Shown: one piece after another, positions 1 to 64,000 of the stretch | How positions within the stretch are numbered: position 1 is the stretch's first letter | How the letters are laid out: every line of letters starts with the position of its first letter | Position numbers and translations under genes: made by a program | NCBI RefSeq assembly: GCF_900177345.1 | Contig: NZ_FWZT01000002.1 | Span: 248,001-312,000 of the forward strand | Reading direction: 5' to 3' | Length of the DNA stretch: 64,000 nt | Source: Pseudobacteriovorax antillogorgiicola | Lineage (GTDB): Bacteria; Bdellovibrionota_B; Oligoflexia; Oligoflexales; Oligoflexaceae | The notes under the pieces: generated by a model | Seen by the model: only the letters and a program-made list of their open reading frames with translations | Databases searched by the model: none | What the model was told of the DNA's origin: nothing

Positions 1-102
1 AAGAATATGAACATTCATAATTTAACTGTGCGCACGCGGTACGGAGATCGCTTGTATTTTGAAACTTCGGCCAAAGTCATCGGCTATAAGGTAGGGAGAT
101 AG
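1..102 (+). CDS. C-terminal end of a T2SS protein, GspM-like (partial)
   Basis: An open frame runs in from the left edge and stops with TAG at 100-102. The 33 visible residues (ending ...SAKVIGYKVGR) alternate hydrophobic and charged residues, as in the terminal beta strand of PulM/GspM-type assembly proteins. Identification rests mainly on position: gspN starts 5 bases after the stop, and in delta-proteobacterial T2SS operons gspN commonly follows gspL/gspM-like genes. Too little is visible for a firm name. The AGGGAG inside its last codons serves as the ribosome site of gspN. Confidence 0.45.
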   Translation, partial: KNMNIHNLTVRTRYGDRLYFETSAKVIGYKVGR

Positions 103-107
103 GCCTA

Positions 108-1034
108 GTGACTGAGAAAAAGGGAAGACCCTTACTCTACATTTTCTTATTCGTTTTCAGCTTCGTATTCTTTCTCTACCTGACGTTTCCGTATGGAGTA
201 TTGAAGGAAGCGATCGTCGTCGAGATTTCCAAGGCAACAGGCTACTCGATCCGTGTTAAGGAGTTTGGTCCCTCTTTGCCTCTGGGCTTTGAGTGTGAAG
301 GTGTTCAGGTGACCTCTCGGGATGGAACCCAGAGAATAGAAATCGAAGAGGTGGATGTTTCCTTGAGTGTGTTTGCGTTGCTGATTGGCCGTGTATCCGT
401 GGATGCCGACTTGGTGAGCAAGGGAGGCGGGGAAATGAGTATCGGCAGCAGCTGGGGAATATTGCAGTTAGCTGTCGATCAGAACTTCATTCCCAACTAT
501 GTGGAGCTTGAGGCAGACGAATTTGATATTGGTTCACTCGCTAGCTTCGGTATACAAAGCTACGCAAAGTCAGCGAATGATATGATCAAGGGTACCCTGA
601 ACAAGCTTCGTATTGATGGTAACCTTGAAGGCACCGTCGAGTTGGATCTGGCAGTTGACGACCCCACCGCTTCTTCAGGAACAGTCGATTTGCGTATCAA
701 CAAGGGAATGCTCGATCTTAATGATGAGAATTTAGGAGTTGCCAAACAAAAGTTTAAAAAGGCTGTTGTACAAGCTAGTTTGGAAAAGGGTGCACTGCGA
801 ATCAATAAAAAATCGGGGTTTCATACTCAGGAACTCACTGTCGATCTGAATGGCAACACAACATTTAGGAATCCGCTGCCTAACTCTAGGCTAAATGTTG
901 GCGTTGATGTGAAGCTCGATGGAAAACTGAAGGAAAACTTTGACTTCTTCTTAAATATGGCAGGTGGCAAAAACGGAACAGTTACCTATAAGCTTTCCGG
1001 CACTCTAGGGCGACCAAGCTTCAGAACCCAGTAA
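108..1034 (+). CDS. gspN: Type II secretion system protein GspN
   Basis: A 308-residue protein with one N-terminal membrane anchor (about residues 10-31) and a long periplasmic beta-rich part. The opening after the anchor (FPYGVLKEAI, then GYSIRVKEFGPSLPLGFECEGV) is characteristic of GspN proteins of delta-proteobacteria, which share a periplasmic fold with AsmA/YhjG-type proteins and belong to the inner-membrane part of the T2SS. The start is GTG at 108, chosen because AGGGAG at 93-98 sits about 9 bases upstream. It is the last secretion gene here: a strong hairpin follows at 1067. The C-terminal 100 residues are rich in short beta repeats (LTVDLNGNTTF, LNVGVDVKLDG). Family assignment is fairly sure; its exact role in secretion is not well known. 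Confidence 0.8.
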   Translation: MTEKKGRPLLYIFLFVFSFVFFLYLTFPYGVLKEAIVVEISKATGYSIRVKEFGPSLPLGFECEGVQVTSRDGTQRIEIEEVDVSLSVFALLIGRVSVDADLVSKGGGEMSIGSSWGILQLAVDQNFIPNYVELEADEFDIGSLASFGIQSYAKSANDMIKGTLNKLRIDGNLEGTVELDLAVDDPTASSGTVDLRINKGMLDLNDENLGVAKQKFKKAVVQASLEKGALRINKKSGFHTQELTVDLNGNTTFRNPLPNSRLNVGVDVKLDGKLKENFDFFLNMAGGKNGTVTYKLSGTLGRPSFRTQ

Positions 1035-1066
1035 TTCTATCAGAATACTTGAGCACATTGACATAG

Positions 1067-1107
1067 AAAAGGCCTATCTTTTACAATGAAGATAGGCCTT
1101 TTTGTTT
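1067..1107 (+). terminator. Rho-independent terminator after gspN
   Basis: A perfect 14-bp stem, AAAAGGCCTATCTT (1067-1080) and its complement (1089-1102), with an 8-base loop and a T-rich tail. It overlaps the most upstream ATG of the next gene (1086), so that ATG is unlikely to be the real start. Confidence 0.85.
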
Positions 1108-1118
1108 GGGTTGATTTG

Positions 1119-1493
1119 GTGGAACAGATTCTTCAACAGATTGAGAAGACTCTTCGCGTTTATCTTCATCGCGGGGAGAAAGCCATCGAAGCCTTTCAAA
1201 AGGGAGAGCTTGATGAGGCTATCGAACACCTGACTTGGCGCAAGGCCGCCTATCATAACCTATTGGTGCTCGATGACCAGGCCGTTCGGTCTCAGCCCGG
1301 CTATTTCAGTGGTGATGTATTTTCTAGCCTGTGGCATTTGATTCGCGAGTCGAGCCAAACCCTTGAAAGCTTAGTGAGTGTCCACTGTGAATCCTTGGGA
1401 CAGCAGCTTTCAAAGCTTCAAAATCAACGAACCAAAATAAATAAGTTCAAGTCGATTCATGATAGAACTCAAAGATTTCAAAGGGAAGTCTAG
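1119..1493 (+). CDS. Small helical protein, FliT/FlgN-like in architecture
   Basis: About 124 residues, all predicted helix, with heptad-like spacing (VEQILQQIEKTL, ELDEAIEHLTWRKAA, LGQQLSKLQNQRTKI). The pattern of a run of helices with a central 'LxxLDDQA' and a basic C-terminal helix resembles FliT/FlgN-type export chaperones, but I cannot claim homology. The start is uncertain: the frame opens at ATG 1086, but that codon lies in the terminator loop, so GTG 1119 (or TTG 1116) is preferred, with TTTGGG upstream as a weak ribosome site. The stop is 23 bases before the glycosyltransferase start, so the two are probably co-transcribed. Confidence 0.55.
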   Translation: MEQILQQIEKTLRVYLHRGEKAIEAFQKGELDEAIEHLTWRKAAYHNLLVLDDQAVRSQPGYFSGDVFSSLWHLIRESSQTLESLVSVHCESLGQQLSKLQNQRTKINKFKSIHDRTQRFQREV

Positions 1494-1516
1494 GGCGAAT
1501 AAAAGGGGAATCAGTG

Positions 1517-3367
1517 ATGGTGGATCAGGACAAGAGTAAACTGGCATTGGTCATCGGATGCCTGCCCAGTGTCGAAGAAATCGATCAATTCCGGCTGATG
1601 ACTCGGGATTATGATATCCAAATCATAACATCTGAGTCGATTGCAGCTTACATTACACAAAACAGCTACTTTCAAGACCTTACCTGCATTGTACTGAAGG
1701 ACCATGATGAAAATCCTACCTTCATCCCAGGCTTGGAAAAAGTTTTGAGCAACTACGATGTGGTTGTCGTGAAGGAGCGCATTGGCTTGTATGCTTACCA
1801 AGTTCTCAAGGCTAAGTGGCGCTACCAGTTTAGAATGCTTGTGTGGGTTGATAACCTCGTTCCATTTCCAGCTCATGATATTGATCAGATGCGCACCATT
1901 CGAATGGAAGTTTCCAACGCTGCCGATGGTTTTATCATTCAAACCAAAGCGGCTCGGATCGCTTTAGAGTTGGAAGGAGTCGAGGATTCCAGGATCTATG
2001 AAATGAGTCCTTGGCTGGATAAGATTGTTACAAGAAGCCCTAAGTCACGGGCTGAGGCGCGGGACAAGCTTGGTTTTGCAGAAAGCGATACCATTATAGC
2101 CTGCCTAGGTCCTGTTGAGTGGGAAGAGGGGCTCCACGATTTGATGGCCGCAGCACGATTGATGGTAAAAAATCGTCCTGGTATGAAAGACAAGATTAAA
2201 ATCGCAGTCTGTGGAATCGGATCATTCGCCCATGATCTCAAAGATGCATCGATTAACTTTAATACTGACTACTGCGTTGCATACTATGCTCCAAGCCGTG
2301 AGTCGATCAAAGCAATCTACGAAGCAGCTGATGCCATTTACATGTGTAACCTAGCATCCAGGGATAGAATCGATGGCGATCCTTATAGAATCCTGGCGGC
2401 TATGACTCATAAAATTCCACTGATCGCTGCTCGCAGCCCGATCGTTGAGAGTCTAGTGGGTAAGCATCGCTTAGACTTTTGTCCTGGCTCACCCATGAGT
2501 ATCATGAAAGCCTTGATAAAGCTTAAAGATGCTCCTCAGTTGGTAAACGACATTGTGGAGAAGAATCGTCGCGCTGTTGACAACCAATATAGTGAAGATA
2601 AAGTTCGCATGAATATGAAAGCAATATTCAGTGACTTTATCACTACAGAGATCAAGGTTGATACCTCAAGCTTGGATCATCAGGTCCTGGAAGTTGAGGC
2701 GAAGATCAAGAGCAAGCAGTATGTGGATGCAATTGACCTCATCGAAGCAATATTCAAAACGAAGAATATTCCGGTCCATCACAAGGCCAACCTTTATCGC
2801 TTGGTCGGAGACTGCTTTGTGAAGCTCGGTGATTTTGAAAGTTCAAAAAACTCCTATATTGCGGCTGCCGAGCTAGATCCTTATTCGGCCAAGATTTATA
2901 TCGGGCTCGGTACCATCGGACTTATGAAAAATAGCTATGATATTGCTGTGCTTCACTTTCAAAAGGCTATCAGCCTAGCTCCCGATGACGAGATGGCGAA
3001 TCTAGGCCTTGGCCTCGCCTTCCAAGGGATGGAAGAGCGAAAAGAAGCGATGCGTTGGATTTCCAAGAGTTTAGAGATTAATTCAGAAAATACCGCTGCG
3101 CTTTTCTCCTTGGTAAAGCTTGCCAACGAAACAGAGGACTTCGCTGATGCAGAACGTTTGCTAACACGGTATCTAAAGCGTCACCCCAACGACTACAACT
3201 TTATCTATACTCTAGGTGGCGTGATCTTCAAGCAAGGCCGCTATGAAGAAGTAATTCAGCTCATGAAGAAGATTGTTGATATTGATCCAAGAGATCAAAA
3301 GGCTGCATCTTTGCTAAAGCAAGCTGAAACTGAGATGGAGCAAGCAAAAGTTCCCTCCAATGGCTAG
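1517..3367 (+). CDS. Glycosyltransferase family 4-like protein with C-terminal TPR repeats
   Basis: About 616 residues. The first ~380 have a two-Rossmann GT-B layout: a donor-domain stretch 'IIACLGPVEWEEGLHDLMAAARLM' style (P-loop-like turn followed by a helix) and 'AIYEAADAIYMCNLASRDRIDGDPYRILAAM', matching the nucleotide-sugar-binding end of GT4 enzymes. From about residue 420 to 600 run five TPR units (A-x-LYRLVGDCFVKLGDFESS, IYIGLGTIGL, ANLGLGLAF and so on). The likely role is transfer of a sugar to a protein or surface polymer held by the TPR part; the substrate is unknown. ATG 1517 is chosen over GTG 1514 because AGGGG at 1504-1508 is 8 bases away. It sits between two helical proteins, an arrangement seen around flagellin glycosylation loci, but no flagellar gene is in the window. 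Confidence 0.75.
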   Translation: MVDQDKSKLALVIGCLPSVEEIDQFRLMTRDYDIQIITSESIAAYITQNSYFQDLTCIVLKDHDENPTFIPGLEKVLSNYDVVVVKERIGLYAYQVLKAKWRYQFRMLVWVDNLVPFPAHDIDQMRTIRMEVSNAADGFIIQTKAARIALELEGVEDSRIYEMSPWLDKIVTRSPKSRAEARDKLGFAESDTIIACLGPVEWEEGLHDLMAAARLMVKNRPGMKDKIKIAVCGIGSFAHDLKDASINFNTDYCVAYYAPSRESIKAIYEAADAIYMCNLASRDRIDGDPYRILAAMTHKIPLIAARSPIVESLVGKHRLDFCPGSPMSIMKALIKLKDAPQLVNDIVEKNRRAVDNQYSEDKVRMNMKAIFSDFITTEIKVDTSSLDHQVLEVEAKIKSKQYVDAIDLIEAIFKTKNIPVHHKANLYRLVGDCFVKLGDFESSKNSYIAAAELDPYSAKIYIGLGTIGLMKNSYDIAVLHFQKAISLAPDDEMANLGLGLAFQGMEERKEAMRWISKSLEINSENTAALFSLVKLANETEDFADAERLLTRYLKRHPNDYNFIYTLGGVIFKQGRYEEVIQLMKKIVDIDPRDQKAASLLKQAETEMEQAKVPSNG

Positions 3368-3381
3368 ATGGGAGTTCAGCG

Positions 3382-4032
3382 ATGTTGAAGACTGTGTATC
3401 TCAATCAGAAAAAGGTTCCGGTGCCGATTCCAATCAAGACCCTTTATGAGGCCATAATTTGGATCGAGAAGCACCTTCTTCGCGATACCCAGTCGATCAC
3501 GCGAATCGAGCTTGACGGTAATCTCATTGACTTTCTCGATGAACCAGAGTCTAAATTGTGCGCTATCAAGCTCAGCAAAAGTAGTCGACTTGATATTCAA
3601 ATCGATTCGGTCCAAGAAATCTCGATCCAAACCATTGATGCTGTTAGAAACCTGTGTGTCGTAATGGAACGTAGCCTTAAGCCTTTGGCTGTTAAGTGTT
3701 GGCAGTCAGAGGGTGACAAGGAAAAGCCAACTGGTGTAAGCACTGTAGAGGAAGATCTAGACCTTATCTTGGATCTGATATCTCACGTGGAAATCCTAGT
3801 CAGAGAGCGAGTTTCAATACGGAACATACAATTGATCAATACCCAGCTTCAGCATGAATTTGAGATGTTTCGACGCTCGGTGGAGCAACAAAGCTGGAAG
3901 GTCGTTGCAAAAGTTCTTCTGCAAAAGATTGAGCCCTCTCTTGGTGAGTTAAACCACGAGCTATCGATGTTACAGAACTCGATTTTTGAAAATTTTGCGG
4001 AACATAAGGGCCATCAAACTAAACTAGGTTGA
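3382..4032 (+). CDS. Hypothetical helical protein downstream of the glycosyltransferase
   Basis: 216 residues, not recognised. The first ~90 residues contain a beta-rich part with an internal 'VPVPIPIKTLYEAIIWIEKHLL', reading as a small alpha/beta domain; the rest is helical, with likely coiled coils ('DLDLILDLISHVEILVRERV', 'EFEMFRRSVEQQ'). No signal peptide or membrane segment, so cytoplasmic. GGGAG at 3370-3374 gives a good ribosome site 7 bases before the ATG. It starts 14 bases after the glycosyltransferase stop and belongs to the same operon. Confidence 0.7.
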   Translation: MLKTVYLNQKKVPVPIPIKTLYEAIIWIEKHLLRDTQSITRIELDGNLIDFLDEPESKLCAIKLSKSSRLDIQIDSVQEISIQTIDAVRNLCVVMERSLKPLAVKCWQSEGDKEKPTGVSTVEEDLDLILDLISHVEILVRERVSIRNIQLINTQLQHEFEMFRRSVEQQSWKVVAKVLLQKIEPSLGELNHELSMLQNSIFENFAEHKGHQTKLG

Positions 4033-4094
4033 AAAATCCTGAAGTAGACTCTCGACTCTATTGCATCTCATCAGAACTTGAAAAGAGCAAATTT

Positions 4095-4274
4095 CTAGCT
4101 ATTCTTAATAATCTCAATTTCCAGATCTAAAGCATCGGCAAAGGCATCCAGTTCAGCAGCAAGCTTGCTCTTGAACATAGGCTTATGACCTGTCTTTTTT
4201 GGCGATTCATCTGATTGTATTAGACGTAGATGGGGGCGTCCTGACCCTGGCTGTTGATCGGCATTCCTTGCCAT
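4095..4274 (-). CDS. Small hypothetical protein, 59 residues
   Basis: A complete 59-residue frame (MARNADQQPGSGRPHLRLIQ to ...LDLEIEIIKNS) with a textbook ribosome site, GGAGG, 9 bases before the ATG. The N-terminal half is basic and probably disordered; the C-terminal half (FKSKLAAELDAFADALDLEIE) forms an acidic amphipathic helix. No relative recognised. It stands alone in a 340-base gap, convergent with the gene at 3382 and transcribed in the same direction as the XRE-PAS regulator ending at 4371. Confidence 0.6.
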   Translation of the reverse strand: MARNADQQPGSGRPHLRLIQSDESPKKTGHKPMFKSKLAAELDAFADALDLEIEIIKNS

Positions 4275-4370
4275 ATCTAAATCCTCCTACACTAGACTTT
4301 ACAAGATCATTATCGTAACGCCAGCACGGGACTTAAGGGAGTTTCATGGGAAAACCTGGGAAATGATTGC

Positions 4371-5057
4371 CTAGGAGTCTTCCGAGGCGGCGGAGAGGTC
4401 TTCACAAATGCAGGTTAGATAGTAGTGATTCCCTGGTGATTGCCGGTGTCCCCAAAAAAACAGGCGAGTCCACTTTGGCTCCAGGCAAGCGATATCGCTT
4501 TGAAATATGGTTTCGGGCTCAGGAACGGCTTCCCTGTAGGGTTCACAGCTCCAACTACAGCTATTGCATTGCTGTGCGAGAAAATGTGGCCGGATCACGC
4601 TGCATTTCCGGGGGTAAACCTCTTTTGCCGCCTCGTTTAGATAAAGAATCCGACCATCGATTGATGTCTTAAAGATGGGGATAGGCAGGAAGTTTAGCTC
4701 TTGAGGGCGTCCCCGTCGCAAAGCATCATCATATGCAAGGACATGATCGTACAACTGCTTTGGTAAATTTTTGTTCTGAGCACGCAAAAAAAGGGCCAGA
4801 AGGGTTAAGGCAACTTCATGAGAGGGTGGTGGAATCTCTTTTACGTGCTCGATGTGGTCGTGAACTTTGAAGAACTCGCTCAAACTCATATTTAGGCCAG
4901 TAACGATTCGATCGATGGTTTCAAGGCGAATCGAAACATTTCCAGACTCAATTCGTTGATAGTGCCTATAGTCTATACCTACTGTTTCAGATAAGGCTTC
5001 TTGAGTGAGGTTTCTAGTGTGGCGTAAGAAGCGAATCAATGTCGAGATCTGATCCAT
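4371..5057 (-). CDS. XRE-family regulator with C-terminal PAS-like domain
   Basis: 228 residues. Residues ~5-60 form a Cro/C1 helix-turn-helix (LTQEALSETVGIDYRHYQRIESG, then 'SLSEFF'). The C-terminal ~110 residues look like a PAS fold (IPIFKTSIDGRILYLNEAAKEVYP) followed by a cysteine group (C..., CNSCSWSC) that could bind a metal or cofactor; this binding is inference. The ATG at 5057 is preferred over the TTG four codons upstream because AAGG lies just before it. It is divergent from the single-domain response regulator at 5292, with a 235-base shared control region. Probably a DNA-binding sensor of a small ligand or redox state. Confidence 0.75.
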   Translation of the reverse strand: MDQISTLIRFLRHTRNLTQEALSETVGIDYRHYQRIESGNVSIRLETIDRIVTGLNMSLSEFFKVHDHIEHVKEIPPPSHEVALTLLALFLRAQNKNLPKQLYDHVLAYDDALRRGRPQELNFLPIPIFKTSIDGRILYLNEAAKEVYPRKCSVIRPHFLAQQCNSCSWSCEPYREAVPEPETIFQSDIACLEPKWTRLFFWGHRQSPGNHYYLTCICEDLSAASEDS

Positions 5058-5291
5058 CGTACCCTTCAAGCTAGAATTTCATGCTCTAGCAATGCATAAT
5101 TAGTGCCTAGTGCCTGATACTTACCAGTTAGGTTCGCAGCCTATACTAATCTCCTAAGATTGCGAGGTATACGGTGTTTCGATACCGTGTTGTCACTTAT
5201 TCGAAAGCACTACATTAATATTAGTTTATATTTGCTATGTGCAGACTCTAGCCAGTATCCCATTGGTTCTTGAGCAGAGGAAGGGGAACGA
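5058..5291. promoter_or_regulatory. Divergent control region between XRE-PAS and the response regulator
   Basis: A 234-base AT-rich gap holding the promoters of both genes. It contains a run of short direct steps (TAGTGCCTAGTGCCTGATAC) near 5101-5120, a possible operator half-site repeat. No confident -35/-10 pair can be assigned by eye. Confidence 0.35.
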
Positions 5292-5702
5292 TTGGATATA
5301 CAAGTTATAGTCCTGGATGATGAAACTGAGCTTGCTAAAATCATTGCCGACATTATGAATCTTGAAGGAATCTCTTGTACTTGGTCAGATGATTCGCTGC
5401 TAGGACTGGAGCTCATCAGAAGACATAGACCATCGCTAGTGATTTGTGATGTCCAGATGCCAGGTTTATCAGGTGTGGAAGTTTTTCAAAAGGTTCAAAA
5501 GCAAAGCTATGATTGTAAATTTTTCTTTCATACCGCTCAAACTCAGTATCCAGACTCCTACCTCATCACAATAGGGGGTGTTATGGTTTTTCGAAAGCCA
5601 ACATGTATTGATCGCTTGGTTGAGGTTGTGAAAACCTATTTGCAAAGGGACGTTTCGAGAGAGCAGGTAGCTTGCTCTATAACCAAGGCTTTTATGAAGT
5701 AA
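5292..5702 (+). CDS. Single-domain response regulator (CheY-like receiver)
   Basis: 136 residues comprising only a receiver domain: acidic pair D9-D10 (VIVLDDE), phospho-acceptor D53 (VICDVQMPG), switch Thr81 (FFHTAQ) and Lys102 (FRKP). The start is TTG with AGGGG 5 bases upstream. With no output domain it probably signals by protein contact, as CheY or Spo0F do. It is divergent from the XRE-PAS gene, and no kinase is adjacent. After the receiver the protein has a short positively charged tail. Confidence 0.85.
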   Translation: MDIQVIVLDDETELAKIIADIMNLEGISCTWSDDSLLGLELIRRHRPSLVICDVQMPGLSGVEVFQKVQKQSYDCKFFFHTAQTQYPDSYLITIGGVMVFRKPTCIDRLVEVVKTYLQRDVSREQVACSITKAFMK

Positions 5703-5725
5703 ATCGAGCTGATGTCGAGTCTTCA

Positions 5726-5775
5726 TAAAAGCAAAAATAAAAAGGGCCGCTCTCGCGACCCTTAAAAGCTTTTAT
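5726..5775. terminator. Bidirectional terminator between the response regulator and fusA
   Basis: Outer arms ATAAAAGC (5726-5733) and GCTTTTAT (5768-5775) enclose an inner GC-rich imperfect hairpin (AAGGGCCGC...GCGACCTT). A and T runs on both sides suit both convergent genes. Confidence 0.65.
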
Positions 5776-5787
5776 AGAACGAGGATC

Positions 5788-7917
5788 TTAGCCCTTGTTG
5801 CCTTTGGCTTGATCTTCTTGGTACTTCTTCATCAGCTGCTGCTGGATGGAAGAAGGTACAGGCTTATAGCTACCGAACTCCATGGAGAAGCCAGCTTTAC
5901 CTTGTGTCGATGAACGTAAGTCAGTTGAGTAACCGAACATCTCAGAAAGAGGAACTTCAGCCATGATCACAGTGTAGTCATCACGCATATCAGATCCCAT
6001 AAGGATACCGCGACGAGATGAAAGATCACCTTGAACTGTACCTTGGAATTCAGTTGGAGTTTCAACTTCAACTTTCATGATCGGCTCAAGAATTACCGGC
6101 TTTGATTCCAAGAAGGCTTGTTTGAAGGCAGAACGAGCAGCGATCTTAAATGCCATTTCAGAGGAGTCAACGGGGTGATGAGTACCATCAGTAAGCTCAA
6201 CACGAGTATTGATTACAGCGCAACCAGCAAGTGGTCCCTTAACCAAAGACTCTTTAAGACCCTTTTCAACACCTGGAATGAATTCTTTTGGAACAGATCC
6301 ACCAACAGTCTTGTTTTCGAATTCGAAAGATCCTTCTTCGCCACCATCAGCAGCTGCATCTTCAACATTGTCATGAAGAGGAGCTAGGTTACCAACGATG
6401 TGAGCGAACTGTCCTGAACCACCAGACTGCTTCTTGTGCTTGTAGTCAAAGTTAGCAGGCATCGTTGGGGCCTCACGGTAGTTTACCTTAGGCTGACCAA
6501 CAATAACGTTTGCTTTGTACTCACGCTGGATACGCTCGACGTAGATTTCAAGGTGAAGCTCACCCATACCTGCGATACGAGTTTCGTTAGACTCTTTATC
6601 AACGAAAACGCGGAACGTAGGATCTTCTTTCATGAAGCGGTTGAGAGCCTTAGACATCTTAACTAGATCGTCTTGTTTCGCTGGCTTGATCGCGAGCTCG
6701 ATAACAGGCTCAGGAACGAACATGCTTTCCATTGTTACGTTATGACCTTCGTCACAGAAGGTGTCACCAGATGCACAGTCGACACCTACAAGGGCGATAA
6801 TGTCACCAGCTGTTGCTTCAGTAAGGTCTTCGCGGTCGTTGGAGTGCATTCGCACGATACGGCCGATACGCTGTCTTTTACCAAGGCGTGGGTTGTAGTA
6901 CGAGTCACCCTTTTTGATCGTGCCCTGATAGATTCGCGTATAAGTTAGCTGACCGAAGGTTTCTTCAGTAATCTTGAATGCCATGGCACAAGGGAAAAGG
7001 CTCTTGTCAGGCTTGATTTCGATCTTTTCGCCACCCTTATCATTATCCATACCAACGTACTCACGCTCAAGTGGAGAAGGTAGGTAACGACAAACAGCGT
7101 CAAGAAGGAGCTGAACACCCTTGTTTTTGAAGGCTGATCCCATGAAGACTGGAGTGATTTCACGAGCACGAACTGCCTTAGTCAATGTGTCGTGGATCAT
7201 ATCTTCAGGAATTTCTTTCTCTTCAAGCATCAATTCCATCATTTCATCATTGAACATGGAAATCTTGTCGAGAAGGTCAGCGCGGTAGATCTCAACGTCG
7301 TCCACCATTTCAGCTGGGATATCTTCGTATACGATTTCGTCACCCTTAGGGCCACGGAAACGAACTGCTTTACGAGTAATAAGGTCAACAACACCGTCGT
7401 GATCAGCTTCAAGGCCGATCGGAAGTTGCATCGCAACTGCGTTGTGGCTGAGCTTCTCACGAAGAAGTTGAATCACGCGATGTGGGTTAGAACCAGCGCG
7501 ATCAAGCTTGTTGATGAAAGCCAAGCAAGGAACTTTGTAGCGCTTCATTTGTCGGTCAACAGTGATGGACTGAGACTGAACGCCAGCAACACCACATAGA
7601 ACCAGTACAGCACCATCGAGAACACGAAGGGAACGTTCAACTTCAACTGTGAAGTCAACGTGACCTGGGGTGTCAATGATGTTAATGGGGTGATCATTCC
7701 ACTCAACAGAAGTTGCAGCTGAGGTGATTGTGATGCCTCGTTCTTTTTCCAACTCCATATGGTCCATAGTGGCGCCATCGCCGCCCCCACGAACTTCTTC
7801 GATTTTGTGAATACGACCTGCGTAGTAGAGGATTCGTTCTGTAAGGGTGGTTTTCCCTGAATCGATATGAGCGGAAATACCGATGTTTCTAAGTTTTTGT
7901 AGCTTTTCTAGCTTCAT
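5788..7917 (-). CDS. fusA: Translation elongation factor G, spdEFG1/mtEFG1-like
   Basis: 709 residues, full EF-G length, with all five domains. The G-domain motifs are AHIDSGKTT, the ERGITI switch I, DTPGH and NKLD. It is a GTPase that moves tRNAs and mRNA through the ribosome. Several signatures (IDSGKTTLTERILYYAGRI, VDCASGDTF, DYKHKKQSGGSGQ, GYSTDLRSSTQGK) match the mitochondrial EFG1/bacterial spdEFG1 group rather than the canonical str-operon fusA ('IDAGKTT...'); this is from memory of the families. It stands alone, without rpsG, rpsL or tuf. In lineages with spdEFG1, translocation and ribosome recycling are divided between two EF-G paralogues; the partner would lie elsewhere. Confidence 0.95.
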   Translation of the reverse strand: MKLEKLQKLRNIGISAHIDSGKTTLTERILYYAGRIHKIEEVRGGGDGATMDHMELEKERGITITSAATSVEWNDHPINIIDTPGHVDFTVEVERSLRVLDGAVLVLCGVAGVQSQSITVDRQMKRYKVPCLAFINKLDRAGSNPHRVIQLLREKLSHNAVAMQLPIGLEADHDGVVDLITRKAVRFRGPKGDEIVYEDIPAEMVDDVEIYRADLLDKISMFNDEMMELMLEEKEIPEDMIHDTLTKAVRAREITPVFMGSAFKNKGVQLLLDAVCRYLPSPLEREYVGMDNDKGGEKIEIKPDKSLFPCAMAFKITEETFGQLTYTRIYQGTIKKGDSYYNPRLGKRQRIGRIVRMHSNDREDLTEATAGDIIALVGVDCASGDTFCDEGHNVTMESMFVPEPVIELAIKPAKQDDLVKMSKALNRFMKEDPTFRVFVDKESNETRIAGMGELHLEIYVERIQREYKANVIVGQPKVNYREAPTMPANFDYKHKKQSGGSGQFAHIVGNLAPLHDNVEDAAADGGEEGSFEFENKTVGGSVPKEFIPGVEKGLKESLVKGPLAGCAVINTRVELTDGTHHPVDSSEMAFKIAARSAFKQAFLESKPVILEPIMKVEVETPTEFQGTVQGDLSSRRGILMGSDMRDDYTVIMAEVPLSEMFGYSTDLRSSTQGKAGFSMEFGSYKPVPSSIQQQLMKKYQEDQAKGNKG

Positions 7918-8223
7918 TGCTCATGGACCTTTTACGGATAGAAATTGACTAAAACAAAGCGCTTTAAAGGAAACTAACTAACATACGGCCTTGAAAATTC
8001 AAGACAATTTTCCTTATCGACACCTCACGGAGGGGACCATCGAGGCGGTTTCCTCCTTCTACTGAACACGTCTAATTACATAAAATACGTGGATTAAACA
8101 AAGGGTTTTCCGCCCTTAAGCGCAAGAAAGTTGTGCGCTCTTTTGACTCTGATGCTAAGGGCTAAACTTTTTTGAAAAAATTACGAAAAGACAAGAAGAG
8201 CAACCTGCTTTCTCTGGAGACCT
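7918..8223. other. Divergent intergenic region, fusA leader
   Basis: 306 bases between divergent fusA and the gene at 8224. It holds an AAGGG/CCCTT hairpin (8101-8117) and a second hairpin, AGCGCA (8119-8124) with TGCGCT (8134-8139), followed by CTTTT, which resembles a small plus-strand terminator. No reading frame or RNA gene is recognisable. The fusA leader is unusually long (over 100 bases if transcribed from the AT-rich middle). Confidence 0.35.
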
Positions 8224-9597
8224 ATGAAGTCCATCGATCTTTCGAGCCTCGACGTCGGCTTAGACGACAACCGTAAAAAGGCCGAGACACCCATAGGGCC
8301 CACTGAGGTATCCCCAGCCCAACCATCGTCGCCCCCGCTCAGCGACCCAAATCAAACCCTTGATAGCCCTCAGCAATACGAACACATTCCATCCATTGGT
8401 GTTGGCCTTAGCATCTTTGACAAGACGAATCCTCTTGCGGATGTGGTGCAGGATACAAGCCAAAAAATTGGTTCAGGGGGTCAAAACGACTATTCAGGTA
8501 ACGAAGACACAAGCCAGTCCACTGGATTTTCTACCACGCATATGTCGGGTTTGGTTAAAGGTGGGGGAGGGCCATCGAAGGACAAGCTGAAGATGGTCGG
8601 TGCGGCTGTCATTATGATCGTCAGTTTTTCGGCCATGATTCACTCGTTGGGCTCCTCAGACGATTTTTTCACTAATATTCTAGAGTTCGTCGGGATGGAG
8701 TCGAATGAAAGTGATGACTTTGCGTCTCTCGAAGCGCCCGATCCCATTGCCCAGCAGACGCCACCGAAGCCTAAGCTTGTTCGACAACCCAAGCCTAAGC
8801 CGCGTAAGCAGGTTGCACAAGTCAATGTCAAGAACCCCTATTGGCCCTTGCCCAATGAAGCCAGTATCCCTCGGGTCCAAGGCCAGTCGATTAATAGTAG
8901 TCTTGAACAGCGATGGCGCTTTGGGCTAAATCATCGCTATCCTGCCCGGCGCTATGGGACGGTTCAAGAGATTCGTCGGGAGAGGCGTCGGGGCTCTGAA
9001 TACCTGCTGTTCGATGCTTTAGAACAACCTAAGTTTTGGACCCGTATGGAAGCTCTGAGAGCCTTGGTTGAGCTTGGGCTTGAAGTAGACGTGGACACCG
9101 TGGAACAAGCCCTAGGCGCCGCAAGGCCTGGCTTGATCACCAACTACTTTCGGCGCTTGAGTACCGATCCCGAAGTTGCTGAATTCTACATAATGCGACA
9201 GGCTATTCGGATTGTTGATGCACCGACTCGCCTTGTCATCTTGGAAAGCCTTGCTCGCTACCGAGGCGATCCCAACGATCTTTATCTCGCGGCAGCGCGA
9301 GTGGATCCTGCCCCTCAAGTCATTTCATGGGCCCAAAGCAGGCTGATGACGCAACCGGTGCCAAGCTATCGCATCGCAGAATATCAGAAAATTATTGATG
9401 ACTATAAACGAGGCCAGCTTATGCCCGAAGGGGTAGAACCCGAAATTCAAGAACTTGTGGTGGAAGAGCTTTCCGATGAAGATATCGTCGAGGAGGTCAC
9501 TTTCTTTCAGGATATGATCGATGAGCAGGAAGAAGAAATTCTCGAACCGGAAGATCTGAAGACCGACGGCTTCGAGGATATTCTCGGCGATGAGTGA
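8224..9597 (+). CDS. Membrane-anchored protein with proline-rich linker and HEAT-like domain
   Basis: 457 residues, not assignable to a named family. The N-terminal ~120 residues are polar and Pro/Ser/Gln-rich (cytoplasmic, disordered); one membrane helix follows at ~124-143 (MVGAAVIMIVSFSAMIHSLG); then a Pro/Lys linker (KPKLVRQPKPKPRKQ) like those that span a periplasm; then a helical-repeat region (~260-390: RMEALRALVELGLEVDV, PTRLVILESLARY) resembling HEAT repeats; and a very acidic tail. CTGGAGA lies just before the ATG. Probably a scaffold linking cytoplasm and periplasm, as in gliding or envelope complexes; that is a guess. Confidence 0.75.
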   Translation: MKSIDLSSLDVGLDDNRKKAETPIGPTEVSPAQPSSPPLSDPNQTLDSPQQYEHIPSIGVGLSIFDKTNPLADVVQDTSQKIGSGGQNDYSGNEDTSQSTGFSTTHMSGLVKGGGGPSKDKLKMVGAAVIMIVSFSAMIHSLGSSDDFFTNILEFVGMESNESDDFASLEAPDPIAQQTPPKPKLVRQPKPKPRKQVAQVNVKNPYWPLPNEASIPRVQGQSINSSLEQRWRFGLNHRYPARRYGTVQEIRRERRRGSEYLLFDALEQPKFWTRMEALRALVELGLEVDVDTVEQALGAARPGLITNYFRRLSTDPEVAEFYIMRQAIRIVDAPTRLVILESLARYRGDPNDLYLAAARVDPAPQVISWAQSRLMTQPVPSYRIAEYQKIIDDYKRGQLMPEGVEPEIQELVVEELSDEDIVEEVTFFQDMIDEQEEEILEPEDLKTDGFEDILGDE

Positions 9598-9829
9598 CCT
9601 TACAAGATTCCTTACCTAAACGGCATGAGTGGTACCTTTCTAAAACCAGCCTGACGACTTTAAAAATCACCTCAAGTAAGAACTTCATTACAGCAAGCAC
9701 TCCTATATAAAAAGGTTCCTCTGTTCTCAAGTGACTGTTTCTACTCAGTAATCAACACGGTTGCGGATTTTTATCAAGACGTTAGCCGATCGGCTCGATG
9801 CTGTGCAAAGACACTGTTTGGAGGATACG

Positions 9830-10345
9830 ATGGAAGCATCAGTCGAATTGAAAACAAGCAAACAAAACCGGAAAATCCTGGTCCTCGACGACGACGAGTC
9901 CTTTTGTAAGCTGGTTCAAGCAATTGCCGGTAAGCAGGACGTCCAGTTAGAGTATATTACTCACGCCGATGAGATTGAGAATGTACCAGATCTTGAGTAT
10001 TTCGATGCCATTTGGATCGATTACGATCTACTTGAAACCACAGGGCTTGCGGTCGCAGAAGAGTTAAACGAAAATCACCCGACAGTTCCTGTTGTGATGA
10101 TCAGTAGCAGCAACCGAGTGTTCACTGACGACATGAAAGAGTTAAAAAATATCAAGGGAATCTTAAGCAAGTGGGAGCTGAGTGATGAAGAAATTAGGCA
10201 TGATATCTTAGAGAGCTCCCTCGGTCATTTTCATTCTTCAGAAGACGTACATAGCAAAGATTGGGTCAACAACGACGATGAACAGTTGGAACATCTGCGA
10301 GATCATTTTCAGCAGGAAGTGCCCCATGAAAAGTACCGCGCTTAG
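9830..10345 (+). CDS. Stand-alone receiver-domain protein
   Basis: 171 residues. Receiver motifs: acidic cluster D20-D22 (LVLDDDES), phospho-acceptor D64 (IWIDYDLLE), SSSN in the switch position and a Lys in ILSKWEL. The last ~45 residues are an acidic and His-rich tail with no known fold. The start is ATG 9830, behind GGAGGA; an upstream in-frame TTG (9761) has no ribosome site. The receiver is divergent ('DYDLLETTGLAVAEEL' in place of D-x-x-MPxxxG), so partner specificity may differ. No kinase is adjacent. Confidence 0.75.
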   Translation: MEASVELKTSKQNRKILVLDDDESFCKLVQAIAGKQDVQLEYITHADEIENVPDLEYFDAIWIDYDLLETTGLAVAEELNENHPTVPVVMISSSNRVFTDDMKELKNIKGILSKWELSDEEIRHDILESSLGHFHSSEDVHSKDWVNNDDEQLEHLRDHFQQEVPHEKYRA

Positions 10346-10400
10346 TACATCGCTATCTGCGATCTACTAAGCGGCTATTGAGCCAAATACCGTGCGCATA

Positions 10401-10565
10401 TCAGCGACCTCGGATGGCATGAACGACTGTTGTTAATGCGAATAGGGCAAGGCCTACGACAAATAAAATCTTAGCAAAACCAGCTGCGGTTCCGGCAATG
10501 CCGCCAAAGCCAAAGACACCGGCAACAATTGCGAGTAGTAAAAATCCTAAAGCCCAAGAAAACAT
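10401..10565 (-). CDS. DUF1328 (YtjA-like) small membrane protein
   Basis: 54 residues ([20 protein letters not shown], then [20 protein letters not shown]) with two membrane helices around a GFGGIAG turn. This is the DUF1328/YtjA pattern, a widespread inner-membrane peptide often induced by stress. A good ribosome site (AAAGGAGAT) precedes the ATG. Function unknown. It is convergent with the receiver gene and followed on the other side by an exported protein on the same strand. Confidence 0.9.
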
Positions 10566-10628
10566 GTTGATCTCCTTTTCAAGGTGTTAAATGAGATATG
10601 ATTATCGAATCCACTTGCCTCTAGATAA

Positions 10629-10651
10629 GCTCCAACAGTTCATGTTGGAGC
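10629..10651 (-). terminator. Hairpin downstream of the exported protein at 10659
   Basis: Perfect 9-bp stem GCTCCAACA/TGTTGGAGC with a 5-base loop, 8 bases after the stop of the minus-strand gene. The T-run is weak (TTATCT), so it may be a terminator or an mRNA-stabilising hairpin. Confidence 0.5.
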
Positions 10652-10658
10652 TCTATTA

Positions 10659-11303
10659 TTAGTGACTAATCTTAGCATCGCTAGTCTCAAGAACTACAAC
10701 CGCATGACCTTTGTTACCCTTTTCAGAAAAAATCTTTCCCAAGCTAGCAAGACGATAGGTTTCATCATCTTTAAAAAGTTGATCCATTTGTGAGCGATCA
10801 CTCATAGCTGCCTTCACAACAGCATCATCGGTTTCTAGTGTTCTATTAAACCAGTTGGGGCGCTCAGCCATATTATAAACTGAAATATCGAACTCGCCTC
10901 CGATGGCGGTAATTTCGTTCTCAACGGCATCGGCTCGATTGTCAGCCAGGTCTTCGAGACGATCGAGTCTATCATCTGAGAAACTTGAAGATTCGTTGAA
11001 AAGAGGAACATTACTATCAGCCCAGGTCGCAATGTGAATACGCTTAATCACTTTCTCACCACGTGTCGCCTCAAGCTGGGCCCGTAACTTCTCCACTGCA
11101 TCTTCACCAAGCCTGTATTGAGAATCTGTAAAGCTTAGCACCACAGTCTGCTTATCGAAAACATCGTAGATCGCCGTTCGAGTCATATGTTCGGCTTTCT
11201 CTACTGTGGATGATGGGTTGCTATAATCTGCTGCTAATGATGGTGTTGACATAACAAGAGCAGTCGCAAGTGAGGCACCTAAAGTTGTTCTTAAATTCTT
11301 CAT
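10659..11303 (-). CDS. Exported protein with OmpA-like C-terminal features
   Basis: 214 residues with a clear signal peptide (MKNLRTTLGASLATALVMST, cut after SLA-A). The mature part (VVLSFTDSQYRLGEDAVEKL, ...RIHIATWADSN..., ...DLADNRADAVENEITAIGG) follows the OmpA/MotB peptidoglycan-binding order: strand, helix, 'I-x-I-x-x-x-x-D', then an Arg-Ala helix; the match is partial. The ATG at 11303 is chosen for its AAAGGA ribosome site and signal peptide. It lies 55 bases downstream of the SGNH lipoprotein gene on the same strand. Periplasmic role likely. Confidence 0.6.
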   Translation of the reverse strand: MKNLRTTLGASLATALVMSTPSLAADYSNPSSTVEKAEHMTRTAIYDVFDKQTVVLSFTDSQYRLGEDAVEKLRAQLEATRGEKVIKRIHIATWADSNVPLFNESSSFSDDRLDRLEDLADNRADAVENEITAIGGEFDISVYNMAERPNWFNRTLETDDAVVKAAMSDRSQMDQLFKDDETYRLASLGKIFSEKGNKGHAVVVLETSDAKISH

Positions 11304-11357
11304 GTGAATAATCCTTTCAAAGTTATAAAACATCAAAATATCTTCAAATCAGATAGA

Positions 11358-12275
11358 TTATTGATTTCTAAAAAACGAGCCGAGAGTTTCCTGGCCATTT
11401 TTGTTGGGATGAAAGCAGTCGAAGGCTAGCTCAGTCTCTGCAATGCCCCAAGTTCGTATTCCTTCGGCGAGAGTCACGCTATCTCCTAGAATTTCCGGAA
11501 CCAATTCTGCAATAGTTTGATTGAATCCCTCGACTCGGCTTTGAGCATCGTCACGGAATAGCGGTTCACAGGTATTTTTACGGAAATCTTCACAGCTAGC
11601 TAAGTCTGTGTCCACGCCGCCGATTTCGGGGCCGTATTCGTAAGTATAGGAAAGAATTTTATAGACTGGTGGTACATAGCCTACAAGGTATTGGCTATCA
11701 GAACTGTGATTGCTTTTTACAAGCTTTAGCTTCTCAGAGTACTGGGTGCGGAACTCATCCTGGGTGAGGTCAGCACAGAAATCATTGCCTCCCAACATAA
11801 AGAAAACATAGTTAGATTTCTTATCACCCAATTCCTGACTAACCTTTTCAACCATCTGATCAACGTCCTTGAGCCGCCCTCCAAATTTAGCGGCGGAGAC
11901 AACACCCACGTCGCTGGAACTTAAACCCTCTCGTTCCGCGACCAATGCAGGGATTCCGTAGCTTTCCGTGCTTGTGGATGCTGCCACATCAGAGCGAGCG
12001 AATGATTTTTGGAGGTCTAATTGGGTGAAGCCTTCTGATGAGATCACGTCAGTAAAGTTTTCAAACAGCTCTAGGCCAGGTTGTTCGCCTAGTTCGGTAG
12101 ATGCTAAAACACCAGTAGAAATACTATCGCCATATACAGTAAGAACAACTTCCTTGTTCTGATCAAAGCTTTGTTGTTCCTGAGGTGGATTCGAATCGTC
12201 ATCGTTCGAATCTCCACACGCTCCCATCAGAGCTGTGAGTCCAAGTACTACACTTCCCTTTACGATATGATTCAT
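11358..12275 (-). CDS. SGNH/GDSL-family hydrolase lipoprotein
   Basis: 305 residues. Lipobox LMGAC gives a lipidated Cys20, followed by an acidic linker. Block I has the nucleophile Ser in VYGDSIS (49-51), block II a Gly (AKFGG), block III GGND, and block V the Asp-His pair in FDCFHPN near the C-terminus. This is a complete SGNH esterase/lipase active site. The substrate cannot be inferred: outer-membrane SGNH enzymes act on lipids, acetylated sugars or peptidoglycan. The ATG at 12275 has AAAGGA 7 bases upstream; a longer frame exists but lacks a ribosome site. Probably attached to the inner leaflet of the outer membrane. Confidence 0.88.
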   Translation of the reverse strand: MNHIVKGSVVLGLTALMGACGDSNDDDSNPPQEQQSFDQNKEVVLTVYGDSISTGVLASTELGEQPGLELFENFTDVISSEGFTQLDLQKSFARSDVAASTSTESYGIPALVAEREGLSSSDVGVVSAAKFGGRLKDVDQMVEKVSQELGDKKSNYVFFMLGGNDFCADLTQDEFRTQYSEKLKLVKSNHSSDSQYLVGYVPPVYKILSYTYEYGPEIGGVDTDLASCEDFRKNTCEPLFRDDAQSRVEGFNQTIAELVPEILGDSVTLAEGIRTWGIAETELAFDCFHPNKNGQETLGSFFRNQ

Positions 12276-12510
12276 GACGTTTTCCTTTCTTCGACCGATG
12301 TGAGTTTCACACGATATGTTTCCGCGACATCTGAGACAAAGCAATGCTCGTGCCAAGAAAAAAACCTTGGTTTCTAGCGGAGTCGGTTGAAGATTGAAGG
12401 TTGCCGCCTACATGTGGTGTAGGGCTAAGGGACTCAGTGGTGCACATATGGCCTAATAAAGTTCATTCGGCGTGTCATGAGGTGTTAATGAGATAATACG
12501 ACGCCGTTTG

Positions 12511-14511
12511 CTAGGGGAAGGTTTTGTAAAAAGCGATCTCAGCCTGAGAATCATCACGGACTTTGTAACGAGTCAATGAGAAGCGTTCGAGGCTTTCTTG
12601 CTCGTCTTGAGGGAGAAGCTCAACAAGCTGTTGTTGTGCAATCAAGATATTTGTTTTCGGTACCCCTTGTTCAAATAGTACCTTTTGAAACTTTCATAGC
12701 GAGTGGCTTTGACGATAGCATCGCCGTACAGCTCGTAGTTGTGTAGACCAGTTCTTTGAAAGTAGCCATTGACTTGGCCATAGGCAGCTCCTACGGCACA
12801 GTAAACCGGGCGATTCTTAAAATGAACTTCAGCAGCTTCTTTAAATACCTGAATAAATTGTTTGCAAAGATCCATTGTAACCTTACCAACGTCACCATCG
12901 CAGGTAAAAGGAAAGCCCACTGAACAAAGGAAGCCATCACCCATCTCTTGCGTGAGCATTGAGACTATGAGGATCGTAGTTTCTCATCATAACTCGGTGA
13001 CAACGCTTCAGCACAGATTCAAAAAACGGGTAATTCTCAGAGTGACCCAGAGTGCTCGATGATTGAATATCGAAAGAGATACAAGCTGCAAGATGTTTGC
13101 CTGTCGGCATCGTTTCTTCGAGTCGTGATTTGTTTTCCGTAATCATGGTGACTTGATGGGGGTAGATCAGCTTTTTTAGTTCGCCAATAAGGGCGAGGTT
13201 CTTATTGTTTCCTTCTGTTAGCTCGCTGTTTAGTGCATACACCCGATTGTATGATTCTGAAAGCCGGCTTCCTACGAGGTGGCTTTGCAGAAGAAAAAAT
13301 AGTGTCATGCTATAGCCTGTAAGATATGACCAGTTCAGGACCCCTTGGCTAATCAAAATATCGGTGCCGATGGTGAACAGGGGTAGGGCCGAAGATATTA
13401 GGATAAACCGAGCTCCTGGTATTTTTAGGAGAGACGCTCTGACAAGTGGGATCAAAACGCCAAAAATGATGCCAACAACCAAGATGAGCTGGTAGTAAGT
13501 CAAGTACTGAAAGGGGCGATCGAAGTAGATGAGAATGGTTGTGCACGCAAGTAAAAATAGCCCTACGATTCCATTTCGGAGGTTTTTCGGTAAGGTTTTC
13601 GGAAAAAGGTTGGCCACATAAAGAACAAAAAACAGTGGAGCTATAAAAATGGATAGGTACTCCAAGACACCTGCAACTTGCTCCCAGGACTCTTTGTACA
13701 GATAGGTTTGTCTGAGCCAATAACTAGAACCAACAACTCTTAAGCTTGATGCAAAACATGTTAAGCCTAGGGTAAGAGCGGTGATGTCGCGGCGGAAGTT
13801 AACATAAATCATAAAATTATAGAGACCGAGGATCAGCAGTGATCCGAGGCAGATGATATCCGAAAACACAGGGCTTGTGAGTTCTCGTTCTAGCAGTTCA
13901 CCGGGAAGGACTTTGAACTCTGGGGAGCCACCGTAAAGAGGGCGATAGTTGCTCTGAAAGATTTCGAACACCCAAACTTGATCGGGACCTTCAGAGACAA
14001 AGGGCACCATCTTGATGCCATAGCCATAGCCCTCCGATTGAAAGTCTCTCGCTGGAAAACCGACTCGTGCCTGTAGGGAGCGCCTTTTCCCCCCTAAAGG
14101 GTAAATTCTAATCAATGATGGCAGGTGAAATCTTGCAAAAAGTGCATAACCGTGTTTTCTAGATGGAAGCCCTTTGAGGAAGTAACGAAGGGAAATGTGT
14201 GTTCCTTTTGGATACTTTTGGACAATGCCCAAGGCTTGCCAGTCGAGCTCTGTTCTAGTGAGAAATGTTGGGACTGCCTCACCTTGCTCAATAAGGTTGT
14301 AATTTTCAAAAACCTGCCAGGCTCCATCGAGGATAACCTCATTTTTATCGTTAAAATGGGCATGATTGATCGGAAGGTCGCTAATTGCAGAGGTTGCAGA
14401 TCGAGGGAGGCAGAGTATAAAGACCACCAAGATCTGACCAAGAATGTGAGATGTGATTCCTGCCAAGTCGTGCTCGAAAGAGTTTGCGGGTCCTCTTTTA
14501 AAATACACCAC
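12511..14511 (-). pseudogene. 7TM-sensor class III adenylate/guanylate cyclase with two compensating frameshifts
   Basis: The first 524 residues comprise a signal segment, a 7TMR-DISM-type extracellular beta domain (IPNHAHFNDKNEV-like, ...WQVFENYN...), seven membrane helices (~230-440) and the start of a class III cyclase (CISFDIQSSS with metal Asp). The frame then breaks near 12940-12965: the next catalytic stretch (QEMGDGFLCSVGFPF) and 90 more residues lie in another frame (12642-12959). At CCTTTT 12681-12686 the coding signal returns to the original frame (VLFEQGVPKTNILIAQQQLV...) and ends at TAG 12511. One inserted and one missing base would restore a single product of about 660 residues. 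As read, the gene cannot make an active cyclase. Sequencing error, recent inactivation and recoding are all possible. Confidence 0.75.
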
Positions 14512-14536
14512 TGAAGTAGGCAGAAGTCTCTAGCCA

Positions 14537-15334
14537 CTAGTTTTGTCTGAAAGAAATACGATAGCCAGCGAATTTTCTAATATTGATAACTCCCGTATCG
14601 AATATGAGGTACTGGCCCTTGATCCCTTTCAGAGTACCTTCAACCAATGGGTTTTTGTCGAAGTTGAAGGAAGTCACCTTTTTGGGATGCTCAACAATAG
14701 GATAGCGGATGTTGACGGCAGGAGCCTTGCTCCATTGATAGGTAACATCGTCCGGCATGTACTGGCGCATTTTTTCTCGCTCTTGGCATAGATCGACCTC
14801 ATCAACATCACCTTTGAGCATTTTTCGCCAATTCGTTTTGTCAGAAACGATTTGCTTAAGTGCCACCTCCACTCTGCCAGCGTCAATACGGCGATTAACT
14901 GTCGCTAGGGGAATGGCTGCGACCGCGCCTTGGTCCATCCAGCGGCCGAGGGGGTTTTCACCACGGGTGATGCCTACTTTAAGCCCTGATGAGTTGGCCA
15001 GATAGACGGTGTGAGCTTGCATGCAGTTCTCTATGCCCCATTCTGGTTCACGGCAGGTGCCCTGCTGGAAATGGCAGGTTTCTGGTCGGACGAGACACAT
15101 GTCACAACGTGCAAGTGAACGAAAGCATGGAAAGCAAAAGCCTTGGCCGAAGCTTTTCTTGGTCGTGCGATCACAGTGAATACAATTGATCTGACCAGTA
15201 AACTCAAGGCTTAGAGATTGATCAAGAAACTCGTTAAGGTTAATGAATGAGGACTCGTTCGCCATGAAGTAAAGGATTTCTTGGCCGTCCCGGAACTCTG
15301 TTTTTAGTTTTTGTAGATTCAATTCACTCTTCAT
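14537..15334 (-). CDS. DUF2797 zinc-binding protein
   Basis: 265 residues. A set of paired cysteines (CIHCDRTTKK, CFPCFRSL, CDMCLVRPETCHF) forms two zinc-ribbon-like sites, followed by 'AHTVYLANSSGLKVGITR' and 'RWMDQGA', which resemble the GIY-like core seen in DUF2797 proteins. Function unknown; a nucleic-acid role is often assumed. Cytoplasmic. It is downstream of the outer-membrane-like gene at 15388 on the same strand, separated by a hairpin. Confidence 0.85.
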   Translation of the reverse strand: MKSELNLQKLKTEFRDGQEILYFMANESSFINLNEFLDQSLSLEFTGQINCIHCDRTTKKSFGQGFCFPCFRSLARCDMCLVRPETCHFQQGTCREPEWGIENCMQAHTVYLANSSGLKVGITRGENPLGRWMDQGAVAAIPLATVNRRIDAGRVEVALKQIVSDKTNWRKMLKGDVDEVDLCQEREKMRQYMPDDVTYQWSKAPAVNIRYPIVEHPKKVTSFNFDKNPLVEGTLKGIKGQYLIFDTGVINIRKFAGYRISFRQN

Positions 15335-15342
15335 GAATCGAA

Positions 15343-15366
15343 CCTACCGGAAAACCCTCCGGTAGG
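15343..15366 (-). terminator. Hairpin between the 15388 gene and the DUF2797 gene
   Basis: Perfect 9-bp stem CCTACCGGA/TCCGGTAGG with a 6-base loop, followed on the minus strand by TTCG. It could terminate or attenuate transcription into the DUF2797 gene, whose ATG lies 8 bases beyond. Confidence 0.55.
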
Positions 15367-15387
15367 AAACAGAAGAAATTAAGAATG

Positions 15388-16563
15388 CTAGTGGCTGATG
15401 GAAGGCTGTGGTTGTAGGGGGCTGACGTTCAATGGTTCTGGTTCCGGCTCGGCAATTGGGCCGTACTTCGTTTCGATGCGCTTTTCGACATCAGCCATTT
15501 TTTCTAGCTCCTCGTCTGCCTCTTGAATAAGCTCTTGCCGAGAAGGCTCCGGTGGTGATGGAACGCGACCCTCTTCAAGAATCTGGAGGTGCTCGGTTTC
15601 AGAACCGACACCCTTATTGCGGTCTACCATCTCTTGTCTGATTTGGTCTAGCTGGTAGATTTTTTCTCCAGGGGATAGTCCTGGTTCCTGTGGCTTTGGC
15701 TCGTCTTGCAGCGGAAGCGGATCTGGAAGATCATCTTGAACCTTGATCGAGAATTGCATCCCGAAAGTCTGTGCAGCAATACCGATTGTCTTATCCTTGA
15801 TGGCCCGCTTTGCAAATAGAGCGATCTGGCTGTCGCCAAGGTTAAAATCAAGACCAACAGTGTGTTGTTGGGCGACGAGTAGTTGATAACCGTGACGCAC
15901 AAGATTAAGGTCGAGAATTTCGGTGTTCTGTTCGGCGATCTCTGCATAAAGTCCCCAAACACCCCAGTCAGAGCGTAACATGGCGGAGCTTCCCCAATCA
16001 CCGGATACTCGATAATTATTGTGAACATCAAGGGGACGATAGCGGGCGTAAGTATTGGCGATTAATTGCAGCCATTCGGGGCCGGCTTGAATTGCAAAAA
16101 TAGCCCCTACTTGGCTCTTAGATTTGATTAGAAAATGATGCTTGGGGCCTAGTCCAGTTTGGATAAAAGGAACGACGGCAGCTTGAACTCCGTAGGCATC
16201 GAACAGACGGACTTTTAGGTCAAATGAGGCTTGCCCTTGGCTGATAGGAAGGCTGTATCCCAAATCTTGATTGGCCTCATCCTCTGTGACGAGGTTGAAA
16301 TTTACACCGGCACTAAGATAAGGCTTGATACCACGTTGCAAGCCAAGGTTAAAGCGAGATCCTTGGCCAAATGCTCCATGGTTTAGGAGTTCTATACTTT
16401 TATAAAATTCTAGCCCCGAAAGGATCGTCCATTGCCCTTTTGGTAAAGACTGGGCGGAAACCGTCCGTGATTTATGTTGTTCGGACAATTGGCCCGACAT
16501 CGTAAGGTCGGCAGCAGCCAAAGGTGTGGCTGACAACAGCAATAGGGCTAGTAAGGTCTTCAT
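15388..16563 (-). CDS. Exported beta-barrel-like protein with proline-rich tail
   Basis: 391 residues with signal peptide MKTLLALLLLSATPLAAA. Residues ~30-260 alternate polar and hydrophobic residues with many aromatic strand ends (GLEFYKSIELL, FNLGLQRGIKPYLSAGVNFNL), as in outer-membrane barrels. The last ~110 residues are Glu/Pro-rich (PLPLQDEPKPQEPGLSPGEK), probably a flexible periplasmic tail with a coiled part (EADEELEKMADVEKRI). Start ATG 16563 with GGAG 6 bases upstream. No family recognised. Confidence 0.65.
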   Translation of the reverse strand: MKTLLALLLLSATPLAAADLTMSGQLSEQHKSRTVSAQSLPKGQWTILSGLEFYKSIELLNHGAFGQGSRFNLGLQRGIKPYLSAGVNFNLVTEDEANQDLGYSLPISQGQASFDLKVRLFDAYGVQAAVVPFIQTGLGPKHHFLIKSKSQVGAIFAIQAGPEWLQLIANTYARYRPLDVHNNYRVSGDWGSSAMLRSDWGVWGLYAEIAEQNTEILDLNLVRHGYQLLVAQQHTVGLDFNLGDSQIALFAKRAIKDKTIGIAAQTFGMQFSIKVQDDLPDPLPLQDEPKPQEPGLSPGEKIYQLDQIRQEMVDRNKGVGSETEHLQILEEGRVPSPPEPSRQELIQEADEELEKMADVEKRIETKYGPIAEPEPEPLNVSPLQPQPSISH

Positions 16564-16763
16564 AATCCGCTCCAACAGCTAAACAACAACGGCAACAGAA
16601 TAGGCCCTCGTCATGAGGATGCTGCAATAGGTGCAAGATGGAGACCAGGAAACATTGCTAATAATAGAAGATATTACAGTGCTTTAGAGAATTGAAAAGG
16701 GCTTGCAAGGGGTGGGCTGTGACCAATATTTTGACAAAGGTTTTCTTCCTTGCCGTCATGGAT

Positions 16764-17519
16764 TTACGGGGATCGGTAGCGTGAGATCGACCGATTGCTC
16801 CTAATGGGCTGTCTAATCATGCGCAAATTAGCAATGAAGGCGAGAGTCTTCTGCTGGCTTTGATCGGAGTCCCCAGCGATCCCGATATCAGTGATTCGGG
16901 CTAAGCCATCATCGGGCCAAACTCGTTGATAGATTTGCCAGATATCGATCTGCTCATCAAACCATTGGCCGACTTGCACTCCACTCCGAACCACATAGTG
17001 AGCTGCGGTATCGATCATGAAAAGCTCAGCTATGGGAAGTCGATTGCCCCAGACTAGTTCTAGTTCCCGCTGATCCCCAGTAGCAGACTCCATGATTAAG
17101 ATGATTCTCGCGGGATGGTCATCTCCACCTTGGGTCGTCTCAGGCTGTTGGTTGCCATCGAAAGTGGTTTGAATCTTCCATGACCAGGCTATCAGTGGGT
17201 ATTTACCTATATCAATATCAACTTCCCGAAACAAACGAGCTATGGATGCCTCGGATTCAATCTGAGCCATGGCACGGCCGTCTTGCTGGATGAATGTGAT
17301 TTCCTGCTGAAGCCTTTGCTCACGATTAAACTTATACTGATACCATCCCGCTTCCATGGGGTTCATACGGATCGGCCGTGAAAAATCCATGAGAGTAAAT
17401 TGAGGCTCGTTCTGGGGCCTAAGAACGTTCTGTCGCTGATGTTGAAAATATGTTGCACAGGCGGTTTGCAAAAGAAGCAAAGCAATGGCGCACGTACCGA
17501 ACCAGCAAAAACGCTTCAT
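16764..17519 (-). CDS. DUF3047 lipoprotein
   Basis: 251 residues. Lipobox LQTAC gives lipidated Cys21. The mature domain shows the DUF3047 pattern: a W-x-W strand (LIAWSWKI), GGDDHPARI and later an Asp-rich turn (DIGIAGDSDQ). This jelly-roll-like domain has no established function. ATG 17519 is chosen for its GGGAG ribosome site and signal peptide. A second DUF3047-like gene lies upstream at 17897-18553, separated by a structured gap, so the two may be an old duplication. Confidence 0.75.
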   Translation of the reverse strand: MKRFCWFGTCAIALLLLQTACATYFQHQRQNVLRPQNEPQFTLMDFSRPIRMNPMEAGWYQYKFNREQRLQQEITFIQQDGRAMAQIESEASIARLFREVDIDIGKYPLIAWSWKIQTTFDGNQQPETTQGGDDHPARIILIMESATGDQRELELVWGNRLPIAELFMIDTAAHYVVRSGVQVGQWFDEQIDIWQIYQRVWPDDGLARITDIGIAGDSDQSQQKTLAFIANLRMIRQPIRSNRSISRYRSP

Positions 17520-17896
17520 GGCGACTCCCAAAACACTCATGATTCCTAAACCTATATTCTGACAGCTATGGGCCTCGCTGAAAAGCTCAACAGTCCATAA
17601 CAGTGGCAAATCTAAGAAAATTGTTTAGTTTTGAGACACAAATGAATACTTGGGCGTTCGGGGGCCTGATTTGGGCAGGAACTTATTAATTATTTTAGTT
17701 GTTTATCAAATCTTACCTCTGGTAAGAGCCTTGCAGGCTTCCCCCATAGGCTATCAATTATAGCTCGTGGGTTTCTTGTCTTGGTTAGGGTTACTTCCTG
17801 ATAGTACCTCCCACTTGGTGACGACGCCAAACTACAGTGAGTCACAACCCACCTGACCAAGACAAGGCACTCACACCGCTGACTAAACTCGTGTCT
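17520..17896. other. Structured intergenic region, possible regulatory RNA
   Basis: 377 bases without a convincing gene. CTTAC/GTAAG (17713-17727 area) and AGCC/GGCT hairpins are followed by a near-perfect 15-bp inverted repeat, CTTGTCTTGGTTAGG (17775-17789) with its partner at 17852-17866. A second pair, GTGGGTT (17767-17773) and AACCCAC (17846-17852), crosses it, so both cannot be simple nested helices. Could be a small RNA, a riboswitch-like leader of the DUF3047 gene at 16764, or a protein site. Confidence 0.4.
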
Positions 17897-18553
17897 CTAG
17901 TGAAGCTTGAGATCCTTCAATCTACTTGTAAACTCACTTTTGGTATCATCTCCGTCGGCGAACAGCCACAGGCCGACTACCTTTAGGGGTTTTTCGAAAC
18001 TTACCTCGGCAGCTTGCCAGCCTTCGGCACTGGGCTTAGACTCCATTACCAACGATTCGATGCTAGATGAATAAGGGCTTTCCCAACGGCTGCCAGGAGC
18101 AGACGGGGAGCCGACCACCAGATATAGCATTCGATCGGAAGCTAGTTTTAGGACATCGCGGGACTTCTTCACCCATGCTGGAGCGAAAAAAGGCACCATG
18201 GGTGCCTCACCAGAAAGAATCAAGCCGATACGAAATAGAGCGTCATCGCCTGATTTCTTTTTCTCGTGAGATGTATCTTTAAGTTTAAGTTGACCTGAAC
18301 TCTGCCAAAGAACTTGCACTTTCTGAATGGATTGCACCTTCGCAAAGGGCTTCAGTAAGATCGATGACGACTGTTTGACCTCTGCCACCAAAGTATCAGG
18401 CTTTTCAAGTCGATACTTTGTAGGGGGTATATCGTCGAAGGTAATATGCTCGAATTCACTTGGGGAGAGTGTCATAGTTGGGGTACTTGCCAGGGCGGAG
18501 CCTGGCAAGATACAGAGGCTTAGCTTAGCCAGGAGCAGAAGCCGGTTGATCAT
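17897..18553 (-). CDS. Exported DUF3047-like protein
   Basis: 218 residues with a signal peptide (MINRLLLLAKLSLCILPGSALA). The mature part begins FEHITFDDIPPTKY and has VQVLWQSSGQL and SGDDALFRIGLIL, matching the strand-W, GDD and R-I positions of DUF3047. The second ATG (18553) is preferred because AAGGAG is 9 bases before it; the first ATG abuts the ribosome site. Its 5' end overlaps the 3' end of helD by 29 bases, implying co-transcription. Confidence 0.6.
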   Translation of the reverse strand: MINRLLLLAKLSLCILPGSALASTPTMTLSPSEFEHITFDDIPPTKYRLEKPDTLVAEVKQSSSILLKPFAKVQSIQKVQVLWQSSGQLKLKDTSHEKKKSGDDALFRIGLILSGEAPMVPFFAPAWVKKSRDVLKLASDRMLYLVVGSPSAPGSRWESPYSSSIESLVMESKPSAEGWQAAEVSFEKPLKVVGLWLFADGDDTKSEFTSRLKDLKLH

Positions 18554-20852
18554 GGAATTCATCTCCTTCGATAATTGGTGAGGGTTTCACCTGAGAGATC
18601 ACCCAAAGCTGGTGAATCGCGCGAGTCGCGGCTACATGCAGCAGGCGGCGATCTTCTGGCTTGTCGCGATAGACATTATAGCTAGCATCGGGAACAATTA
18701 CATAATCAAATTCGAGGCCCTTGACTTGGCTAGCATCGGTAATCTCGATCCCTGGGCGGAATTCAAAATCACCGTCGGGAACAAACCGAACTTTTGGCAC
18801 ATCCCTGAGCACATCGTAGAGCTTTTTCGCTGTTTCAATCTCTTTGGCAATAATTGCAACACTGGCATGGGGTTCGTTGAGTATAAGATCTGTGAGAGCC
18901 TCATTGAGCATGAGAGACATCTGGCCATCGTTTTTGAAGTTGGAAAACGATACTGGAGCTCCGTCTTTGATCGCAGTTGGTGCGGTACGTGGTGCAATGG
19001 GGCCGAGCACCTTATGGGCGAATGCTGCAATGGGAGCACTGGAACGATATGTGGTTGTCAGATGGTTTGCTGAAACCCGGGTGACCCCTAACTCATCGAG
19101 TACGGTTTCCCAGGAGTCAAAAGACGTTGATGGATCAATTTGCTGGGCGGAGTCCCCGGCAATGGTGATAGCTGCATCGGGGTGCAGGGTGCGACCTAAT
19201 ACATTGCGCTCCATAGGCGCCAGATCCTGAGCTTCATCAATGACCATATGGGTATATTGTTTCAAGCGGCCTTTGCCCGTGCTTGCTCGGCCAGCTTTAA
19301 AAAAGTGCAGCTCAAGAAGAACCGCAAAATCCTCGCTATCGATAGTACCAGCGAGTTCATCGGCATCTTCTTCGGCAAGAGACTTGCCGTCGATGGTTTC
19401 CAGCTTGCTTGCATCAATGTTGCTGTATCGCTGCTGGCTCGATTTGTTGAACTGTTCAAGGGAGTGGCTCAACACCTGATCGATCATCCCCTCGCTGAGC
19501 TGACCATCAGAATGTTTGACGATCCATTCAAGCATCTCTCGATTAGAAAACAGGTCGATACGATCATTGGCGACGTTTAATAAGTTCTTGCGAGTTTCCT
19601 GGAAAAACTTCTTCACCACAGCGATTCGTTGCTGCTTGGACTTGCTATCCTGGCCAGGAAGCGACTGGATGTATTCTTTTTCCGCAAGCTCAAGCCGCTC
19701 AAGAAGTGCTAGATCCGTGCGCTTTTGCAGGAGCTTTGCAGCAGCATCGCTACCAGGCAGCTTTTTCTCGAAGGTCTTCACCAACTCATCGACTTGTTGC
19801 CTTACCAGCTCCTCAAAGGCTACTCGTACTGCTGGATGCCTTTTGAACCGGATCACATTGCCCGGTGTCCACTTATAAACCCGCTTGGGCAAGCTCTTGA
19901 TCAGCTGTCGCGCCTGCTGAGATATCCATTGTTCGAAGGTTGTGATCTGGACTTGATTCAGGTGAAGGCTTCGGAGAAGTTTGCCGGATAGATGAACGAG
20001 TCCTGGTTCTGGCACAATCACGATCATGCGGTTCTGGGCAAAGCGTTTTTTATCCAAGTAATTTAGGTAAGCCATCCGATGAAGGGCGACCGTGGTCTTA
20101 CCGCAACCGGCACCTCCTAGAATCAAGAGAGGATCATCCACGGCGGAGTTGAGGAGGCGATATTGTTCTGGATCGAGAAGGGCCGCGATATCTGGGCTTG
20201 GTGACCCAGACTGCCCTGTGCCAATCGATGTGCTGCGACTGGCAGTTCCCGCACCGCCCATAAGGCTTGGCAAGGCATGGCGATTGTCAACAATCCAATT
20301 GTTCTGGTCGTCCTTGGTATAGCTGCGCTCTGGGGTAATAATATGAACAAGCTCACCCCGCTCTACAGTCACAATGCGGCGGGCTGTTACGACACCTTCA
20401 GCGAGGCGGCCGGGTAGCTCTTCTTCATACTCTTCACCTTCGCGGTAGTTAAAAAAGATTCTTGAAACCGGGGCGTGACGCCAATCAATCACTGGAGCTT
20501 TGGCGGTATCAAGGAATGTAATATGGCCAAGCAAGACATCTCGCTTGCGACCCTGTTCCTCTAGCTGCATATGGGCAAAGTATGGGGACAAGCGCTCCGG
20601 TAGTGCATCATCGGGGCTTCGTTCAATCAGGGCTCTTTGGGTATTCATCTGATCGAAAAGAGCTGGTAAGTCTGCTGTTTTCGCAGTCGAAGCCTCATCT
20701 CGCAAGGCTTCCAGTCGCTTGGCGATCAGGTTCATGTTGATCTTACGCTTTTCGATCGTTGTTTTAATCCCATCTTGGACTTGCTGAAGCAGAGATTCTT
20801 CCTCAGCAATAATGGCATGATCTTTTTCTGATAGTTTTCCTGAGCCTTCCAC
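18525..20852 (-). CDS. helD: HelD-like UvrD-family helicase
   Basis: 775 residues of the UvrD/Rep superfamily 1, with the layout of HelD: an N-terminal coiled coil (EEESLLQQVQDGIKTTIEKR), an insert with VIDWRHAPVSRIF, the Walker A motif GGAGCGKTTVALHR at about 245, DEAQD motif II, 'TTYRSS' motif IV region and VAATRA motif VI. HelD proteins bind RNA polymerase and release it from stalled complexes or nucleic acid using ATP; here that role is inferred from the family. GTG start behind AAGGGG. It is longer than UvrD only in the N-terminal arm, as expected for HelD. Confidence 0.88.
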   Translation of the reverse strand: MEGSGKLSEKDHAIIAEEESLLQQVQDGIKTTIEKRKINMNLIAKRLEALRDEASTAKTADLPALFDQMNTQRALIERSPDDALPERLSPYFAHMQLEEQGRKRDVLLGHITFLDTAKAPVIDWRHAPVSRIFFNYREGEEYEEELPGRLAEGVVTARRIVTVERGELVHIITPERSYTKDDQNNWIVDNRHALPSLMGGAGTASRSTSIGTGQSGSPSPDIAALLDPEQYRLLNSAVDDPLLILGGAGCGKTTVALHRMAYLNYLDKKRFAQNRMIVIVPEPGLVHLSGKLLRSLHLNQVQITTFEQWISQQARQLIKSLPKRVYKWTPGNVIRFKRHPAVRVAFEELVRQQVDELVKTFEKKLPGSDAAAKLLQKRTDLALLERLELAEKEYIQSLPGQDSKSKQQRIAVVKKFFQETRKNLLNVANDRIDLFSNREMLEWIVKHSDGQLSEGMIDQVLSHSLEQFNKSSQQRYSNIDASKLETIDGKSLAEEDADELAGTIDSEDFAVLLELHFFKAGRASTGKGRLKQYTHMVIDEAQDLAPMERNVLGRTLHPDAAITIAGDSAQQIDPSTSFDSWETVLDELGVTRVSANHLTTTYRSSAPIAAFAHKVLGPIAPRTAPTAIKDGAPVSFSNFKNDGQMSLMLNEALTDLILNEPHASVAIIAKEIETAKKLYDVLRDVPKVRFVPDGDFEFRPGIEITDASQVKGLEFDYVIVPDASYNVYRDKPEDRRLLHVAATRAIHQLWVISQVKPSPIIEGDEFHDQPASAPG

Positions 20853-20934
20853 GATTTCGCCCCTTGCGACAATTTAGACCAAAACTAAGCAGGCCAACCT
20901 ACCGGACCCGCTTGTAAAATACAATAGCTGGCCG

Positions 20935-22407
20935 TTATTTCAAAACCAGTGCAGTTATTGGGTAACTATGCAGGAGCGTACGGATCTGTGATAGGTATGT
21001 CATCTTACTTGCGAGAGCGTCAATCTTTTCAAGCTCAGCCATCTGGATCTCTATCTGGTAGCGGAACACAGCCACATCATCACTGCGTGCCTGGCTTAGC
21101 TTTTCCTGTTCGGCATTTCTTTGTCGCGTGAGGCTCTGAATTTGGTTGGATTTCAGTCTTAGTTGCCGAGCTGTTCCAGCGAGAGCCTTATAGGCCACCT
21201 CAAGCTCCCGAGCGACCCCGTTGTAAATAACCTGTTCTTCCGCTTGCCATTGGCGGCGCTCGTAATCTGCGGCCACGCGATCTTGTTCGGCCCCTTTATT
21301 TTCGATGTTCCAAGTTACGCTTAGGCCAACGATGGCAATATCACCGTTGTCCGCATCCTCAAGTGCCTTGTCACCCTCTCCTGCAATTCCACGCTTATGG
21401 TACGAGGCAAATAAGTCCAACTCCGGTTTTAGGGATTCTTCAGCAAGATCGATTTTAGCATGACTGGCATCTTGAAGCCGACGTACCATTTTTATATCCA
21501 GGCGATGCTCAGCAAGCTGTTTTAAGGCTTGGCTGGCACTTCTATAAGGAAGTTGATTCCTGGGGTTGGAAGGTAATCGCGCGGGTACTCTTATTCGTTG
21601 ACCCCTGTGTCCGACTCCATAAAGGAGGTGAGCAAGGTGAGATTGAATCTGAGTTTGATGGATATCGATATTCAGTAACAGACCTTCATGATTGACAAAG
21701 GCCGCCTCGGCAGATGCGACGTCCACCTCATCCGCTCGACCGATCGTTTTTCTTCGTTTCATCGCTCGGACAAATTTCCGAGATTCTTTGACAAGCTTCT
21801 CAGCCACACTTTTTTGCTGATTGAGAGCAACCAACTGCCAGTAGTAGCTTTCAACTAAGCCCTGACGAGATTGTTGTTCAATCTCTAGGCGATAGCTTGG
21901 TGTGATTGATTGGTCGATACCCACCTGCTGTTGTAGTTTAACAAGTCGACTCCATAGATTTTTCCAAAGGCTTTGCCGGATGGTGACTCCATAAAGAACC
22001 TGATGCTCAGGATTGTAGGTAGGTGCAAAGATCGGATTAATACTTGCGGGATCGACACTGTAGCGAACCTTTTGCTGATCCCATTGGGTTCCAAGCTCGA
22101 TATAGGTGCCAGTTGGTAGCAGTTTCGATGCTTTGAACTCACGGCTGAATCGTGTGCGTGATTCACCATTGCTAGGAGAGCTAAGTTCGCCGTCATCTTC
22201 AATCTGCTGATAAGTGAATGACAATCTTGTATCAAAGGCTTGGTTGGCTCGATTGCCTTGGGCGATGAATGCCTGTCGCTGGCTCAGGTACTTTTCCGGC
22301 AGCGACGAATGCTCTCGGGCAAGTTTGAGAGCCTCTTGTAGACTTAGGGTGACAGAAAGAGCGAAATCGCCCCATACCAATAACATGAATAAAATAAGGT
22401 ATTTCAA
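20935..22407 (-). CDS. TolC-family outer-membrane channel protein
   Basis: 490 residues with a signal peptide (cut near FALSV). It has the two-repeat TolC layout: LSLQEALKLAREHSS at the start of repeat one, long helices (LVKESRKFVRAMKRRKTIGR, with 'DVASAEAAF'), and a second repeat with LDLFASYHKRG and SVTWNIENKGA. The channel forms the outer-membrane exit of an efflux or type I secretion system. No inner-membrane pump or adaptor is adjacent. TTG start, with GAGGG upstream. Confidence 0.88.
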   Translation of the reverse strand: MKYLILFMLLVWGDFALSVTLSLQEALKLAREHSSLPEKYLSQRQAFIAQGNRANQAFDTRLSFTYQQIEDDGELSSPSNGESRTRFSREFKASKLLPTGTYIELGTQWDQQKVRYSVDPASINPIFAPTYNPEHQVLYGVTIRQSLWKNLWSRLVKLQQQVGIDQSITPSYRLEIEQQSRQGLVESYYWQLVALNQQKSVAEKLVKESRKFVRAMKRRKTIGRADEVDVASAEAAFVNHEGLLLNIDIHQTQIQSHLAHLLYGVGHRGQRIRVPARLPSNPRNQLPYRSASQALKQLAEHRLDIKMVRRLQDASHAKIDLAEESLKPELDLFASYHKRGIAGEGDKALEDADNGDIAIVGLSVTWNIENKGAEQDRVAADYERRQWQAEEQVIYNGVARELEVAYKALAGTARQLRLKSNQIQSLTRQRNAEQEKLSQARSDDVAVFRYQIEIQMAELEKIDALASKMTYLSQIRTLLHSYPITALVLK

Positions 22408-22644
22408 TGAGAATTCCCTCTGGAGCGCACCACGATGAAACAGAAATCTAAGGAACTAGTCTATCGTTAAGTGGCTTCCCTCTCCACTACAAAGCAAGCA
22501 TCTGCTAAAGCTGAGAATGGGCCCACAAATGACCGTAAATTATGCCATTTTGAAATAGCACTGTCATCCCTGTAAGATTTTGGCTAGGATCCAACTGCCT
22601 ATATGGCGTGGTAGTTGATAACTGTGGAAATTGTGGAGATTGTT

Positions 22645-24420
22645 ATGAATTTGCGAAAAAGGTATCTCGTCCTTAGTCTGGGGCTCCTCTCAGGCTTAGC
22701 TTGCCAACAAGAAGAGAAAATTGATGAAAGGGTGATTCCTGAAGAGGTTGTTTCAGGAAGCTTCATGGTAGAGTCTATTGATACTGTCGAAGGTGATAAA
22801 AAAGAAGCGCTGAAAGCTGCTCTTACACCGATAGCATCGAGTATGGGCTGTAGCCTTGAAGGTCCTACAGAGATTCTTTGGGAGCACCAAGAAAGGGCGC
22901 TACCCATCACACTCAACAACTCGTTTCATATTAAATTTAACGACTGTAATCTAAGTCAAGAGCAAACGGATCAGCTGCTAACTCAGATGCTCAGCCTTGA
23001 TGAAGTCCAAACGGCGGAAGCTGAAGCGGTTCTCAAAGCGAGCCTTTCGGAAAACGATCCGTACAAGTCTCGTCAATATTATCATACAAATATCAGACGT
23101 AACGAAGCTTGTGATGTCAGTTCCAAGCAAGGAAAACCCGTTGTTGTTGCGGTCGTTGACTCCGGTGTTCAGTTCAACCACCCCGATCTCGTGGATCGTT
23201 TCTATCGTGATGGCGATGGTCAAGTGATTGGTGCTAACTTTGTTGGCAAGGGTTCGTACCGAAATCCAGATAACAACTGGGATGATAGCAATGGTCACGG
23301 AACTCACGTGGCTGGATTGATTGCTGCCACTGGTAACAACGGCAAAGGCATCACAGGGGTGGCTAGCTGTAAAAATGTCTTGATCATGCCTATCCGAGTT
23401 ATGGGTAGCAACGGTACAGGTAGCTCCATTGAAATCGATCGGGGCATTCAGTGGGCTGCTGCCAAAGGCGCTGACATTATCAACCTTTCACTTGGTAGCA
23501 ACTCATACGCGTACCGATCCAAGTCTAGCCATAAGAAAAGCCTTTACGAAAACTTAGCTGAGCAAGGGGTGATCGTATTTGCCGCTGCAGGTAACGATGG
23601 TTTCCGTAACGGTAGCTCGACGCGCAACGGTTACATTTACAGTTACCCTGCGAGTTATGACAACGTGATTGCGGTCGGTGCAACCAACCAACGTGATCGC
23701 TTGACAAACTTTTCCGTATACGGGGATTTGATCGATATCGCGGCTCCTGGTGAGCAGACTCTCTCAACTTACCCAGGATCGAGCTACAAGTACTTGAGTG
23801 GAACGTCAATGGCGACGCCGATTGCTGTTGGTGCCTACGCCCTAGCGCTTTCTGAAGTGCGATCAAAAGGTAGTGAGTATCTATTCCACAGCGAATTGAT
23901 GCCGATTTTGGCCAAGACAGCCAACAAGCGCGGCACTTTTGGTAGCAGTGAAATTGCGACTGCTGGTCTTGTGGATGCCAATGCTTTGGTTGCAGCCCTT
24001 CAAGAGCGTTTCCCTAGCGATGACACTGGTACTCCGGCACCGACAAACCCAATGGAACCTGGTTCAGGAGATGACAATGGTAGTGATCCTGAAGAGCCAG
24101 CCCCCACTCCAGGGGAAGGTTTCCGATTTGTTGGTTTGCAAGATGGCCAGACGATCAGTGCCAGTGGGTTGCGGATTCAGGTCGCTGGCTGGCCTGAAAA
24201 TACAGCTCGTATCTACCTTTACTGGATTACCGGTAATGAGTGGTTCCCGCGCAGTTTCACAAGCCTTGGTCGGGAAAACCTAGGTAACTCTGGTGATGTT
24301 GTTACCACTGAGTCTACTTACGTCCTATATGGAACCAAGTATTTGGTTGCTGAGGCAAAGGACTCTTACGGACGTCGCTTAGGAACCCAACAAGTACTAC
24401 TTAAAGGACTTGATCGATAA
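22645..24420 (+). CDS. Subtilisin-like serine protease (S8), lipoprotein
   Basis: 591 residues. Lipobox GLLSGLAC gives lipidated Cys20. Residues ~40-140 look like an I9-type propeptide. The catalytic triad is complete: Asp in VVDSGVQFNHP, His in GHGTHVAGLIA, Ser in SGTSMATP, with the oxyanion Asn in AAAGNDG. A Thr/Pro-rich linker (TGTPAPTNPMEPGS) leads to a ~95-residue beta domain that may bind a surface or substrate. The ATG 22645 with GGAG is chosen over an upstream frame opening. Secreted and probably T2SS-related or outer-membrane-anchored. Confidence 0.92.
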   Translation: MNLRKRYLVLSLGLLSGLACQQEEKIDERVIPEEVVSGSFMVESIDTVEGDKKEALKAALTPIASSMGCSLEGPTEILWEHQERALPITLNNSFHIKFNDCNLSQEQTDQLLTQMLSLDEVQTAEAEAVLKASLSENDPYKSRQYYHTNIRRNEACDVSSKQGKPVVVAVVDSGVQFNHPDLVDRFYRDGDGQVIGANFVGKGSYRNPDNNWDDSNGHGTHVAGLIAATGNNGKGITGVASCKNVLIMPIRVMGSNGTGSSIEIDRGIQWAAAKGADIINLSLGSNSYAYRSKSSHKKSLYENLAEQGVIVFAAAGNDGFRNGSSTRNGYIYSYPASYDNVIAVGATNQRDRLTNFSVYGDLIDIAAPGEQTLSTYPGSSYKYLSGTSMATPIAVGAYALALSEVRSKGSEYLFHSELMPILAKTANKRGTFGSSEIATAGLVDANALVAALQERFPSDDTGTPAPTNPMEPGSGDDNGSDPEEPAPTPGEGFRFVGLQDGQTISASGLRIQVAGWPENTARIYLYWITGNEWFPRSFTSLGRENLGNSGDVVTTESTYVLYGTKYLVAEAKDSYGRRLGTQQVLLKGLDR

Positions 24421-24447
24421 CGACTCAAGAACTGCTAATCAGTAACG

Positions 24448-24477
24448 AGGGCGCTCCACTAGGGGCGCCCTTTTTTT
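24448..24477 (+). terminator. Rho-independent terminator of the protease gene
   Basis: 10-bp stem AGGGCGCTCC/GGGGCGCCCT (one T-G pair), 4-base loop, then seven Ts. It may also serve the convergent DUF481 gene. Confidence 0.9.
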
Positions 24478-24490
24478 GCGATTGCGGAAT

Positions 24491-25246
24491 TTAGAATTGA
24501 AAGGTAAGGCCGTTCTTCAAGGTGCGGTCCTGGCGTTCAATCCCTGATGGTGGATTAGAATCGAAAAGAATCTTTAACGTGACCTCATAGCTCAGCATAT
24601 CTGAAATAGCTATATTGATGCCATTGTTGGATGCTAGGCGATAGTCGTCCTGATCTTCAATCAGTGGCTGATAGTAGGTTGTCGAGAAAAACGTTAGCCT
24701 ATCGTCCCACTTCGCCTTCAAAGATAGGTAGCTTGAAAGGCGATCATTATCTTGATCACGATCGATCTCAACCCGATCCAAGTATTCCTCACTCTCTTTC
24801 ATATAAAGGAGCCCAAAATAGGCTTGGTACATATCGCCTTCATAGCCGAAGCGGGGGCCTGTGCCATAAAGTCTTCTTTGTGACAAACCGCGAAACTCAT
24901 CGCTATCAGTTTGAGCAAACAGTTCCCAGTCGAGCCATGGAAGAATGTGATAGCGATAGCGAAGGTGATAAAATTTATTGTCCTCGTATTTCTTGCCATC
25001 GAGAACACCCCATTCCGAACTGTACATGGCGAGGACTTCGTGATCTTGCCATCCGTAACGAGCTGATAGACTGCCTTCTTGGGCTTCTCGATCCGTGTTG
25101 CCGCTGGTTGATTCAAAGCTGGCCTTAGCGACAAGGTTGAGCCCTTGACTGGTTTTTTTCGTTGTCTCTACGGAGACATCGACAATTTTTCCATAGCAGG
25201 GTGTTAAGGTGAGGAGTCCCCAAAATAGAGTAAGAAATCGTAGCAT
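24491..25246 (-). CDS. DUF481 outer-membrane-like protein
   Basis: 251 residues with a signal peptide (cut after YGK). The DUF481 opening (VAKASFESTSGNTDREAQEGSLSARYGW) is clear, followed by repeated 'YRYHILPWLDWELFAQTDSDEF' strands typical of a salt-induced outer-membrane barrel. The C-terminal 'LTFQF' ends in Phe, a BamA recognition signal. Function in the family is unknown. ATG 25246 has AGGA upstream. Confidence 0.85.
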   Translation of the reverse strand: MLRFLTLFWGLLTLTPCYGKIVDVSVETTKKTSQGLNLVAKASFESTSGNTDREAQEGSLSARYGWQDHEVLAMYSSEWGVLDGKKYEDNKFYHLRYRYHILPWLDWELFAQTDSDEFRGLSQRRLYGTGPRFGYEGDMYQAYFGLLYMKESEEYLDRVEIDRDQDNDRLSSYLSLKAKWDDRLTFFSTTYYQPLIEDQDDYRLASNNGINIAISDMLSYEVTLKILFDSNPPSGIERQDRTLKNGLTFQF

Positions 25247-25416
25247 GGTCTATCCTGATTGAAATTCGAAAGTTTATGTTTTGTCATGTTCTGACGATCT
25301 TCATATCCCATTTCGAATAGCGCCGAAAAAGTTATATCCGTGTAGCTCCCTATGGAATACTCTGAAAGTGGCATAGACTAGCGTACCGTTCCTTTGATGT
25401 AAACAGCGAGGTCATG

Positions 25417-26361
25417 ATGTATTTTATTGCACCAATATTTGCTCTTCTTCTGGTGTTGATGAGCGCCTGCCAGCACAGTTCCCTTTCCCAAGGTGAAGAT
25501 ATCGAGAGACTTCTTAAGGAAGCTCTTTTGACTGATGTTGTGATCTTAGGAGAAAAGCATGACAACCCTGAGCATCACCGCATCCAGGCCCAGTTTATCA
25601 AAGAGCTGAGTCGGCAGGGTCGCTTGCAGGGGGTGTATATGGAGCACCTGTTTCCTTCCCAAGAGATGATTCTAGTTAAAGAGTCAGCCGAAGTTTGGCC
25701 TGAGAAACTGAATTGGAAAACCAGTGGTTGGCCCTCGTATAGCGTTTTTCAATCATTATTCGATGTGATTGCAGCTGAAAAGCCCCCTGTTTATGGAGTA
25801 GGGATTCCAAGGCATCAGTTGAAAGCGTTTTATAAGAAGCAGGATCCGGGCTATCTCAACGAAGATGAAAAAAAATCAGTAGGACTCACCGTTCCGCTAC
25901 CTGATCAAGCCCACCAAGATCTACTCAGGACTATTGTCAAGGCCCACTGTGGTTACTTGGACGAGAAATCAGCGGGCTTTATGATGCCATTGCAACGATA
26001 TAAAGATGCCTTTATGGCTAAAAGGTATTTTGAGCATCGCCAAGCAGGGAAGGTTGCTGTTTATATTATCGGGGCAGGCCATGGCCGTCGTGACTTTGGT
26101 GTCCCCTATTACTTGAAGTATCGCGACCCCAAGCTTCGCATTCTCTCGATTCAATTGCAGGAGCGAGGGCAAGGATTGGGTCAAGAGCCAAATTTTGATC
26201 GTATCCTAGTGACTGAAGCTGTGGATCACGAGGACCCCTGTATGAAGTTTAAAAAGAGTCTGGAAAAATCGTTTAAGAAGGGGGCAAAGCCAAAATCGCC
26301 GCTGCAACATAAGAGCCATGATGGGTTAGGGAAATCCCACGGGAAGACCCCCCGGCAATGA
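25417..26361 (+). CDS. ChaN-like lipoprotein
   Basis: 314 residues. Lipobox LMSAC gives lipidated Cys18. The ChaN signatures are present: VVILGEKHDNPEHH near the start and 'VYIIGAGHGRRDFGVP' later, where His residues bind haem in characterised relatives. In Campylobacter ChaN binds haem at the outer membrane; here iron/haem binding is inferred. The second ATG is chosen for spacing from GAGG. The last 89 bases overlap the convergent phosphopantetheinyl transferase gene, an unusually long overlap, which supports the two 3' ends being tightly constrained. Confidence 0.8.
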   Translation: MYFIAPIFALLLVLMSACQHSSLSQGEDIERLLKEALLTDVVILGEKHDNPEHHRIQAQFIKELSRQGRLQGVYMEHLFPSQEMILVKESAEVWPEKLNWKTSGWPSYSVFQSLFDVIAAEKPPVYGVGIPRHQLKAFYKKQDPGYLNEDEKKSVGLTVPLPDQAHQDLLRTIVKAHCGYLDEKSAGFMMPLQRYKDAFMAKRYFEHRQAGKVAVYIIGAGHGRRDFGVPYYLKYRDPKLRILSIQLQERGQGLGQEPNFDRILVTEAVDHEDPCMKFKKSLEKSFKKGAKPKSPLQHKSHDGLGKSHGKTPRQ

Positions 26362-26806
26362 TCTGTGGCACGCCGTTCTTCTTTTGGATCTGCTCGACTG
26401 TGATTGGTTTGTTTCCAAGGTCGCTCCATAAGTCGATCAGAGTTTGGCGGACGGCCGCTGCTGGGGATGGAGAGCTTGACGAAATACGATAGGTGCCTGC
26501 GCATGAGGCGGGCATGGCAAGGCAATGCAGAAAGTTTTGATCTTGCTCGTAGTGCAAGCCAAGCTCAATATCTTCAAAACGAATCTTGTTCAACTTTGAG
26601 TTCACCTGGAAGGCGGCAGGGATAAAATTAATGGTCCTTTGCTGTCGGATAGCCTTAAAAGCTGCTTCTTTTGCCGCCCAAAGCTGATGACACATCAGAA
26701 CTGAATCTGAAAAGTATCGCTTTTCTCTCTCACTAGTAATTCTCTGAAAGAACCTTGGATGAGGAGGTGGCTCAGTTAAGTCGATGATGTCATTGCCGAT
26801 GATCAA
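26273..26806 (-). CDS. 4'-phosphopantetheinyl transferase
   Basis: 177 residues. The family's magnesium and CoA motifs are visible: NDIIDL at the N-terminus and WAAKEAAFKA in the middle, close to AcpS type but with a Sfp-like longer C-terminus ('SLTHHGSYVAAAIL'). It transfers the phosphopantetheine arm of CoA to the Ser of an ACP. TTG start with AGGA upstream. It overlaps the acyltransferase gene by 17 bases and is last in the operon; the ACP at 27630 is its likely substrate. Confidence 0.88.
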   Translation of the reverse strand: MIIGNDIIDLTEPPPHPRFFQRITSEREKRYFSDSVLMCHQLWAAKEAAFKAIRQQRTINFIPAAFQVNSKLNKIRFEDIELGLHYEQDQNFLHCLAMPASCAGTYRISSSSPSPAAAVRQTLIDLWSDLGNKPITVEQIQKKNGVPQIIAGGSSRGISLTHHGSYVAAAILALPPS

Positions 26807-27542
26807 AATAATCCTGCTCTAACTTTGTAAGTTGATCGAATATCTGCAGAGTCTTATCTCGGGCTGCTCGCCTGCCTCGATGCTGTGAATGAGGCTCCAA
26901 GGCCTTAAGTTTAATCGTGAAGGTCTCTTGTTTCTTTGGCAGCCAAGAGTAGCTTTCTTGAGAGTCTCCGCGCAAGTAGATACACCATACTACGGCATTA
27001 CCAATTTCTTCTAAAATCTCACCAACGCCGTAGGTCGCTGCATCCCGATCCACTCGGCCAGTTCGTGATCGTCCACCTTCGGGGAAGATACAGATGCTTT
27101 CACCTTCCATACCGAGAAATTGAAGCCGAGACATCACCCGAGCCTTGTGCCGTTTGCTGCCATTGCGTTTGATAAAGCAGCACTTCCCCAGATAGCAGAG
27201 TAGGCGAAGGAAGGGATTATGGCCGAAGTTTGCGTACTCGGGGACGTTCCATGGAAAGCGATGAAAGTACCAGAGGTAGTGAGGCCACGGCATTAATGCC
27301 CAGTTGATAATGAAGGAGTCAATAGCTGTCAGGTGATTGGCTGCGATAATAATCGGACGGTTCGCGGCGGCTTTTATCTTGTCTCGAACATCTTTCCTGA
27401 ATTCATTTAGGTCTCGGATGCGATGTTTACGGTAAAACTTGAGGTAAAATATTACGATAGGAGCAAGCCAAATCATGCAGAGGAAACTGAGAACCTGTTG
27501 CAAGCGTATAGACCAGCGAGTCAGAGGGGAGATTAAAACCAT
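26790..27542 (-). CDS. 1-acylglycerol-phosphate acyltransferase-like (PlsC family)
   Basis: 250 residues. Catalytic NHxxxxD is seen as NHLTAID; block III as FPEGGRSRTGR; one N-terminal membrane segment (LQQVLSFLCMIWLAPIVIFYL). It would transfer an acyl chain from ACP or CoA to an acceptor; in a cluster with its own ACP and ketosynthase it may attach the cluster's product to a lipid. Ribosome site GGAG is 6 bases before ATG. Confidence 0.85.
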   Translation of the reverse strand: MVLISPLTRWSIRLQQVLSFLCMIWLAPIVIFYLKFYRKHRIRDLNEFRKDVRDKIKAAANRPIIIAANHLTAIDSFIINWALMPWPHYLWYFHRFPWNVPEYANFGHNPFLRLLCYLGKCCFIKRNGSKRHKARVMSRLQFLGMEGESICIFPEGGRSRTGRVDRDAATYGVGEILEEIGNAVVWCIYLRGDSQESYSWLPKKQETFTIKLKALEPHSQHRGRRAARDKTLQIFDQLTKLEQDYFDHRQ

Positions 27543-27558
27543 GCCAACTCCAAAGAAA

Positions 27559-27610
27559 GCCTAGGTGATCACTCAATCAGAGACAGATTAAGAAGGGGAA
27601 TCACCTAGGC
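27559..27610 (-). terminator. Stem-loop between the ACP and acyltransferase genes (attenuator-like)
   Basis: Perfect 11-bp stem, GCCTAGGTGAT (27559-27569) and its complement (27600-27610), with a 30-base loop, followed on the minus strand by TTTCTTT. It falls in the only long gap (87 bases) of the operon, so partial termination or RNA processing here would favour ACP over the downstream enzymes. Confidence 0.5.
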
Positions 27611-27629
27611 CTATTAAGCAGTAAGAAAA

Positions 27630-27878
27630 TTAATGAACAAGCTTTTGTACAAGTTGAACAGCATCGCCAATGGTGTTGATTTCATCTGCATCGTCATCTT
27701 CGATCTCTAGGTCGAAGGCATCTTCGAAGTCAAGAATGATGTCGACAAGGCGAGCGGAGTTCACCTGAAGGTCGTTTAAGATGTGAGTGTCTTGATTCAG
27801 GCTGGCGAGAGCTTCCTGGTTCTTAGCGTGCTTGCTGATAATTTTAACAACGTCGTCATAGATCTTTTGGTTTTCCAT
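27630..27878 (-). CDS. Acyl carrier protein
   Basis: 82 residues, acidic, four-helix ACP pattern. The phosphopantetheine site is LNDLQVNSARLVDIIL, with the Ser in VNS in place of the usual DSL, a form seen in specialised ACPs. Start ATG 27878: GGGAG is 8 bases away; the ATG three codons earlier touches the ribosome site. It is 2 bases after the ketosynthase stop. It carries the growing chain for the neighbouring enzymes and needs the phosphopantetheinyl transferase at 26273. Confidence 0.9.
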   Translation of the reverse strand: MENQKIYDDVVKIISKHAKNQEALASLNQDTHILNDLQVNSARLVDIILDFEDAFDLEIEDDDADEINTIGDAVQLVQKLVH

Positions 27879-27880
27879 GT

Positions 27881-29158
27881 TTAGCATCTCCCATGCTTGA
27901 AAATAATACAGCTGTTGACATCGCCAAAGCCGAAACTAGCTTTGGCGGCTGTCGTAATGGTTTTATCTTGAGTGGATTGAACAATACGCTCTGCAAAAGG
28001 AGCGATATCTGGGTGAATATCCTCGCAGTTGATCGAGCCATGAATAAAGCCTTGATTGAGTTGGAGTAGGGTGGCTACGGATTCAATGGCGCCAGCAGCT
28101 CCTAGGCAGTGACCAATCAAAGATTTCGTACTATTGATCCAAGGCATTTGCCCTGGATCGATTTCCAAGGCCTTTTGCCAGTTGCCTAGCTCCAATGGAT
28201 CTGCCATGGTCGCCGTGAGATGACCATTAATGTAGTCGATATCGTGGGCCTTTAGGTTCGCATCCATCATCGCACTGCGAATACAGCGAATCACCGACGC
28301 TGTGCTAGGAGCTGTCATTGATCCACCAGCACGCATGCCACCGCAGTTGATACTCGTTCCAAGTATCTCTCCGTAAATTTTTGCACCACGCTGCTCAGCA
28401 CTCTCTCGATCCTCGATGACTAAGATCCCAGCACCACTGCCTGGAACAAAGCCTGCGGCGCTAGCGCTCATAGGGCGCGATGCCTGTTCTGGAGTATCAT
28501 TAAACTTTCTCGATAGGACGCGCATGCTGTCGAAGCCAGCCCAGATTTGAGGGTGAGCGGCCTCCACACCTCCGACGAGCATTCTTTTAGCCAAACCAGA
28601 GCGAATACGCTCAGCGCCCATGATGATGGCTTCAGTACCTGTGGAGCAGGCCGAACTATTGGCGCTGACTTGATTGCCTAAACCTAGTAAGCCTGCGACT
28701 TTCGCGCTAGGACCACTAAACATAATACGTTCAACTACGGAACTGCCTAAGCGCTTCACTTTGCCTGCGACGACCTTTGGGTAGACATCTTCAGCGAAAA
28801 CATCCAACCCTCCAATGCCGGTACCAATCATGGCTCCGGTATCCTCGTAGACGTCATCAGAGTCCTCGGGCTTGGGGCTTAGACCAGCTTGCTGAAAAGC
28901 TTCTAAGCTGGCGAGCGCTGCGAGCTTCATCCCCTGTGACATCGAGTTAATATCAGCCTCAGAAATAGCTGCCTGGAGACGCTCCGCTGGAATATTGCAT
29001 TGTCCTCCCACCTGGCAGGCAAACTTGAGTTCCTCAAGCTCAGAAAAGTGACGAATGCCTGATGTTCCGTGACGCAGAGCCTGAGCAAATTCAACTGTGT
29101 TTTGGGCGTTGCTTGTGATCACACCCATTCCTGTTACTACGACTTGCCTTGCTTCCAT
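27881..29158 (-). CDS. Beta-ketoacyl-ACP synthase, FabF-like
   Basis: 425 residues with the full thiolase fold. Nucleophile Cys in SSACSTGTEA; the two His in NGHLTATMADP and SLIGHCLGAAG. The first His motif differs from housekeeping FabF (NAHGTSTPLND); the NGHLTAT form is, as I recall, typical of a specialised branch common in Bacteroidetes. It condenses an acyl primer with malonyl-ACP, so the Cys-His-His set indicates an active condensing enzyme. The gene starts 1 base after the dehydratase stop. Confidence 0.9.
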   Translation of the reverse strand: MEARQVVVTGMGVITSNAQNTVEFAQALRHGTSGIRHFSELEELKFACQVGGQCNIPAERLQAAISEADINSMSQGMKLAALASLEAFQQAGLSPKPEDSDDVYEDTGAMIGTGIGGLDVFAEDVYPKVVAGKVKRLGSSVVERIMFSGPSAKVAGLLGLGNQVSANSSACSTGTEAIIMGAERIRSGLAKRMLVGGVEAAHPQIWAGFDSMRVLSRKFNDTPEQASRPMSASAAGFVPGSGAGILVIEDRESAEQRGAKIYGEILGTSINCGGMRAGGSMTAPSTASVIRCIRSAMMDANLKAHDIDYINGHLTATMADPLELGNWQKALEIDPGQMPWINSTKSLIGHCLGAAGAIESVATLLQLNQGFIHGSINCEDIHPDIAPFAERIVQSTQDKTITTAAKASFGFGDVNSCIIFKHGRC

Positions 29159-29159
29159 C

Positions 29160-29621
29160 TTAGACTCCTATTCCGGCTAGGGTTCCCTGAGCAGCGAGTT
29201 GACCATTCTCTTTAAATAGATCGCATTGGCACTTCAGCTTACCGCGACGCCAAAAGACTTTTTTAGCCTTCACAGTAATCAACTCGCCGGGTTCTACAGC
29301 TGCAAGAAATTCAACATTCGATTCCGTAAACAGGGTCGTCAGGGCTTGGCTCAGATCGTTGCCTTTGCGAAGCATCAGGTAGATCGATAGACTGCAAACA
29401 CCAATCTGAGCCATAGCTTCTGTGAGAATGACGCCAGGAGTTACAGGGTGATGTGGAAAGTGGCCACGATAGAAGTATTCGTCGTTTTTGAAGCGATACT
29501 GACCGTGGATCTCATCTTCATCAATATGTGTCAATTGATCGACAAAGCGAAAAGGCTCTTGCTGAGGCAAGTGACTCAGGATTTTTTCTGATAGTTCGGG
29601 TAGTGAGTTGGGTAGTTCCAT
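29160..29621 (-). CDS. FabZ-like 3-hydroxyacyl-ACP dehydratase
   Basis: 153 residues, hot-dog fold. Catalytic His in GHFPHHPVTPGVILTEAMAQ with the Glu five residues after the Pro-Gly turn, as in FabZ. Dehydrates the 3-hydroxyacyl-ACP intermediate. ATG 29621 behind AGGAGG; an in-frame TTG is just upstream. 8 bases separate it from the enoyl reductase stop. Confidence 0.9.
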   Translation of the reverse strand: MELPNSLPELSEKILSHLPQQEPFRFVDQLTHIDEDEIHGQYRFKNDEYFYRGHFPHHPVTPGVILTEAMAQIGVCSLSIYLMLRKGNDLSQALTTLFTESNVEFLAAVEPGELITVKAKKVFWRRGKLKCQCDLFKENGQLAAQGTLAGIGV

Positions 29622-29629
29622 AAGGCCTC

Positions 29630-30412
29630 CTAGCAAAGATGTTCGCCGCCATCAACATGAAGCAGCGCACCGTTGATCCAAGAAGCTTCCGGCCTTGTCA
29701 ATAAATAGACTGCATTCGCTACGTCTTCGGGTCTAGTCAAGCGTCCAAGAGGATTCCGTTGTCGTGCATCCTCCAACATTTCTTGATGGGATGGGATCAA
29801 TGCCAATGCTGGTGTTTCGGTAATACCTGCTTGAATAATATTGCTGCGAATTCCAAACCGACCAAACTCCACGGCGATTGATCGCGATACCGACTCTAAC
29901 GTGCATTTTGCGGCTGATACTGCTGCGTACCCAGCCCAGGCTTTTTGATTTCCTTCAGAACTAAGCCCGATAACGCTGGCTTGTGGAGCGAACATACCCC
30001 GGGAATAGAGATCTTGTACCCATAGTAGAATGTCATAACCCATGTAGGCGATGGTTTGGCCAAAGTCTTCATCAGACAATGGGCGTGGTTCGTCCTCGGA
30101 AGGTACCAGAGATCTTAAGTTGCCAAGAGCAATCGAGTGCAGAAGGCAATGAATCTGACCATCACCGATGTCATCGGCGATCCTCGTGAGAATTCCTTGG
30201 CGACCATCGGCCGTTAGGGCATTGGCATTGATGGTGATCAACGAAGTCTTCGATGCAAGGGCATCGAACTCTTCTTGGATCTTCTTCATAGCGCTTTTAC
30301 GATCGCGATGGATCAATATAATGGGTGTTTTATCGTTGGCAAGTTTCTTTGCAGTGGCCAAGCCCATTCCACTTGATCCACCGAGAATCAAAGTCCATTT
30401 ATCATGTTTCAT
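29630..30412 (-). CDS. SDR-type enoyl-ACP reductase (FabI/FabL-like)
   Basis: 260 residues, Rossmann fold with GGSSGMG at the start. The catalytic pair is spaced Y-x6-K (YAAVSAAK), the spacing of FabI/FabL enoyl reductases rather than Y-x3-K of FabG ketoreductases; HSIALG and the late 'IIQAGITETPA' fit as well. It would reduce the enoyl-ACP made by the dehydratase. No ketoreductase is in the cluster, so that step would rely on housekeeping FabG. First gene of the operon. Confidence 0.82.
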   Translation of the reverse strand: MKHDKWTLILGGSSGMGLATAKKLANDKTPIILIHRDRKSAMKKIQEEFDALASKTSLITINANALTADGRQGILTRIADDIGDGQIHCLLHSIALGNLRSLVPSEDEPRPLSDEDFGQTIAYMGYDILLWVQDLYSRGMFAPQASVIGLSSEGNQKAWAGYAAVSAAKCTLESVSRSIAVEFGRFGIRSNIIQAGITETPALALIPSHQEMLEDARQRNPLGRLTRPEDVANAVYLLTRPEASWINGALLHVDGGEHLC

Positions 30413-30471
30413 CTATGTTTCCCCTCAGTCCAAAGATGATTGTCAAGGCTCTGGGATATAACGGGGATTGC

Positions 30472-30502
30472 TTCACAGTCTAGATTTTTTCTAGACTGTG
30501 AA
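30472..30502. promoter_or_regulatory. Perfect 13-bp palindrome upstream of the fatty-acid cluster
   Basis: TTCACAGTCTAGA (30472-30484), five Ts, then its exact reverse complement (30490-30502), about 60 bases before the enoyl reductase start. No T-run follows on the minus strand, so a terminator for prs is less likely than an operator for a dimeric regulator. Confidence 0.6.
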
Positions 30503-30597
30503 AACACTTTTACAAAACAAGAATGTGGGAAACGGAGTTATGGGTACTTGAGTGGCCTATGTAAAACTAATGTTTGCAAAATACTTGCTAGGCCTAC

Positions 30598-31560
30598 TTA
30601 CTCAGGGAAGAGTTTACTTATCGATTTATACTCATGAATGCTCTTGATCGCATTTGCAAAAGATCCAGCCACAGATAAAACTTTTACTTTGGGGCTTAAG
30701 TCTTGGAATCGATACTCCACCGTGTCAGTGATCACAAGCTCTTCCAGGGAGCTTTCATCAATCTTTTTGGTAGCACCGGGAGTTAGGACTCCATGGGTGA
30801 CTGCTGCATAGACTTTTTTAGCACCCATGGCCTTGACTGCCTCGGTCATAGAAATCAACGATCCGCCAGTAAAGACTATATCATCGACAATCAGTACATT
30901 TTTGTCTTTCACATCCCCCACCACATTCCATACTTGAGCGGTTTCACTGTGATCGACGCGAATCTTGTTGCCGATCACAGTGGGTACCTTGAGGCGATCT
31001 GAAAATTTAAAGGCATTTTTTCCGTAACCGACATCTGCGGAAGCTACCACTAGGTTGTCTAGGTTTTTAGTCTGGATGTATTCGCAGATAATCGAGCGAG
31101 CGTTCATGTGGTCCACGGGCCTCTTAAAAAAACCTTGGATCTGTGGCGAATGCAAGTCCATGGTGAGCACCCGATCGACGCCAGCCGCTTCTAGAGCGTC
31201 GGCACAGACTCTGGCTCGAATGGAGACTCGTGGCTCATCTTTCTTATCGGCTTTTGCATAGCTAAAGAAGGGTATGACAGCTGTGACTTGGGCTGCTGAT
31301 GCGAGCTTGGCAGCGTCGACCCAAAAGAGCAGTTCCATAAAGTTTCGATCAACTGGGTAGGATACCCCCTGGACAATATAGACATCACGACCCCGAACGT
31401 TTTCAAGGATTCGAACGAAGGTGTTGCCTTCGCTAAATTCAATCACTTCGCTTTTGCATGGGTCGATATTCATAGTTTCGCAGAGCTTTTTACCTAGCCC
31501 TGGGTTCGAGGTTCCCACTATCACTTTGATGGGTAGATCTGGATTCATAGGTGTTCTCAT
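30598..31560 (-). CDS. prs: Ribose-phosphate pyrophosphokinase
   Basis: 320 residues. Makes PRPP from ribose 5-phosphate and ATP. Signatures: FFSYAKADKKDEPR, LTMDLHSPQIQGFF, and the PRPP-binding loop VDDIVFTGGS. The last differs from the usual VDDMIDTGGT, and the usual KRRP flexible-loop stretch reads GNKIRVDH, so this is a divergent type. ATG 31560 is chosen because it forms an ATGA overlap with the upstream gene's stop; a second ATG is four codons in. PRPP feeds purH and pyrE, both in this window. Confidence 0.9.
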   Translation of the reverse strand: MRTPMNPDLPIKVIVGTSNPGLGKKLCETMNIDPCKSEVIEFSEGNTFVRILENVRGRDVYIVQGVSYPVDRNFMELLFWVDAAKLASAAQVTAVIPFFSYAKADKKDEPRVSIRARVCADALEAAGVDRVLTMDLHSPQIQGFFKRPVDHMNARSIICEYIQTKNLDNLVVASADVGYGKNAFKFSDRLKVPTVIGNKIRVDHSETAQVWNVVGDVKDKNVLIVDDIVFTGGSLISMTEAVKAMGAKKVYAAVTHGVLTPGATKKIDESSLEELVITDTVEYRFQDLSPKVKVLSVAGSFANAIKSIHEYKSISKLFPE

Positions 31561-32201
31561 AAATCGAGTAGGGTAAATGAAATCACAAGTGAGGCTAAGC
31601 GGAGATTTTTTAAGCCGTAGGCTTGTTTCCAGCCTCGCTCCGTGATCACCAACTTGCTCATTGCCTGGACGTCAATGGCGGAGTACTCGCGCTCGTAGAT
31701 TGCATAGCTCACGCCAAAGGCGGCACTATGGTAACGGAAGCGCTGGGCTTTGTCTTCAAAGTTCTCTACCGGCTTTTTTAAGTTGCGGAGCCGCCCTAAA
31801 CCATACTGTATCCAAAAGGCATAGGGGCGATGTCTTGCCCCCAAAGTGAGGCCGCCACCCTCGCCGTGGTGGTGGTCTTGAAGTACATCCTGACGCCTTT
31901 GAATGCGGAAGCTTTCAATGTCTACAGCCCAGAAGAAGGGGACGTCAAGATCCAGATCGAAGGCCAGCCGTAGCATTCCGTAGTTGTGCAGGGTTTCCAA
32001 ATCCCGACCCTTTTTATCCGCGAAGGTAAAGCCGCCGCCGATCATAGTAGAGAAAAAGTTAGAGAATGCCCTGGCAGGAGTTGGAATGAGGAGACCTAGC
32101 AACAGGATGATTGCTAGGCGTTGCAGAACATCAGGCCGATGCGACTTTACCAGCCAGCTTCGAATCCTGGAAGTCGATGAAAATCTTTGCCGTGATTCCA
32201 T
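31557..32201 (-). CDS. Exported beta-rich protein coupled to prs
   Basis: 214 residues. A hydrophobic signal-like stretch (VLQRLAIILLLGLLIPTPARAF) lies ~25 residues in; the rest is amphipathic beta strands with many aromatics, like a small outer-membrane barrel. The annotated ATG overlaps the upstream gene by 71 bases and has no good ribosome site, so a start nearer the signal (non-ATG) is possible. Not recognised. Its TGA overlaps the prs start. Confidence 0.5.
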   Translation of the reverse strand: MESRQRFSSTSRIRSWLVKSHRPDVLQRLAIILLLGLLIPTPARAFSNFFSTMIGGGFTFADKKGRDLETLHNYGMLRLAFDLDLDVPFFWAVDIESFRIQRRQDVLQDHHHGEGGGLTLGARHRPYAFWIQYGLGRLRNLKKPVENFEDKAQRFRYHSAAFGVSYAIYEREYSAIDVQAMSKLVITERGWKQAYGLKNLRLASLVISFTLLDL

Positions 32202-32526
32202 AAACAGTTTGATACTCTTCCTGAACGTCGTTTTTCTTTAGTTTAACAGGAATCTCCTTGGACTCGACAAGATTTCGCGATTTCAGAGCATTGAGGGTTC
32301 TTTCAGCCTTCACATGACTGAGGCGAGTGCCGTCGATGATTTCCTTAAAGCTACACCATTTGGTTTCGAAGTCGCTGATGAACTGCTCCAAGCTCTTCCA
32401 TGAGGAGGAGTATCGTTCTCCTAGGTCATGCTTGGTGGCAAGCTGATATAGTACCAGCTTTTCATTAGCGTCTTTCAACTCCGTCATCCAAATCGCGTTG
32501 ATGGCCTTATTCTCATCGTTTTGCAT
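32131..32526 (-). CDS. Hypothetical protein, winged-helix-like
   Basis: 131 residues. After a polar start comes a helix-turn-helix-like stretch (FKEIIDGTRLSHVKAERTLNALKSRNLVESKEI) followed by a basic beta wing, as in small replication or phage-type DNA-binding proteins. Ribosome site AAGGAGG. Function unknown. Confidence 0.6.
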   Translation of the reverse strand: MQNDENKAINAIWMTELKDANEKLVLYQLATKHDLGERYSSSWKSLEQFISDFETKWCSFKEIIDGTRLSHVKAERTLNALKSRNLVESKEIPVKLKKNDVQEEYQTVYGITAKIFIDFQDSKLAGKVASA

Positions 32527-32843
32527 GTCGTGGCCTCCTTAGAAAGTGCATTGATTTTGCCCGTTGCTGGAGAATCACGAGATTGCGACCAAGCACATTG
32601 AAAAAGACTCCATGTGTTGCGATGCACCCGAGTTCTATCTCAACTTCGGTGCGCTCTCGTAATCTCGTATCACGGACGAATTAGGGCCATTATGCTTGCA
32701 TTTTGCCGACTAAGCTATAGTGACATTACAACGACTTGAGATCAAAGATGAAAGGTCGTCTTTTTTAGAAAATACCAAAAATAAGGGGGTTTTAATAAGT
32801 GATATTAGTTATTTAGCCCCTTTGAAGCAAGGGGCATTTGCAG
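32527..32843. other. Intergenic region downstream of infC with stem-loops
   Basis: 317 bases. GCCCCTT/AAGGGGC hairpin (32816-32834) directly follows the infC stop and may end its transcript. A second hairpin on the plus strand, ACGACTT...AAGGTCGT (about 32731-32759) followed by CTTTTTT, would terminate a plus-strand transcript; TATAGT at 32715-32720 could be a -10 for a short RNA, but no fitting -35 is clear. Confidence 0.35.
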
Positions 32844-33329
32844 TTATTTAGCAGGCTCAAGGATGGCGGTCGCAATAGGACCGGGTAGCTTATTCACTTT
32901 GCAGCTTACCGTGACTGTTTCCGTCACCTTAGCAATGAGGTCATGAGCACGCTGTGGATTATCTCTCTCGCGACCCTTTAGACGGACAATCACTTTTACC
33001 TTATCGCCACGTTGTAGAAAGCGATCGATGTTATTGACTTTCGTCTGGAGGTCGTGATCGGAGATATTAGCCTTCAGTTGGATCTCTTTAAGTTCGACTT
33101 TGTGCTTGTTCTGGCGTTGCTTTTTCTTTTTCTCGTATTGAAGCTTCTTAAAGTCTTGGATGCGAACCACAGGAGGAGTCGCGTCTGGATCGCTCACTAA
33201 CACAAGGTCAAGGCCTTCGTCTTCCGCTTTACGCCATGCGTCCATTGCCGGAACTATGTCATTTAAACCTTCTCCAACTAATCTGACGTCTCTCATAGAT
33301 CGTAAATCGGCTCGTTCTAGTACCTTCAA
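32844..33329 (-). CDS. infC: Translation initiation factor IF-3
   Basis: 161 residues. N-terminal domain (VRLVGEGLNDIVPAMDAWRKA...DLVLVSDPDATPPVVRIQDF) and C-terminal domain (EIQLKANISDHDLQTKV, DKVKVIVRLKGRE) of IF-3, which binds the 30S subunit and checks start codons. The start is non-AUG: TTG at 33329 or ATT at 33335, both after AGGAG. ATT is the known infC start in Escherichia coli and allows IF-3 to control its own synthesis. Unusually, rpmI and rplT do not follow. Confidence 0.92.
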   Translation of the reverse strand: MKVLERADLRSMRDVRLVGEGLNDIVPAMDAWRKAEDEGLDLVLVSDPDATPPVVRIQDFKKLQYEKKKKQRQNKHKVELKEIQLKANISDHDLQTKVNNIDRFLQRGDKVKVIVRLKGRERDNPQRAHDLIAKVTETVTVSCKVNKLPGPIATAILEPAK

Positions 33330-33479
33330 AAAAATGATTCTCCTAAACTATTGACGTTCGCCACTGTGAGCAGCGAAATTTTCTCCAAAATATAGCCGCA
33401 ACGGCCCACGGACCGCAAGCTTAACTATGATTTTTTTAACTTTTCAGTTTAAATATTTCCCTCGATTAACTAACCTTAA

Positions 33480-33764
33480 CTATTTTAATCCCTTAGGATG
33501 ATCACACTTTAAGTTCCCGGAAGCACTTAAGACTTCATCGAAATTATTATTTAAAATATCAATCAAATCTTGGCTGTCGACGTTATTGAAGATAAATGGC
33601 AAGCGCCGGTAAGGCAGGGTGTCTTTTGCCTTCAGTATGTCACGAACTCTTTTGGGGCCCCATTTTTTAATAAGCTCAACCTTTTCTGCCCTGCTAAGAT
33701 GTAAGCGAGGGCTGGGGAGCTCAGCTTGAATATCGCGGAGGGCTTGGTCAAGTTTATCTGCCAT
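33480..33764 (-). CDS. Small hypothetical protein, 94 residues
   Basis: Basic, helical; contains LSRAEKVELIKKWGPKRVRDILKAKD and a C-terminal 'NNVDSQDLIDILNNNFDEVL'. No signal peptide or membrane helix. GGAG ribosome site 6 bases before ATG. Not recognised; co-directional with infC but separated by about 150 bases. Confidence 0.55.
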   Translation of the reverse strand: MADKLDQALRDIQAELPSPRLHLSRAEKVELIKKWGPKRVRDILKAKDTLPYRRLPFIFNNVDSQDLIDILNNNFDEVLSASGNLKCDHPKGLK

Positions 33765-33855
33765 AGGACTCCATTTTCATTGCGCAATCGATAAAAAGCC
33801 GTTACCAGATTACAGTATTTTTTTTATCATGTCCAAATGTCGTGAATAGGTGATC

Positions 33856-35088
33856 ATGTCTAAAATTTTTCATGAAGAAGACCCCATTGGCAAACCACTT
33901 CTCCTTGGTAATCACACCTTTCCTGGGGTGTGGCGCTACATGCTGCCGAAGGAGTTTCTTGGCCTTCAGTTCCCGGAAGAGCGTCGCGCTACATGTATGT
34001 CTTGCCCGAAGGCATCGTATGAGGGCTATCGACCCGACTATCGCTGCTGCACCTATCACCCTAGAATTCCAAACTTCTTGCTCGGCCTAGCGGCACAAAC
34101 TGAGAAAGGTCTCGAACGGCTCAAGTCGATTATAGATCAGGGGATGATAACCCCAGAGGGTATGAACTCAACGCCGAAGCAATGGGTGAATTATCTTGAT
34201 GACCTAGAACACGATCGCTTTGGTAAAAGTGAAAAAGTACTTTGTCCGATGCTCGAAAAGGAAACTGGTTTTTGTACGGTGCATGCGTTCCGCAATTCGG
34301 TTTGCTCCACTTTCTTTTGTTTGAAAGACCACGGCGGTAAAAGTGAAAATTTCTGGACTGCCGTGCAGACCATGGGCTCACAGGCAGAGATGGCAATTGC
34401 ACAATGGGCCATGGACCAGCTTGGTTTCGATGTGGCTCAGTATGTGAAAAGACTCAATGGCTTAGCTAAGAAGATTAGCAAAACCTCTAGTAAAGACGAG
34501 CATGGCTGGCATGAGGATGCCTTAGACGTACTCTGGGGAGATTGGCGTGGTCAAGAGCTAGAGTTTTTCGAGGCTTGTGGCAAGCTGGTGTCCGACCATC
34601 GTGACTTCCTCTGGCAGATTGCAAACGATACCGAAATTTTTGAAGCCAGTAAGTTCGATCGAGCCATGGTCAAAAGCGTTCCTAAAGAGCTGGAAGAGCA
34701 AGTCGATCCCACTGACTTGGATGAAGACGGTGAAACGATCGCTCCCGAAGAGCTTTGGGATGTTACTTTAAAAGCTTACCGCAAGATTTGGAAAGCTCCC
34801 GCGGGGGTCTTCAAGCTTCACAAGAAGATCGAGCTTATGGAAAACCCTCGGCAGGATGAGATGGAAAAAACTTATCCCGATAAAGACTATGTGATCGCTC
34901 GCATCAAAGGTAAGAATGTCGATTGGCGGCTTTTTATCACTGCAGATCAATACGAGGTTCTCAAGACCTTCAAGGATGAACGGCTCGTGTCGTGGAAGCT
35001 TCTGTCATCACCTAGCTTTCGTCGCTTGAAGAGCCCCCAGGAGTTCATCTTGGAAATGATCGCGCAAAAAATTCTAGTAAGAGCTTAA
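33856..35088 (+). CDS. Cysteine-rich hypothetical protein, YkgJ-like N-terminus
   Basis: 410 residues. A cluster of cysteines in the first 160 residues (CMSCPK, YRCCTYHPRIPNF, CPMLEKETGFC, VCSTFFC) follows the Cx2C...CC...Cx7-8C...C order of YkgJ-like zinc or iron-sulphur proteins. The remaining 250 residues are helical and unknown. AGGTGA lies just before ATG 33856. Cytoplasmic. Convergent with prkA across a terminator. Confidence 0.6.
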   Translation: MSKIFHEEDPIGKPLLLGNHTFPGVWRYMLPKEFLGLQFPEERRATCMSCPKASYEGYRPDYRCCTYHPRIPNFLLGLAAQTEKGLERLKSIIDQGMITPEGMNSTPKQWVNYLDDLEHDRFGKSEKVLCPMLEKETGFCTVHAFRNSVCSTFFCLKDHGGKSENFWTAVQTMGSQAEMAIAQWAMDQLGFDVAQYVKRLNGLAKKISKTSSKDEHGWHEDALDVLWGDWRGQELEFFEACGKLVSDHRDFLWQIANDTEIFEASKFDRAMVKSVPKELEEQVDPTDLDEDGETIAPEELWDVTLKAYRKIWKAPAGVFKLHKKIELMENPRQDEMEKTYPDKDYVIARIKGKNVDWRLFITADQYEVLKTFKDERLVSWKLLSSPSFRRLKSPQEFILEMIAQKILVRA

Positions 35089-35098
35089 GGACCTGTCA

Positions 35099-35117
35099 GG
35101 GGCGATCGCCCCCTTTT
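35099..35117. terminator. Terminator between convergent genes
   Basis: GGGGC-GATC-GCCCC hairpin followed by CTTTT, between the convergent stop codons at 35088 and 35118. Confidence 0.7.
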
Positions 35118-37367
35118 CTAGCTTTTGCTTTGGGACAGAAGAAATTTAAGGCTTTCTCGGGCTGATACATGATCATAACCAAAGCGTTCATCTAAGTTTT
35201 GATATGTGGTTTTTGCTAGCTCGATTTCATCAGGTTTATGGTTTTTTGCATTGTCGGTGTCTAGGTCAAGCATCACCTTGTAGTTGCTTTCCACTGCGAT
35301 TTGGCGCTCCTTGAAGTAATAATCTTTTAAGGCTTTCAAATAGTCGTGAAAGATTTCAGCCACCACGATATCTTTGGCTGGATTGTCGATTTTATAGGCT
35401 GCAATCTTACCGAGGATCGATTCCCTATGGCGCTCAACAGCTCCAGTGACTTTGATGATCTTCTCGATATCCTTCATTATTTTATCGGATGGCTCCTCAT
35501 GAGCCTTGGTGATGGGGTTATAAATTTTCTCTTTCTTCACCTGGGCTACCACATGACTGATGTACCTTTGGAGCAAGGTCGTGTACTCAAGCTCATCCAC
35601 AAGAGTCATGGCGGCAGAAATTTCTTGTTCGAAAAGACTGATGAAATCTTCTTTGAGGTACTTGATGAACTCGGCAGGCTGGTGATACTTGCCGCGGGGC
35701 TCTAACTGTAGAAATTCATAGACAGTTCGGTCCTTAACCAAGCGCTCTAGTTCGATGAAGATGGTCATCGGTGTAAGGGTTTGGTGTTTTTTATTTTGAG
35801 CCGCTCTGAAAAGGATGCTGCGGACCTCCCGGGGTGAGGCTCCGAATCGGCCTTCGTAAGAGACAACATTTTCAAACTCTTCGCGAATCTTAGTAAATAG
35901 TTCAAGCAGCATGGTTTCTTCTTGGGGTTTGAACACTTCTGTCAATCCCTTCTTCTCGTAGAGTCGGACTTTGCTGCGGGGGTCCAGCCTCGATATCAGC
36001 GAGCGATACTTGCTTTCGTAGTATTCGGGGTTTGGCTGCTTGAGCCTTGTCATCACAGCCCAAAGGCAAAGCAAATCTAAGGTATGTGGGCAAACGGGCT
36101 TGGTCTTGCGAATAGCTTCTAAGTCTCGTGTATAAATCAAGACTTCCTGACTAGGCTTAAGCAGATAAGGAGCTGTGATTAGTTCAAAGCGGGATTTGAA
36201 TGAGGCAAAGTCTGGTATCGTTTTGAAAGCATCGAGGTGCTTTTCATTGGTTGTCGCGAAGAAAATGATATCAAGATTTGCCGTTGATGAGGGTAAATTC
36301 AAAGTGCCTTTTTCCACCGTCGAAAGAAGGTACTTGAATGCTTCAATGGGGCGCTTGAGCATATCCGAAAATTCGAGGATGCCACGATTCGCTTCCACCA
36401 GAGGACCGCTTACTTCGTGGAAACTTATATTGTGCAATACTGGTGGGAGGTTGGCAATATTCCGATCCATAGTGAGTTGTTTTTCCAAAGCATCAATTGA
36501 CATCTGAGGTTCCACAGTCCCAACTCCGACACGGTACTGTTTGGAAAAGAAGAACCGTTCCACCTGCACATGGCGAAGGACTTTGCCTAGATCTCCATCA
36601 TAAGCGGAAAGGAGATTTTCCATGATAAGCTGGTTTCGCTTGGATAAGCCAGGTAGGAGAATGTGTGGTGGCAGTTCCACTTGATCTTCAGAAATCTCTT
36701 GCTCTTTGGCAAGCCACTTCCGTAGGTATGCTTCTCGTTGTGGCATAGGGATAAGAAAAATCGGATTTTCCTTGAATTCGGAATGAATCTTTGAAGCAAT
36801 TTTTGCTTCTTCAAGGTAAGCGAAAGATTCGGAGTGATTGATATTGTCCTCCTCGCCGCCGAACCCAATAGGGCCACTGGTCCCCATGCGCTTGCTAGTC
36901 AAGGACTTATCCGTGGGAAAGATCCAGTTAAAGCGATAAACAGCACCTTCTTCAGTTTCACTGTAAGACTTCATAGCATCGGACAATGAATCGAGAATGG
37001 AAGACTTTGCAGATCCATTTGGGCCGTGAAGGACGATAAGTTTGTTCGAATAACCCTGCCTTGTGAAGGACGAGATGACTTTATGGATCTCGTCTTGAAC
37101 GGATTCGGAGCCAATAATTGGGATGTTTCGCTCCGTGCCCATATCAAATATTTTCCAGCGGGTGTAGTGGTTGTCGGTCGTCACTTCCGATGGTCCATAA
37201 TGCTGAAAGACGTCAAAAAGGTACTGGCTAGCATTGCGGATAAACACACTTGGCCGCTCTGTGAGGCGTTGTAGAAAGTCTCCAAAGCTAAGTATGACCT
37301 GGCGTTCTTGGAATAGGCTCCGGGTTTCCTGGTTGAGATTTTGCAAAAACTCTGCGGATTCAGTCAT
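35118..37367 (-). CDS. prkA: PrkA-family serine kinase / AAA protein
   Basis: 749 residues, somewhat longer than Escherichia coli YeaG (about 644). AAA part with Walker A HGPNGSAKSS (about residue 114) and the PrkA signature WIFPTDKSL; C-terminal PrkA domain with 'LEYTTLLQRYISHV'. PrkA proteins act in stress and starvation signalling and usually sit with yeaH and spoVR, which are absent here. ATG 37367 is preferred over GTG 37370 by spacing to GGGAG. Confidence 0.9.
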   Translation of the reverse strand: MTESAEFLQNLNQETRSLFQERQVILSFGDFLQRLTERPSVFIRNASQYLFDVFQHYGPSEVTTDNHYTRWKIFDMGTERNIPIIGSESVQDEIHKVISSFTRQGYSNKLIVLHGPNGSAKSSILDSLSDAMKSYSETEEGAVYRFNWIFPTDKSLTSKRMGTSGPIGFGGEEDNINHSESFAYLEEAKIASKIHSEFKENPIFLIPMPQREAYLRKWLAKEQEISEDQVELPPHILLPGLSKRNQLIMENLLSAYDGDLGKVLRHVQVERFFFSKQYRVGVGTVEPQMSIDALEKQLTMDRNIANLPPVLHNISFHEVSGPLVEANRGILEFSDMLKRPIEAFKYLLSTVEKGTLNLPSSTANLDIIFFATTNEKHLDAFKTIPDFASFKSRFELITAPYLLKPSQEVLIYTRDLEAIRKTKPVCPHTLDLLCLWAVMTRLKQPNPEYYESKYRSLISRLDPRSKVRLYEKKGLTEVFKPQEETMLLELFTKIREEFENVVSYEGRFGASPREVRSILFRAAQNKKHQTLTPMTIFIELERLVKDRTVYEFLQLEPRGKYHQPAEFIKYLKEDFISLFEQEISAAMTLVDELEYTTLLQRYISHVVAQVKKEKIYNPITKAHEEPSDKIMKDIEKIIKVTGAVERHRESILGKIAAYKIDNPAKDIVVAEIFHDYLKALKDYYFKERQIAVESNYKVMLDLDTDNAKNHKPDEIELAKTTYQNLDERFGYDHVSARESLKFLLSQSKS

Positions 37368-37370
37368 CAC

Positions 37371-37710
37371 TATTCTCCCATTGGCTCTGGTTTTCGTTTG
37401 GGTCTGTCCGGGAATGGCTTAGACAAGCGCCTGAAAAAGCGACTCACTTCCATGAAGCGGGTGACGTCCCTTGTTTTGATGTAGCGCAAAATAAGCTATT
37501 TCCGGGCAGACCTTAGTTAAGATTACCCTCCTAGTCTGGAATTGTCAGGTATTCATATTAATGAAACTCATAAAAAGATAAGGTTAGAAGGTCATGAGGT
37601 AAGTGAGATATTTTCACTACTCATCCATTCATGGCTTTTGGATTTGGTTAAGATATGTTACAAATTACGAATAATCTAAAAAATTATATTTTATGCGGGG
37701 TAGATGAGGC
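37371..37710. other. Divergent region between prkA and phoH-like genes
   Basis: 340 bases containing both promoters; the 3' 100 bases before phoH are strongly AT-rich (TACGAATAATCTAAAAAATTA). No hairpin, RNA gene or convincing promoter pair identified. Confidence 0.3.
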
Positions 37711-39042
37711 ATGAAAAAGGTCTTCATTCTGGATACTAATGTCCTTTTGAGCAATCCCCTATGTATCTACAAATTTGATGATAACGATGTGGTGATTCCT
37801 ATATCGGTGATCGAAGAAGTAGATACCTTTAAAAAGGACATGAGTGATATCGGCAGAAATGCACGTGAAGTCTCAAGGATTCTCGACAAGCTCCGTGATC
37901 GTGGAACTCTATCTTCTGGAATTTCTATTTTTGAAGATCGCGATGACTCCGGGCAGCTCTTTGTCTACTTGGGTCATAATATGGAAATCCTTCCAGAGCT
38001 GCTAGCCGATAGCACGGATAATCACATTCTGGCTATAGCACTCACATTACAAAAACAATTTGGGGACAGCCGCCGGGTGTCTGTGATTACAAAAGACACC
38101 AACCTTAGAATCAAGGCAGATGCATTTGGGCTAGTGGCCGAGGACTTTGCTGCAGATAAAGTCGATATTTCTCACTTTTACACCGGCGTTACTTATATCA
38201 CGGTCACGCCCGAGGTGATCAATAATTTCTACGCCCAGCGGGAAGTGCGCTTGGATGAGTACAACTTGTATCCGAACCAGTTTGTGGTTCTTGAGGATGA
38301 GTCCGATACAAGTCAGAAAGTCTTTGGTATCTTTGATGGTGATCAGAAAGTTGTGAAGATGATCGAACCGCGTACCGAAGGTGTGTGGGGCATCTATTCG
38401 CGCAATCTGGAACAAGCCATGGCCTTAGAAGTGTTGCTTGATGACAAGATTCGCTTGGTCACTATCAGCGGCGAAGCAGGAACCGGTAAAACACTGATGG
38501 CTATCGCGGCTGGTCTGACCAAAACTACCGATGAAGACCAGTATCAGAAGCTATTGGTATCCCGTCCAATCTTCCCTCTTGGGCGCGATATTGGCTATTT
38601 GCCAGGGGATTTAGATGAAAAGCTGAATCCGTGGATGCAACCTATATTCGACAATCTTGAGCTTCTCCTTGGTGGAGGGTCGTCCAGTCGATCGAAGCGT
38701 TTGTCAAAAAGCTACGAGGAGCTGATCAATCAGGGGATGCTCGCGATCGAGCCACTCACCTATATCCGCGGTCGATCCTTGCCCTCCCAGTACTTTGTTG
38801 TGGATGAGGCTCAGAACTTGACCCCTCACGAAATCAAGACGATTCTCACACGAGCGGGAGAAGGCACTAAGATCGTTCTCACGGGAGATCCTTATCAGAT
38901 TGATAATCCTTACATTGATTCACAAAGCAATGGTCTGACGTATGTTATTGAAAGGTTTCGAACTGAGGCCATAGCAGGACATATTACTTTGAAGCGAGGT
39001 GAACGAAGTCAACTCGCCTCGAAGGCTGCTAAGTTATTGTAG
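37711..39042 (+). CDS. PIN-domain PhoH-like ATPase
   Basis: 443 residues. N-terminal PIN nuclease domain with acidic residues (VFILDTNVLL, IEEVDTFK, STDNHILAIA); C-terminal PhoH ATPase with Walker A GEAGTGKT and Walker B VVDEAQNL, then LTGDPYQID. This PIN-PhoH fusion (YlaK/PhoH2 type) cuts or unwinds RNA in characterised relatives. ATG 37711 has GAGG close by. Confidence 0.92.
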   Translation: MKKVFILDTNVLLSNPLCIYKFDDNDVVIPISVIEEVDTFKKDMSDIGRNAREVSRILDKLRDRGTLSSGISIFEDRDDSGQLFVYLGHNMEILPELLADSTDNHILAIALTLQKQFGDSRRVSVITKDTNLRIKADAFGLVAEDFAADKVDISHFYTGVTYITVTPEVINNFYAQREVRLDEYNLYPNQFVVLEDESDTSQKVFGIFDGDQKVVKMIEPRTEGVWGIYSRNLEQAMALEVLLDDKIRLVTISGEAGTGKTLMAIAAGLTKTTDEDQYQKLLVSRPIFPLGRDIGYLPGDLDEKLNPWMQPIFDNLELLLGGGSSSRSKRLSKSYEELINQGMLAIEPLTYIRGRSLPSQYFVVDEAQNLTPHEIKTILTRAGEGTKIVLTGDPYQIDNPYIDSQSNGLTYVIERFRTEAIAGHITLKRGERSQLASKAAKLL

Positions 39043-39045
39043 GGC

Positions 39046-39366
39046 CTATTCGTCACGGGGAATGAAGCGGCATAGAATTCCATCATGCCGCTCAAGTGTC
39101 CCTAGCTGGTATAACAGTCCGTTGTAGTCGGAGCAGTTATAAACATCTTCGGGCACACAAAACCCCTCGAAGTCTTCGCGGTGGTTCGGATGAACGACTG
39201 CGTAAACTTCACTTTGAGTCAGGTCTACCAATCGAGAGCACGACATTCCGTAGGAAAATATGGGCTGATCCGTGTCAGATGCATTGGGGAAGTACTCGTC
39301 GGCCATCGCCTTGGGGCCCGTGGGAGCCGTGGCTAAGAAGCCTAAAATTGCCATGAGTCTTATCAT
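39046..39366 (-). CDS. Small exported protein with cysteines
   Basis: 106 residues with a signal peptide (MIRLMAILGFLATAPTGPKA, cut after AMA). The mature part has four cysteines (SCSRL, FCVPE, NCSDY, LCRFI), probably two disulphides. AAAGG ribosome site. Not recognised; periplasmic. Confidence 0.6.
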   Translation of the reverse strand: MIRLMAILGFLATAPTGPKAMADEYFPNASDTDQPIFSYGMSCSRLVDLTQSEVYAVVHPNHREDFEGFCVPEDVYNCSDYNGLLYQLGTLERHDGILCRFIPRDE

Positions 39367-39474
39367 AACGTAAGCCTTTAAGGTTTACTTCCACACCTAA
39401 AAACCTCTTCGGCAATGTCCTGAGAATATCAATAAATTAGTATTTTACGTACGATTCTTGGGGGCTTAGATTCT

Positions 39475-39514
39475 AAAAAAGCTTTGGGCCTCCGATCGTG
39501 GCTGCCCAAAGCTT
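39475..39514 (-). terminator. Rho-independent terminator of purH
   Basis: 11-bp stem AAGCTTTGGGC/GCCCAAAGCTT (39479-39514), then six Ts on the minus strand. Confidence 0.9.
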
Positions 39515-39535
39515 CGGCTTGGTAAGTTTCTTCGC

Positions 39536-41110
39536 TTAGTGCTTGAAGTGCCGTTTTCCCGTGAAAACCATAGCGATATCATGCTCATCGCAAGCATCGA
39601 TGGATTCTTGGTCTCGTTTCGATCCTCCAGGCTGGATGATGGCCTTGACGCCCTGGCTAGCAGCAAAATCAACGGTGTCTCGGAACGGAAAAAATGCATC
39701 GCTCGCTAAAACGGAGCCTTGTAAGGTTCTGCCTTCTTCCTGAGCTTTTTGTGCTGCAAACTGAGCGGCATCGATTCGCGACATCTGGCCTGCTCCGACA
39801 GCAACAGTTGTCAAGTCTTTAACGTAAACAATTGCGTTGGATTTCACATGCTTACAGATTGTCATGGCGAAGGCTAGATCATCGCCTTGGCCCTCTGCTG
39901 AAGTTTTGCTTACTGTGGTCCAGGCATCACGGTTGCTGGGTAAAACTTGGTCGAGATCTTGAACTAAAATTCCTCCCTGAACAGATTTTATCTGTAGGGC
40001 CTTATCTTGGGTGTGGCGCTTCAGGAGAGGAACTTCTAGCAGCCTCAGATTTTTCTTCCTGGCAAAAATTTCCTTAGCAGCAGAGCTGAATGATGGTGCA
40101 GCGATACATTCTAAGAAAATTCCCGACATCACTTCGGCGGTTGCGCCATCGATCTCGCGGTTGCAAGCAACGATCCCACCGAAGGCTGACTTTGAGTCGG
40201 CGTCAAAGGCCTTTTGAAATACCTCTTTCACCGAAAGGCTGCGACTGGCTGCAGCGCCGCATGGGTTAGTATGTTTGATAACGGTCACTGCTGTGTAGTC
40301 TTGAAGGTCGGCAACCATCGCAACGGCGGCATCCACATCAACAAGATTATTAAAGGATAGCTCCTTGCCTTGCAAGACTTTGGCATTCTGCAAGCCATCA
40401 CCAGCTTGACCAAAAGTATAGAAAGCTGCGCTTTGGTGTGGGTTCTCTCCGTAACGGAGAAGAGAATGCCTCTGCAACTTGAGATCGATTGTTGCAGGTA
40501 AATCTTCAGCAGTAGACTCCTTAAGAGCTCCTTCGTAATAAGAAGCGATCATGCGATCGTAACTGGAAATATGCGAAAAGACTTTATGAGCTAGGGAAAT
40601 TCTTGTTTGATTTTGCAGACCACCGGCTTTCAATTCGGATATAACGGGATCGTAGTCTTGTGGATCGATCACGGGAGTCACATGAAGATAGTTCTTCGCT
40701 GCTGCTCGAAGCATCGTTGGGCCACCGATGTCGATAAAATTAATGGCATCTGCCAGTGTGAGGTTTTGATCGACTGCTTTTTCAGCAAATTGATAGAGGT
40801 TGACCACAACCAAATCAATGGGGAGAATTTTGTGATCGTCCGCCTCTTGAACATGGCGTTGATTGTTGCGGTCCATAAGGATGCCGCCGTGAATCTTTGG
40901 GTGCAGAGTCTTGACCCTACCGTCCATGATTTCAGGGCTGCCAGCGTATTCCGCAGCATCGAATACTTCAAGTCCCGCTTCTCGCAAGACCTGTGCGGTT
41001 CCGCCAGTGGATAGCAGAGTGAATCCGAGTTGGCTCAGGTTTTTGGCAAAGTCAACGACTCCAGTTTTATCGGTGACGGACAGAAGGGCCAAAGGGGATG
41101 TTTGAGACAT
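39536..41110 (-). CDS. purH: Bifunctional AICAR transformylase / IMP cyclohydrolase
   Basis: 524 residues, normal length. N-terminal cyclohydrolase (LSVTDKTGVVDFAKNL, STGGTAQVLREAG, DGRVKTLHPKIHGG) and C-terminal transformylase with KHTNPCGAA, SKSAFGGIVACN and the ending AIIQPGGSKRD. Catalyses the last two steps of IMP synthesis. Ribosome site GGAGGAGC 5 bases before ATG. Confidence 0.97.
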   Translation of the reverse strand: MSQTSPLALLSVTDKTGVVDFAKNLSQLGFTLLSTGGTAQVLREAGLEVFDAAEYAGSPEIMDGRVKTLHPKIHGGILMDRNNQRHVQEADDHKILPIDLVVVNLYQFAEKAVDQNLTLADAINFIDIGGPTMLRAAAKNYLHVTPVIDPQDYDPVISELKAGGLQNQTRISLAHKVFSHISSYDRMIASYYEGALKESTAEDLPATIDLKLQRHSLLRYGENPHQSAAFYTFGQAGDGLQNAKVLQGKELSFNNLVDVDAAVAMVADLQDYTAVTVIKHTNPCGAAASRSLSVKEVFQKAFDADSKSAFGGIVACNREIDGATAEVMSGIFLECIAAPSFSSAAKEIFARKKNLRLLEVPLLKRHTQDKALQIKSVQGGILVQDLDQVLPSNRDAWTTVSKTSAEGQGDDLAFAMTICKHVKSNAIVYVKDLTTVAVGAGQMSRIDAAQFAAQKAQEEGRTLQGSVLASDAFFPFRDTVDFAASQGVKAIIQPGGSKRDQESIDACDEHDIAMVFTGKRHFKH

Positions 41111-41195
41111 AGCTCCTCCAGGTGATGGTGTGAGGCGGCCAGCATTGGCACTGGCTGAATCTCCAGATCGAAAGATGGGCCCTATTTAACAGCTT

Positions 41196-42485
41196 TTAGT
41201 CGTTCTCCCAAGCTTTTTTGCCGTTCAAACGCTTGAGATTTTCCTTCAACTGACGCTCCGTGCCCACGTCCAGCGGGTTGTAGTAGCTTTTGTGGCGTAG
41301 TTCTGGGGGGAGGTAGTCCAGTTCTGATGCAGCTTGGGGGTGGTCGTGAGCATAGATGTAGCCCTTGCCATAGCCAAACTCTTTCATCAGCTTACTCGGC
41401 GCATTTCGCAGATGTAGGGGAATCGGTAACGATCCTCGCCGGGCATCCTCTTGTGCTGAGCCGATCGCTAGATAAGAGCGATTGGATTTTGGAGATGAGG
41501 CCAAATATGTGGTTACCTGAGAAAGGATAATTCGTGCTTCTGGGTAGCCGATCTGATGAACAGCTTGCAAGCCGCTGGTTGCCATGAGTAAAGCAGTAGG
41601 GTTGGCGTTGCCGACATCTTCACTAGCTGCAATTACAAGGCGGCGGGCGATAAACATAGGGTCTTCACCGGCTTCGATCATACGGGCCAAGTAATAAACT
41701 GCGGCATCCACCTGACTCGCTCGAATACTTTTGATAAAGGCTGAAATCGTATCGTAGTGCTGGTCTGAATTCTTATCATATTTTTGTAAGATCTGACCGA
41801 GATAGGGTTTGGCCTGCTCTAAGGATACGCTTGAACCGGGTGGCACCGCGCTTAGAATAGCCTGCACCAAGTTCAAAGCTTGCCGTCCATCACCATCAGC
41901 AGATCGAGCTAATGCTTCGATGACATCTTGGTCAAGGCAGCGGCCTTGATGGGGGGATGATGGTTCGTCCATAGCTCGTCTGATGATGTTCTGGAGGGCT
42001 TCCTCGCTCAATCGCTGCAAGGCGAAAACCATGCTTCGCGAAAGGATCGCTTGGTTCACTTCAAATGAAGGGTTTTCTGTGGTTGCTCCGATGAATTTAA
42101 TCGTGCCCTTTTCTAAGGCAGGCAAAAGAACATCTTGTTGAGACTTGCTCAGGCGGTGGATCTCATCCATAAATAACAGCAACGATCGTTCACCATGATT
42201 GCGTCTGATTTCAGAGCGGTGAAGCTGCTCTCGAATGGCCTTAACTCCATGCTCCGTAGCAGACATCAAAACTAGCTCCCGATTGGAATGGCGACCAATC
42301 AAGCAGGCAAGGGTTGTTTTCCCTGTGCCGGGAGGCCCCCAGAGGATCAGTGAGCTGAAGCTATCCGATTCTACCAGGCTTCTGAGAGGCTTGCCTGAAG
42401 CCCAGATGTGTTCCTGACCCAGAAGTTGATGAAATTCTAAGGGTCTAATCTGTTCTGGCAAAGGCGTCTCATTGGATTGCATCAT
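41196..42485 (-). CDS. rarA: RarA/MgsA replication-associated AAA ATPase
   Basis: 429 residues. Walker A WGPPGTGKTT, Walker B FMDEIHRL, sensor 'GATTENPSFEVN', and the C-terminal tetramerisation part (SDQHYDTISAFIKSIRAS). The clamp-loader-related RarA acts at stalled replication forks. Its ATG overlaps the upstream gene's TGA, so the pair is translationally coupled. Confidence 0.94.
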   Translation of the reverse strand: MMQSNETPLPEQIRPLEFHQLLGQEHIWASGKPLRSLVESDSFSSLILWGPPGTGKTTLACLIGRHSNRELVLMSATEHGVKAIREQLHRSEIRRNHGERSLLLFMDEIHRLSKSQQDVLLPALEKGTIKFIGATTENPSFEVNQAILSRSMVFALQRLSEEALQNIIRRAMDEPSSPHQGRCLDQDVIEALARSADGDGRQALNLVQAILSAVPPGSSVSLEQAKPYLGQILQKYDKNSDQHYDTISAFIKSIRASQVDAAVYYLARMIEAGEDPMFIARRLVIAASEDVGNANPTALLMATSGLQAVHQIGYPEARIILSQVTTYLASSPKSNRSYLAIGSAQEDARRGSLPIPLHLRNAPSKLMKEFGYGKGYIYAHDHPQAASELDYLPPELRHKSYYNPLDVGTERQLKENLKRLNGKKAWEND

Positions 42486-43138
42486 TCCATCCTTAGTTTT
42501 TTTAGAACCTGTGGTAACTGATGAAAGTGATCGATAGCATCGATAAGGGGCTCAAGCTTTTCACGGGGGAATGAGGTTAGAACCCCCACCACATTGGTTC
42601 CCGCAGCCCGTGCCGCAGTGGTACCCAGTATTGAATCTTCAAACACCAGGCAGTTCTCAGGCTGCTGCTTGAGATTGGCTACAGAGCGCAAGTAAGCCTC
42701 TGGGTGAGGCTTAGGGTTATCAACACAGTCGAGGGTCACGATGCTTTGGAATAGATCTTTAACAGCATGAGTCTCTAAAAGAGGTTCGATCTCGCGCCGC
42801 GGTGAGCTTGTGGCGATGCCCATTGGTAAACCCATCTGATGAAATGTCTGAAAGGCTTCAATCACACCACCTACCAAAACATCCTTAGTTTCTGCAAGCA
42901 GTCGGCGGAAGTGGTTGGCTTTCTCATCATGAATCTCTTGCAAATCGACGGCACCTTCCCAAAACTCATAGAGTTCCCAGGCAAGCTTGTCCATGGTGCT
43001 GCCAATTCCGCGGTCGAGAAATCCTTCAGGCAACGGCCGACTCAGATCTTCAGCAAGCGCGATCCAAGCAAGTCGATGGACTCCCTCGGTTTCGGCAATC
43101 ACTCCATCAAAATCGAATATAACGGCCTTAATTTCCAA
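42482..43138 (-). CDS. HAD-family hydrolase, beta-phosphoglucomutase/phosphatase-like
   Basis: 218 residues. HAD motif I DFDGVIAE with both Asp, motif II TSSP, and motif III/IV VFEDSILG. The helical cap fits subfamily IA (CbbY/PGM-like). It acts on a small phosphorylated substrate, unknown. TTG start after GGAG. Confidence 0.88.
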   Translation of the reverse strand: MEIKAVIFDFDGVIAETEGVHRLAWIALAEDLSRPLPEGFLDRGIGSTMDKLAWELYEFWEGAVDLQEIHDEKANHFRRLLAETKDVLVGGVIEAFQTFHQMGLPMGIATSSPRREIEPLLETHAVKDLFQSIVTLDCVDNPKPHPEAYLRSVANLKQQPENCLVFEDSILGTTAARAAGTNVVGVLTSFPREKLEPLIDAIDHFHQLPQVLKKLRME

Positions 43139-43284
43139 CGCAAAGACTCCTCACAGAAAAAAGAGTTCTTAGCTAGCAGTTCCGCGACTGTTTGGCAAGA
43201 ATACGGCGTATCAGCGCGTGATTCCAGGATGGACATCCGAAAATCAGTATGCTAAAAGGACCGTTCGATTGAAGGGAGTGTCTT

Positions 43285-44334
43285 ATGAAAGCAGCCGTAC
43301 TGGTTTCTGGTGGAGTCGATAGTTCCGTTGCATTACAGCTACTTAAACAGTCAGGAAAGTACGACCTCACAGCCTTTTATCTGAAAATTTGGTTGGAAGA
43401 TGAGTTCCAATTCCTTGGTGAATGCCCGTGGGAAGAGGATTTGAAATACGCAAAAGCTGTTTGTGATCAGGCTGGCGTTCCTCTCGAAGTGGTTTCGCTA
43501 CAAACTGCTTACTGGGACAAGGTGGTGAGTCATACCGTCGAGGAGCTTAAGGAGGGGCGCACCCCAAGTCCCGATATTCTTTGTAATCAGAGGGTTAAGT
43601 TTGGGGCCTTCTGCGACTTTATCGATGACAGCTACCACATTGCCTCAGGTCACTATGCGCAGGTCGAAAGGCAAGGGGGTATGTCTTGGCTTTTAAAGGG
43701 TAACGACCCCATCAAGGATCAAACCTACTTTCTTTCCAGGCTAAGTCAGGAGCAGCTTGCCCGCTGTCTCTTTCCCGTGGGGCAGTATCCGAAAGCTGAA
43801 GTGAGAGCCTTGGCTCAGAAATACGACCTTGTCAATCAAAGCAGGAAAGACAGTCAGGGAATTTGCTTCTTAGGCAAAATAAAATATAGCGAGTTTGTGA
43901 AGGCCCACCTTGGCGAAAAGCAGGGCCTGATCATGGACGCTGATACCAATGAAGCTGTCGGTGAACATAAGGGCTTTTGGTTTCACACCATTGGCCAGAG
44001 AAAAGGCCTTGGGCTGAGTGGTGGACCTTGGTTTGTGGTCAGAAAAGACTGTGCTAATAATATTGTATACGTGTCAAAGAACAAGCTTGATGATGAACGT
44101 CCACAGACAGAGTTTTCAGTAGGTAGCGTTCATTGGATCTCAAGCCCTCCTGAGCCTCTTGACCAGCTCTCTGTTAAGCTCCGTCATGGCGAAAAAACTA
44201 TTCCATGCACCATAGACCTTGCGGACAGTCGCGGGGTGGTGCAGCTAGACGAGCCAGATGCTGGGATTGCTCCAGGGCAGTATGCAGTGTTTTATAGGGG
44301 TGAGGTTTGCCTCGGCTCGGGGATGATTCTTTAG
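43285..44334 (+). CDS. mnmA: tRNA-specific 2-thiouridylase
   Basis: 349 residues. PP-loop ATP site SGGVDSS at the N-terminus; catalytic Cys in CNQRVKFGAF and partner Cys in DSQGICFLG; C-terminal beta barrel. It thiolates U34 of Lys, Glu and Gln tRNAs. A strong AAGGGAG ribosome site. It lacks the short C-terminal extension of the longest family members. Confidence 0.95.
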   Translation: MKAAVLVSGGVDSSVALQLLKQSGKYDLTAFYLKIWLEDEFQFLGECPWEEDLKYAKAVCDQAGVPLEVVSLQTAYWDKVVSHTVEELKEGRTPSPDILCNQRVKFGAFCDFIDDSYHIASGHYAQVERQGGMSWLLKGNDPIKDQTYFLSRLSQEQLARCLFPVGQYPKAEVRALAQKYDLVNQSRKDSQGICFLGKIKYSEFVKAHLGEKQGLIMDADTNEAVGEHKGFWFHTIGQRKGLGLSGGPWFVVRKDCANNIVYVSKNKLDDERPQTEFSVGSVHWISSPPEPLDQLSVKLRHGEKTIPCTIDLADSRGVVQLDEPDAGIAPGQYAVFYRGEVCLGSGMIL

Positions 44335-44358
44335 AGCTACCTATCCGCGCAAGAAGCA

Positions 44359-44395
44359 ACCCATTCACTGGCTGTGTTGAATCGGTGAAGTGGGT
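44359..44395 (+). terminator. Possible hairpin after mnmA
   Basis: ACCCATTCAC (44359-44368) pairs with GTGAAGTGGGT (44385-44395) with one bulged base, 25 bases past the mnmA stop; no T-run, so only a weak candidate. Confidence 0.35.
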
Positions 44396-44511
44396 CACTG
44401 ATTTGCGTGTTTCAAGTTTTCGCCATCAAAATCCAAAAACTGACATTTTGGCGGGAAATTAAAATGACTAAAATACTTTTAGTGAGAGCCTCGGCTGTTC
44501 TTGATGTAAAT

Positions 44512-45939
44512 CTATATCTGTAAGTCGTATTTTTTACGTCTTGAGTCGAACGCCGACCGACTGATATCCAAAAGACTAATAGCATCAGCTATAGTATTCG
44601 TTTTTCGGACAACGTGCTCAAGAATACGCTTGTCACAGTTATTTAAGGCCTCTTCGTAACTTAAATCTCCGCTAGCGACACGTTGCCCAATCCTATCTAA
44701 ATCCGATCCACTATGAGTGACAATACCCGCAGGATCTCGCATCAATTTTAGGTCTGGAAGGTGCTTGCTACTAACAGGTTCGTTTGAAAACTCTGCTTCC
44801 ATGATCATGACCTTTAGTATCTGGAAAAGCATTCTTATATTTCCTTGCCAATAATACTCGCCACACTTCGCTGAAATATCCTCTAGCTGGCTCTCAGATA
44901 TCTCCTTTTTTCTTTTTGCAAAGAAAATAGCGATCAGATCTTTCAAATCCTCTCGTCTCTCTCTAAGTGGGGACAGTTCAATTTGGGCTCCCATCAGTCT
45001 TGAAGCAAGATCCAGTATAATAAGCCCCTTAGCGACAGCATCATCGAGACTAGAAGTAGTTGCTGCAACAAGCTGAAATCGAGAATGAAGTGTTTCGGTA
45101 GAGCCTACCCGCTGATAGTGGCCATCGTTTAGGACTCTTAGTAGATCCCGTTGACTCGTCTTTGGCAAATAGTGGATTTCATCGAGAAACAAAATACCTC
45201 CGTTGGCTTGTCCGACCAAACCAACGGTAGTATCGTTTGCACCGGTAAAAGCGCCCTTCTGGTGGCCAAATAGCTGAGACTGAGCGAGATCAGAACGGAA
45301 GTGAGAACAGTTGACAGCAACAAATGGGATATCCCCCTCTAACACAACCCTTTCTCTGTGTAGCAGCATCGCAACTTCTTCTTTCCCAGTTCCAGTTTCG
45401 CCACTAAGAACAAGAGGGATATCACGATTTTGAGAAAGGGCTTTGATTTTGTTCCGCGTAGAGTCTCGCAGTACGATTCCATCTGGATATTTTGCCCTTA
45501 AATCTTCCGGTATTTGATGGTTTCTCGTGAGACTACTGTTCGAGCCTTGAAGTGCTTTACGGCTTCGGGCTAGGCTAACCGCTATCTGTATCTCGTCCCA
45601 ATTTTTGACTGGCTTTTTAATGAACTGAAGTGCGCCATAAGCTATTGCTCTATCGAATATGGCAACATCGGGGTCTTTCGACATTGCAAGCGGCAGTACA
45701 TTAGGGAATAAGCACTTCACATCCTGGAGTAAATCCAAGCCTCTAGGCTTCAGTTCATCACTCTCAGTCAAGTGGATATCAGTCAGAAGAAAGGTATATC
45801 GCTTCTGTCGCAAACTTGCCATTGCGTCTTTGACAGTAAGAACGCCCTTTGCTTCATGTCCAGAAGCGACAATCTTTGAAAGAGTATCAGTTAGCTCGTA
45901 CTTATTGTCATCTACAACTAGAAAGTTACTTTTCTCCAA
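44512..45939 (-). CDS. Sigma-54-dependent response regulator (NtrC family)
   Basis: 475 residues. Receiver with phospho-acceptor Asp54 (LLTDIHL) and Lys in FIKKP; AAA domain with Walker A GETGTGKEE, the sigma-54 contact loop GAFTGA, and DEIHYLP in Walker B; C-terminal Fis-type helix-turn-helix (NTIADAISLLDISRSAFDSRR). It would activate a sigma-54 promoter when phosphorylated by the kinase encoded just upstream (14-base overlap). Last gene of the operon starting near 50314. Confidence 0.93.
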   Translation of the reverse strand: MEKSNFLVVDDNKYELTDTLSKIVASGHEAKGVLTVKDAMASLRQKRYTFLLTDIHLTESDELKPRGLDLLQDVKCLFPNVLPLAMSKDPDVAIFDRAIAYGALQFIKKPVKNWDEIQIAVSLARSRKALQGSNSSLTRNHQIPEDLRAKYPDGIVLRDSTRNKIKALSQNRDIPLVLSGETGTGKEEVAMLLHRERVVLEGDIPFVAVNCSHFRSDLAQSQLFGHQKGAFTGANDTTVGLVGQANGGILFLDEIHYLPKTSQRDLLRVLNDGHYQRVGSTETLHSRFQLVAATTSSLDDAVAKGLIILDLASRLMGAQIELSPLRERREDLKDLIAIFFAKRKKEISESQLEDISAKCGEYYWQGNIRMLFQILKVMIMEAEFSNEPVSSKHLPDLKLMRDPAGIVTHSGSDLDRIGQRVASGDLSYEEALNNCDKRILEHVVRKTNTIADAISLLDISRSAFDSRRKKYDLQI

Positions 45940-47599
45940 TTTTAATCCTCTCTAAGGCTGCCTTCTTACGTAGCTTCAGACCAAAAATGATATCTTTCAT
46001 ATCCCTTTTCAAATCCAAAGTCATCTGAATGGTTGTTCCAAATGTCTGGCATAGAAGATCTTCATCATCTGTAAGTAAGATTGAATGGGCTTCAGGGTCG
46101 AAGTCACCATAGAAACAATCCAATGGTGTCTTGGTAGATTCAAGCTCTCGCCGCAAGTCATCCTTGAATTTCGAGTTTGAGGTAAAAACACATATTTTCG
46201 GATCGTTTGCGAAGACGCATCGATCTTCCTGATTGTCACTCATTTTTGGGGCTTCCTCAACCAATGGGTATTCATTACAATCTTTCCTCGCAGAGTTGAT
46301 CAAGACTAGTTTAAAAACTGACATATCCTCGGATCGGTGATAACTGAGTATGCCTTCATGTTGGTCAGCTATTTTTTTGACATAGGTTAGACCTAGACCA
46401 GTTCCATTAGTTTTTTTTGAGGTGAATCCGATTTTTATGACGTCCTCGATACTTGCATTTCCTAGGCCTGGGCCATCGTCACTGACTACAATCTCTAGAT
46501 CTCTGTCGTTAGCGACTCCGATCACTACTGAAACCCTCTCCGTAGCTGCTTCGATAGCATTTCGAGCAAGGTTGATAATCGCTCGTTCGACTTTAAGCGG
46601 ATCGATGTCCAGAATATAGCTGGCTATTTCATGCTGCTTTTCAAAATTGAAATTAACGTTTTGGTCTTGCGCATAAGCAAAAATTTCTGATTCTAGGGAC
46701 TCAATATAGCTGTAGTCGGTTTCAATTCTCCGAATGATCTGGTGCTCATCCTTTTTGAAGCCTTCTATCATGAATTGAATTTTTCGCAGAGATCGTAGAA
46801 CTCGTTGATCAGGAGATACTTTTTTCAACGTCTGCTCAATAATAGAAATCGGACTACTCAAATCGTGGGCAAGCATTCTTACGGTTTGAGATATCGCTTC
46901 TTTCTTGGCTAGCTCTTTTGCAAGTTCGTTTTTACTTTCAATCTCTAAAAGAAGATCCGAAATTTTTCTGCGGAGCCAAATGATCTCATCGAACTTGGAG
47001 ACATACTCTAAGTTCAGGTTTTTGTATTGAAGAATGTTTGATAGGCCTTTAACATCGTCACTAAGATCATCCGTAATCGATTTGATTCTGCCAAGTCCAA
47101 ATACAAAAATAGCAAAGTTCGCAAACACGATTATCAAGCAAGGGAAAAACCACTTCACTAAATCAATTCGATTTCTAAGCTGGAGATAGCCAACAATCTT
47201 TTCATTGTAAACAAGGATCTTGTTGCTAACTAATATAATGCCGTTTCTTGAGAGTCTCAAACTGTAGTTCGATTGTAAGAAATCTTGAGCTTCTCCTGAG
47301 CTAAATATGATTGCCTTGTTGCTGCTGAAAAGCGAAATATTCGTGGTGAAGTCATTCTGAAAAGACGATAGGAGATTTCTGATTTGAAATAGATCTCCTG
47401 TGGCAACCATCAACGCCAGAGATTTTTCACTACTTGAGGACAGAAACGAAGAGCGATCTATGACGTCTTTTAGTGAAAGAAAGCCATAGATAAGGGTGAA
47501 TGTGGTCAGTTGAAATATAAGAGACCACTTGCCAATCCTTAGAAAGTAGTCCCGCAAGACTCTTGTTATACCATTATTTATGGGACTTTTAACTATCAC
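45926..47599 (-). CDS. Membrane sensor histidine kinase with C-terminal extension
   Basis: 557 residues. Two membrane helices (~24-44 and ~151-170) flank a ~105-residue periplasmic sensor; HAMP-like linker; His245 in MLAHDLSSP; N-box NLARNAIEAA; G-boxes SDDGPGLG and GTGLGL. The final ~100 residues are an unusual tail with Asp-rich YGDFDPEAHSILLTDDEDL that may be a degenerate receiver. Start GTG overlaps the stop of the HExxH gene (GTGA), so translation is coupled. Likely partner of the regulator downstream and of the binding protein upstream. Confidence 0.9.
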   Translation of the reverse strand: MIVKSPINNGITRVLRDYFLRIGKWSLIFQLTTFTLIYGFLSLKDVIDRSSFLSSSSEKSLALMVATGDLFQIRNLLSSFQNDFTTNISLFSSNKAIIFSSGEAQDFLQSNYSLRLSRNGIILVSNKILVYNEKIVGYLQLRNRIDLVKWFFPCLIIVFANFAIFVFGLGRIKSITDDLSDDVKGLSNILQYKNLNLEYVSKFDEIIWLRRKISDLLLEIESKNELAKELAKKEAISQTVRMLAHDLSSPISIIEQTLKKVSPDQRVLRSLRKIQFMIEGFKKDEHQIIRRIETDYSYIESLESEIFAYAQDQNVNFNFEKQHEIASYILDIDPLKVERAIINLARNAIEAATERVSVVIGVANDRDLEIVVSDDGPGLGNASIEDVIKIGFTSKKTNGTGLGLTYVKKIADQHEGILSYHRSEDMSVFKLVLINSARKDCNEYPLVEEAPKMSDNQEDRCVFANDPKICVFTSNSKFKDDLRRELESTKTPLDCFYGDFDPEAHSILLTDDEDLLCQTFGTTIQMTLDLKRDMKDIIFGLKLRKKAALERIKIGEK

Positions 47600-48477
47600 G
47601 CCACCAAGACCATTTCTCTAAGTATTTCATCACAAAATTTGGTCCTCGACGTTCTCAACAAGCCTTCAATGTTTATTTTAAGTTTATTTCGATACTCATT
47701 CTGCAGAGTCTCTAGGAAGGCTCTGCGCGCACCTACTTCACCTCTAGCAAGGGAAAATGCAGCTATGCTCATGTACATTAAGGCTACAGCCGAATGCATG
47801 GCTGCGACCACGGGTCGTTGAACTTCCCTGATTCCTGAATAAGCTGTCTGACTAGGATCGGTAAAAAGGGCATGACCAGTGTTATATATCATGAGCAGGT
47901 TATGTGCTAATTCGTGAGCCAAACTTATATTTAGCAGTAAATCTGGATAAGGGTTATCATACTCCACACTTGTAAAAATCGTTCCAATGAAGTTATGATC
48001 TGTGAAGGAATTGCCGCACTCTACTCCTTGGTGAGAGCAGATGGGTACAATATTTACAATCAAGTTCTCAAATAGAATCTTCATCCATTCTGGCCAAAAA
48101 TCAATCTGACTGATGCCTTTTTCAAAGATTGAAATCGATTGTTTTCCATTCGACTCAATTTGTTCATTGATTTTGATATTGTAGGAGAAGGGGAGCACAG
48201 TTTTTCCGAAATCTGTTACAAAAAATTTGGAGTAGCTATTCAAAAACCTTCTGTCGGTTGAAAAACGTTCTTGGCATGACTCAAGCGGTTTCATGTTTCC
48301 TTTAAGAACCTCTAAGGCCAATATTGGAGAGGCCATCCAAGGTTGGTAGCCATCTTCCAAAAACTCATACTTCCCGAGTCGGCTCAAGCAGCTTTTCCGT
48401 AACTGTTGGCTACACTGAACTCCATGAACGGCGCCTTGGTTTCCGACTAGCCATCTAAATCTTTCGTTTCGACTCAT
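47596..48477 (-). CDS. aKG-HExxH-type peptide beta-hydroxylase-like protein
   Basis: 293 residues, no signal peptide or membrane helix, so cytoplasmic. Residues 165-240 match the HExxH domain (TIGR04267-like) of alpha-ketoglutarate/Fe(II) peptide beta-hydroxylases: a strand FIGTIFTSVEYD, then LAHELAHN with His188-Glu189 and His192, then REVQRPVVAAMHSAV, where Arg221 would bind ketoglutarate and His228 is the conserved partner. HELAH alone could also indicate a metalloprotease, but the RPxxxxxH continuation and its spacing fit the hydroxylase family better. No radical SAM enzyme is adjacent. ATG 48477 with GAGGT is chosen; the frame extends 39 codons upstream into the binding-protein gene. Confidence 0.62.
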   Translation of the reverse strand: MSRNERFRWLVGNQGAVHGVQCSQQLRKSCLSRLGKYEFLEDGYQPWMASPILALEVLKGNMKPLESCQERFSTDRRFLNSYSKFFVTDFGKTVLPFSYNIKINEQIESNGKQSISIFEKGISQIDFWPEWMKILFENLIVNIVPICSHQGVECGNSFTDHNFIGTIFTSVEYDNPYPDLLLNISLAHELAHNLLMIYNTGHALFTDPSQTAYSGIREVQRPVVAAMHSAVALMYMSIAAFSLARGEVGARRAFLETLQNEYRNKLKINIEGLLRTSRTKFCDEILREMVLVA

Positions 48478-49972
48478 GTATCTTGACCTCGGAGATGTTG
48501 AAGTTCCAAGCTGGCTCGTTCTTGCTACCAATAGCCTCGATGTGGTTTTTTTTGTAGTAAATGAATTTCCTTTGATAGAGTGGTAGCACCACATAGTTCT
48601 CTCTCAGAATCTCTGACAAACGATGAATAAGCTGCACCTTCTTCTCAAGGTCTTCAACTGCCTCTGCCTCAGCAAAAACCTTCTCATATTGCTCATTGGT
48701 TGGCATCGTGACGTGGGAATTACCGGGAAGATAGTGAGCAAATGTAGTAAGAGGGTAACTTTCTACATATTTGCCATATAAAACCAAGGGGTATTTTTCT
48801 GAGAGATTGTTGGTGTTCATATCTTCAGTTAACTCAATTTTTACCTTCAAACCAGCTTCCACAAGGCTATCGCGTATAAATCTGTAGTACTTCCCAGGGT
48901 CTGACCCAGGAGCGCCATGACAAAGTAGGATATGCTCTCGTTCCCTTACAGCTTTGGGAAGGTTGGCAACAATTTCCTTGGCTCGATTGAGGTTGTATTG
49001 ATTGGACTTCTCTTTGTAACCATAACTGAAATTTGGAATGACTTGATCGATTGGTGTGCGAGATCCCGATGCTGTTAGAGTACTATATTTATCAATTGCG
49101 TAGGTGACAGCTTTTCTGAAATTAATATCCGCCGCAACGCCAGCCCGATGATTAAACTCAAGAAATTGAATTGCGAAAGGCAGTTTGCTTTGAATGCGTC
49201 GGTATTTGCCGGGGTTTTTTGTTAGGAAGTCATACATCTTAGAAATCCCACCGCCAAATGCGACATCAACATCGTTTTCAAACCCATATTTTTCGCTGAA
49301 TAGGATTACTTTTGATGGGCCATCCCCGTAAACTTTCTTTAGGTGAACCGTACTCGAATTAGGGTCTGACCAGGAAACTCGATAGGGTCCGCTGCCTATT
49401 GGGATTGATTTGAACGTATAGTGATCACTCTTAAATTCGCTAATGGGACCCAGAGCTGGGAGCCGCGAGCCAAGGGAATACAAGAATCTAGAGTGACCAC
49501 TTGCGAGGTAGACCTCTAATGATTTGTTATTAGTGACTCGAATACCATCTACCATTCCTGTTTTAAAGGACATTCCAGGCTTTAGCTTAGAAACCCCTTT
49601 TATGAAACCTAGGGGAACCCTATCTAAAGCAGTATCTGCAGTGGAGATAAATGGTTTCACGAGCACATACTCAAAGTCATACGCTGAGATGGATTCGCCA
49701 TTGGAATATTTTCTAGATGTATCGATCTCAAAGGTATACTTTTTCTTCTCATAGTCCCACTCCCATGACTTGATATAGCCAGGCCTTATGTGAAGTGAGG
49801 TATCGAAGTAAAGGGCCTGACCGTGAACGGCAGTATTAAACGTTGACCTTGCATAGCCGTCGTTAAAATTAAGCCAAGGCTTGATCCGGCTGTCGGAAAT
49901 TTGGAGCTTCAACTCACTCTTAGCGTACAATGAGATTGAACTGAACAAAAATACTAGTGTCAGGTATTTCAT
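48455..49972 (-). CDS. Orphan oligopeptide-binding protein (SBP family 5)
   Basis: 505 residues with signal peptide MKYLTLVFLFSSISLYA. Family 5 features: YEKKKYTFEID near the start with a following 'NGESISAYDFEYVLV' region, GSGPYRV in the middle, and FNHRAGVAADINFRKAVTYAIDK. These proteins bind peptides or small ligands in the periplasm. No permease or ATPase gene is adjacent, so a sensory role with the neighbouring kinase is inferred. 15 bases after the small-peptide gene; overlaps the hydroxylase by 23 bases. Confidence 0.85.
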   Translation of the reverse strand: MKYLTLVFLFSSISLYAKSELKLQISDSRIKPWLNFNDGYARSTFNTAVHGQALYFDTSLHIRPGYIKSWEWDYEKKKYTFEIDTSRKYSNGESISAYDFEYVLVKPFISTADTALDRVPLGFIKGVSKLKPGMSFKTGMVDGIRVTNNKSLEVYLASGHSRFLYSLGSRLPALGPISEFKSDHYTFKSIPIGSGPYRVSWSDPNSSTVHLKKVYGDGPSKVILFSEKYGFENDVDVAFGGGISKMYDFLTKNPGKYRRIQSKLPFAIQFLEFNHRAGVAADINFRKAVTYAIDKYSTLTASGSRTPIDQVIPNFSYGYKEKSNQYNLNRAKEIVANLPKAVREREHILLCHGAPGSDPGKYYRFIRDSLVEAGLKVKIELTEDMNTNNLSEKYPLVLYGKYVESYPLTTFAHYLPGNSHVTMPTNEQYEKVFAEAEAVEDLEKKVQLIHRLSEILRENYVVLPLYQRKFIYYKKNHIEAIGSKNEPAWNFNISEVKIHESKRKI

Positions 49973-49987
49973 GGTCTTTGCCTTCAG

Positions 49988-50314
49988 TTATTTCTCAATA
50001 CCAATATTGTTATCCCTAACAGCTGAATGCATACCAGACAAGTCAGGTGGCAAGCAAAAATTCGTGGTGTTCTCTTCTATGCTGTCAAGAATGAATTCTA
50101 ATCCAGCAATTTCATAGTTTTCCCACAAAAAGGCATCGAAATCAAAGTCCTCTTGACCTTCACAAAGGTAGCAAATCATATCCTGCGCCAAGTTAGAAAG
50201 ATGCTCTTTCATGGTGGATTCATTTGTCTCGAAGTCTACCTCCGTATGACTTTGGCCGTGTGCTACAGAGTTCAAGCCAAGGGCTACTAGGAACGCTTTT
50301 GACATATCCTTCAT
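49988..50314 (-). CDS. Small exported Cys-containing protein, candidate modified peptide
   Basis: 108 residues. A short signal peptide (MKDMSKAFLVALGLNSVAHG, cut near AHG-Q) precedes an acidic body with CYLC and a later Cys (NFCLPPDLSG), and ends in GMHSAVRDNNIGIEK with Asp, Asn and His residues. GAAGGAG is 6 bases before ATG. No homologue recognised. As first gene of the operon containing the binding protein, hydroxylase and two-component pair, it may be the substrate, the signal, or an accessory periplasmic factor. A secreted peptide modified in the cytoplasm before export would fit, but this is hypothesis. Confidence 0.6.
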   Translation of the reverse strand: MKDMSKAFLVALGLNSVAHGQSHTEVDFETNESTMKEHLSNLAQDMICYLCEGQEDFDFDAFLWENYEIAGLEFILDSIEENTTNFCLPPDLSGMHSAVRDNNIGIEK

Positions 50315-50424
50315 ACTAAACTCCTTCTAAATATCGAGGTCAAATTCTTGAAAAACATCACTAGGGCATTGAGTTTTTTTGCAATGTTTCGGTTGCTAAA
50401 AATCACATTAGCTAAATATCCACT

Positions 50425-50463
50425 AACAATAAACGGGCCAAACTATAGGAATCCGTATCCTAT
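50425..50463 (-). promoter_or_regulatory. Candidate sigma-54 promoter and adjoining dyad
   Basis: On the minus strand TGGCCC-N5-TTGTT (50425-50440) has the spacing of a -24/-12 promoter; the -24 box matches 5 of 6, the -12 box lacks the usual GC. A 6-bp dyad, ATAGGA-N7-TCCTAT (50445-50463), adjoins it. It lies about 110 bases before the small-peptide gene, whose operon encodes a sigma-54 activator. Confidence 0.4.
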
Positions 50464-50521
50464 TATAAAGACGGAGGTTGTTTACTTATGTTGCAATTAC
50501 TAGTGATGACATTCACTTTTT

Positions 50522-50653
50522 TTAGGGAGTCGACTCCTCAAACAAAGTGAAGGTGCCAGAAAAACACTGGTGGGCTTTGCCATAGCAGCCGAAAGATCAG
50601 AAGTTGAAAAAAAACTTAGAAGGAATTCAATAGACATTATAGCTACGGGCTAA
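50522..50653 (+). pseudogene. Relic resembling the CoaB end of a CoaBC (Dfp) gene
   Basis: 43 codons with no start read LKQSEGARKTLVGFAIAAER, then SEVEKKLRRNSIDIIATG and stop. This resembles the 'LVGFAAET...KL..K..D.IVAN' core of CoaB, phosphopantothenoylcysteine synthetase. A stop lies just upstream and no conserved part follows, so it looks like a decayed remnant, not a gene. The match is by eye and short. Confidence 0.35.
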
Positions 50654-50724
50654 CTCATCAGAGAGGACTCGTAACGACGCGCATTGATCTTGATAGGTCG
50701 TCGGCGTTAGCAACTCAGCATTTG

Positions 50725-51564
50725 TCACGTGCTGTGATGGAAGGTATTCAGTGCGATTGCTATCTCATCAAGGCGCTCCGTAAACTGCTGGCGTTGCTCA
50801 GAGTCCAGAGATTCATATAGGTCCCACCAATAGTCTACAAACCAAGTGCTCCAATCGCGGCCCTCTACCTTTGCTATCTCAGACCTTAAGTTTGGCTGAT
50901 AGGCCCACTGATCAAAGAAAGCTTTCAGTTCAGTTTCACTCTTAGTGCGAACTTGTGTGACCAAGACCACCCGCTTTTTGCGGCGAGCTGCCAACAAATT
51001 CTGAACTTCTTCTTGGCTATTGATGCTATGAGACTCCACAACCTTGATCTGTGGTTCTTTCAAGTCACCGAACCAGTAGCTAAGTTTATCAAGCTGATCT
51101 TCACGATACTGCTTCAGTTCTTTCCCAAAGTTTTCAGCCTCGGCAAGCTCTTCCCAGGGTTCGTCCCTTTCTTTTAGCTTTTCTTCCCAGTGATCTAACT
51201 GCTTGTTACTTAAGCTTTTAAAGAAGCGGCTGATGATCGGACTATTCTCGATCAAAAAGTCCCGACGCATGGCTTGGAATTCTCGTAGTGCGAGTCGTAA
51301 ATCATTTTTCTCAAGTTTTTTGGACTGGCTTTTCTGCGATACAGTTTTGAGAATAGCTGCAACTTTTAAGCTGATAGATTGTTTAAGCTGGCGATGATTG
51401 CGTTCAATGTGAGGCTCTAAAAAATCTTTTTGCTCTGACGCGAGATCGAATAAAGAGTCGATTTCACGGAGGGCCAACCAATCTAGGTTGTTCAAGACCA
51501 TCTGTTTCATTGAACAGGAGCCTAAACTGATGGCAGCGACGACGGCTATGAGTATGGCTTTCAT
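50725..51564 (-). CDS. DUF6279 lipoprotein
   Basis: 279 residues. Lipobox ISLGSC gives lipidated Cys17. A nearly all-helical mature part (LDWLALREIDSLFDLASEQK, FLEPHIERNHRQLKQ) follows, as in DUF6279 lipoproteins, whose role is unknown. Ribosome site AAGGAA. It is the first gene downstream of the AAH terminator. Confidence 0.8.
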   Translation of the reverse strand: MKAILIAVVAAISLGSCSMKQMVLNNLDWLALREIDSLFDLASEQKDFLEPHIERNHRQLKQSISLKVAAILKTVSQKSQSKKLEKNDLRLALREFQAMRRDFLIENSPIISRFFKSLSNKQLDHWEEKLKERDEPWEELAEAENFGKELKQYREDQLDKLSYWFGDLKEPQIKVVESHSINSQEEVQNLLAARRKKRVVLVTQVRTKSETELKAFFDQWAYQPNLRSEIAKVEGRDWSTWFVDYWWDLYESLDSEQRQQFTERLDEIAIALNTFHHST

Positions 51565-51585
51565 ACAATTTCCTTATCTAGACAC

Positions 51586-51612
51586 AAAAAAGGGAAGGCT
51601 TAAAGCCTTCCC
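51586..51612 (-). terminator. Rho-independent terminator of the aromatic hydroxylase gene
   Basis: 9-bp stem GGGAAGGCT/AGCCTTCCC with a 3-base loop, then a run of Ts on the minus strand. Confidence 0.9.
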
Positions 51613-51625
51613 CATATTGTACTAT

Positions 51626-53380
51626 CTAATTCAGCAGGGACAAGCCATGTTTCACAAGGCTTTGATCATCGGTCCTGAAGTTTTGTGGCTGCCCTAGATG
51701 CTGCTGAAGTGCCCCAAGCCAGGCTTGGTCCTGTGGGGCAAGCCCTAAATGATCTTGCCCTAACTCTAGCAATTCGAGCAGGAGCAACCACTCCTGAGGC
51801 GTATGCTCTAAGGCTGCCTGAGCCAACGCTCCCGCTTTCTCTAACTTTAGGCTTCTGTTTTCGGACTGTCTTAATTCGCGGACTGTTTGATATTGCTCGA
51901 ATAGTTGTCTCTCTTCCGCGGAATAGGGGATGTCGCGACCTGGAGAAGTTTGAGCATCAATGATTTCGTGCTCACCATAGCTTTCACGATCCGCTGGGCC
52001 GCCATAGACTGAGGCGACGAGGTCGCCGATGATAAGATCAAATTCGCCCCATTCTGGTTCGAAAAATACCTCACTACCTCTTGTGACTCGGCAGTCTGTG
52101 AAGGTAACAAGGACAAGGTTTTCAGCCTTACGTATCAGTTCAGTCACCGTTCCCTGGACTGTGAAACCAGACTGATACTCAAGTTCAGTCCTTTGCCCTG
52201 GTCGAAGTTTTAGTTCTTCTAATTCTGCAAGGGTTAACTTTGTAAATGGCTTGTTTGGAAAACGCTTCAAGCGACCCAAAGGTGATGAGTAGCCCTGGGC
52301 ATGGCGAGCCACACCCTGGCCGTCCATTTCACTCTCTTGCCATGATAGCTGCACTGGTCCCTGGTACTTTAAGAACACCGGGCTTTGGTCCTCAGCAATG
52401 GACTGGCCTAGAATCCCTGAAATAGCGATTCCCGAGTCGAGGACGGCGGTTGTCACAGCTTCCGACTCAATAGCCTTGATCAAGGCTGGCTGCCCCCCTA
52501 GGCGATAGGAAAGCGTATCGTCCAACTCATGGAGTACATCATGGAGGTGTTGCATGTTTTCAGCAACGAAAAGCTGCGGCTGTGGCTCGGTTATATTGAA
52601 CGAGAAATTGGTGCAGTCAAGGCTCAAGGGGAGTTTCCTAACCTTAGCTGTCATGGCATCTTTTGATTCACCCACTGAAGATAACAATCCAGCCCCGTAG
52701 ATCTTCGGTGCATCCAGTGACCCCACCATTCCATACTCCGCTGTCCACCAGCTCATGCGGCCAACTTTTGCAGCTTCCGACACATAAGTGAAGGCTTTGA
52801 CCGCCGCTTGCAGCCTTCGCTCAGCCGTTGCGATTTCCTCTGGAGTGGACTCGTACTTTTCTTTGATATCAGACAGGTAGCGCACTGCTTCGTATAGCTG
52901 GAGGTCTTGCTTGGAGTAAATCGCCTTGGTCCCGAGTTTTGCGTAGTAAGCGAGATACTGATTGTAATCGACATCAGGTAGAATAGGCGCGTGACCAGCG
53001 GCTTCGTGGACGATATCGGGTGCTGGGGTGTAAGCAATGTGGTCAACGGTTCTCATATCCGTTGCAATAGGAAGAATTTTGCGGGCTTGAAATTCCAGAA
53101 AAGCCCAAGGCGGTATAAAGCCACAAACCGGCACAGCGCCCCACGAGATCTTTTGCAAGGCTTGATCGATTTCATCGATATGTGGAATGCGGTCGAGGGA
53201 AATGCCAGTAGCAGCGAGACCCTCTTCGTAGCCCTTCACCGAATGCTGTCGGAAAAACGGCACCGCGCGGCGCATGATGTAACGCCAAGAGGCGTGATCC
53301 CGGGCCGTGTACTTATCAAAATCATGCTCGGTGCAATACTTCCGCAGATACTGCGGTAGTTGGTCCTGGGTTCTAGCCAT
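51626..53380 (-). CDS. Biopterin-dependent aromatic amino acid hydroxylase with long C-terminal extension
   Basis: 584 residues. The iron ligands are His125 and His130 (PDIVHEAAGH) and Glu215 (WWTAEYG), as in phenylalanine 4-hydroxylases, which oxidise Phe to Tyr with a tetrahydropterin. Family members are usually 270-450 residues; here about 250 further residues follow, including a PEWGEFDLIIGDLVA beta part and a helical tail. The extra part may be regulatory or a second domain. Ribosome site AAGGAGG. Confidence 0.88.
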   Translation of the reverse strand: MARTQDQLPQYLRKYCTEHDFDKYTARDHASWRYIMRRAVPFFRQHSVKGYEEGLAATGISLDRIPHIDEIDQALQKISWGAVPVCGFIPPWAFLEFQARKILPIATDMRTVDHIAYTPAPDIVHEAAGHAPILPDVDYNQYLAYYAKLGTKAIYSKQDLQLYEAVRYLSDIKEKYESTPEEIATAERRLQAAVKAFTYVSEAAKVGRMSWWTAEYGMVGSLDAPKIYGAGLLSSVGESKDAMTAKVRKLPLSLDCTNFSFNITEPQPQLFVAENMQHLHDVLHELDDTLSYRLGGQPALIKAIESEAVTTAVLDSGIAISGILGQSIAEDQSPVFLKYQGPVQLSWQESEMDGQGVARHAQGYSSPLGRLKRFPNKPFTKLTLAELEELKLRPGQRTELEYQSGFTVQGTVTELIRKAENLVLVTFTDCRVTRGSEVFFEPEWGEFDLIIGDLVASVYGGPADRESYGEHEIIDAQTSPGRDIPYSAEERQLFEQYQTVRELRQSENRSLKLEKAGALAQAALEHTPQEWLLLLELLELGQDHLGLAPQDQAWLGALQQHLGQPQNFRTDDQSLVKHGLSLLN

Positions 53381-53408
53381 CTTTCCTCCTTTACCCGGTG
53401 TGCGTCGA

Positions 53409-53452
53409 GGACAGGTAGGTAGCCGTAGGGGCCGTACAAATCCTACCTATCC
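53409..53452 (-). promoter_or_regulatory. Inverted repeat in the leader of the aromatic hydroxylase gene
   Basis: GGACAGGTAGG (53409-53419) pairs with CCTACCTATCC (53442-53452) with one mismatch, enclosing GTAGGGGCCGTAC. It lies between pyrF and the hydroxylase, 30-70 bases before the ATG; no T-run, so a leader structure or operator is more likely than a terminator. Confidence 0.45.
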
Positions 53453-53478
53453 GTTATCGGTATTTCTTACTATCGTGC

Positions 53479-54264
53479 TTAGCTTAGTCTAAGCTTCTGA
53501 ATCAATTCAAAATAATTCCTGGCAGTGGCAGCTGGATCGTCGTTATAGGCAATGGCGCGGCCAACACTGACGATGGCATAATCCCCGAAGGTGTTTACAA
53601 TGGGCTCAAGGTCGCCTCCTTGGGCTCCAATACCGGGCACCAGAACGGTTCGTGGGCCAATGAGCTCCTTGACTCTCTGGAGTTCTTCCAGACTCAAATG
53701 GTTCTTCGCGCTTGGTGCTCCAACGACCACGCCGTCTGCATCATGAGCAGCCGACTCCCTTGCTAGGTACTCGTAAAAAGCCTGGCCAGCGATCGGAATA
53801 TTTTTCATCACGGCATATTCTGGATTTGACATGAGAACCAGAGGAATTAATCCCATCCCATGTTTTTTGGCTGCTTCACAGGTGGCTGCAATGTTGCCAG
53901 GGAAAGGCGCGTAGGTGACGGCATCAAAGCCTTCCTGAGCAGCATGATAGAGGGCTGCATCATTGGTATCACCAATGTCAGCAATTTTACTATCGTCGAT
54001 GCTTACCATGCCATGCTTGTGAATGGCCTGGTTTAGCTGAACCATCTCGTCGCGACTAAAGTCCTTAAAGTACTGTCTATTGGGTTTGATGGCTGCTGCA
54101 TAGGGAGAGACCGCTTCCACAAGTTTAAGGCTCCAATCGAGCTTACTCATTCCAGCAGGCAGAACTCCATTTGCCCTTTGCTGAGGTTCAGCAGGATCAA
54201 TATTGACACATAAGATACTGCCTTTGCGATCGACGGCGTCGAGCCACTTTTGAATGAAAGTCAT
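53479..54264 (-). CDS. pyrF: Orotidine 5'-phosphate decarboxylase
   Basis: 261 residues. Type 2 OMP decarboxylase with catalytic DSKIADIGDT and phosphate loop VPGIGAQGGD. Last step of UMP synthesis. ATGA overlap with pyrE, so the pair is coupled. Confidence 0.95.
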   Translation of the reverse strand: MTFIQKWLDAVDRKGSILCVNIDPAEPQQRANGVLPAGMSKLDWSLKLVEAVSPYAAAIKPNRQYFKDFSRDEMVQLNQAIHKHGMVSIDDSKIADIGDTNDAALYHAAQEGFDAVTYAPFPGNIAATCEAAKKHGMGLIPLVLMSNPEYAVMKNIPIAGQAFYEYLARESAAHDADGVVVGAPSAKNHLSLEELQRVKELIGPRTVLVPGIGAQGGDLEPIVNTFGDYAIVSVGRAIAYNDDPAATARNYFELIQKLRLS

Positions 54265-54953
54265 AGGGCCTCCAGATCGAGTGGTTTGACACCGTATCGC
54301 TCAAATTCTTGCAGCAGAGCGGAAACTACGCCGTCGCTAGGTTGCTCCGAGCGAATGGCCTGAGGCAGCAGTTTGGTGGCGTCGCTCATAGTCAAGTATT
54401 GGATGCGTCCATCAAATTCATCGTGAACATATTGGGCAACGCTGCGGCCATCATCGCGGGTTTCCATTCGATCGGTGAGACCGAGTGCGGCTACCACTTC
54501 AACGCCGGAGCTTTGAAGAGAGTGCAAGAACTCCACAAGGGAAAGCCCTGTGGTGATCGTATCTTCGAGAACCACCGTGCGACCCTTGGGCTGACCAATA
54601 AAGTACTTGTCTTGAGGTGCACCGTGCTGCTTGGGTTTGGCCCGACCCATGGGAATGATGTGGCTACCTTTGGCAAACGTTGGGCTGGCCTGGGCGATCT
54701 TCATGGCGGTGATGACGGCGGTTTTGGATGCCCCTTCAGGCACTCCAATCAGGCTGTCAAAGGCTAGATTGTTTTGTAAAAGGAAGTCGCGAATAAAATC
54801 TGTGAGTTGGTTAAGGAGGAAGGCATCGTTTGTGGCTTGGCGCCAGTTAACATAGAAATGGCTCTCTCGACCGCTCTTGAGCGTGATGGCCTCATCAAAA
54901 AAGCCAATGATTTGATGCTTTAAGATGAAGGAGTCGAAGGTCTGGGACGTCAT
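54261..54953 (-). CDS. pyrE: Orotate phosphoribosyltransferase
   Basis: 230 residues. PRPP-binding loop VVLEDTITTGLSLVE and the orotate loop FYVNWRQATND. Joins orotate and PRPP; prs in this window makes the PRPP. AAAGGA ribosome site. Confidence 0.94.
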   Translation of the reverse strand: MTSQTFDSFILKHQIIGFFDEAITLKSGRESHFYVNWRQATNDAFLLNQLTDFIRDFLLQNNLAFDSLIGVPEGASKTAVITAMKIAQASPTFAKGSHIIPMGRAKPKQHGAPQDKYFIGQPKGRTVVLEDTITTGLSLVEFLHSLQSSGVEVVAALGLTDRMETRDDGRSVAQYVHDEFDGRIQYLTMSDATKLLPQAIRSEQPSDGVVSALLQEFERYGVKPLDLEAL

Positions 54954-55030
54954 GACAAGATCCTTTCGATCGGCTGGGGGCTTTTCTTTACAACAGCTTT
55001 TTATACCGATCTAAGGGATATTATAATGAG

Positions 55031-56080
55031 TTAATTTGGCTTATCTTTGTTGAGAGTCAGCAGTAGCGCCAATGCCAAGCGGTTGGCTTTTTCGATGCTG
55101 CCCAGATCGACCTTTTCGTAGTCGTCCCCTTCTACATGCCACAGCTCTAAGTGATTAAAGTCAATAAGGTTAAGGGCGGGCAACCCCCTCTTGCGAAATG
55201 GGACGTGGTCGTCTTCGACCGCCGTCGCCTGGGTTCCTATGATGGAGAGGTTAAGGACTTTATCGAGCTGCAAGGCGAGGTTGAGCCAGTCAGAGCTTGA
55301 ATTGAGGTCTCGGGTGATGGAGATATTCTTGCTGCCAATCATATCGAGGAGCACAAGCCCTTTCACCTCAGCGCCTCCAAAGCTAGTGGGAAGGCATAAG
55401 CTAGTGTTGCCCTGGTTACACTGGCTCAGTTGATTGGCAAGGTGTCGGCTACCGTAGGTATTGTCCTGGCTTTTGGCAGGGTGGCGGTAAAGGCCGTCAT
55501 TCCACTGAGGAAGGTAAGATTCCTCGCCATCAAACCAGATCATGAAATACCCACAGGGAGTTCTCTGATCCCAGCTCTTGAGTGCCTTTGCAAGGGCGAA
55601 CATGGCTGCCGACGAAGAGCCAGAGTCATTGGCACCTCGATATACGATGTTTTCCATATACTTGGTATCGTAATGGGAGCCAACTAAGTAAACGCATTTG
55701 GCAGATGGGTCTGTTGCGCCATAAACATTGTATCCAGTCTTATCTAGGGTCGTTGCAGAAGGGGCGTCTGGGCGAGCCAGCAATACAGGGTTGGGCACTT
55801 GAGCCTCAAAGGAGTCGGTATACATGGTGAGGCCGAGGTTCTTACCTTGCTCTGAAAGATAGGCTGCTATTGCTTTCTGGCGTTGTGAGCCCAAGGGGTG
55901 AGGGGCTTCAGCCAAGGTTTTTAGAATGCGGTCAACGAGCTTCATATCGAAGTCATAGCTGCTTGAATAACTGATAATTGCTTCATTGATACCTGAAGCG
56001 GGCTCGGATCGATTCTTACACTGCATGCCCAGAAGAAAGAGGAGGCTTAGACTACCAAGAAAAACTATATAACGGGACAT
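55031..56080 (-). CDS. M28-family glutaminyl-peptide cyclotransferase-like lipoprotein
   Basis: 349 residues. N-terminal signal ending GMQC suggests lipidation at Cys21, though the lipobox is imperfect. Zinc-site and active-site motifs: LVGSHYDTKY, GANDSGSSSA, WFDGEES, YGSRHLA and VEDDHVPF. These, with the W between and the late EDDH/WH order, resemble animal-type glutaminyl cyclases rather than M28 aminopeptidases. It would form pyroglutamate at the N-terminus of peptides. Periplasmic. Confidence 0.78.
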   Translation of the reverse strand: MSRYIVFLGSLSLLFLLGMQCKNRSEPASGINEAIISYSSSYDFDMKLVDRILKTLAEAPHPLGSQRQKAIAAYLSEQGKNLGLTMYTDSFEAQVPNPVLLARPDAPSATTLDKTGYNVYGATDPSAKCVYLVGSHYDTKYMENIVYRGANDSGSSSAAMFALAKALKSWDQRTPCGYFMIWFDGEESYLPQWNDGLYRHPAKSQDNTYGSRHLANQLSQCNQGNTSLCLPTSFGGAEVKGLVLLDMIGSKNISITRDLNSSSDWLNLALQLDKVLNLSIIGTQATAVEDDHVPFRKRGLPALNLIDFNHLELWHVEGDDYEKVDLGSIEKANRLALALLLTLNKDKPN

Positions 56081-56170
56081 AAAACACCTTACATTGACAC
56101 AGTTTTGTCGCTCATTCTACAATGAAAGGACGAAAAAAGATCTTCTTTTTCACTACTATGGGGAGCCTTT

Positions 56171-56308
56171 ATGTGGTTTCGGATAATCCTGACAGCAACT
56201 GCTCTTGGCTTGGTTCTCTATCTTCAGTTCTGTTTTGATTTTAATGCGGCCTTGAAAGAGCAGCAGTCGCAGGTGGAAAGTCAAACTCGTTATTCGGCTA
56301 ATCGATAG
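56171..56308 (+). pseudogene. Small membrane reading frame, probably a truncated gene
   Basis: 45 residues with a membrane helix (MWFRIILTATALGLVLYLQF) and a GGGGAG ribosome site 5 bases before ATG. The same frame continues past the TAG for 33 codons (HLNDFLQTSQRNALGRRLVI...), so a CAG-to-TAG change may have broken a longer membrane gene. It could also be a real 45-residue peptide. Not recognised. Confidence 0.45.
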
Positions 56309-56604
56309 CACCTCAATGACTTCTTGCAAACCTCTCAACGAAATGCTTTGGGCCGAAGATTGGTGATCGTGTCCAATATTGAGATCCCTGAAGTACCCTG
56401 TTGAAAATTTCACTGGGACAAGACTCCTGGTCGGTCTAGTAGGTGGAGGAAATGCCTTTATCTCTCCGAACTGAAACCAGAAAATCCCATAGTTTGTTTT
56501 CAAACAATTTTTTAATAATAAAATTGAATGCTTATATTTTAAATGTTGGTTCTTCTAAGATTATGTTTTATTTCTACCGACAAGAGCGCGTGGAGGAAAA
56601 TCAA

Positions 56605-57045
56605 ATGTCGGCCGTAAATAATTCTCTTTCTTATAATCTGACTCACGAAGAACAAAAGAATGTGCTCGCTAAAGCTTTTTGGGCATTAATAGATCTTTAT
56701 GGTTTCAAACAAGATGTGGTCGCGAGGTTTCTCTACCTAAGTCCAAACAACAGGCAGCCACTCAAGGAGTACCGAGAAGACCTGAGCTTTCCAAGCAAGC
56801 CGCTTGTGGCTATGCAAAATACTGCTCAGTTGCTTGGTATTCACAAAAACTTGGGGATCATTTTCCCGGAGGTTTCGAATAATTTAGACAATGCCAAGCT
56901 TAAATACAGTTGGTTTGATGCGCCTATGGCGCTCTACGATGGAAAGTCGCCACTTGAATTTATCAAGGAGGGCAGTGAGGATGAGGTTCTAGATAGGCTA
57001 AAAGTTGTAAGACGAAACCTTGACATTCAACGGGCAGGTCGATGA
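56605..57045 (+). CDS. Xre/MbcA/ParS-type antitoxin
   Basis: 146 residues. An N-terminal helix-turn-helix-like part (LYGFKQDVVARFLYLSPNN) and a C-terminal toxin-binding stretch (APMALYDGKSPLEFIKEGSEDEVLDRL), as in antitoxins paired with RES toxins. GGAGG 8 bases before ATG 56605. The frame overlaps the toxin gene by 4 bases (ATGA), the normal arrangement for such modules. It probably also represses its own promoter. Confidence 0.82.
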   Translation: MSAVNNSLSYNLTHEEQKNVLAKAFWALIDLYGFKQDVVARFLYLSPNNRQPLKEYREDLSFPSKPLVAMQNTAQLLGIHKNLGIIFPEVSNNLDNAKLKYSWFDAPMALYDGKSPLEFIKEGSEDEVLDRLKVVRRNLDIQRAGR

Positions 57046-57788
57046 CAGAGATGGAGACTTATGCGAATAACGAGTGCTACCGTGCAATTTACACCGCAGG
57101 CGAAGATCTTCTTGGCGACCTAGGTTTGGATATAACCCAGGATGAGATAAACTTTCTCATTCAGACGATGAATAATTCGGGTATTGATCACTCTGGAGAA
57201 CAGAAAAATCGATGCTTCGACTATGCCTTTGATAGACTTGATAGCTCGTGGTTGATTCCGAATGATTCCCTGCTTAGCCCGCTCTTGCGAGGAGGGGAGT
57301 CTCGTTTTTCCGACGGGAGCTTTGGGATGTTCTATGCTGCTGAAGATGAAGATACAGCACTGCTTGAAGTCATCTATCATGATGTAGCAAGAGCCAGAGA
57401 ATATTTTGATCACCAACCTGATGTTGAAACATGGACAACACCTAAATGTATATACATATGCAATATCGAGACACGCTTTGCCGTTGACCTCACGAAACGG
57501 GATGATACGAATGAAATTGTGAATCCGGTGTCCTATCGATACTCCAGAAAAGTTGGTAAGGACTTGCATGATAGAAGAGTTCAGTTAATCAGATATCCTT
57601 CAGCTAGAAATACGGATGGTATATGTCTAGCTATACTTTCGCCGTTGGCAATCGTAGGGGTAAGTAAATGGAAATACTATCGCATCGTCTTAGTCAATCA
57701 TGGTGGGACAATCGCTCACAAGGTGACTCGAAATGACAAGAAAGAACTGATCTTTAAGGAGGGAGGTGAGCCGGAGATCCAGCTTTAA
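57042..57788 (+). CDS. RES-domain toxin
   Basis: 248 residues. The RES triad is visible: Arg in CYRAIY, Glu in TALLEVIYH, Ser in LAILSP, with GMFYAAEDEDT between. RES toxins deplete NAD+ or modify phosphoribosyl pyrophosphate synthetase in characterised cases. An extra ~60-residue helical segment precedes the Glu motif. Paired with the antitoxin before it. Confidence 0.85.
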   Translation: MTEMETYANNECYRAIYTAGEDLLGDLGLDITQDEINFLIQTMNNSGIDHSGEQKNRCFDYAFDRLDSSWLIPNDSLLSPLLRGGESRFSDGSFGMFYAAEDEDTALLEVIYHDVARAREYFDHQPDVETWTTPKCIYICNIETRFAVDLTKRDDTNEIVNPVSYRYSRKVGKDLHDRRVQLIRYPSARNTDGICLAILSPLAIVGVSKWKYYRIVLVNHGGTIAHKVTRNDKKELIFKEGGEPEIQL

Positions 57789-57831
57789 GCCCCTCTACTC
57801 TGGACGGGGAGAATTGTATCGAAATCGATTG

Positions 57832-59463
57832 CTAGTTTGCGACTTGCAAAGCTGTTTGCTTAGGTAGAGAAAGGCATATCCTGGTGCCTTTCGGAGCATT
57901 CGGCAGAAACTCCAGCGACCCTCTCAGCAGGTTTACATAGCTGGCAGCATAGAAGAAATTATTGATTTTGGTTTGATCCTTACTCAAGAAAGCCGAAAGC
58001 TCAGTTTCCGAAAAGGTTTTGCCTTGATCTGATATGATGAATTGCACCATGCTTTCGGTTTCGCCAAGACTGATAAAAATTTGCACTTCTTCGTCGATAC
58101 CGTATGACTTTGAGCTATGAGTGATCAAGTGGATAAAGATGTTGAATAAACGATATCGTTCTGCTTGAAATCTGATTCCATCTTGTATGTCCTTGATGAA
58201 ATACCAGTCAGGATGGTTTTCTTGGAGAAAGCTTATGACGTCTTCAATAAAACTATCGGCCTGGATAATATCCTTACTGGAACTTTCAAGGTTCGATTGG
58301 TTGAAGGTAAAGATCGTATCATTGACGTCCTTTATTCCTGATTGCAGTTCTTTAAGGGAGTTGGCAAAATCTCGTCGCGTTGCAATAGTATGATGATTGT
58401 ATTCGCGAAAGACTGTGAGTAGTTGCTCTCTATCCAAAGGAATGACATCTTGTCCTTGCTCTAGTCGTTGAGCAAATTTTTCTAGCTGAATCGTCAGTCG
58501 ATGATTCTTAGATTCCAGTTCATGAATGGCGACCGATAGTGAGTTGGTTTTCGTGCCAATGTCATTAGCGAGTTCCTGGCTTTGTTCGGCGCGACCAAGC
58601 CGGTGAGAGTAATGCATAAGGTCTCGCTTGGCCTGCTTGAGTTCAGTATGAGTATCAGAGATCGCTTTTTGTAGCTCGCTACGATCTTGCATGAGGGTGC
58701 TAGTTATCTGCTCCTTCATTTCAAGATCTTTTTCATTGGAGCTTAAGCGCTCTCTCTGCTCCCGTTGAGCGGTAGAAAATCTAGATATCGCTTCGTTGAT
58801 TGCCTCTTGAATACGACTGAATTCATCAACATGTTCGTGAGCTTTCTTGAGCTGGAGGGCCTGATATCGGTTATGCTGAATCGTAGTAACAAAGTATTCC
58901 TGTATCGCTTTAAGGTGACGTGTCACTCTATTTTTGAAAAGAGATAAATAAACAAGACTGAGTATCAAGCCTAGAACGAAGCTGCTAACGGCCATGATCA
59001 AAGCTTGCTCGATCAGTCGATCATAGATCTTTTCTTTGGTGGCAATCACTCTGAGAAAACCAAGGGTCGGAGTCTGAGGATTTTGGTTGATCGATATCAA
59101 AGGGTAGTCACGAGTTAGATAGCTGCTGTAGCTTTCATTTTCGTTTTCGACATTGAAAACTAGTTGACGGGACTCATTATAGATTTGAACGCCAACAAAG
59201 TCTGGATTCAGTAAGATACCATTGATCAAAGATTTCACTTGCTCCTCGTCCATAAGCCATATGGCGTTGGTGACTGTAGGAAGGGTGTGTTCTTCCACAA
59301 GCCTTAGAGCAGTCTCAACTTTTTCAACGTCTTTATTATGAAGCCAAATAAGGTTGATAGCTAGGAGCACCGAGCCTAGGGCTATGCTGAGTAAAAGCAC
59401 ATGAAAGAGCATCATGTGCCCTACCGAATAGCGGAGTCGCGATGTTTCGTTGGCAGAAATCAT
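57832..59463 (-). CDS. Membrane sensor with degenerate histidine-kinase ATPase domain
   Basis: 543 residues. Two membrane helices (~18-40 and ~158-178) flank a periplasmic sensor with MDEEQVKSLINGIL, then a long coiled coil (~200-360). The ATPase end is degenerate: the N-box Asn is missing (FIHLITHSSKSYG), and only SDQGKTF resembles a G1 box; a phospho-acceptor His is not clear. It may be a receptor that lost kinase activity or acts as a scaffold. Confidence 0.7.
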   Translation of the reverse strand: MISANETSRLRYSVGHMMLFHVLLLSIALGSVLLAINLIWLHNKDVEKVETALRLVEEHTLPTVTNAIWLMDEEQVKSLINGILLNPDFVGVQIYNESRQLVFNVENENESYSSYLTRDYPLISINQNPQTPTLGFLRVIATKEKIYDRLIEQALIMAVSSFVLGLILSLVYLSLFKNRVTRHLKAIQEYFVTTIQHNRYQALQLKKAHEHVDEFSRIQEAINEAISRFSTAQREQRERLSSNEKDLEMKEQITSTLMQDRSELQKAISDTHTELKQAKRDLMHYSHRLGRAEQSQELANDIGTKTNSLSVAIHELESKNHRLTIQLEKFAQRLEQGQDVIPLDREQLLTVFREYNHHTIATRRDFANSLKELQSGIKDVNDTIFTFNQSNLESSSKDIIQADSFIEDVISFLQENHPDWYFIKDIQDGIRFQAERYRLFNIFIHLITHSSKSYGIDEEVQIFISLGETESMVQFIISDQGKTFSETELSAFLSKDQTKINNFFYAASYVNLLRGSLEFLPNAPKGTRICLSLPKQTALQVAN

Positions 59464-59559
59464 AGAGGCAGCATCGGAATTTATGATGCCAAATCATGAT
59501 GAACATCTTGCCTAGCTGGGGGCAGTTGAAGTGGCCGTTAAGCCACTCCTTGTCCCTAC

Positions 59560-60429
59560 TTATTTTTTTGTCTTACTTTTCTTGTTGCTCTGAGGTGGGG
59601 GGGATGATGGTCGTTCCAGCCCCTCGGGAACTTTAATGATGGTCTTGTATTTGCCAGTCATCAACAAGATGCCAAGAATGATGAATGGAAAGCTGAGCAG
59701 CTGGCCCATATTGAGCATCATGTCGTTTTCAAAGGCCACTTGATTCTCTTTTGTGAGTTCGATGAAAACCCTTGCGGTGAAGACCCAAGTCAGAAGGGTG
59801 CCCAGAAGAAGCCCAGGACGGGTATTCTCTTTCTTGCGGTTATAGAGCCAGAGCAAAAGGAAGAAAAGAACGAGATAGGCAGCCGATTCGTAGAGCATGG
59901 AAGGGTGTCTAGGCTCGGGGTTAGGAGTGCGGGCAAAGATGATGGCCCAGGGCACGTCTGTGGGTTTACCAAGGATTTCAGAGTTGAAAAAGTTGCCGAG
60001 TCGGATGCAGCATGCAGTAAAGGCGGTTCCAATCGACAAGCGGTCTGCTAGCCACAAATAACCTTGGTCAGGGTGATGGCGCTTGTACAAGTAACAGGCT
60101 AAGAGGACCCCAATACTACCACCATGGCTGGCTAAGCCACCCTTCCAGATTTTTAAGATCTCAAGAGGATTTGATAGATAGTACTCTGGCTCATAGAAAA
60201 GGCAGTGACCCAAACGAGCGCCGATGATGGTTCCCAGCATCATATGAAAGAGAAGGGATGAGAGGTCCTCTTCCTTGTGGCCCTCATGGAGAAAGATCTT
60301 CTTCATGATCTGATATCCCACCAAGAAGCCGGTGGCGAATAGGAGGCCATAGTACCGAGGGGCGAAGGAGAACGACATGATCTCGATCTTAAAAATCTCG
60401 GGACTCACATCCCAAACAAAGTATTCCAT
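59560..60429 (-). CDS. lgt: Prolipoprotein diacylglyceryl transferase
   Basis: 289 residues with several membrane helices. Lgt signatures HGGSIGVLLA and GNFFNSEILGKPTDVPW, and Arg in GARLGH. Adds diacylglycerol to the lipobox Cys of the many lipoproteins in this window. GAGGA ribosome site. Confidence 0.95.
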   Translation of the reverse strand: MEYFVWDVSPEIFKIEIMSFSFAPRYYGLLFATGFLVGYQIMKKIFLHEGHKEEDLSSLLFHMMLGTIIGARLGHCLFYEPEYYLSNPLEILKIWKGGLASHGGSIGVLLACYLYKRHHPDQGYLWLADRLSIGTAFTACCIRLGNFFNSEILGKPTDVPWAIIFARTPNPEPRHPSMLYESAAYLVLFFLLLWLYNRKKENTRPGLLLGTLLTWVFTARVFIELTKENQVAFENDMMLNMGQLLSFPFIILGILLMTGKYKTIIKVPEGLERPSSPPPQSNKKSKTKK

Positions 60430-60581
60430 TTACAATCCTCGTGTCTAAATAGCTAAGCACGTGAGGATTATACATGTTTCAGTCTTTTTTTTGCATCCTT
60501 TCCTGGTACTTAGAGTTCAGGTCATTGTATTGAACTAAAGCTATGTTATAATTAGTGAAACTAAGATAAAGGGGAGAATGA

Positions 60582-61031
60582 TTGGTTCCAGATACGCTGA
60601 ACGAAGATCTCTTTTTTAACCTCGATCGCGCGACCTTGCTCATGAGGAGACACGTTCTCGATGCTATCGGATTCCATCAAGTTTCTCCCGAGCAGTGGGA
60701 GATTCTCCAGCTTATCGATAACCAATCGGGAATTAGTCAAAGTAAGCTGTCGCAGCTTACCCTTAAAGACAAAGGGAATGTCAGCCGGATTTTGACGAGG
60801 ATGCTCAAAAACGGGTGGGTCCACCGAGAGCCCCACAGAAGTGGCCGAGGGTTTCTGGTGTGCCTGACAAACGAAGGCCGACGCATTAAGAACAGACTCC
60901 CTTTTTTAGTGGAACAGCAAGTCAAGCGGCTCTTGGGCCCCTTACCAAAAGAAGAGCAGAGCGAGATGCTCTATTGCTTAAAAAAGCTGCGAATTCTATT
61001 GGGCGATGAGGATGTCGTGGCGAGTAGCTAA
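60582..61031 (+). CDS. MarR-family transcriptional regulator
   Basis: 149 residues. Winged helix with SQSKLSQLTLKDKGNVSRILTRM recognition part and the wing (VHREPHRSGRGFLVCLTNEGRR). TTG start after GGGGAG. Ligand unknown; divergent from lgt. Confidence 0.9.
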   Translation: MVPDTLNEDLFFNLDRATLLMRRHVLDAIGFHQVSPEQWEILQLIDNQSGISQSKLSQLTLKDKGNVSRILTRMLKNGWVHREPHRSGRGFLVCLTNEGRRIKNRLPFLVEQQVKRLLGPLPKEEQSEMLYCLKKLRILLGDEDVVASS

Positions 61032-61140
61032 GGTCTGTCCAGAAACATCTGAGTCGGTTCGGAGTAATAATCTTGAAATTGGCCCACGTTTTGGTTTATT
61101 TTTTGCCCTGGTGTTTCAGGCATTTTCGAATTGACTATTG

Positions 61141-61608
61141 CTAAGAGTCTGCGGGCAGATTTTTGATTTTTTGAAGAGCGCCTCGTGAGGCATCTTCAAC
61201 CAATCGAATGACAGCTTCAAAGCCTTCGAGCCCCCCAAAGTAGGGGTCTGGAACTTCGCGATCCTCACCTAAAGAGAACTCACAGAATAGGTGGAGCTTA
61301 TCTTTAAGGCTCTCATCGGGGCAGATGGCTGCTAGGTTATTTAGGTTGCTGCGGTCCATAGCAAAGATGACATCGAACTTATGAAAGTCCTGAGCTATGA
61401 CTTGCCGCGATCGGCTTATAGAGTGGTACCCATGGCGCTCTAAGGCTTCTATCATGCGCTGGTCCGCTGGCTCACCTTGGTGGTAGGCTGAAGTCCCTGC
61501 AGAGTCGATCGTTAAGGGTATCTGGTCTTGCTCGGCCAAATGGCGAAGTATGGTCTCCGCAGCGGGAGACCGACAAATGTTGCCTAGGCACACACAAAGG
61601 ACATTCAT
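61141..61608 (-). CDS. Low-molecular-weight protein tyrosine phosphatase
   Basis: 155 residues. Catalytic loop C7-LGNIC-R13-S14 (CX5R) and general acid Asp in VPDPYFGG. Removes phosphate from protein tyrosine, or acts on small aryl phosphates. Last of a three-gene operon. Confidence 0.95.
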   Translation of the reverse strand: MNVLCVCLGNICRSPAAETILRHLAEQDQIPLTIDSAGTSAYHQGEPADQRMIEALERHGYHSISRSRQVIAQDFHKFDVIFAMDRSNLNNLAAICPDESLKDKLHLFCEFSLGEDREVPDPYFGGLEGFEAVIRLVEDASRGALQKIKNLPADS

Positions 61609-61618
61609 ATAAACCTAA

Positions 61619-61969
61619 CTAGGGGCTCAATATATACAGGCTACCGTCGTCGGCGTCTGCAACAATGGCATTAAAATTGCGGTCGATTCTGAATTCAATA
61701 GACTCGCCGTCATCCAGATCAGCTGAGACACGATATCCACATAGCAATGGAGTTACAATGCTCCAGTATGTATTGATATCGACCTTAACCACCACCACCG
61801 TGCGATCAAGGTTTTCAAGTGTTTCGGGCAGCTGAGGGTAGGCGACAGCCTCCTGAAGATCTTGGGTCAAATAGTAATCTTTCAATGACCGAAATACGGT
61901 ATCCGACCCACTACCAAAACCGCTCAGTGACGTTATGAGTACGACTAGTGCTAATGCAAACTTTCTCAT
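61619..61969 (-). CDS. Small exported hypothetical protein
   Basis: 116 residues with a signal peptide (MRKFALALVVLITSLSGFGS). The rest is acidic with VVVVKVDINTYWSIV and DGSLYILS strands. ATG 61969 has AGGAGG upstream and overlaps the previous stop (ATGA). Not recognised. Confidence 0.7.
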   Translation of the reverse strand: MRKFALALVVLITSLSGFGSGSDTVFRSLKDYYLTQDLQEAVAYPQLPETLENLDRTVVVVKVDINTYWSIVTPLLCGYRVSADLDDGESIEFRIDRNFNAIVADADDGSLYILSP

Positions 61970-62742
61970 GATTGTGCCCCCTCCTGACCTGTCCATTCTT
62001 CCTTGTCGTATAATGAGTACATTAAGTTACAAAAGAAGTGAACACTTCCCTCTGATTGAGGGCTATTTTTTAGTGTATTTAAGTCTCGAATAAAGTTTCT
62101 TATGAGAATTTTAAGTTTTGGCACGGCATCTTCTGAGATGGCTCCCGTTGCATGCATCAAGCTGGCGCCATCAGTGCCCACTAGGCTTTTATCGAAGTGT
62201 TCAACACTATGCTTCACCTGTTCAAGGGTATCCTCAATATTACCAATCGCCCAATTGTCGTGGGTGTATTTAATTGTGCCATCAGCTTGTTCAACGAGGA
62301 TTTCAGCTTCCAGCATTTCCTCCAAGGCCTCAATACCTAGCTGGCCAGCAAGGCGATTGATGGGGTCGCGATGAGTGCCGACCTGGGTAGCGGCCATATT
62401 GAAAATACGATTGTGAGGCTCACGGGCTAGGAATCTCTTAAGAGCACCCTCATTGGCTTCGGGTCGAATCATCGGGCTGTAGCACTCATCCATCAAGTCC
62501 CCGATAGTGGGAAAATGCTTCTTCAGAAAAGCGATACGCTGTGGTGTCGTCATCACAACTTCGCTGATGGAAAGAGCACTGTATGGATGAGGGGTGCTTT
62601 CATTTTGTGCGATTCTACGGATGGTTGAATAGGCTATGTTACAGCGGCGAGAGAGGCTCGATAAACTACGGCCCCGGCCACCTTCGAGCCAGTTCGAAAT
62701 TGCATCAACCAAGTCCTTCAATAAACTTTGCTCGTCAACCAT
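61966..62742 (-). CDS. HTH-type regulator-like protein
   Basis: 258 residues. The N-terminal helix-turn-helix (RSLSSLSRRCNIAYSTIRRIAQNES) is clear; the rest is helical, possibly a ligand- or partner-binding domain. The ATG at 62742 has AGGA nearby; an earlier ATG (62757) is possible. It may control the exported protein and phosphatase genes downstream in the same operon. Confidence 0.6.
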   Translation of the reverse strand: MVDEQSLLKDLVDAISNWLEGGRGRSLSSLSRRCNIAYSTIRRIAQNESTPHPYSALSISEVVMTTPQRIAFLKKHFPTIGDLMDECYSPMIRPEANEGALKRFLAREPHNRIFNMAATQVGTHRDPINRLAGQLGIEALEEMLEAEILVEQADGTIKYTHDNWAIGNIEDTLEQVKHSVEHFDKSLVGTDGASLMHATGAISEDAVPKLKILIRNFIRDLNTLKNSPQSEGSVHFFCNLMYSLYDKEEWTGQEGAQS

Positions 62743-62847
62743 GACATTATCCTGCATCCGTATAGACGATCTTGGGCTTTAAGGGATTCTCGATAAAAAA
62801 CATATAATGAGCGGATTTGCAATTCAAAAGTGCCCGGAGTGAGCAGT

Positions 62848-62943
62848 ATGGACACTGAAAGTGCTCACCTCGCTCGAAAACTTTGCCAGCAATTTCCTTT
62901 GATTGTTGACAGAATTCATGGTGTTTGGAAGAAGAGTGGGTAG
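62848..62943 (+). CDS. Possible small protein, 31 residues
   Basis: MDTESAHLARKLCQQFPLIV followed by DRIHGVWKKSG; GGAG is 8 bases before ATG. Divergent from the HTH gene. Short and unsupported by any relative, so it could be chance or a gene start left after a deletion. Confidence 0.3.
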   Translation: MDTESAHLARKLCQQFPLIVDRIHGVWKKSG

Positions 62944-63263
62944 GTCGTCAACGCTTTCTAACTTATGGCCTCAGCAGATGCCGAGGATCATAAGCCAGCT
63001 TCGCCACCCTTACTTTTTGCGCTAGAAAAAGTCGGGTGAAGGTCTAAATTAAAGCAATTAGAGATCCTTATAGCGACGTGTGCAGAAGCCGTCAAGGTTT
63101 CGTTAGGGAGATTGTTGATGGTCGTGCCCCTCCCCGTCGAAGTTTGCTTTGGAGTTCTTTGTTCCGAAGTGTCCCGGGAGTTTAAACACTCCTTTCGACG
63201 GTCGCCGTCCTTTAACCGAAAGGTTTCAATACTCTGCAATGGGCAGCACCCCTGCCCCCCTCC

Positions 63264-63387
63264 TAAATGCTTTGATATTGGGGTTTACTCTTCGTTGCTT
63301 CGTGGGAAAAGTGTCCTCATGATGCTCGCATCACTCCGGTACTTTTCCCCCTTGCGCCTTGATTAAACCCCAATATCAAAGCATTTA
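63264..63387. repeat. Perfect 24-bp inverted repeat with nested stem
   Basis: Arms 63264-63287 and 63364-63387 are exact reverse complements (starting TAAATGCTTTGATATTGGGG). Inside, GGGAAAAGT and ACTTTTCCC (63302-63310 and 63341-63350 region) make a second stem, so the whole 124 bases can fold into one long hairpin. Confidence 0.8.
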
Positions 63388-63413
63388 GCCTCTTACTGTG
63401 CGGCTGTTTTGCT

Positions 63414-63570
63414 GCTCCTACTTTGTAGGTCGCTCTTTTTGCTCCTACTTTGTAGGTCGCTCTTTTGCCCTACTTTGTAGGTCGCTCTTTTGCCCTACTT
63501 TGTAGGTCGCTCTTTGTGCTCCTACTTTGTAGGTCGCTCTTTTTGCTCCTACTTTGTAGGTCGCTCTTTT
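63414..63570. repeat. Tandem array of six 25-27-bp units
   Basis: Core CCTACTTTGTAGGTCGCTCT repeated six times, at 63414, 63441, 63467, 63492, 63518 and 63545, differing only in the number of Ts and one or two bases at the junctions. Each core holds a CCTAC-TTT-GTAGG palindrome. A seventh, degenerate unit follows. Confidence 0.9.
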
Positions 63571-63596
63571 GCTCTTACTCTGTTGTGGCCTTGATG

Positions 63597-64000
63597 CTAC
63601 TGCTCTTGTTTTGTTGGAGGTGGGAGGCTTTGGATCTGATTGTCAAAGCTCGCATTTTTCCGCTTTAATTGAGGCTTGGTTCTCTTATCAGGGTAAAACT
63701 CGTCGCACATCAATTGCGCATTAAATAGCATTACCTCATATCGTGTATAGACACCATGCCCAAACACCGTCTTCATAAAATTAGGAACCATAATACCGCT
63801 GTCTCGGTAGTCCACTAAATAAGTCGTACCAAACTCCTGAACCCGCATACCCTTTGCGACGTTTTCCAACCAGCCCTTGGGATCGACTCCTGGCCCGAGT
63901 AGCTTATCTATCTCCCGATTAATCTTTCTATCCTGGCTGCTTTGTGCCAGCGAATCTGAACCTGCAATTCCCCACTGCTGAACATAATCTCCACCAGCAG
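63597..64000 (-). CDS. C-terminal part of an unknown protein (partial)
   Basis: About 134 residues enter from the right edge and end at 63597. Sequence AGGDYVQQWGIAGSDSLAQS and later RVQEFGTTYLVDYRDSGIMV are recognisable as globular; the last 30 residues are basic and polar. No family recognised. Read-through of the window edge, so the start is not visible. Confidence 0.6.
   Translation of the reverse strand, partial: AGGDYVQQWGIAGSDSLAQSSQDRKINREIDKLLGPGVDPKGWLENVAKGMRVQEFGTTYLVDYRDSGIMVPNFMKTVFGHGVYTRYEVMLFNAQLMCDEFYPDKRTKPQLKRKNASFDNQIQSLPPPTKQEQ

Follow-up and report, generated by a model that had tools for sequence, protein, structure and literature searches.

A recurrent operon of Bdellovibrionota as a candidate autoinducing system for sensing a modified peptide

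A five-gene operon

What might a bacterium do with an operon that encodes a small exported peptide, an enzyme of a peptide-hydroxylating family, an oligopeptide-binding protein without a transporter, a histidine kinase and a sigma-54 regulator? The question is raised by a locus of Pseudobacteriovorax antillogorgiicola (GCF_900177345.1; genome of 7.3 Mb in 68 contigs), which we analysed within a stretch of 64,000 nt, the window, taken from contig NZ_FWZT01000002.1 (248,001-312,000, forward strand). Its five genes occupy window positions 44512 to 50314 and are all read from the minus strand, in the order peptide, solute-binding protein (SBP), HExxH protein, kinase and, last, regulator; a gap of 15 bp separates the peptide gene from the SBP gene, and the remaining three junctions overlap, by 23 bp (SBP/HExxH), 4 bp (HExxH/kinase) and 14 bp (kinase/regulator). 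An earlier note on this DNA had described just such a co-directional set joined by a 15-base gap or overlaps, and coordinates and domains (Pfam, NCBIfam) are as it claimed. Scans of the window for sigma-70 promoters and terminators gave scores not above those of shuffles.

We consider it somewhat likelier than even, with a probability of roughly 0.55, that the operon is an autoinducing system for sensing a modified peptide. The small peptide would be made in the cytoplasm, where an Fe/alpha-ketoglutarate (aKG) HExxH enzyme would oxidise its C-terminal part, either hydroxylating it or trimming it oxidatively so that an amide is left; the peptide would then be exported, by Sec in the type found in the window and by an MFS-type exporter in types that lack a leader. 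Comparison of sequences across related loci supports the conservation of the gene set, the enzyme family, the pairing of enzyme and peptide, the export route and sigma-54 control. The earlier note, which had read the locus along these lines, is borne out in part: its gene set and enzyme family stand, its sigma-54 control has support from comparison, and its emphasis on cysteine is not supported.

The HExxH enzyme

The putative aKG-HExxH-type peptide hydroxylase (47596..48477, minus strand) is a cytoplasmic protein of 293 aa; the listed open reading frame, which begins at an upstream ATG, would give 332 aa, whereas alignment favours 48477 as the start. Two motifs stand out: HELAH (residues 188-192; 47902..47916, minus), predicted to bind metal, and RPxxxxxH (residues 221-228; 47794..47817, minus), which aligns with that of ChlH (8s5f). 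H188, E189 and H192 of the first and R221, P222 and H228 of the second are invariant in 33 homologues. The NCBIfam model for aKG-HExxH-type peptide beta-hydroxylases, TIGR04267 (IPR026337), matches 33/33 aligned enzymes (best E = 1.3e-14) and the window protein at E = 4e-9, with a score of 36.7 bits where the cut-off is 40 bits. A sequence profile reaches ChlH 8s5f at E = 8e-19, and both motifs line up in that match. Modelled with AlphaFold2 (pLDDT 86.4, pTM 0.89), the window protein shows the zincin-like fold of ChlB-HExxH (8s5f; E = 1.6e-10, TM 0.64), its top fold match in the PDB; SjiH (22ob; E = 4e-6) is the second, with no others significant. By sequence and by model, the protein belongs with the alpha-ketoglutarate-dependent peptide hydroxylases, as the earlier note had proposed, and Fe(II)/aKG oxidation is its predicted reaction. 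Characterised members of the family hydroxylate Asp, His, Phe, Gln or Pro, or cleave the backbone oxidatively and leave an amide (PMC12636437; PMC13060819).

An HExxH motif would also suit a zinc protease, with the peptide or the SBP as its substrate, and one family member, PflC, has been seen to hydrolyse in the absence of a leader (PMC12636437). We nevertheless hold this explanation to be very improbable, as every significant fold match is an aKG oxygenase, TIGR04267 recognises all of the aligned enzymes and RPxxxxxH never varies among them. Zinc-protease homologues, which the earlier note had named as evidence against its reading, did not turn up among the significant fold or profile matches (Pfam, NCBIfam, sequence profile, PDB fold search); profile and fold both lead to ChlH-type aKG oxygenases.

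Longer HExxH homologues (410-530 aa) of many Bdellovibrionota genomes, with housekeeping-like neighbours, were excluded from the set. In loci L107-L114 this longer form, there mostly of 410-480 aa, recurrently adjoins GcvT/YgfZ-like and acyltransferase-like genes (named by eye), and it apparently has a conserved role unrelated to the operon.

Conservation of the gene set

We inspected 51 loci found by the HExxH profile alone, nearly all from Bdellovibrionota and falling into 38 clusters at 50% identity. An SBP gene lies within about 450 bp of the enzyme in 46/51, a histidine kinase within 3.3 kb in 38/51 and a sigma-54 regulator within 3.3 kb in 25/51, counts in which several of the loci missing partners are cut by contig ends. 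Because 46 of the 51 loci, found by their enzyme, have an adjacent SBP gene, the gene set recurs far beyond chance, and it has been kept over deep divergence; the five genes that the earlier note would have sought together in related genomes do return as a set, in dozens of loci.

The window genome holds one HExxH gene of the TIGR04267-type family and one close SBP of the same kind. Searching by the enzyme alone, we found it in 5/58 genomes of the window's phylum grouping, as six genes that each adjoin an SBP gene. When a profile was run against 369 additional genomes, from the phylum of the Bdellovibrionales metagenome-assembled genome (MAG) G058, 95 had matches, many of which are the excluded longer homologue. 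In a Pseudobacteriovorax MAG of the same family as the window organism, peptide, SBP, HExxH and kinase genes are arranged as in the window, with overlaps and a gap of 11 bp. In a tree of 50 enzymes, the 23 rows of types 2/3 separate with full support from the 27 of type 1, among which is the window; SBP, kinase, regulator and peptide are present on both sides. The common order in type 1 is regulator-peptide-SBP-enzyme-kinase; in type 2 it is regulator-peptide-enzyme-SBP-kinase.

A second SBP-kinase locus of the Pseudobacteriovorax MAG (L025:7465-7707, minus) carries an 80-aa HExxH remnant in which the N- and C-terminal ends are fused and the catalytic core is missing, with the operon overlaps still kept.

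The small peptide

The peptide gene of the window (49988..50314, minus) encodes 108 aa, a putative precursor or signal with a signal-like N-terminal segment, MKDMSKAFLVALGLNSVAHG, and its position matches that of the exported peptides of related operons. Hydrophobicity predicts a Sec signal in residues 1-20 (50255..50314, minus), the cleavage site being placed by eye and the boundary therefore approximate. In every type-1 locus of the window's phylum grouping, and in L017, a short reading frame with a hydrophobic, signal-like start adjoins the enzyme or SBP gene. Under an automatic rule for reading frames, a peptide gene stands beside the enzyme in 30/37 HExxH loci and in 0/13 enzyme-free SBP loci (Fisher, about 2e-7), a test that is not fully independent because the 13 enzyme-free loci come from few genomes. 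The misses of the rule include a peptide below its threshold (L012) and peptides without a leader (L085, L089), and more peptide genes were found by hand. These reading frames are real genes under purifying selection, given dN/dS of about 0.06-0.18 in most close pairs. A short putative precursor gene beside a modifying enzyme is a pairing like that of ribosomally synthesised and post-translationally modified peptides (RiPPs), and sequence comparison supports it here. As to an operon conserved without its peptide, which the earlier note had set against its own reading, SBP-kinase pairs free of the peptide do exist, but these likewise have no HExxH gene, and HExxH loci nearly always have a peptide.

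Type-2 and type-3 peptides of distant loci share a core, roughly hNLDIFxxxxFSEARVD. It makes up the entire 24-aa leaderless peptide of L085 and L089 and, in L090 and L101, the C-terminal end of exported peptides 94-95 aa long (NVDISIFDSHQFAQARMDFVRQ); the peptide of L087 has two copies, and exported proteins of 262 and 295 aa in L098 and L104 have five near-identical ones. Within the core of some type-2/3 peptides occurs ARMD, the tetrapeptide that the HExxH enzymes PflC and PosC recognise as a trigger motif (PMC12636437), and PesO substrates carry R(V/T)DN (PMC13060819); since the motif is short, these likenesses are only suggestive. Type-1 peptides of the Bdellovibrio group often end in HSF. 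The window peptide is too divergent from its relatives to align, and a modified residue could not be picked out in it; profile comparison found nothing to join type-1 to type-2 peptides, or either to the window peptide, in a single family; a search of the peptides against NCBIfam returned no family. A simple comparison of identities gave no clear excess divergence in the peptide or the sensor domain. Cysteine, on which the earlier note had laid weight, is literally present in the window peptide yet missing from most relatives, and Cys-based chemistry was ruled out on the ground that Cys is not conserved among them.

Several peptides are longer, at 155-170 aa, with an alpha/beta segment predicted by a low-confidence model that has no PDB match. 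Such peptides look more like small proteins than like pheromones, and together with the position of the peptide gene next to those for SBP and kinase they fit a periplasmic partner or inhibitor of either protein, an internal brake or assembly factor whose affinity the HExxH modification would tune and which would carry no signal between cells. A folded partner, however, is not what 24-aa leaderless peptides with a dedicated transporter, or precursors with several cores, resemble, and we judge this role quite unlikely.

Export

Most peptides carry Sec-like signals. A precedent for precursors exported in this way exists in the bufferins, oxidised RiPPs whose Sec signals serve as leaders (PMC12452194). 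Peptides without a signal occur in L088, L093, L095, L100 and L106, where an MFS gene lies between enzyme and kinase, and in L085 and L089, where the kinase has an N-terminal extension with multiple transmembrane segments that a profile finds weakly MFS-like in L085 only. The MFS profile had no match in any signal-bearing locus. Confined in this way to loci with leaderless peptides, the MFS-type gene fits a role in export. On the enzyme tree, at least two changes of state between leaderless and signal-bearing are required. A transporter next to the SBP gene, which would have spoken for import, was likewise sought: no ABC permease was seen in these operons, and the MFS-type gene is the one found, solely in the leaderless loci.

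On plasmids we found three weak HExxH matches; in the two regions read, MFS genes stand beside the match and there is no SBP or kinase gene. In Staphylococcus warneri and Pantoea agglomerans (L117, L118) a plasmid HExxH gene is next to MFS transporter genes, an arrangement that recalls the leaderless loci.

Binding protein and kinase

The second gene of the operon encodes an orphan family-5 SBP of 505 aa with a signal sequence (48455..49972, minus; PF00496 SBP_bac_5, E = 4.7e-29). No ABC permease or ATPase gene is present in the window operon (reading frames, Pfam), and no ABC importer gene was seen among the operon reading frames of related loci, part of which were scanned with Pfam. What accompanies the SBP is a membrane sensor histidine kinase of 557 aa (45926..47599, minus; HATPase_c, 7.6e-15), in which His245 and Asp246 are conserved across 36 aligned kinases. 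In our preferred reading, autoinduction by the modified peptide, the SBP would capture the mature peptide in the periplasm and, once loaded, would alter the activity of the operon's kinase. We infer these steps from the layout of the operon and from the general ability of SBPs to stimulate receptors (PMC9602780); the oxidation of the peptide, its binding to the SBP and the contact of SBP with kinase are likewise proposed, and the cells addressed may be the producer itself or others.

SBP and kinase genes occur together in 36/51 HExxH loci, and enzyme-free SBP-kinase pairs also exist. Pairs that have neither enzyme nor peptide imply that the receptor can serve other ligands, and from them follows the main rival of autoinduction: SBP and kinase would sense a ligand from outside, for example prey-derived peptides, and the modified periplasmic peptide would be an output (metal binding, protection or attack) and not the signal. 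In some loci as many as six SBP genes stand in tandem ahead of a single kinase, which suggests many ligands and points the same way, as do the bufferins, modified peptides that leave by Sec and serve in protection (PMC12452194). Such a division of labour sits poorly, however, with enzyme and peptide genes encoded inside the receptor operon, with tight overlaps, in many lineages, and with precursors whose five near-identical cores resemble those of signals or RiPPs. We regard it as unlikely, if a serious contender.

The tandem arrays belong to loci of Silvanigrella-type genomes (L028, L029, L032), in which four to six family-5 SBP genes stand beside one kinase gene with no HExxH, peptide or permease gene. 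Near an SBP-kinase locus, three small reading frames (L030:14328-15007, plus) whose leaders end in Gly-Gly and whose VCGGxC tails are rich in Gly/Ala resemble double-glycine bacteriocin precursors.

Sigma-54 control

The last gene encodes an NtrC-type sigma-54 response regulator of 475 aa (44512..45939, minus; Sigma54_activat, E = 3.4e-45) with a visible GAFTGA motif, a receiver domain at 28.4 bits, just below the Pfam cut-off, and a putative DNA-binding HTH end; an rpoN gene was found in the genome. Autoinduction would be closed by phosphorylation of this regulator by the kinase and activation of the operon's own sigma-54 promoter. A (-24/-12)-like site, TGGCCCGTTTATTGTT, lies 126 bp upstream of the peptide start (50425..50440, minus), and its score of 13 is weak on its own because about 4.8% of random 300-nt stretches reach the threshold of 13 or more. 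Across related operons such sites precede the first gene in 19/38, against that 4.8% background; they are close to TGGCAC-N5-TTGC, some near-perfect, and mostly 18-72 bp from the start. Sites upstream of so many operons support the feedback step, and with it the earlier claim that the operon is turned on through sigma-54. The Silvanigrella-type operons have neither a linked sigma-54 regulator nor a sigma-54 site.

Relation to known systems

Several known systems share parts of this arrangement. In nisin-type autoinduced RiPP operons the modified peptide acts through NisRK, a two-component system, to induce the operon that encodes it; these are Gram-positive, however, and the kinase senses the peptide directly, with no binding protein and no sigma-54. 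Kinases of the LuxP/LuxQ type are paired, as here, with a periplasmic binding protein, but that receptor for AI-2 is like a sugar-binding protein, and neither peptide nor modification enzyme is involved. The SBP itself resembles orphan family-5 proteins of the OppA/DppA kind (Pfam SBP_bac_5), with a kinase gene here in place of ABC permease and ATPase genes. Closest on the enzyme side are the aKG-HExxH RiPP clusters (ChlH, PflC/PosC, PesO, BpmH), which share the family by profile and fold, both motifs and an enzyme beside a short precursor, with ARMD common to the PflA/PosA substrates and some type-2 peptides; unlike the operon, they make natural products, and we found none reported with an SBP, a kinase and a sigma-54 regulator. 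Bufferins, modified by MNIO enzymes, also have a cytoplasmic oxidative enzyme, and its precursor substrate has a Sec signal peptide for a leader, but they differ in enzyme family, Cys-based chemistry, a copper role and the lack of a reported SBP-kinase receptor.

A literature search made mostly among papers outside subscription returned no description of the five-gene set. Each part is of a known family, and what is likely new is the SBP as probable receptor, the HExxH oxygenase and the sigma-54 feedback in an autoinducing modified-peptide operon. More tentatively, and at slightly less than even odds, the operons may represent a class of Gram-negative peptide pheromone that has not been described before. 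HExxH enzymes would oxidise these ribosomal peptides, orphan oligopeptide-binding proteins would bind them after export, and dedicated kinases would read them out, with feedback through sigma-54; the class would be widespread in Bdellovibrionota, some genomes having several copies whose peptides differ. Signalling by peptides that have receptors of their own is, to our knowledge, familiar from Gram-positive bacteria but hardly known in Gram-negative ones, in which such a system, if real, would be unusual. The conserved set of enzyme, peptide, receptor and regulator offers a concrete, testable signalling candidate in a phylum rich in predatory bacteria, to which it could report on density, kin or the state of prey; it also provides a large group of HExxH oxygenases, so far uncharacterised, with putative substrates, and suggests what orphan oligopeptide-binding proteins may do in the absence of a transporter.

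Among 250 genomes of Flavobacteriaceae, the enzyme was found only in Aquimarina, with no SBP. In Aquimarina spongiae a 45-aa LGG-type precursor-like reading frame (L018:8458-8595, plus) lies directly upstream of the lone HExxH enzyme, which makes this locus likely to be a RiPP cluster that has no receptor.
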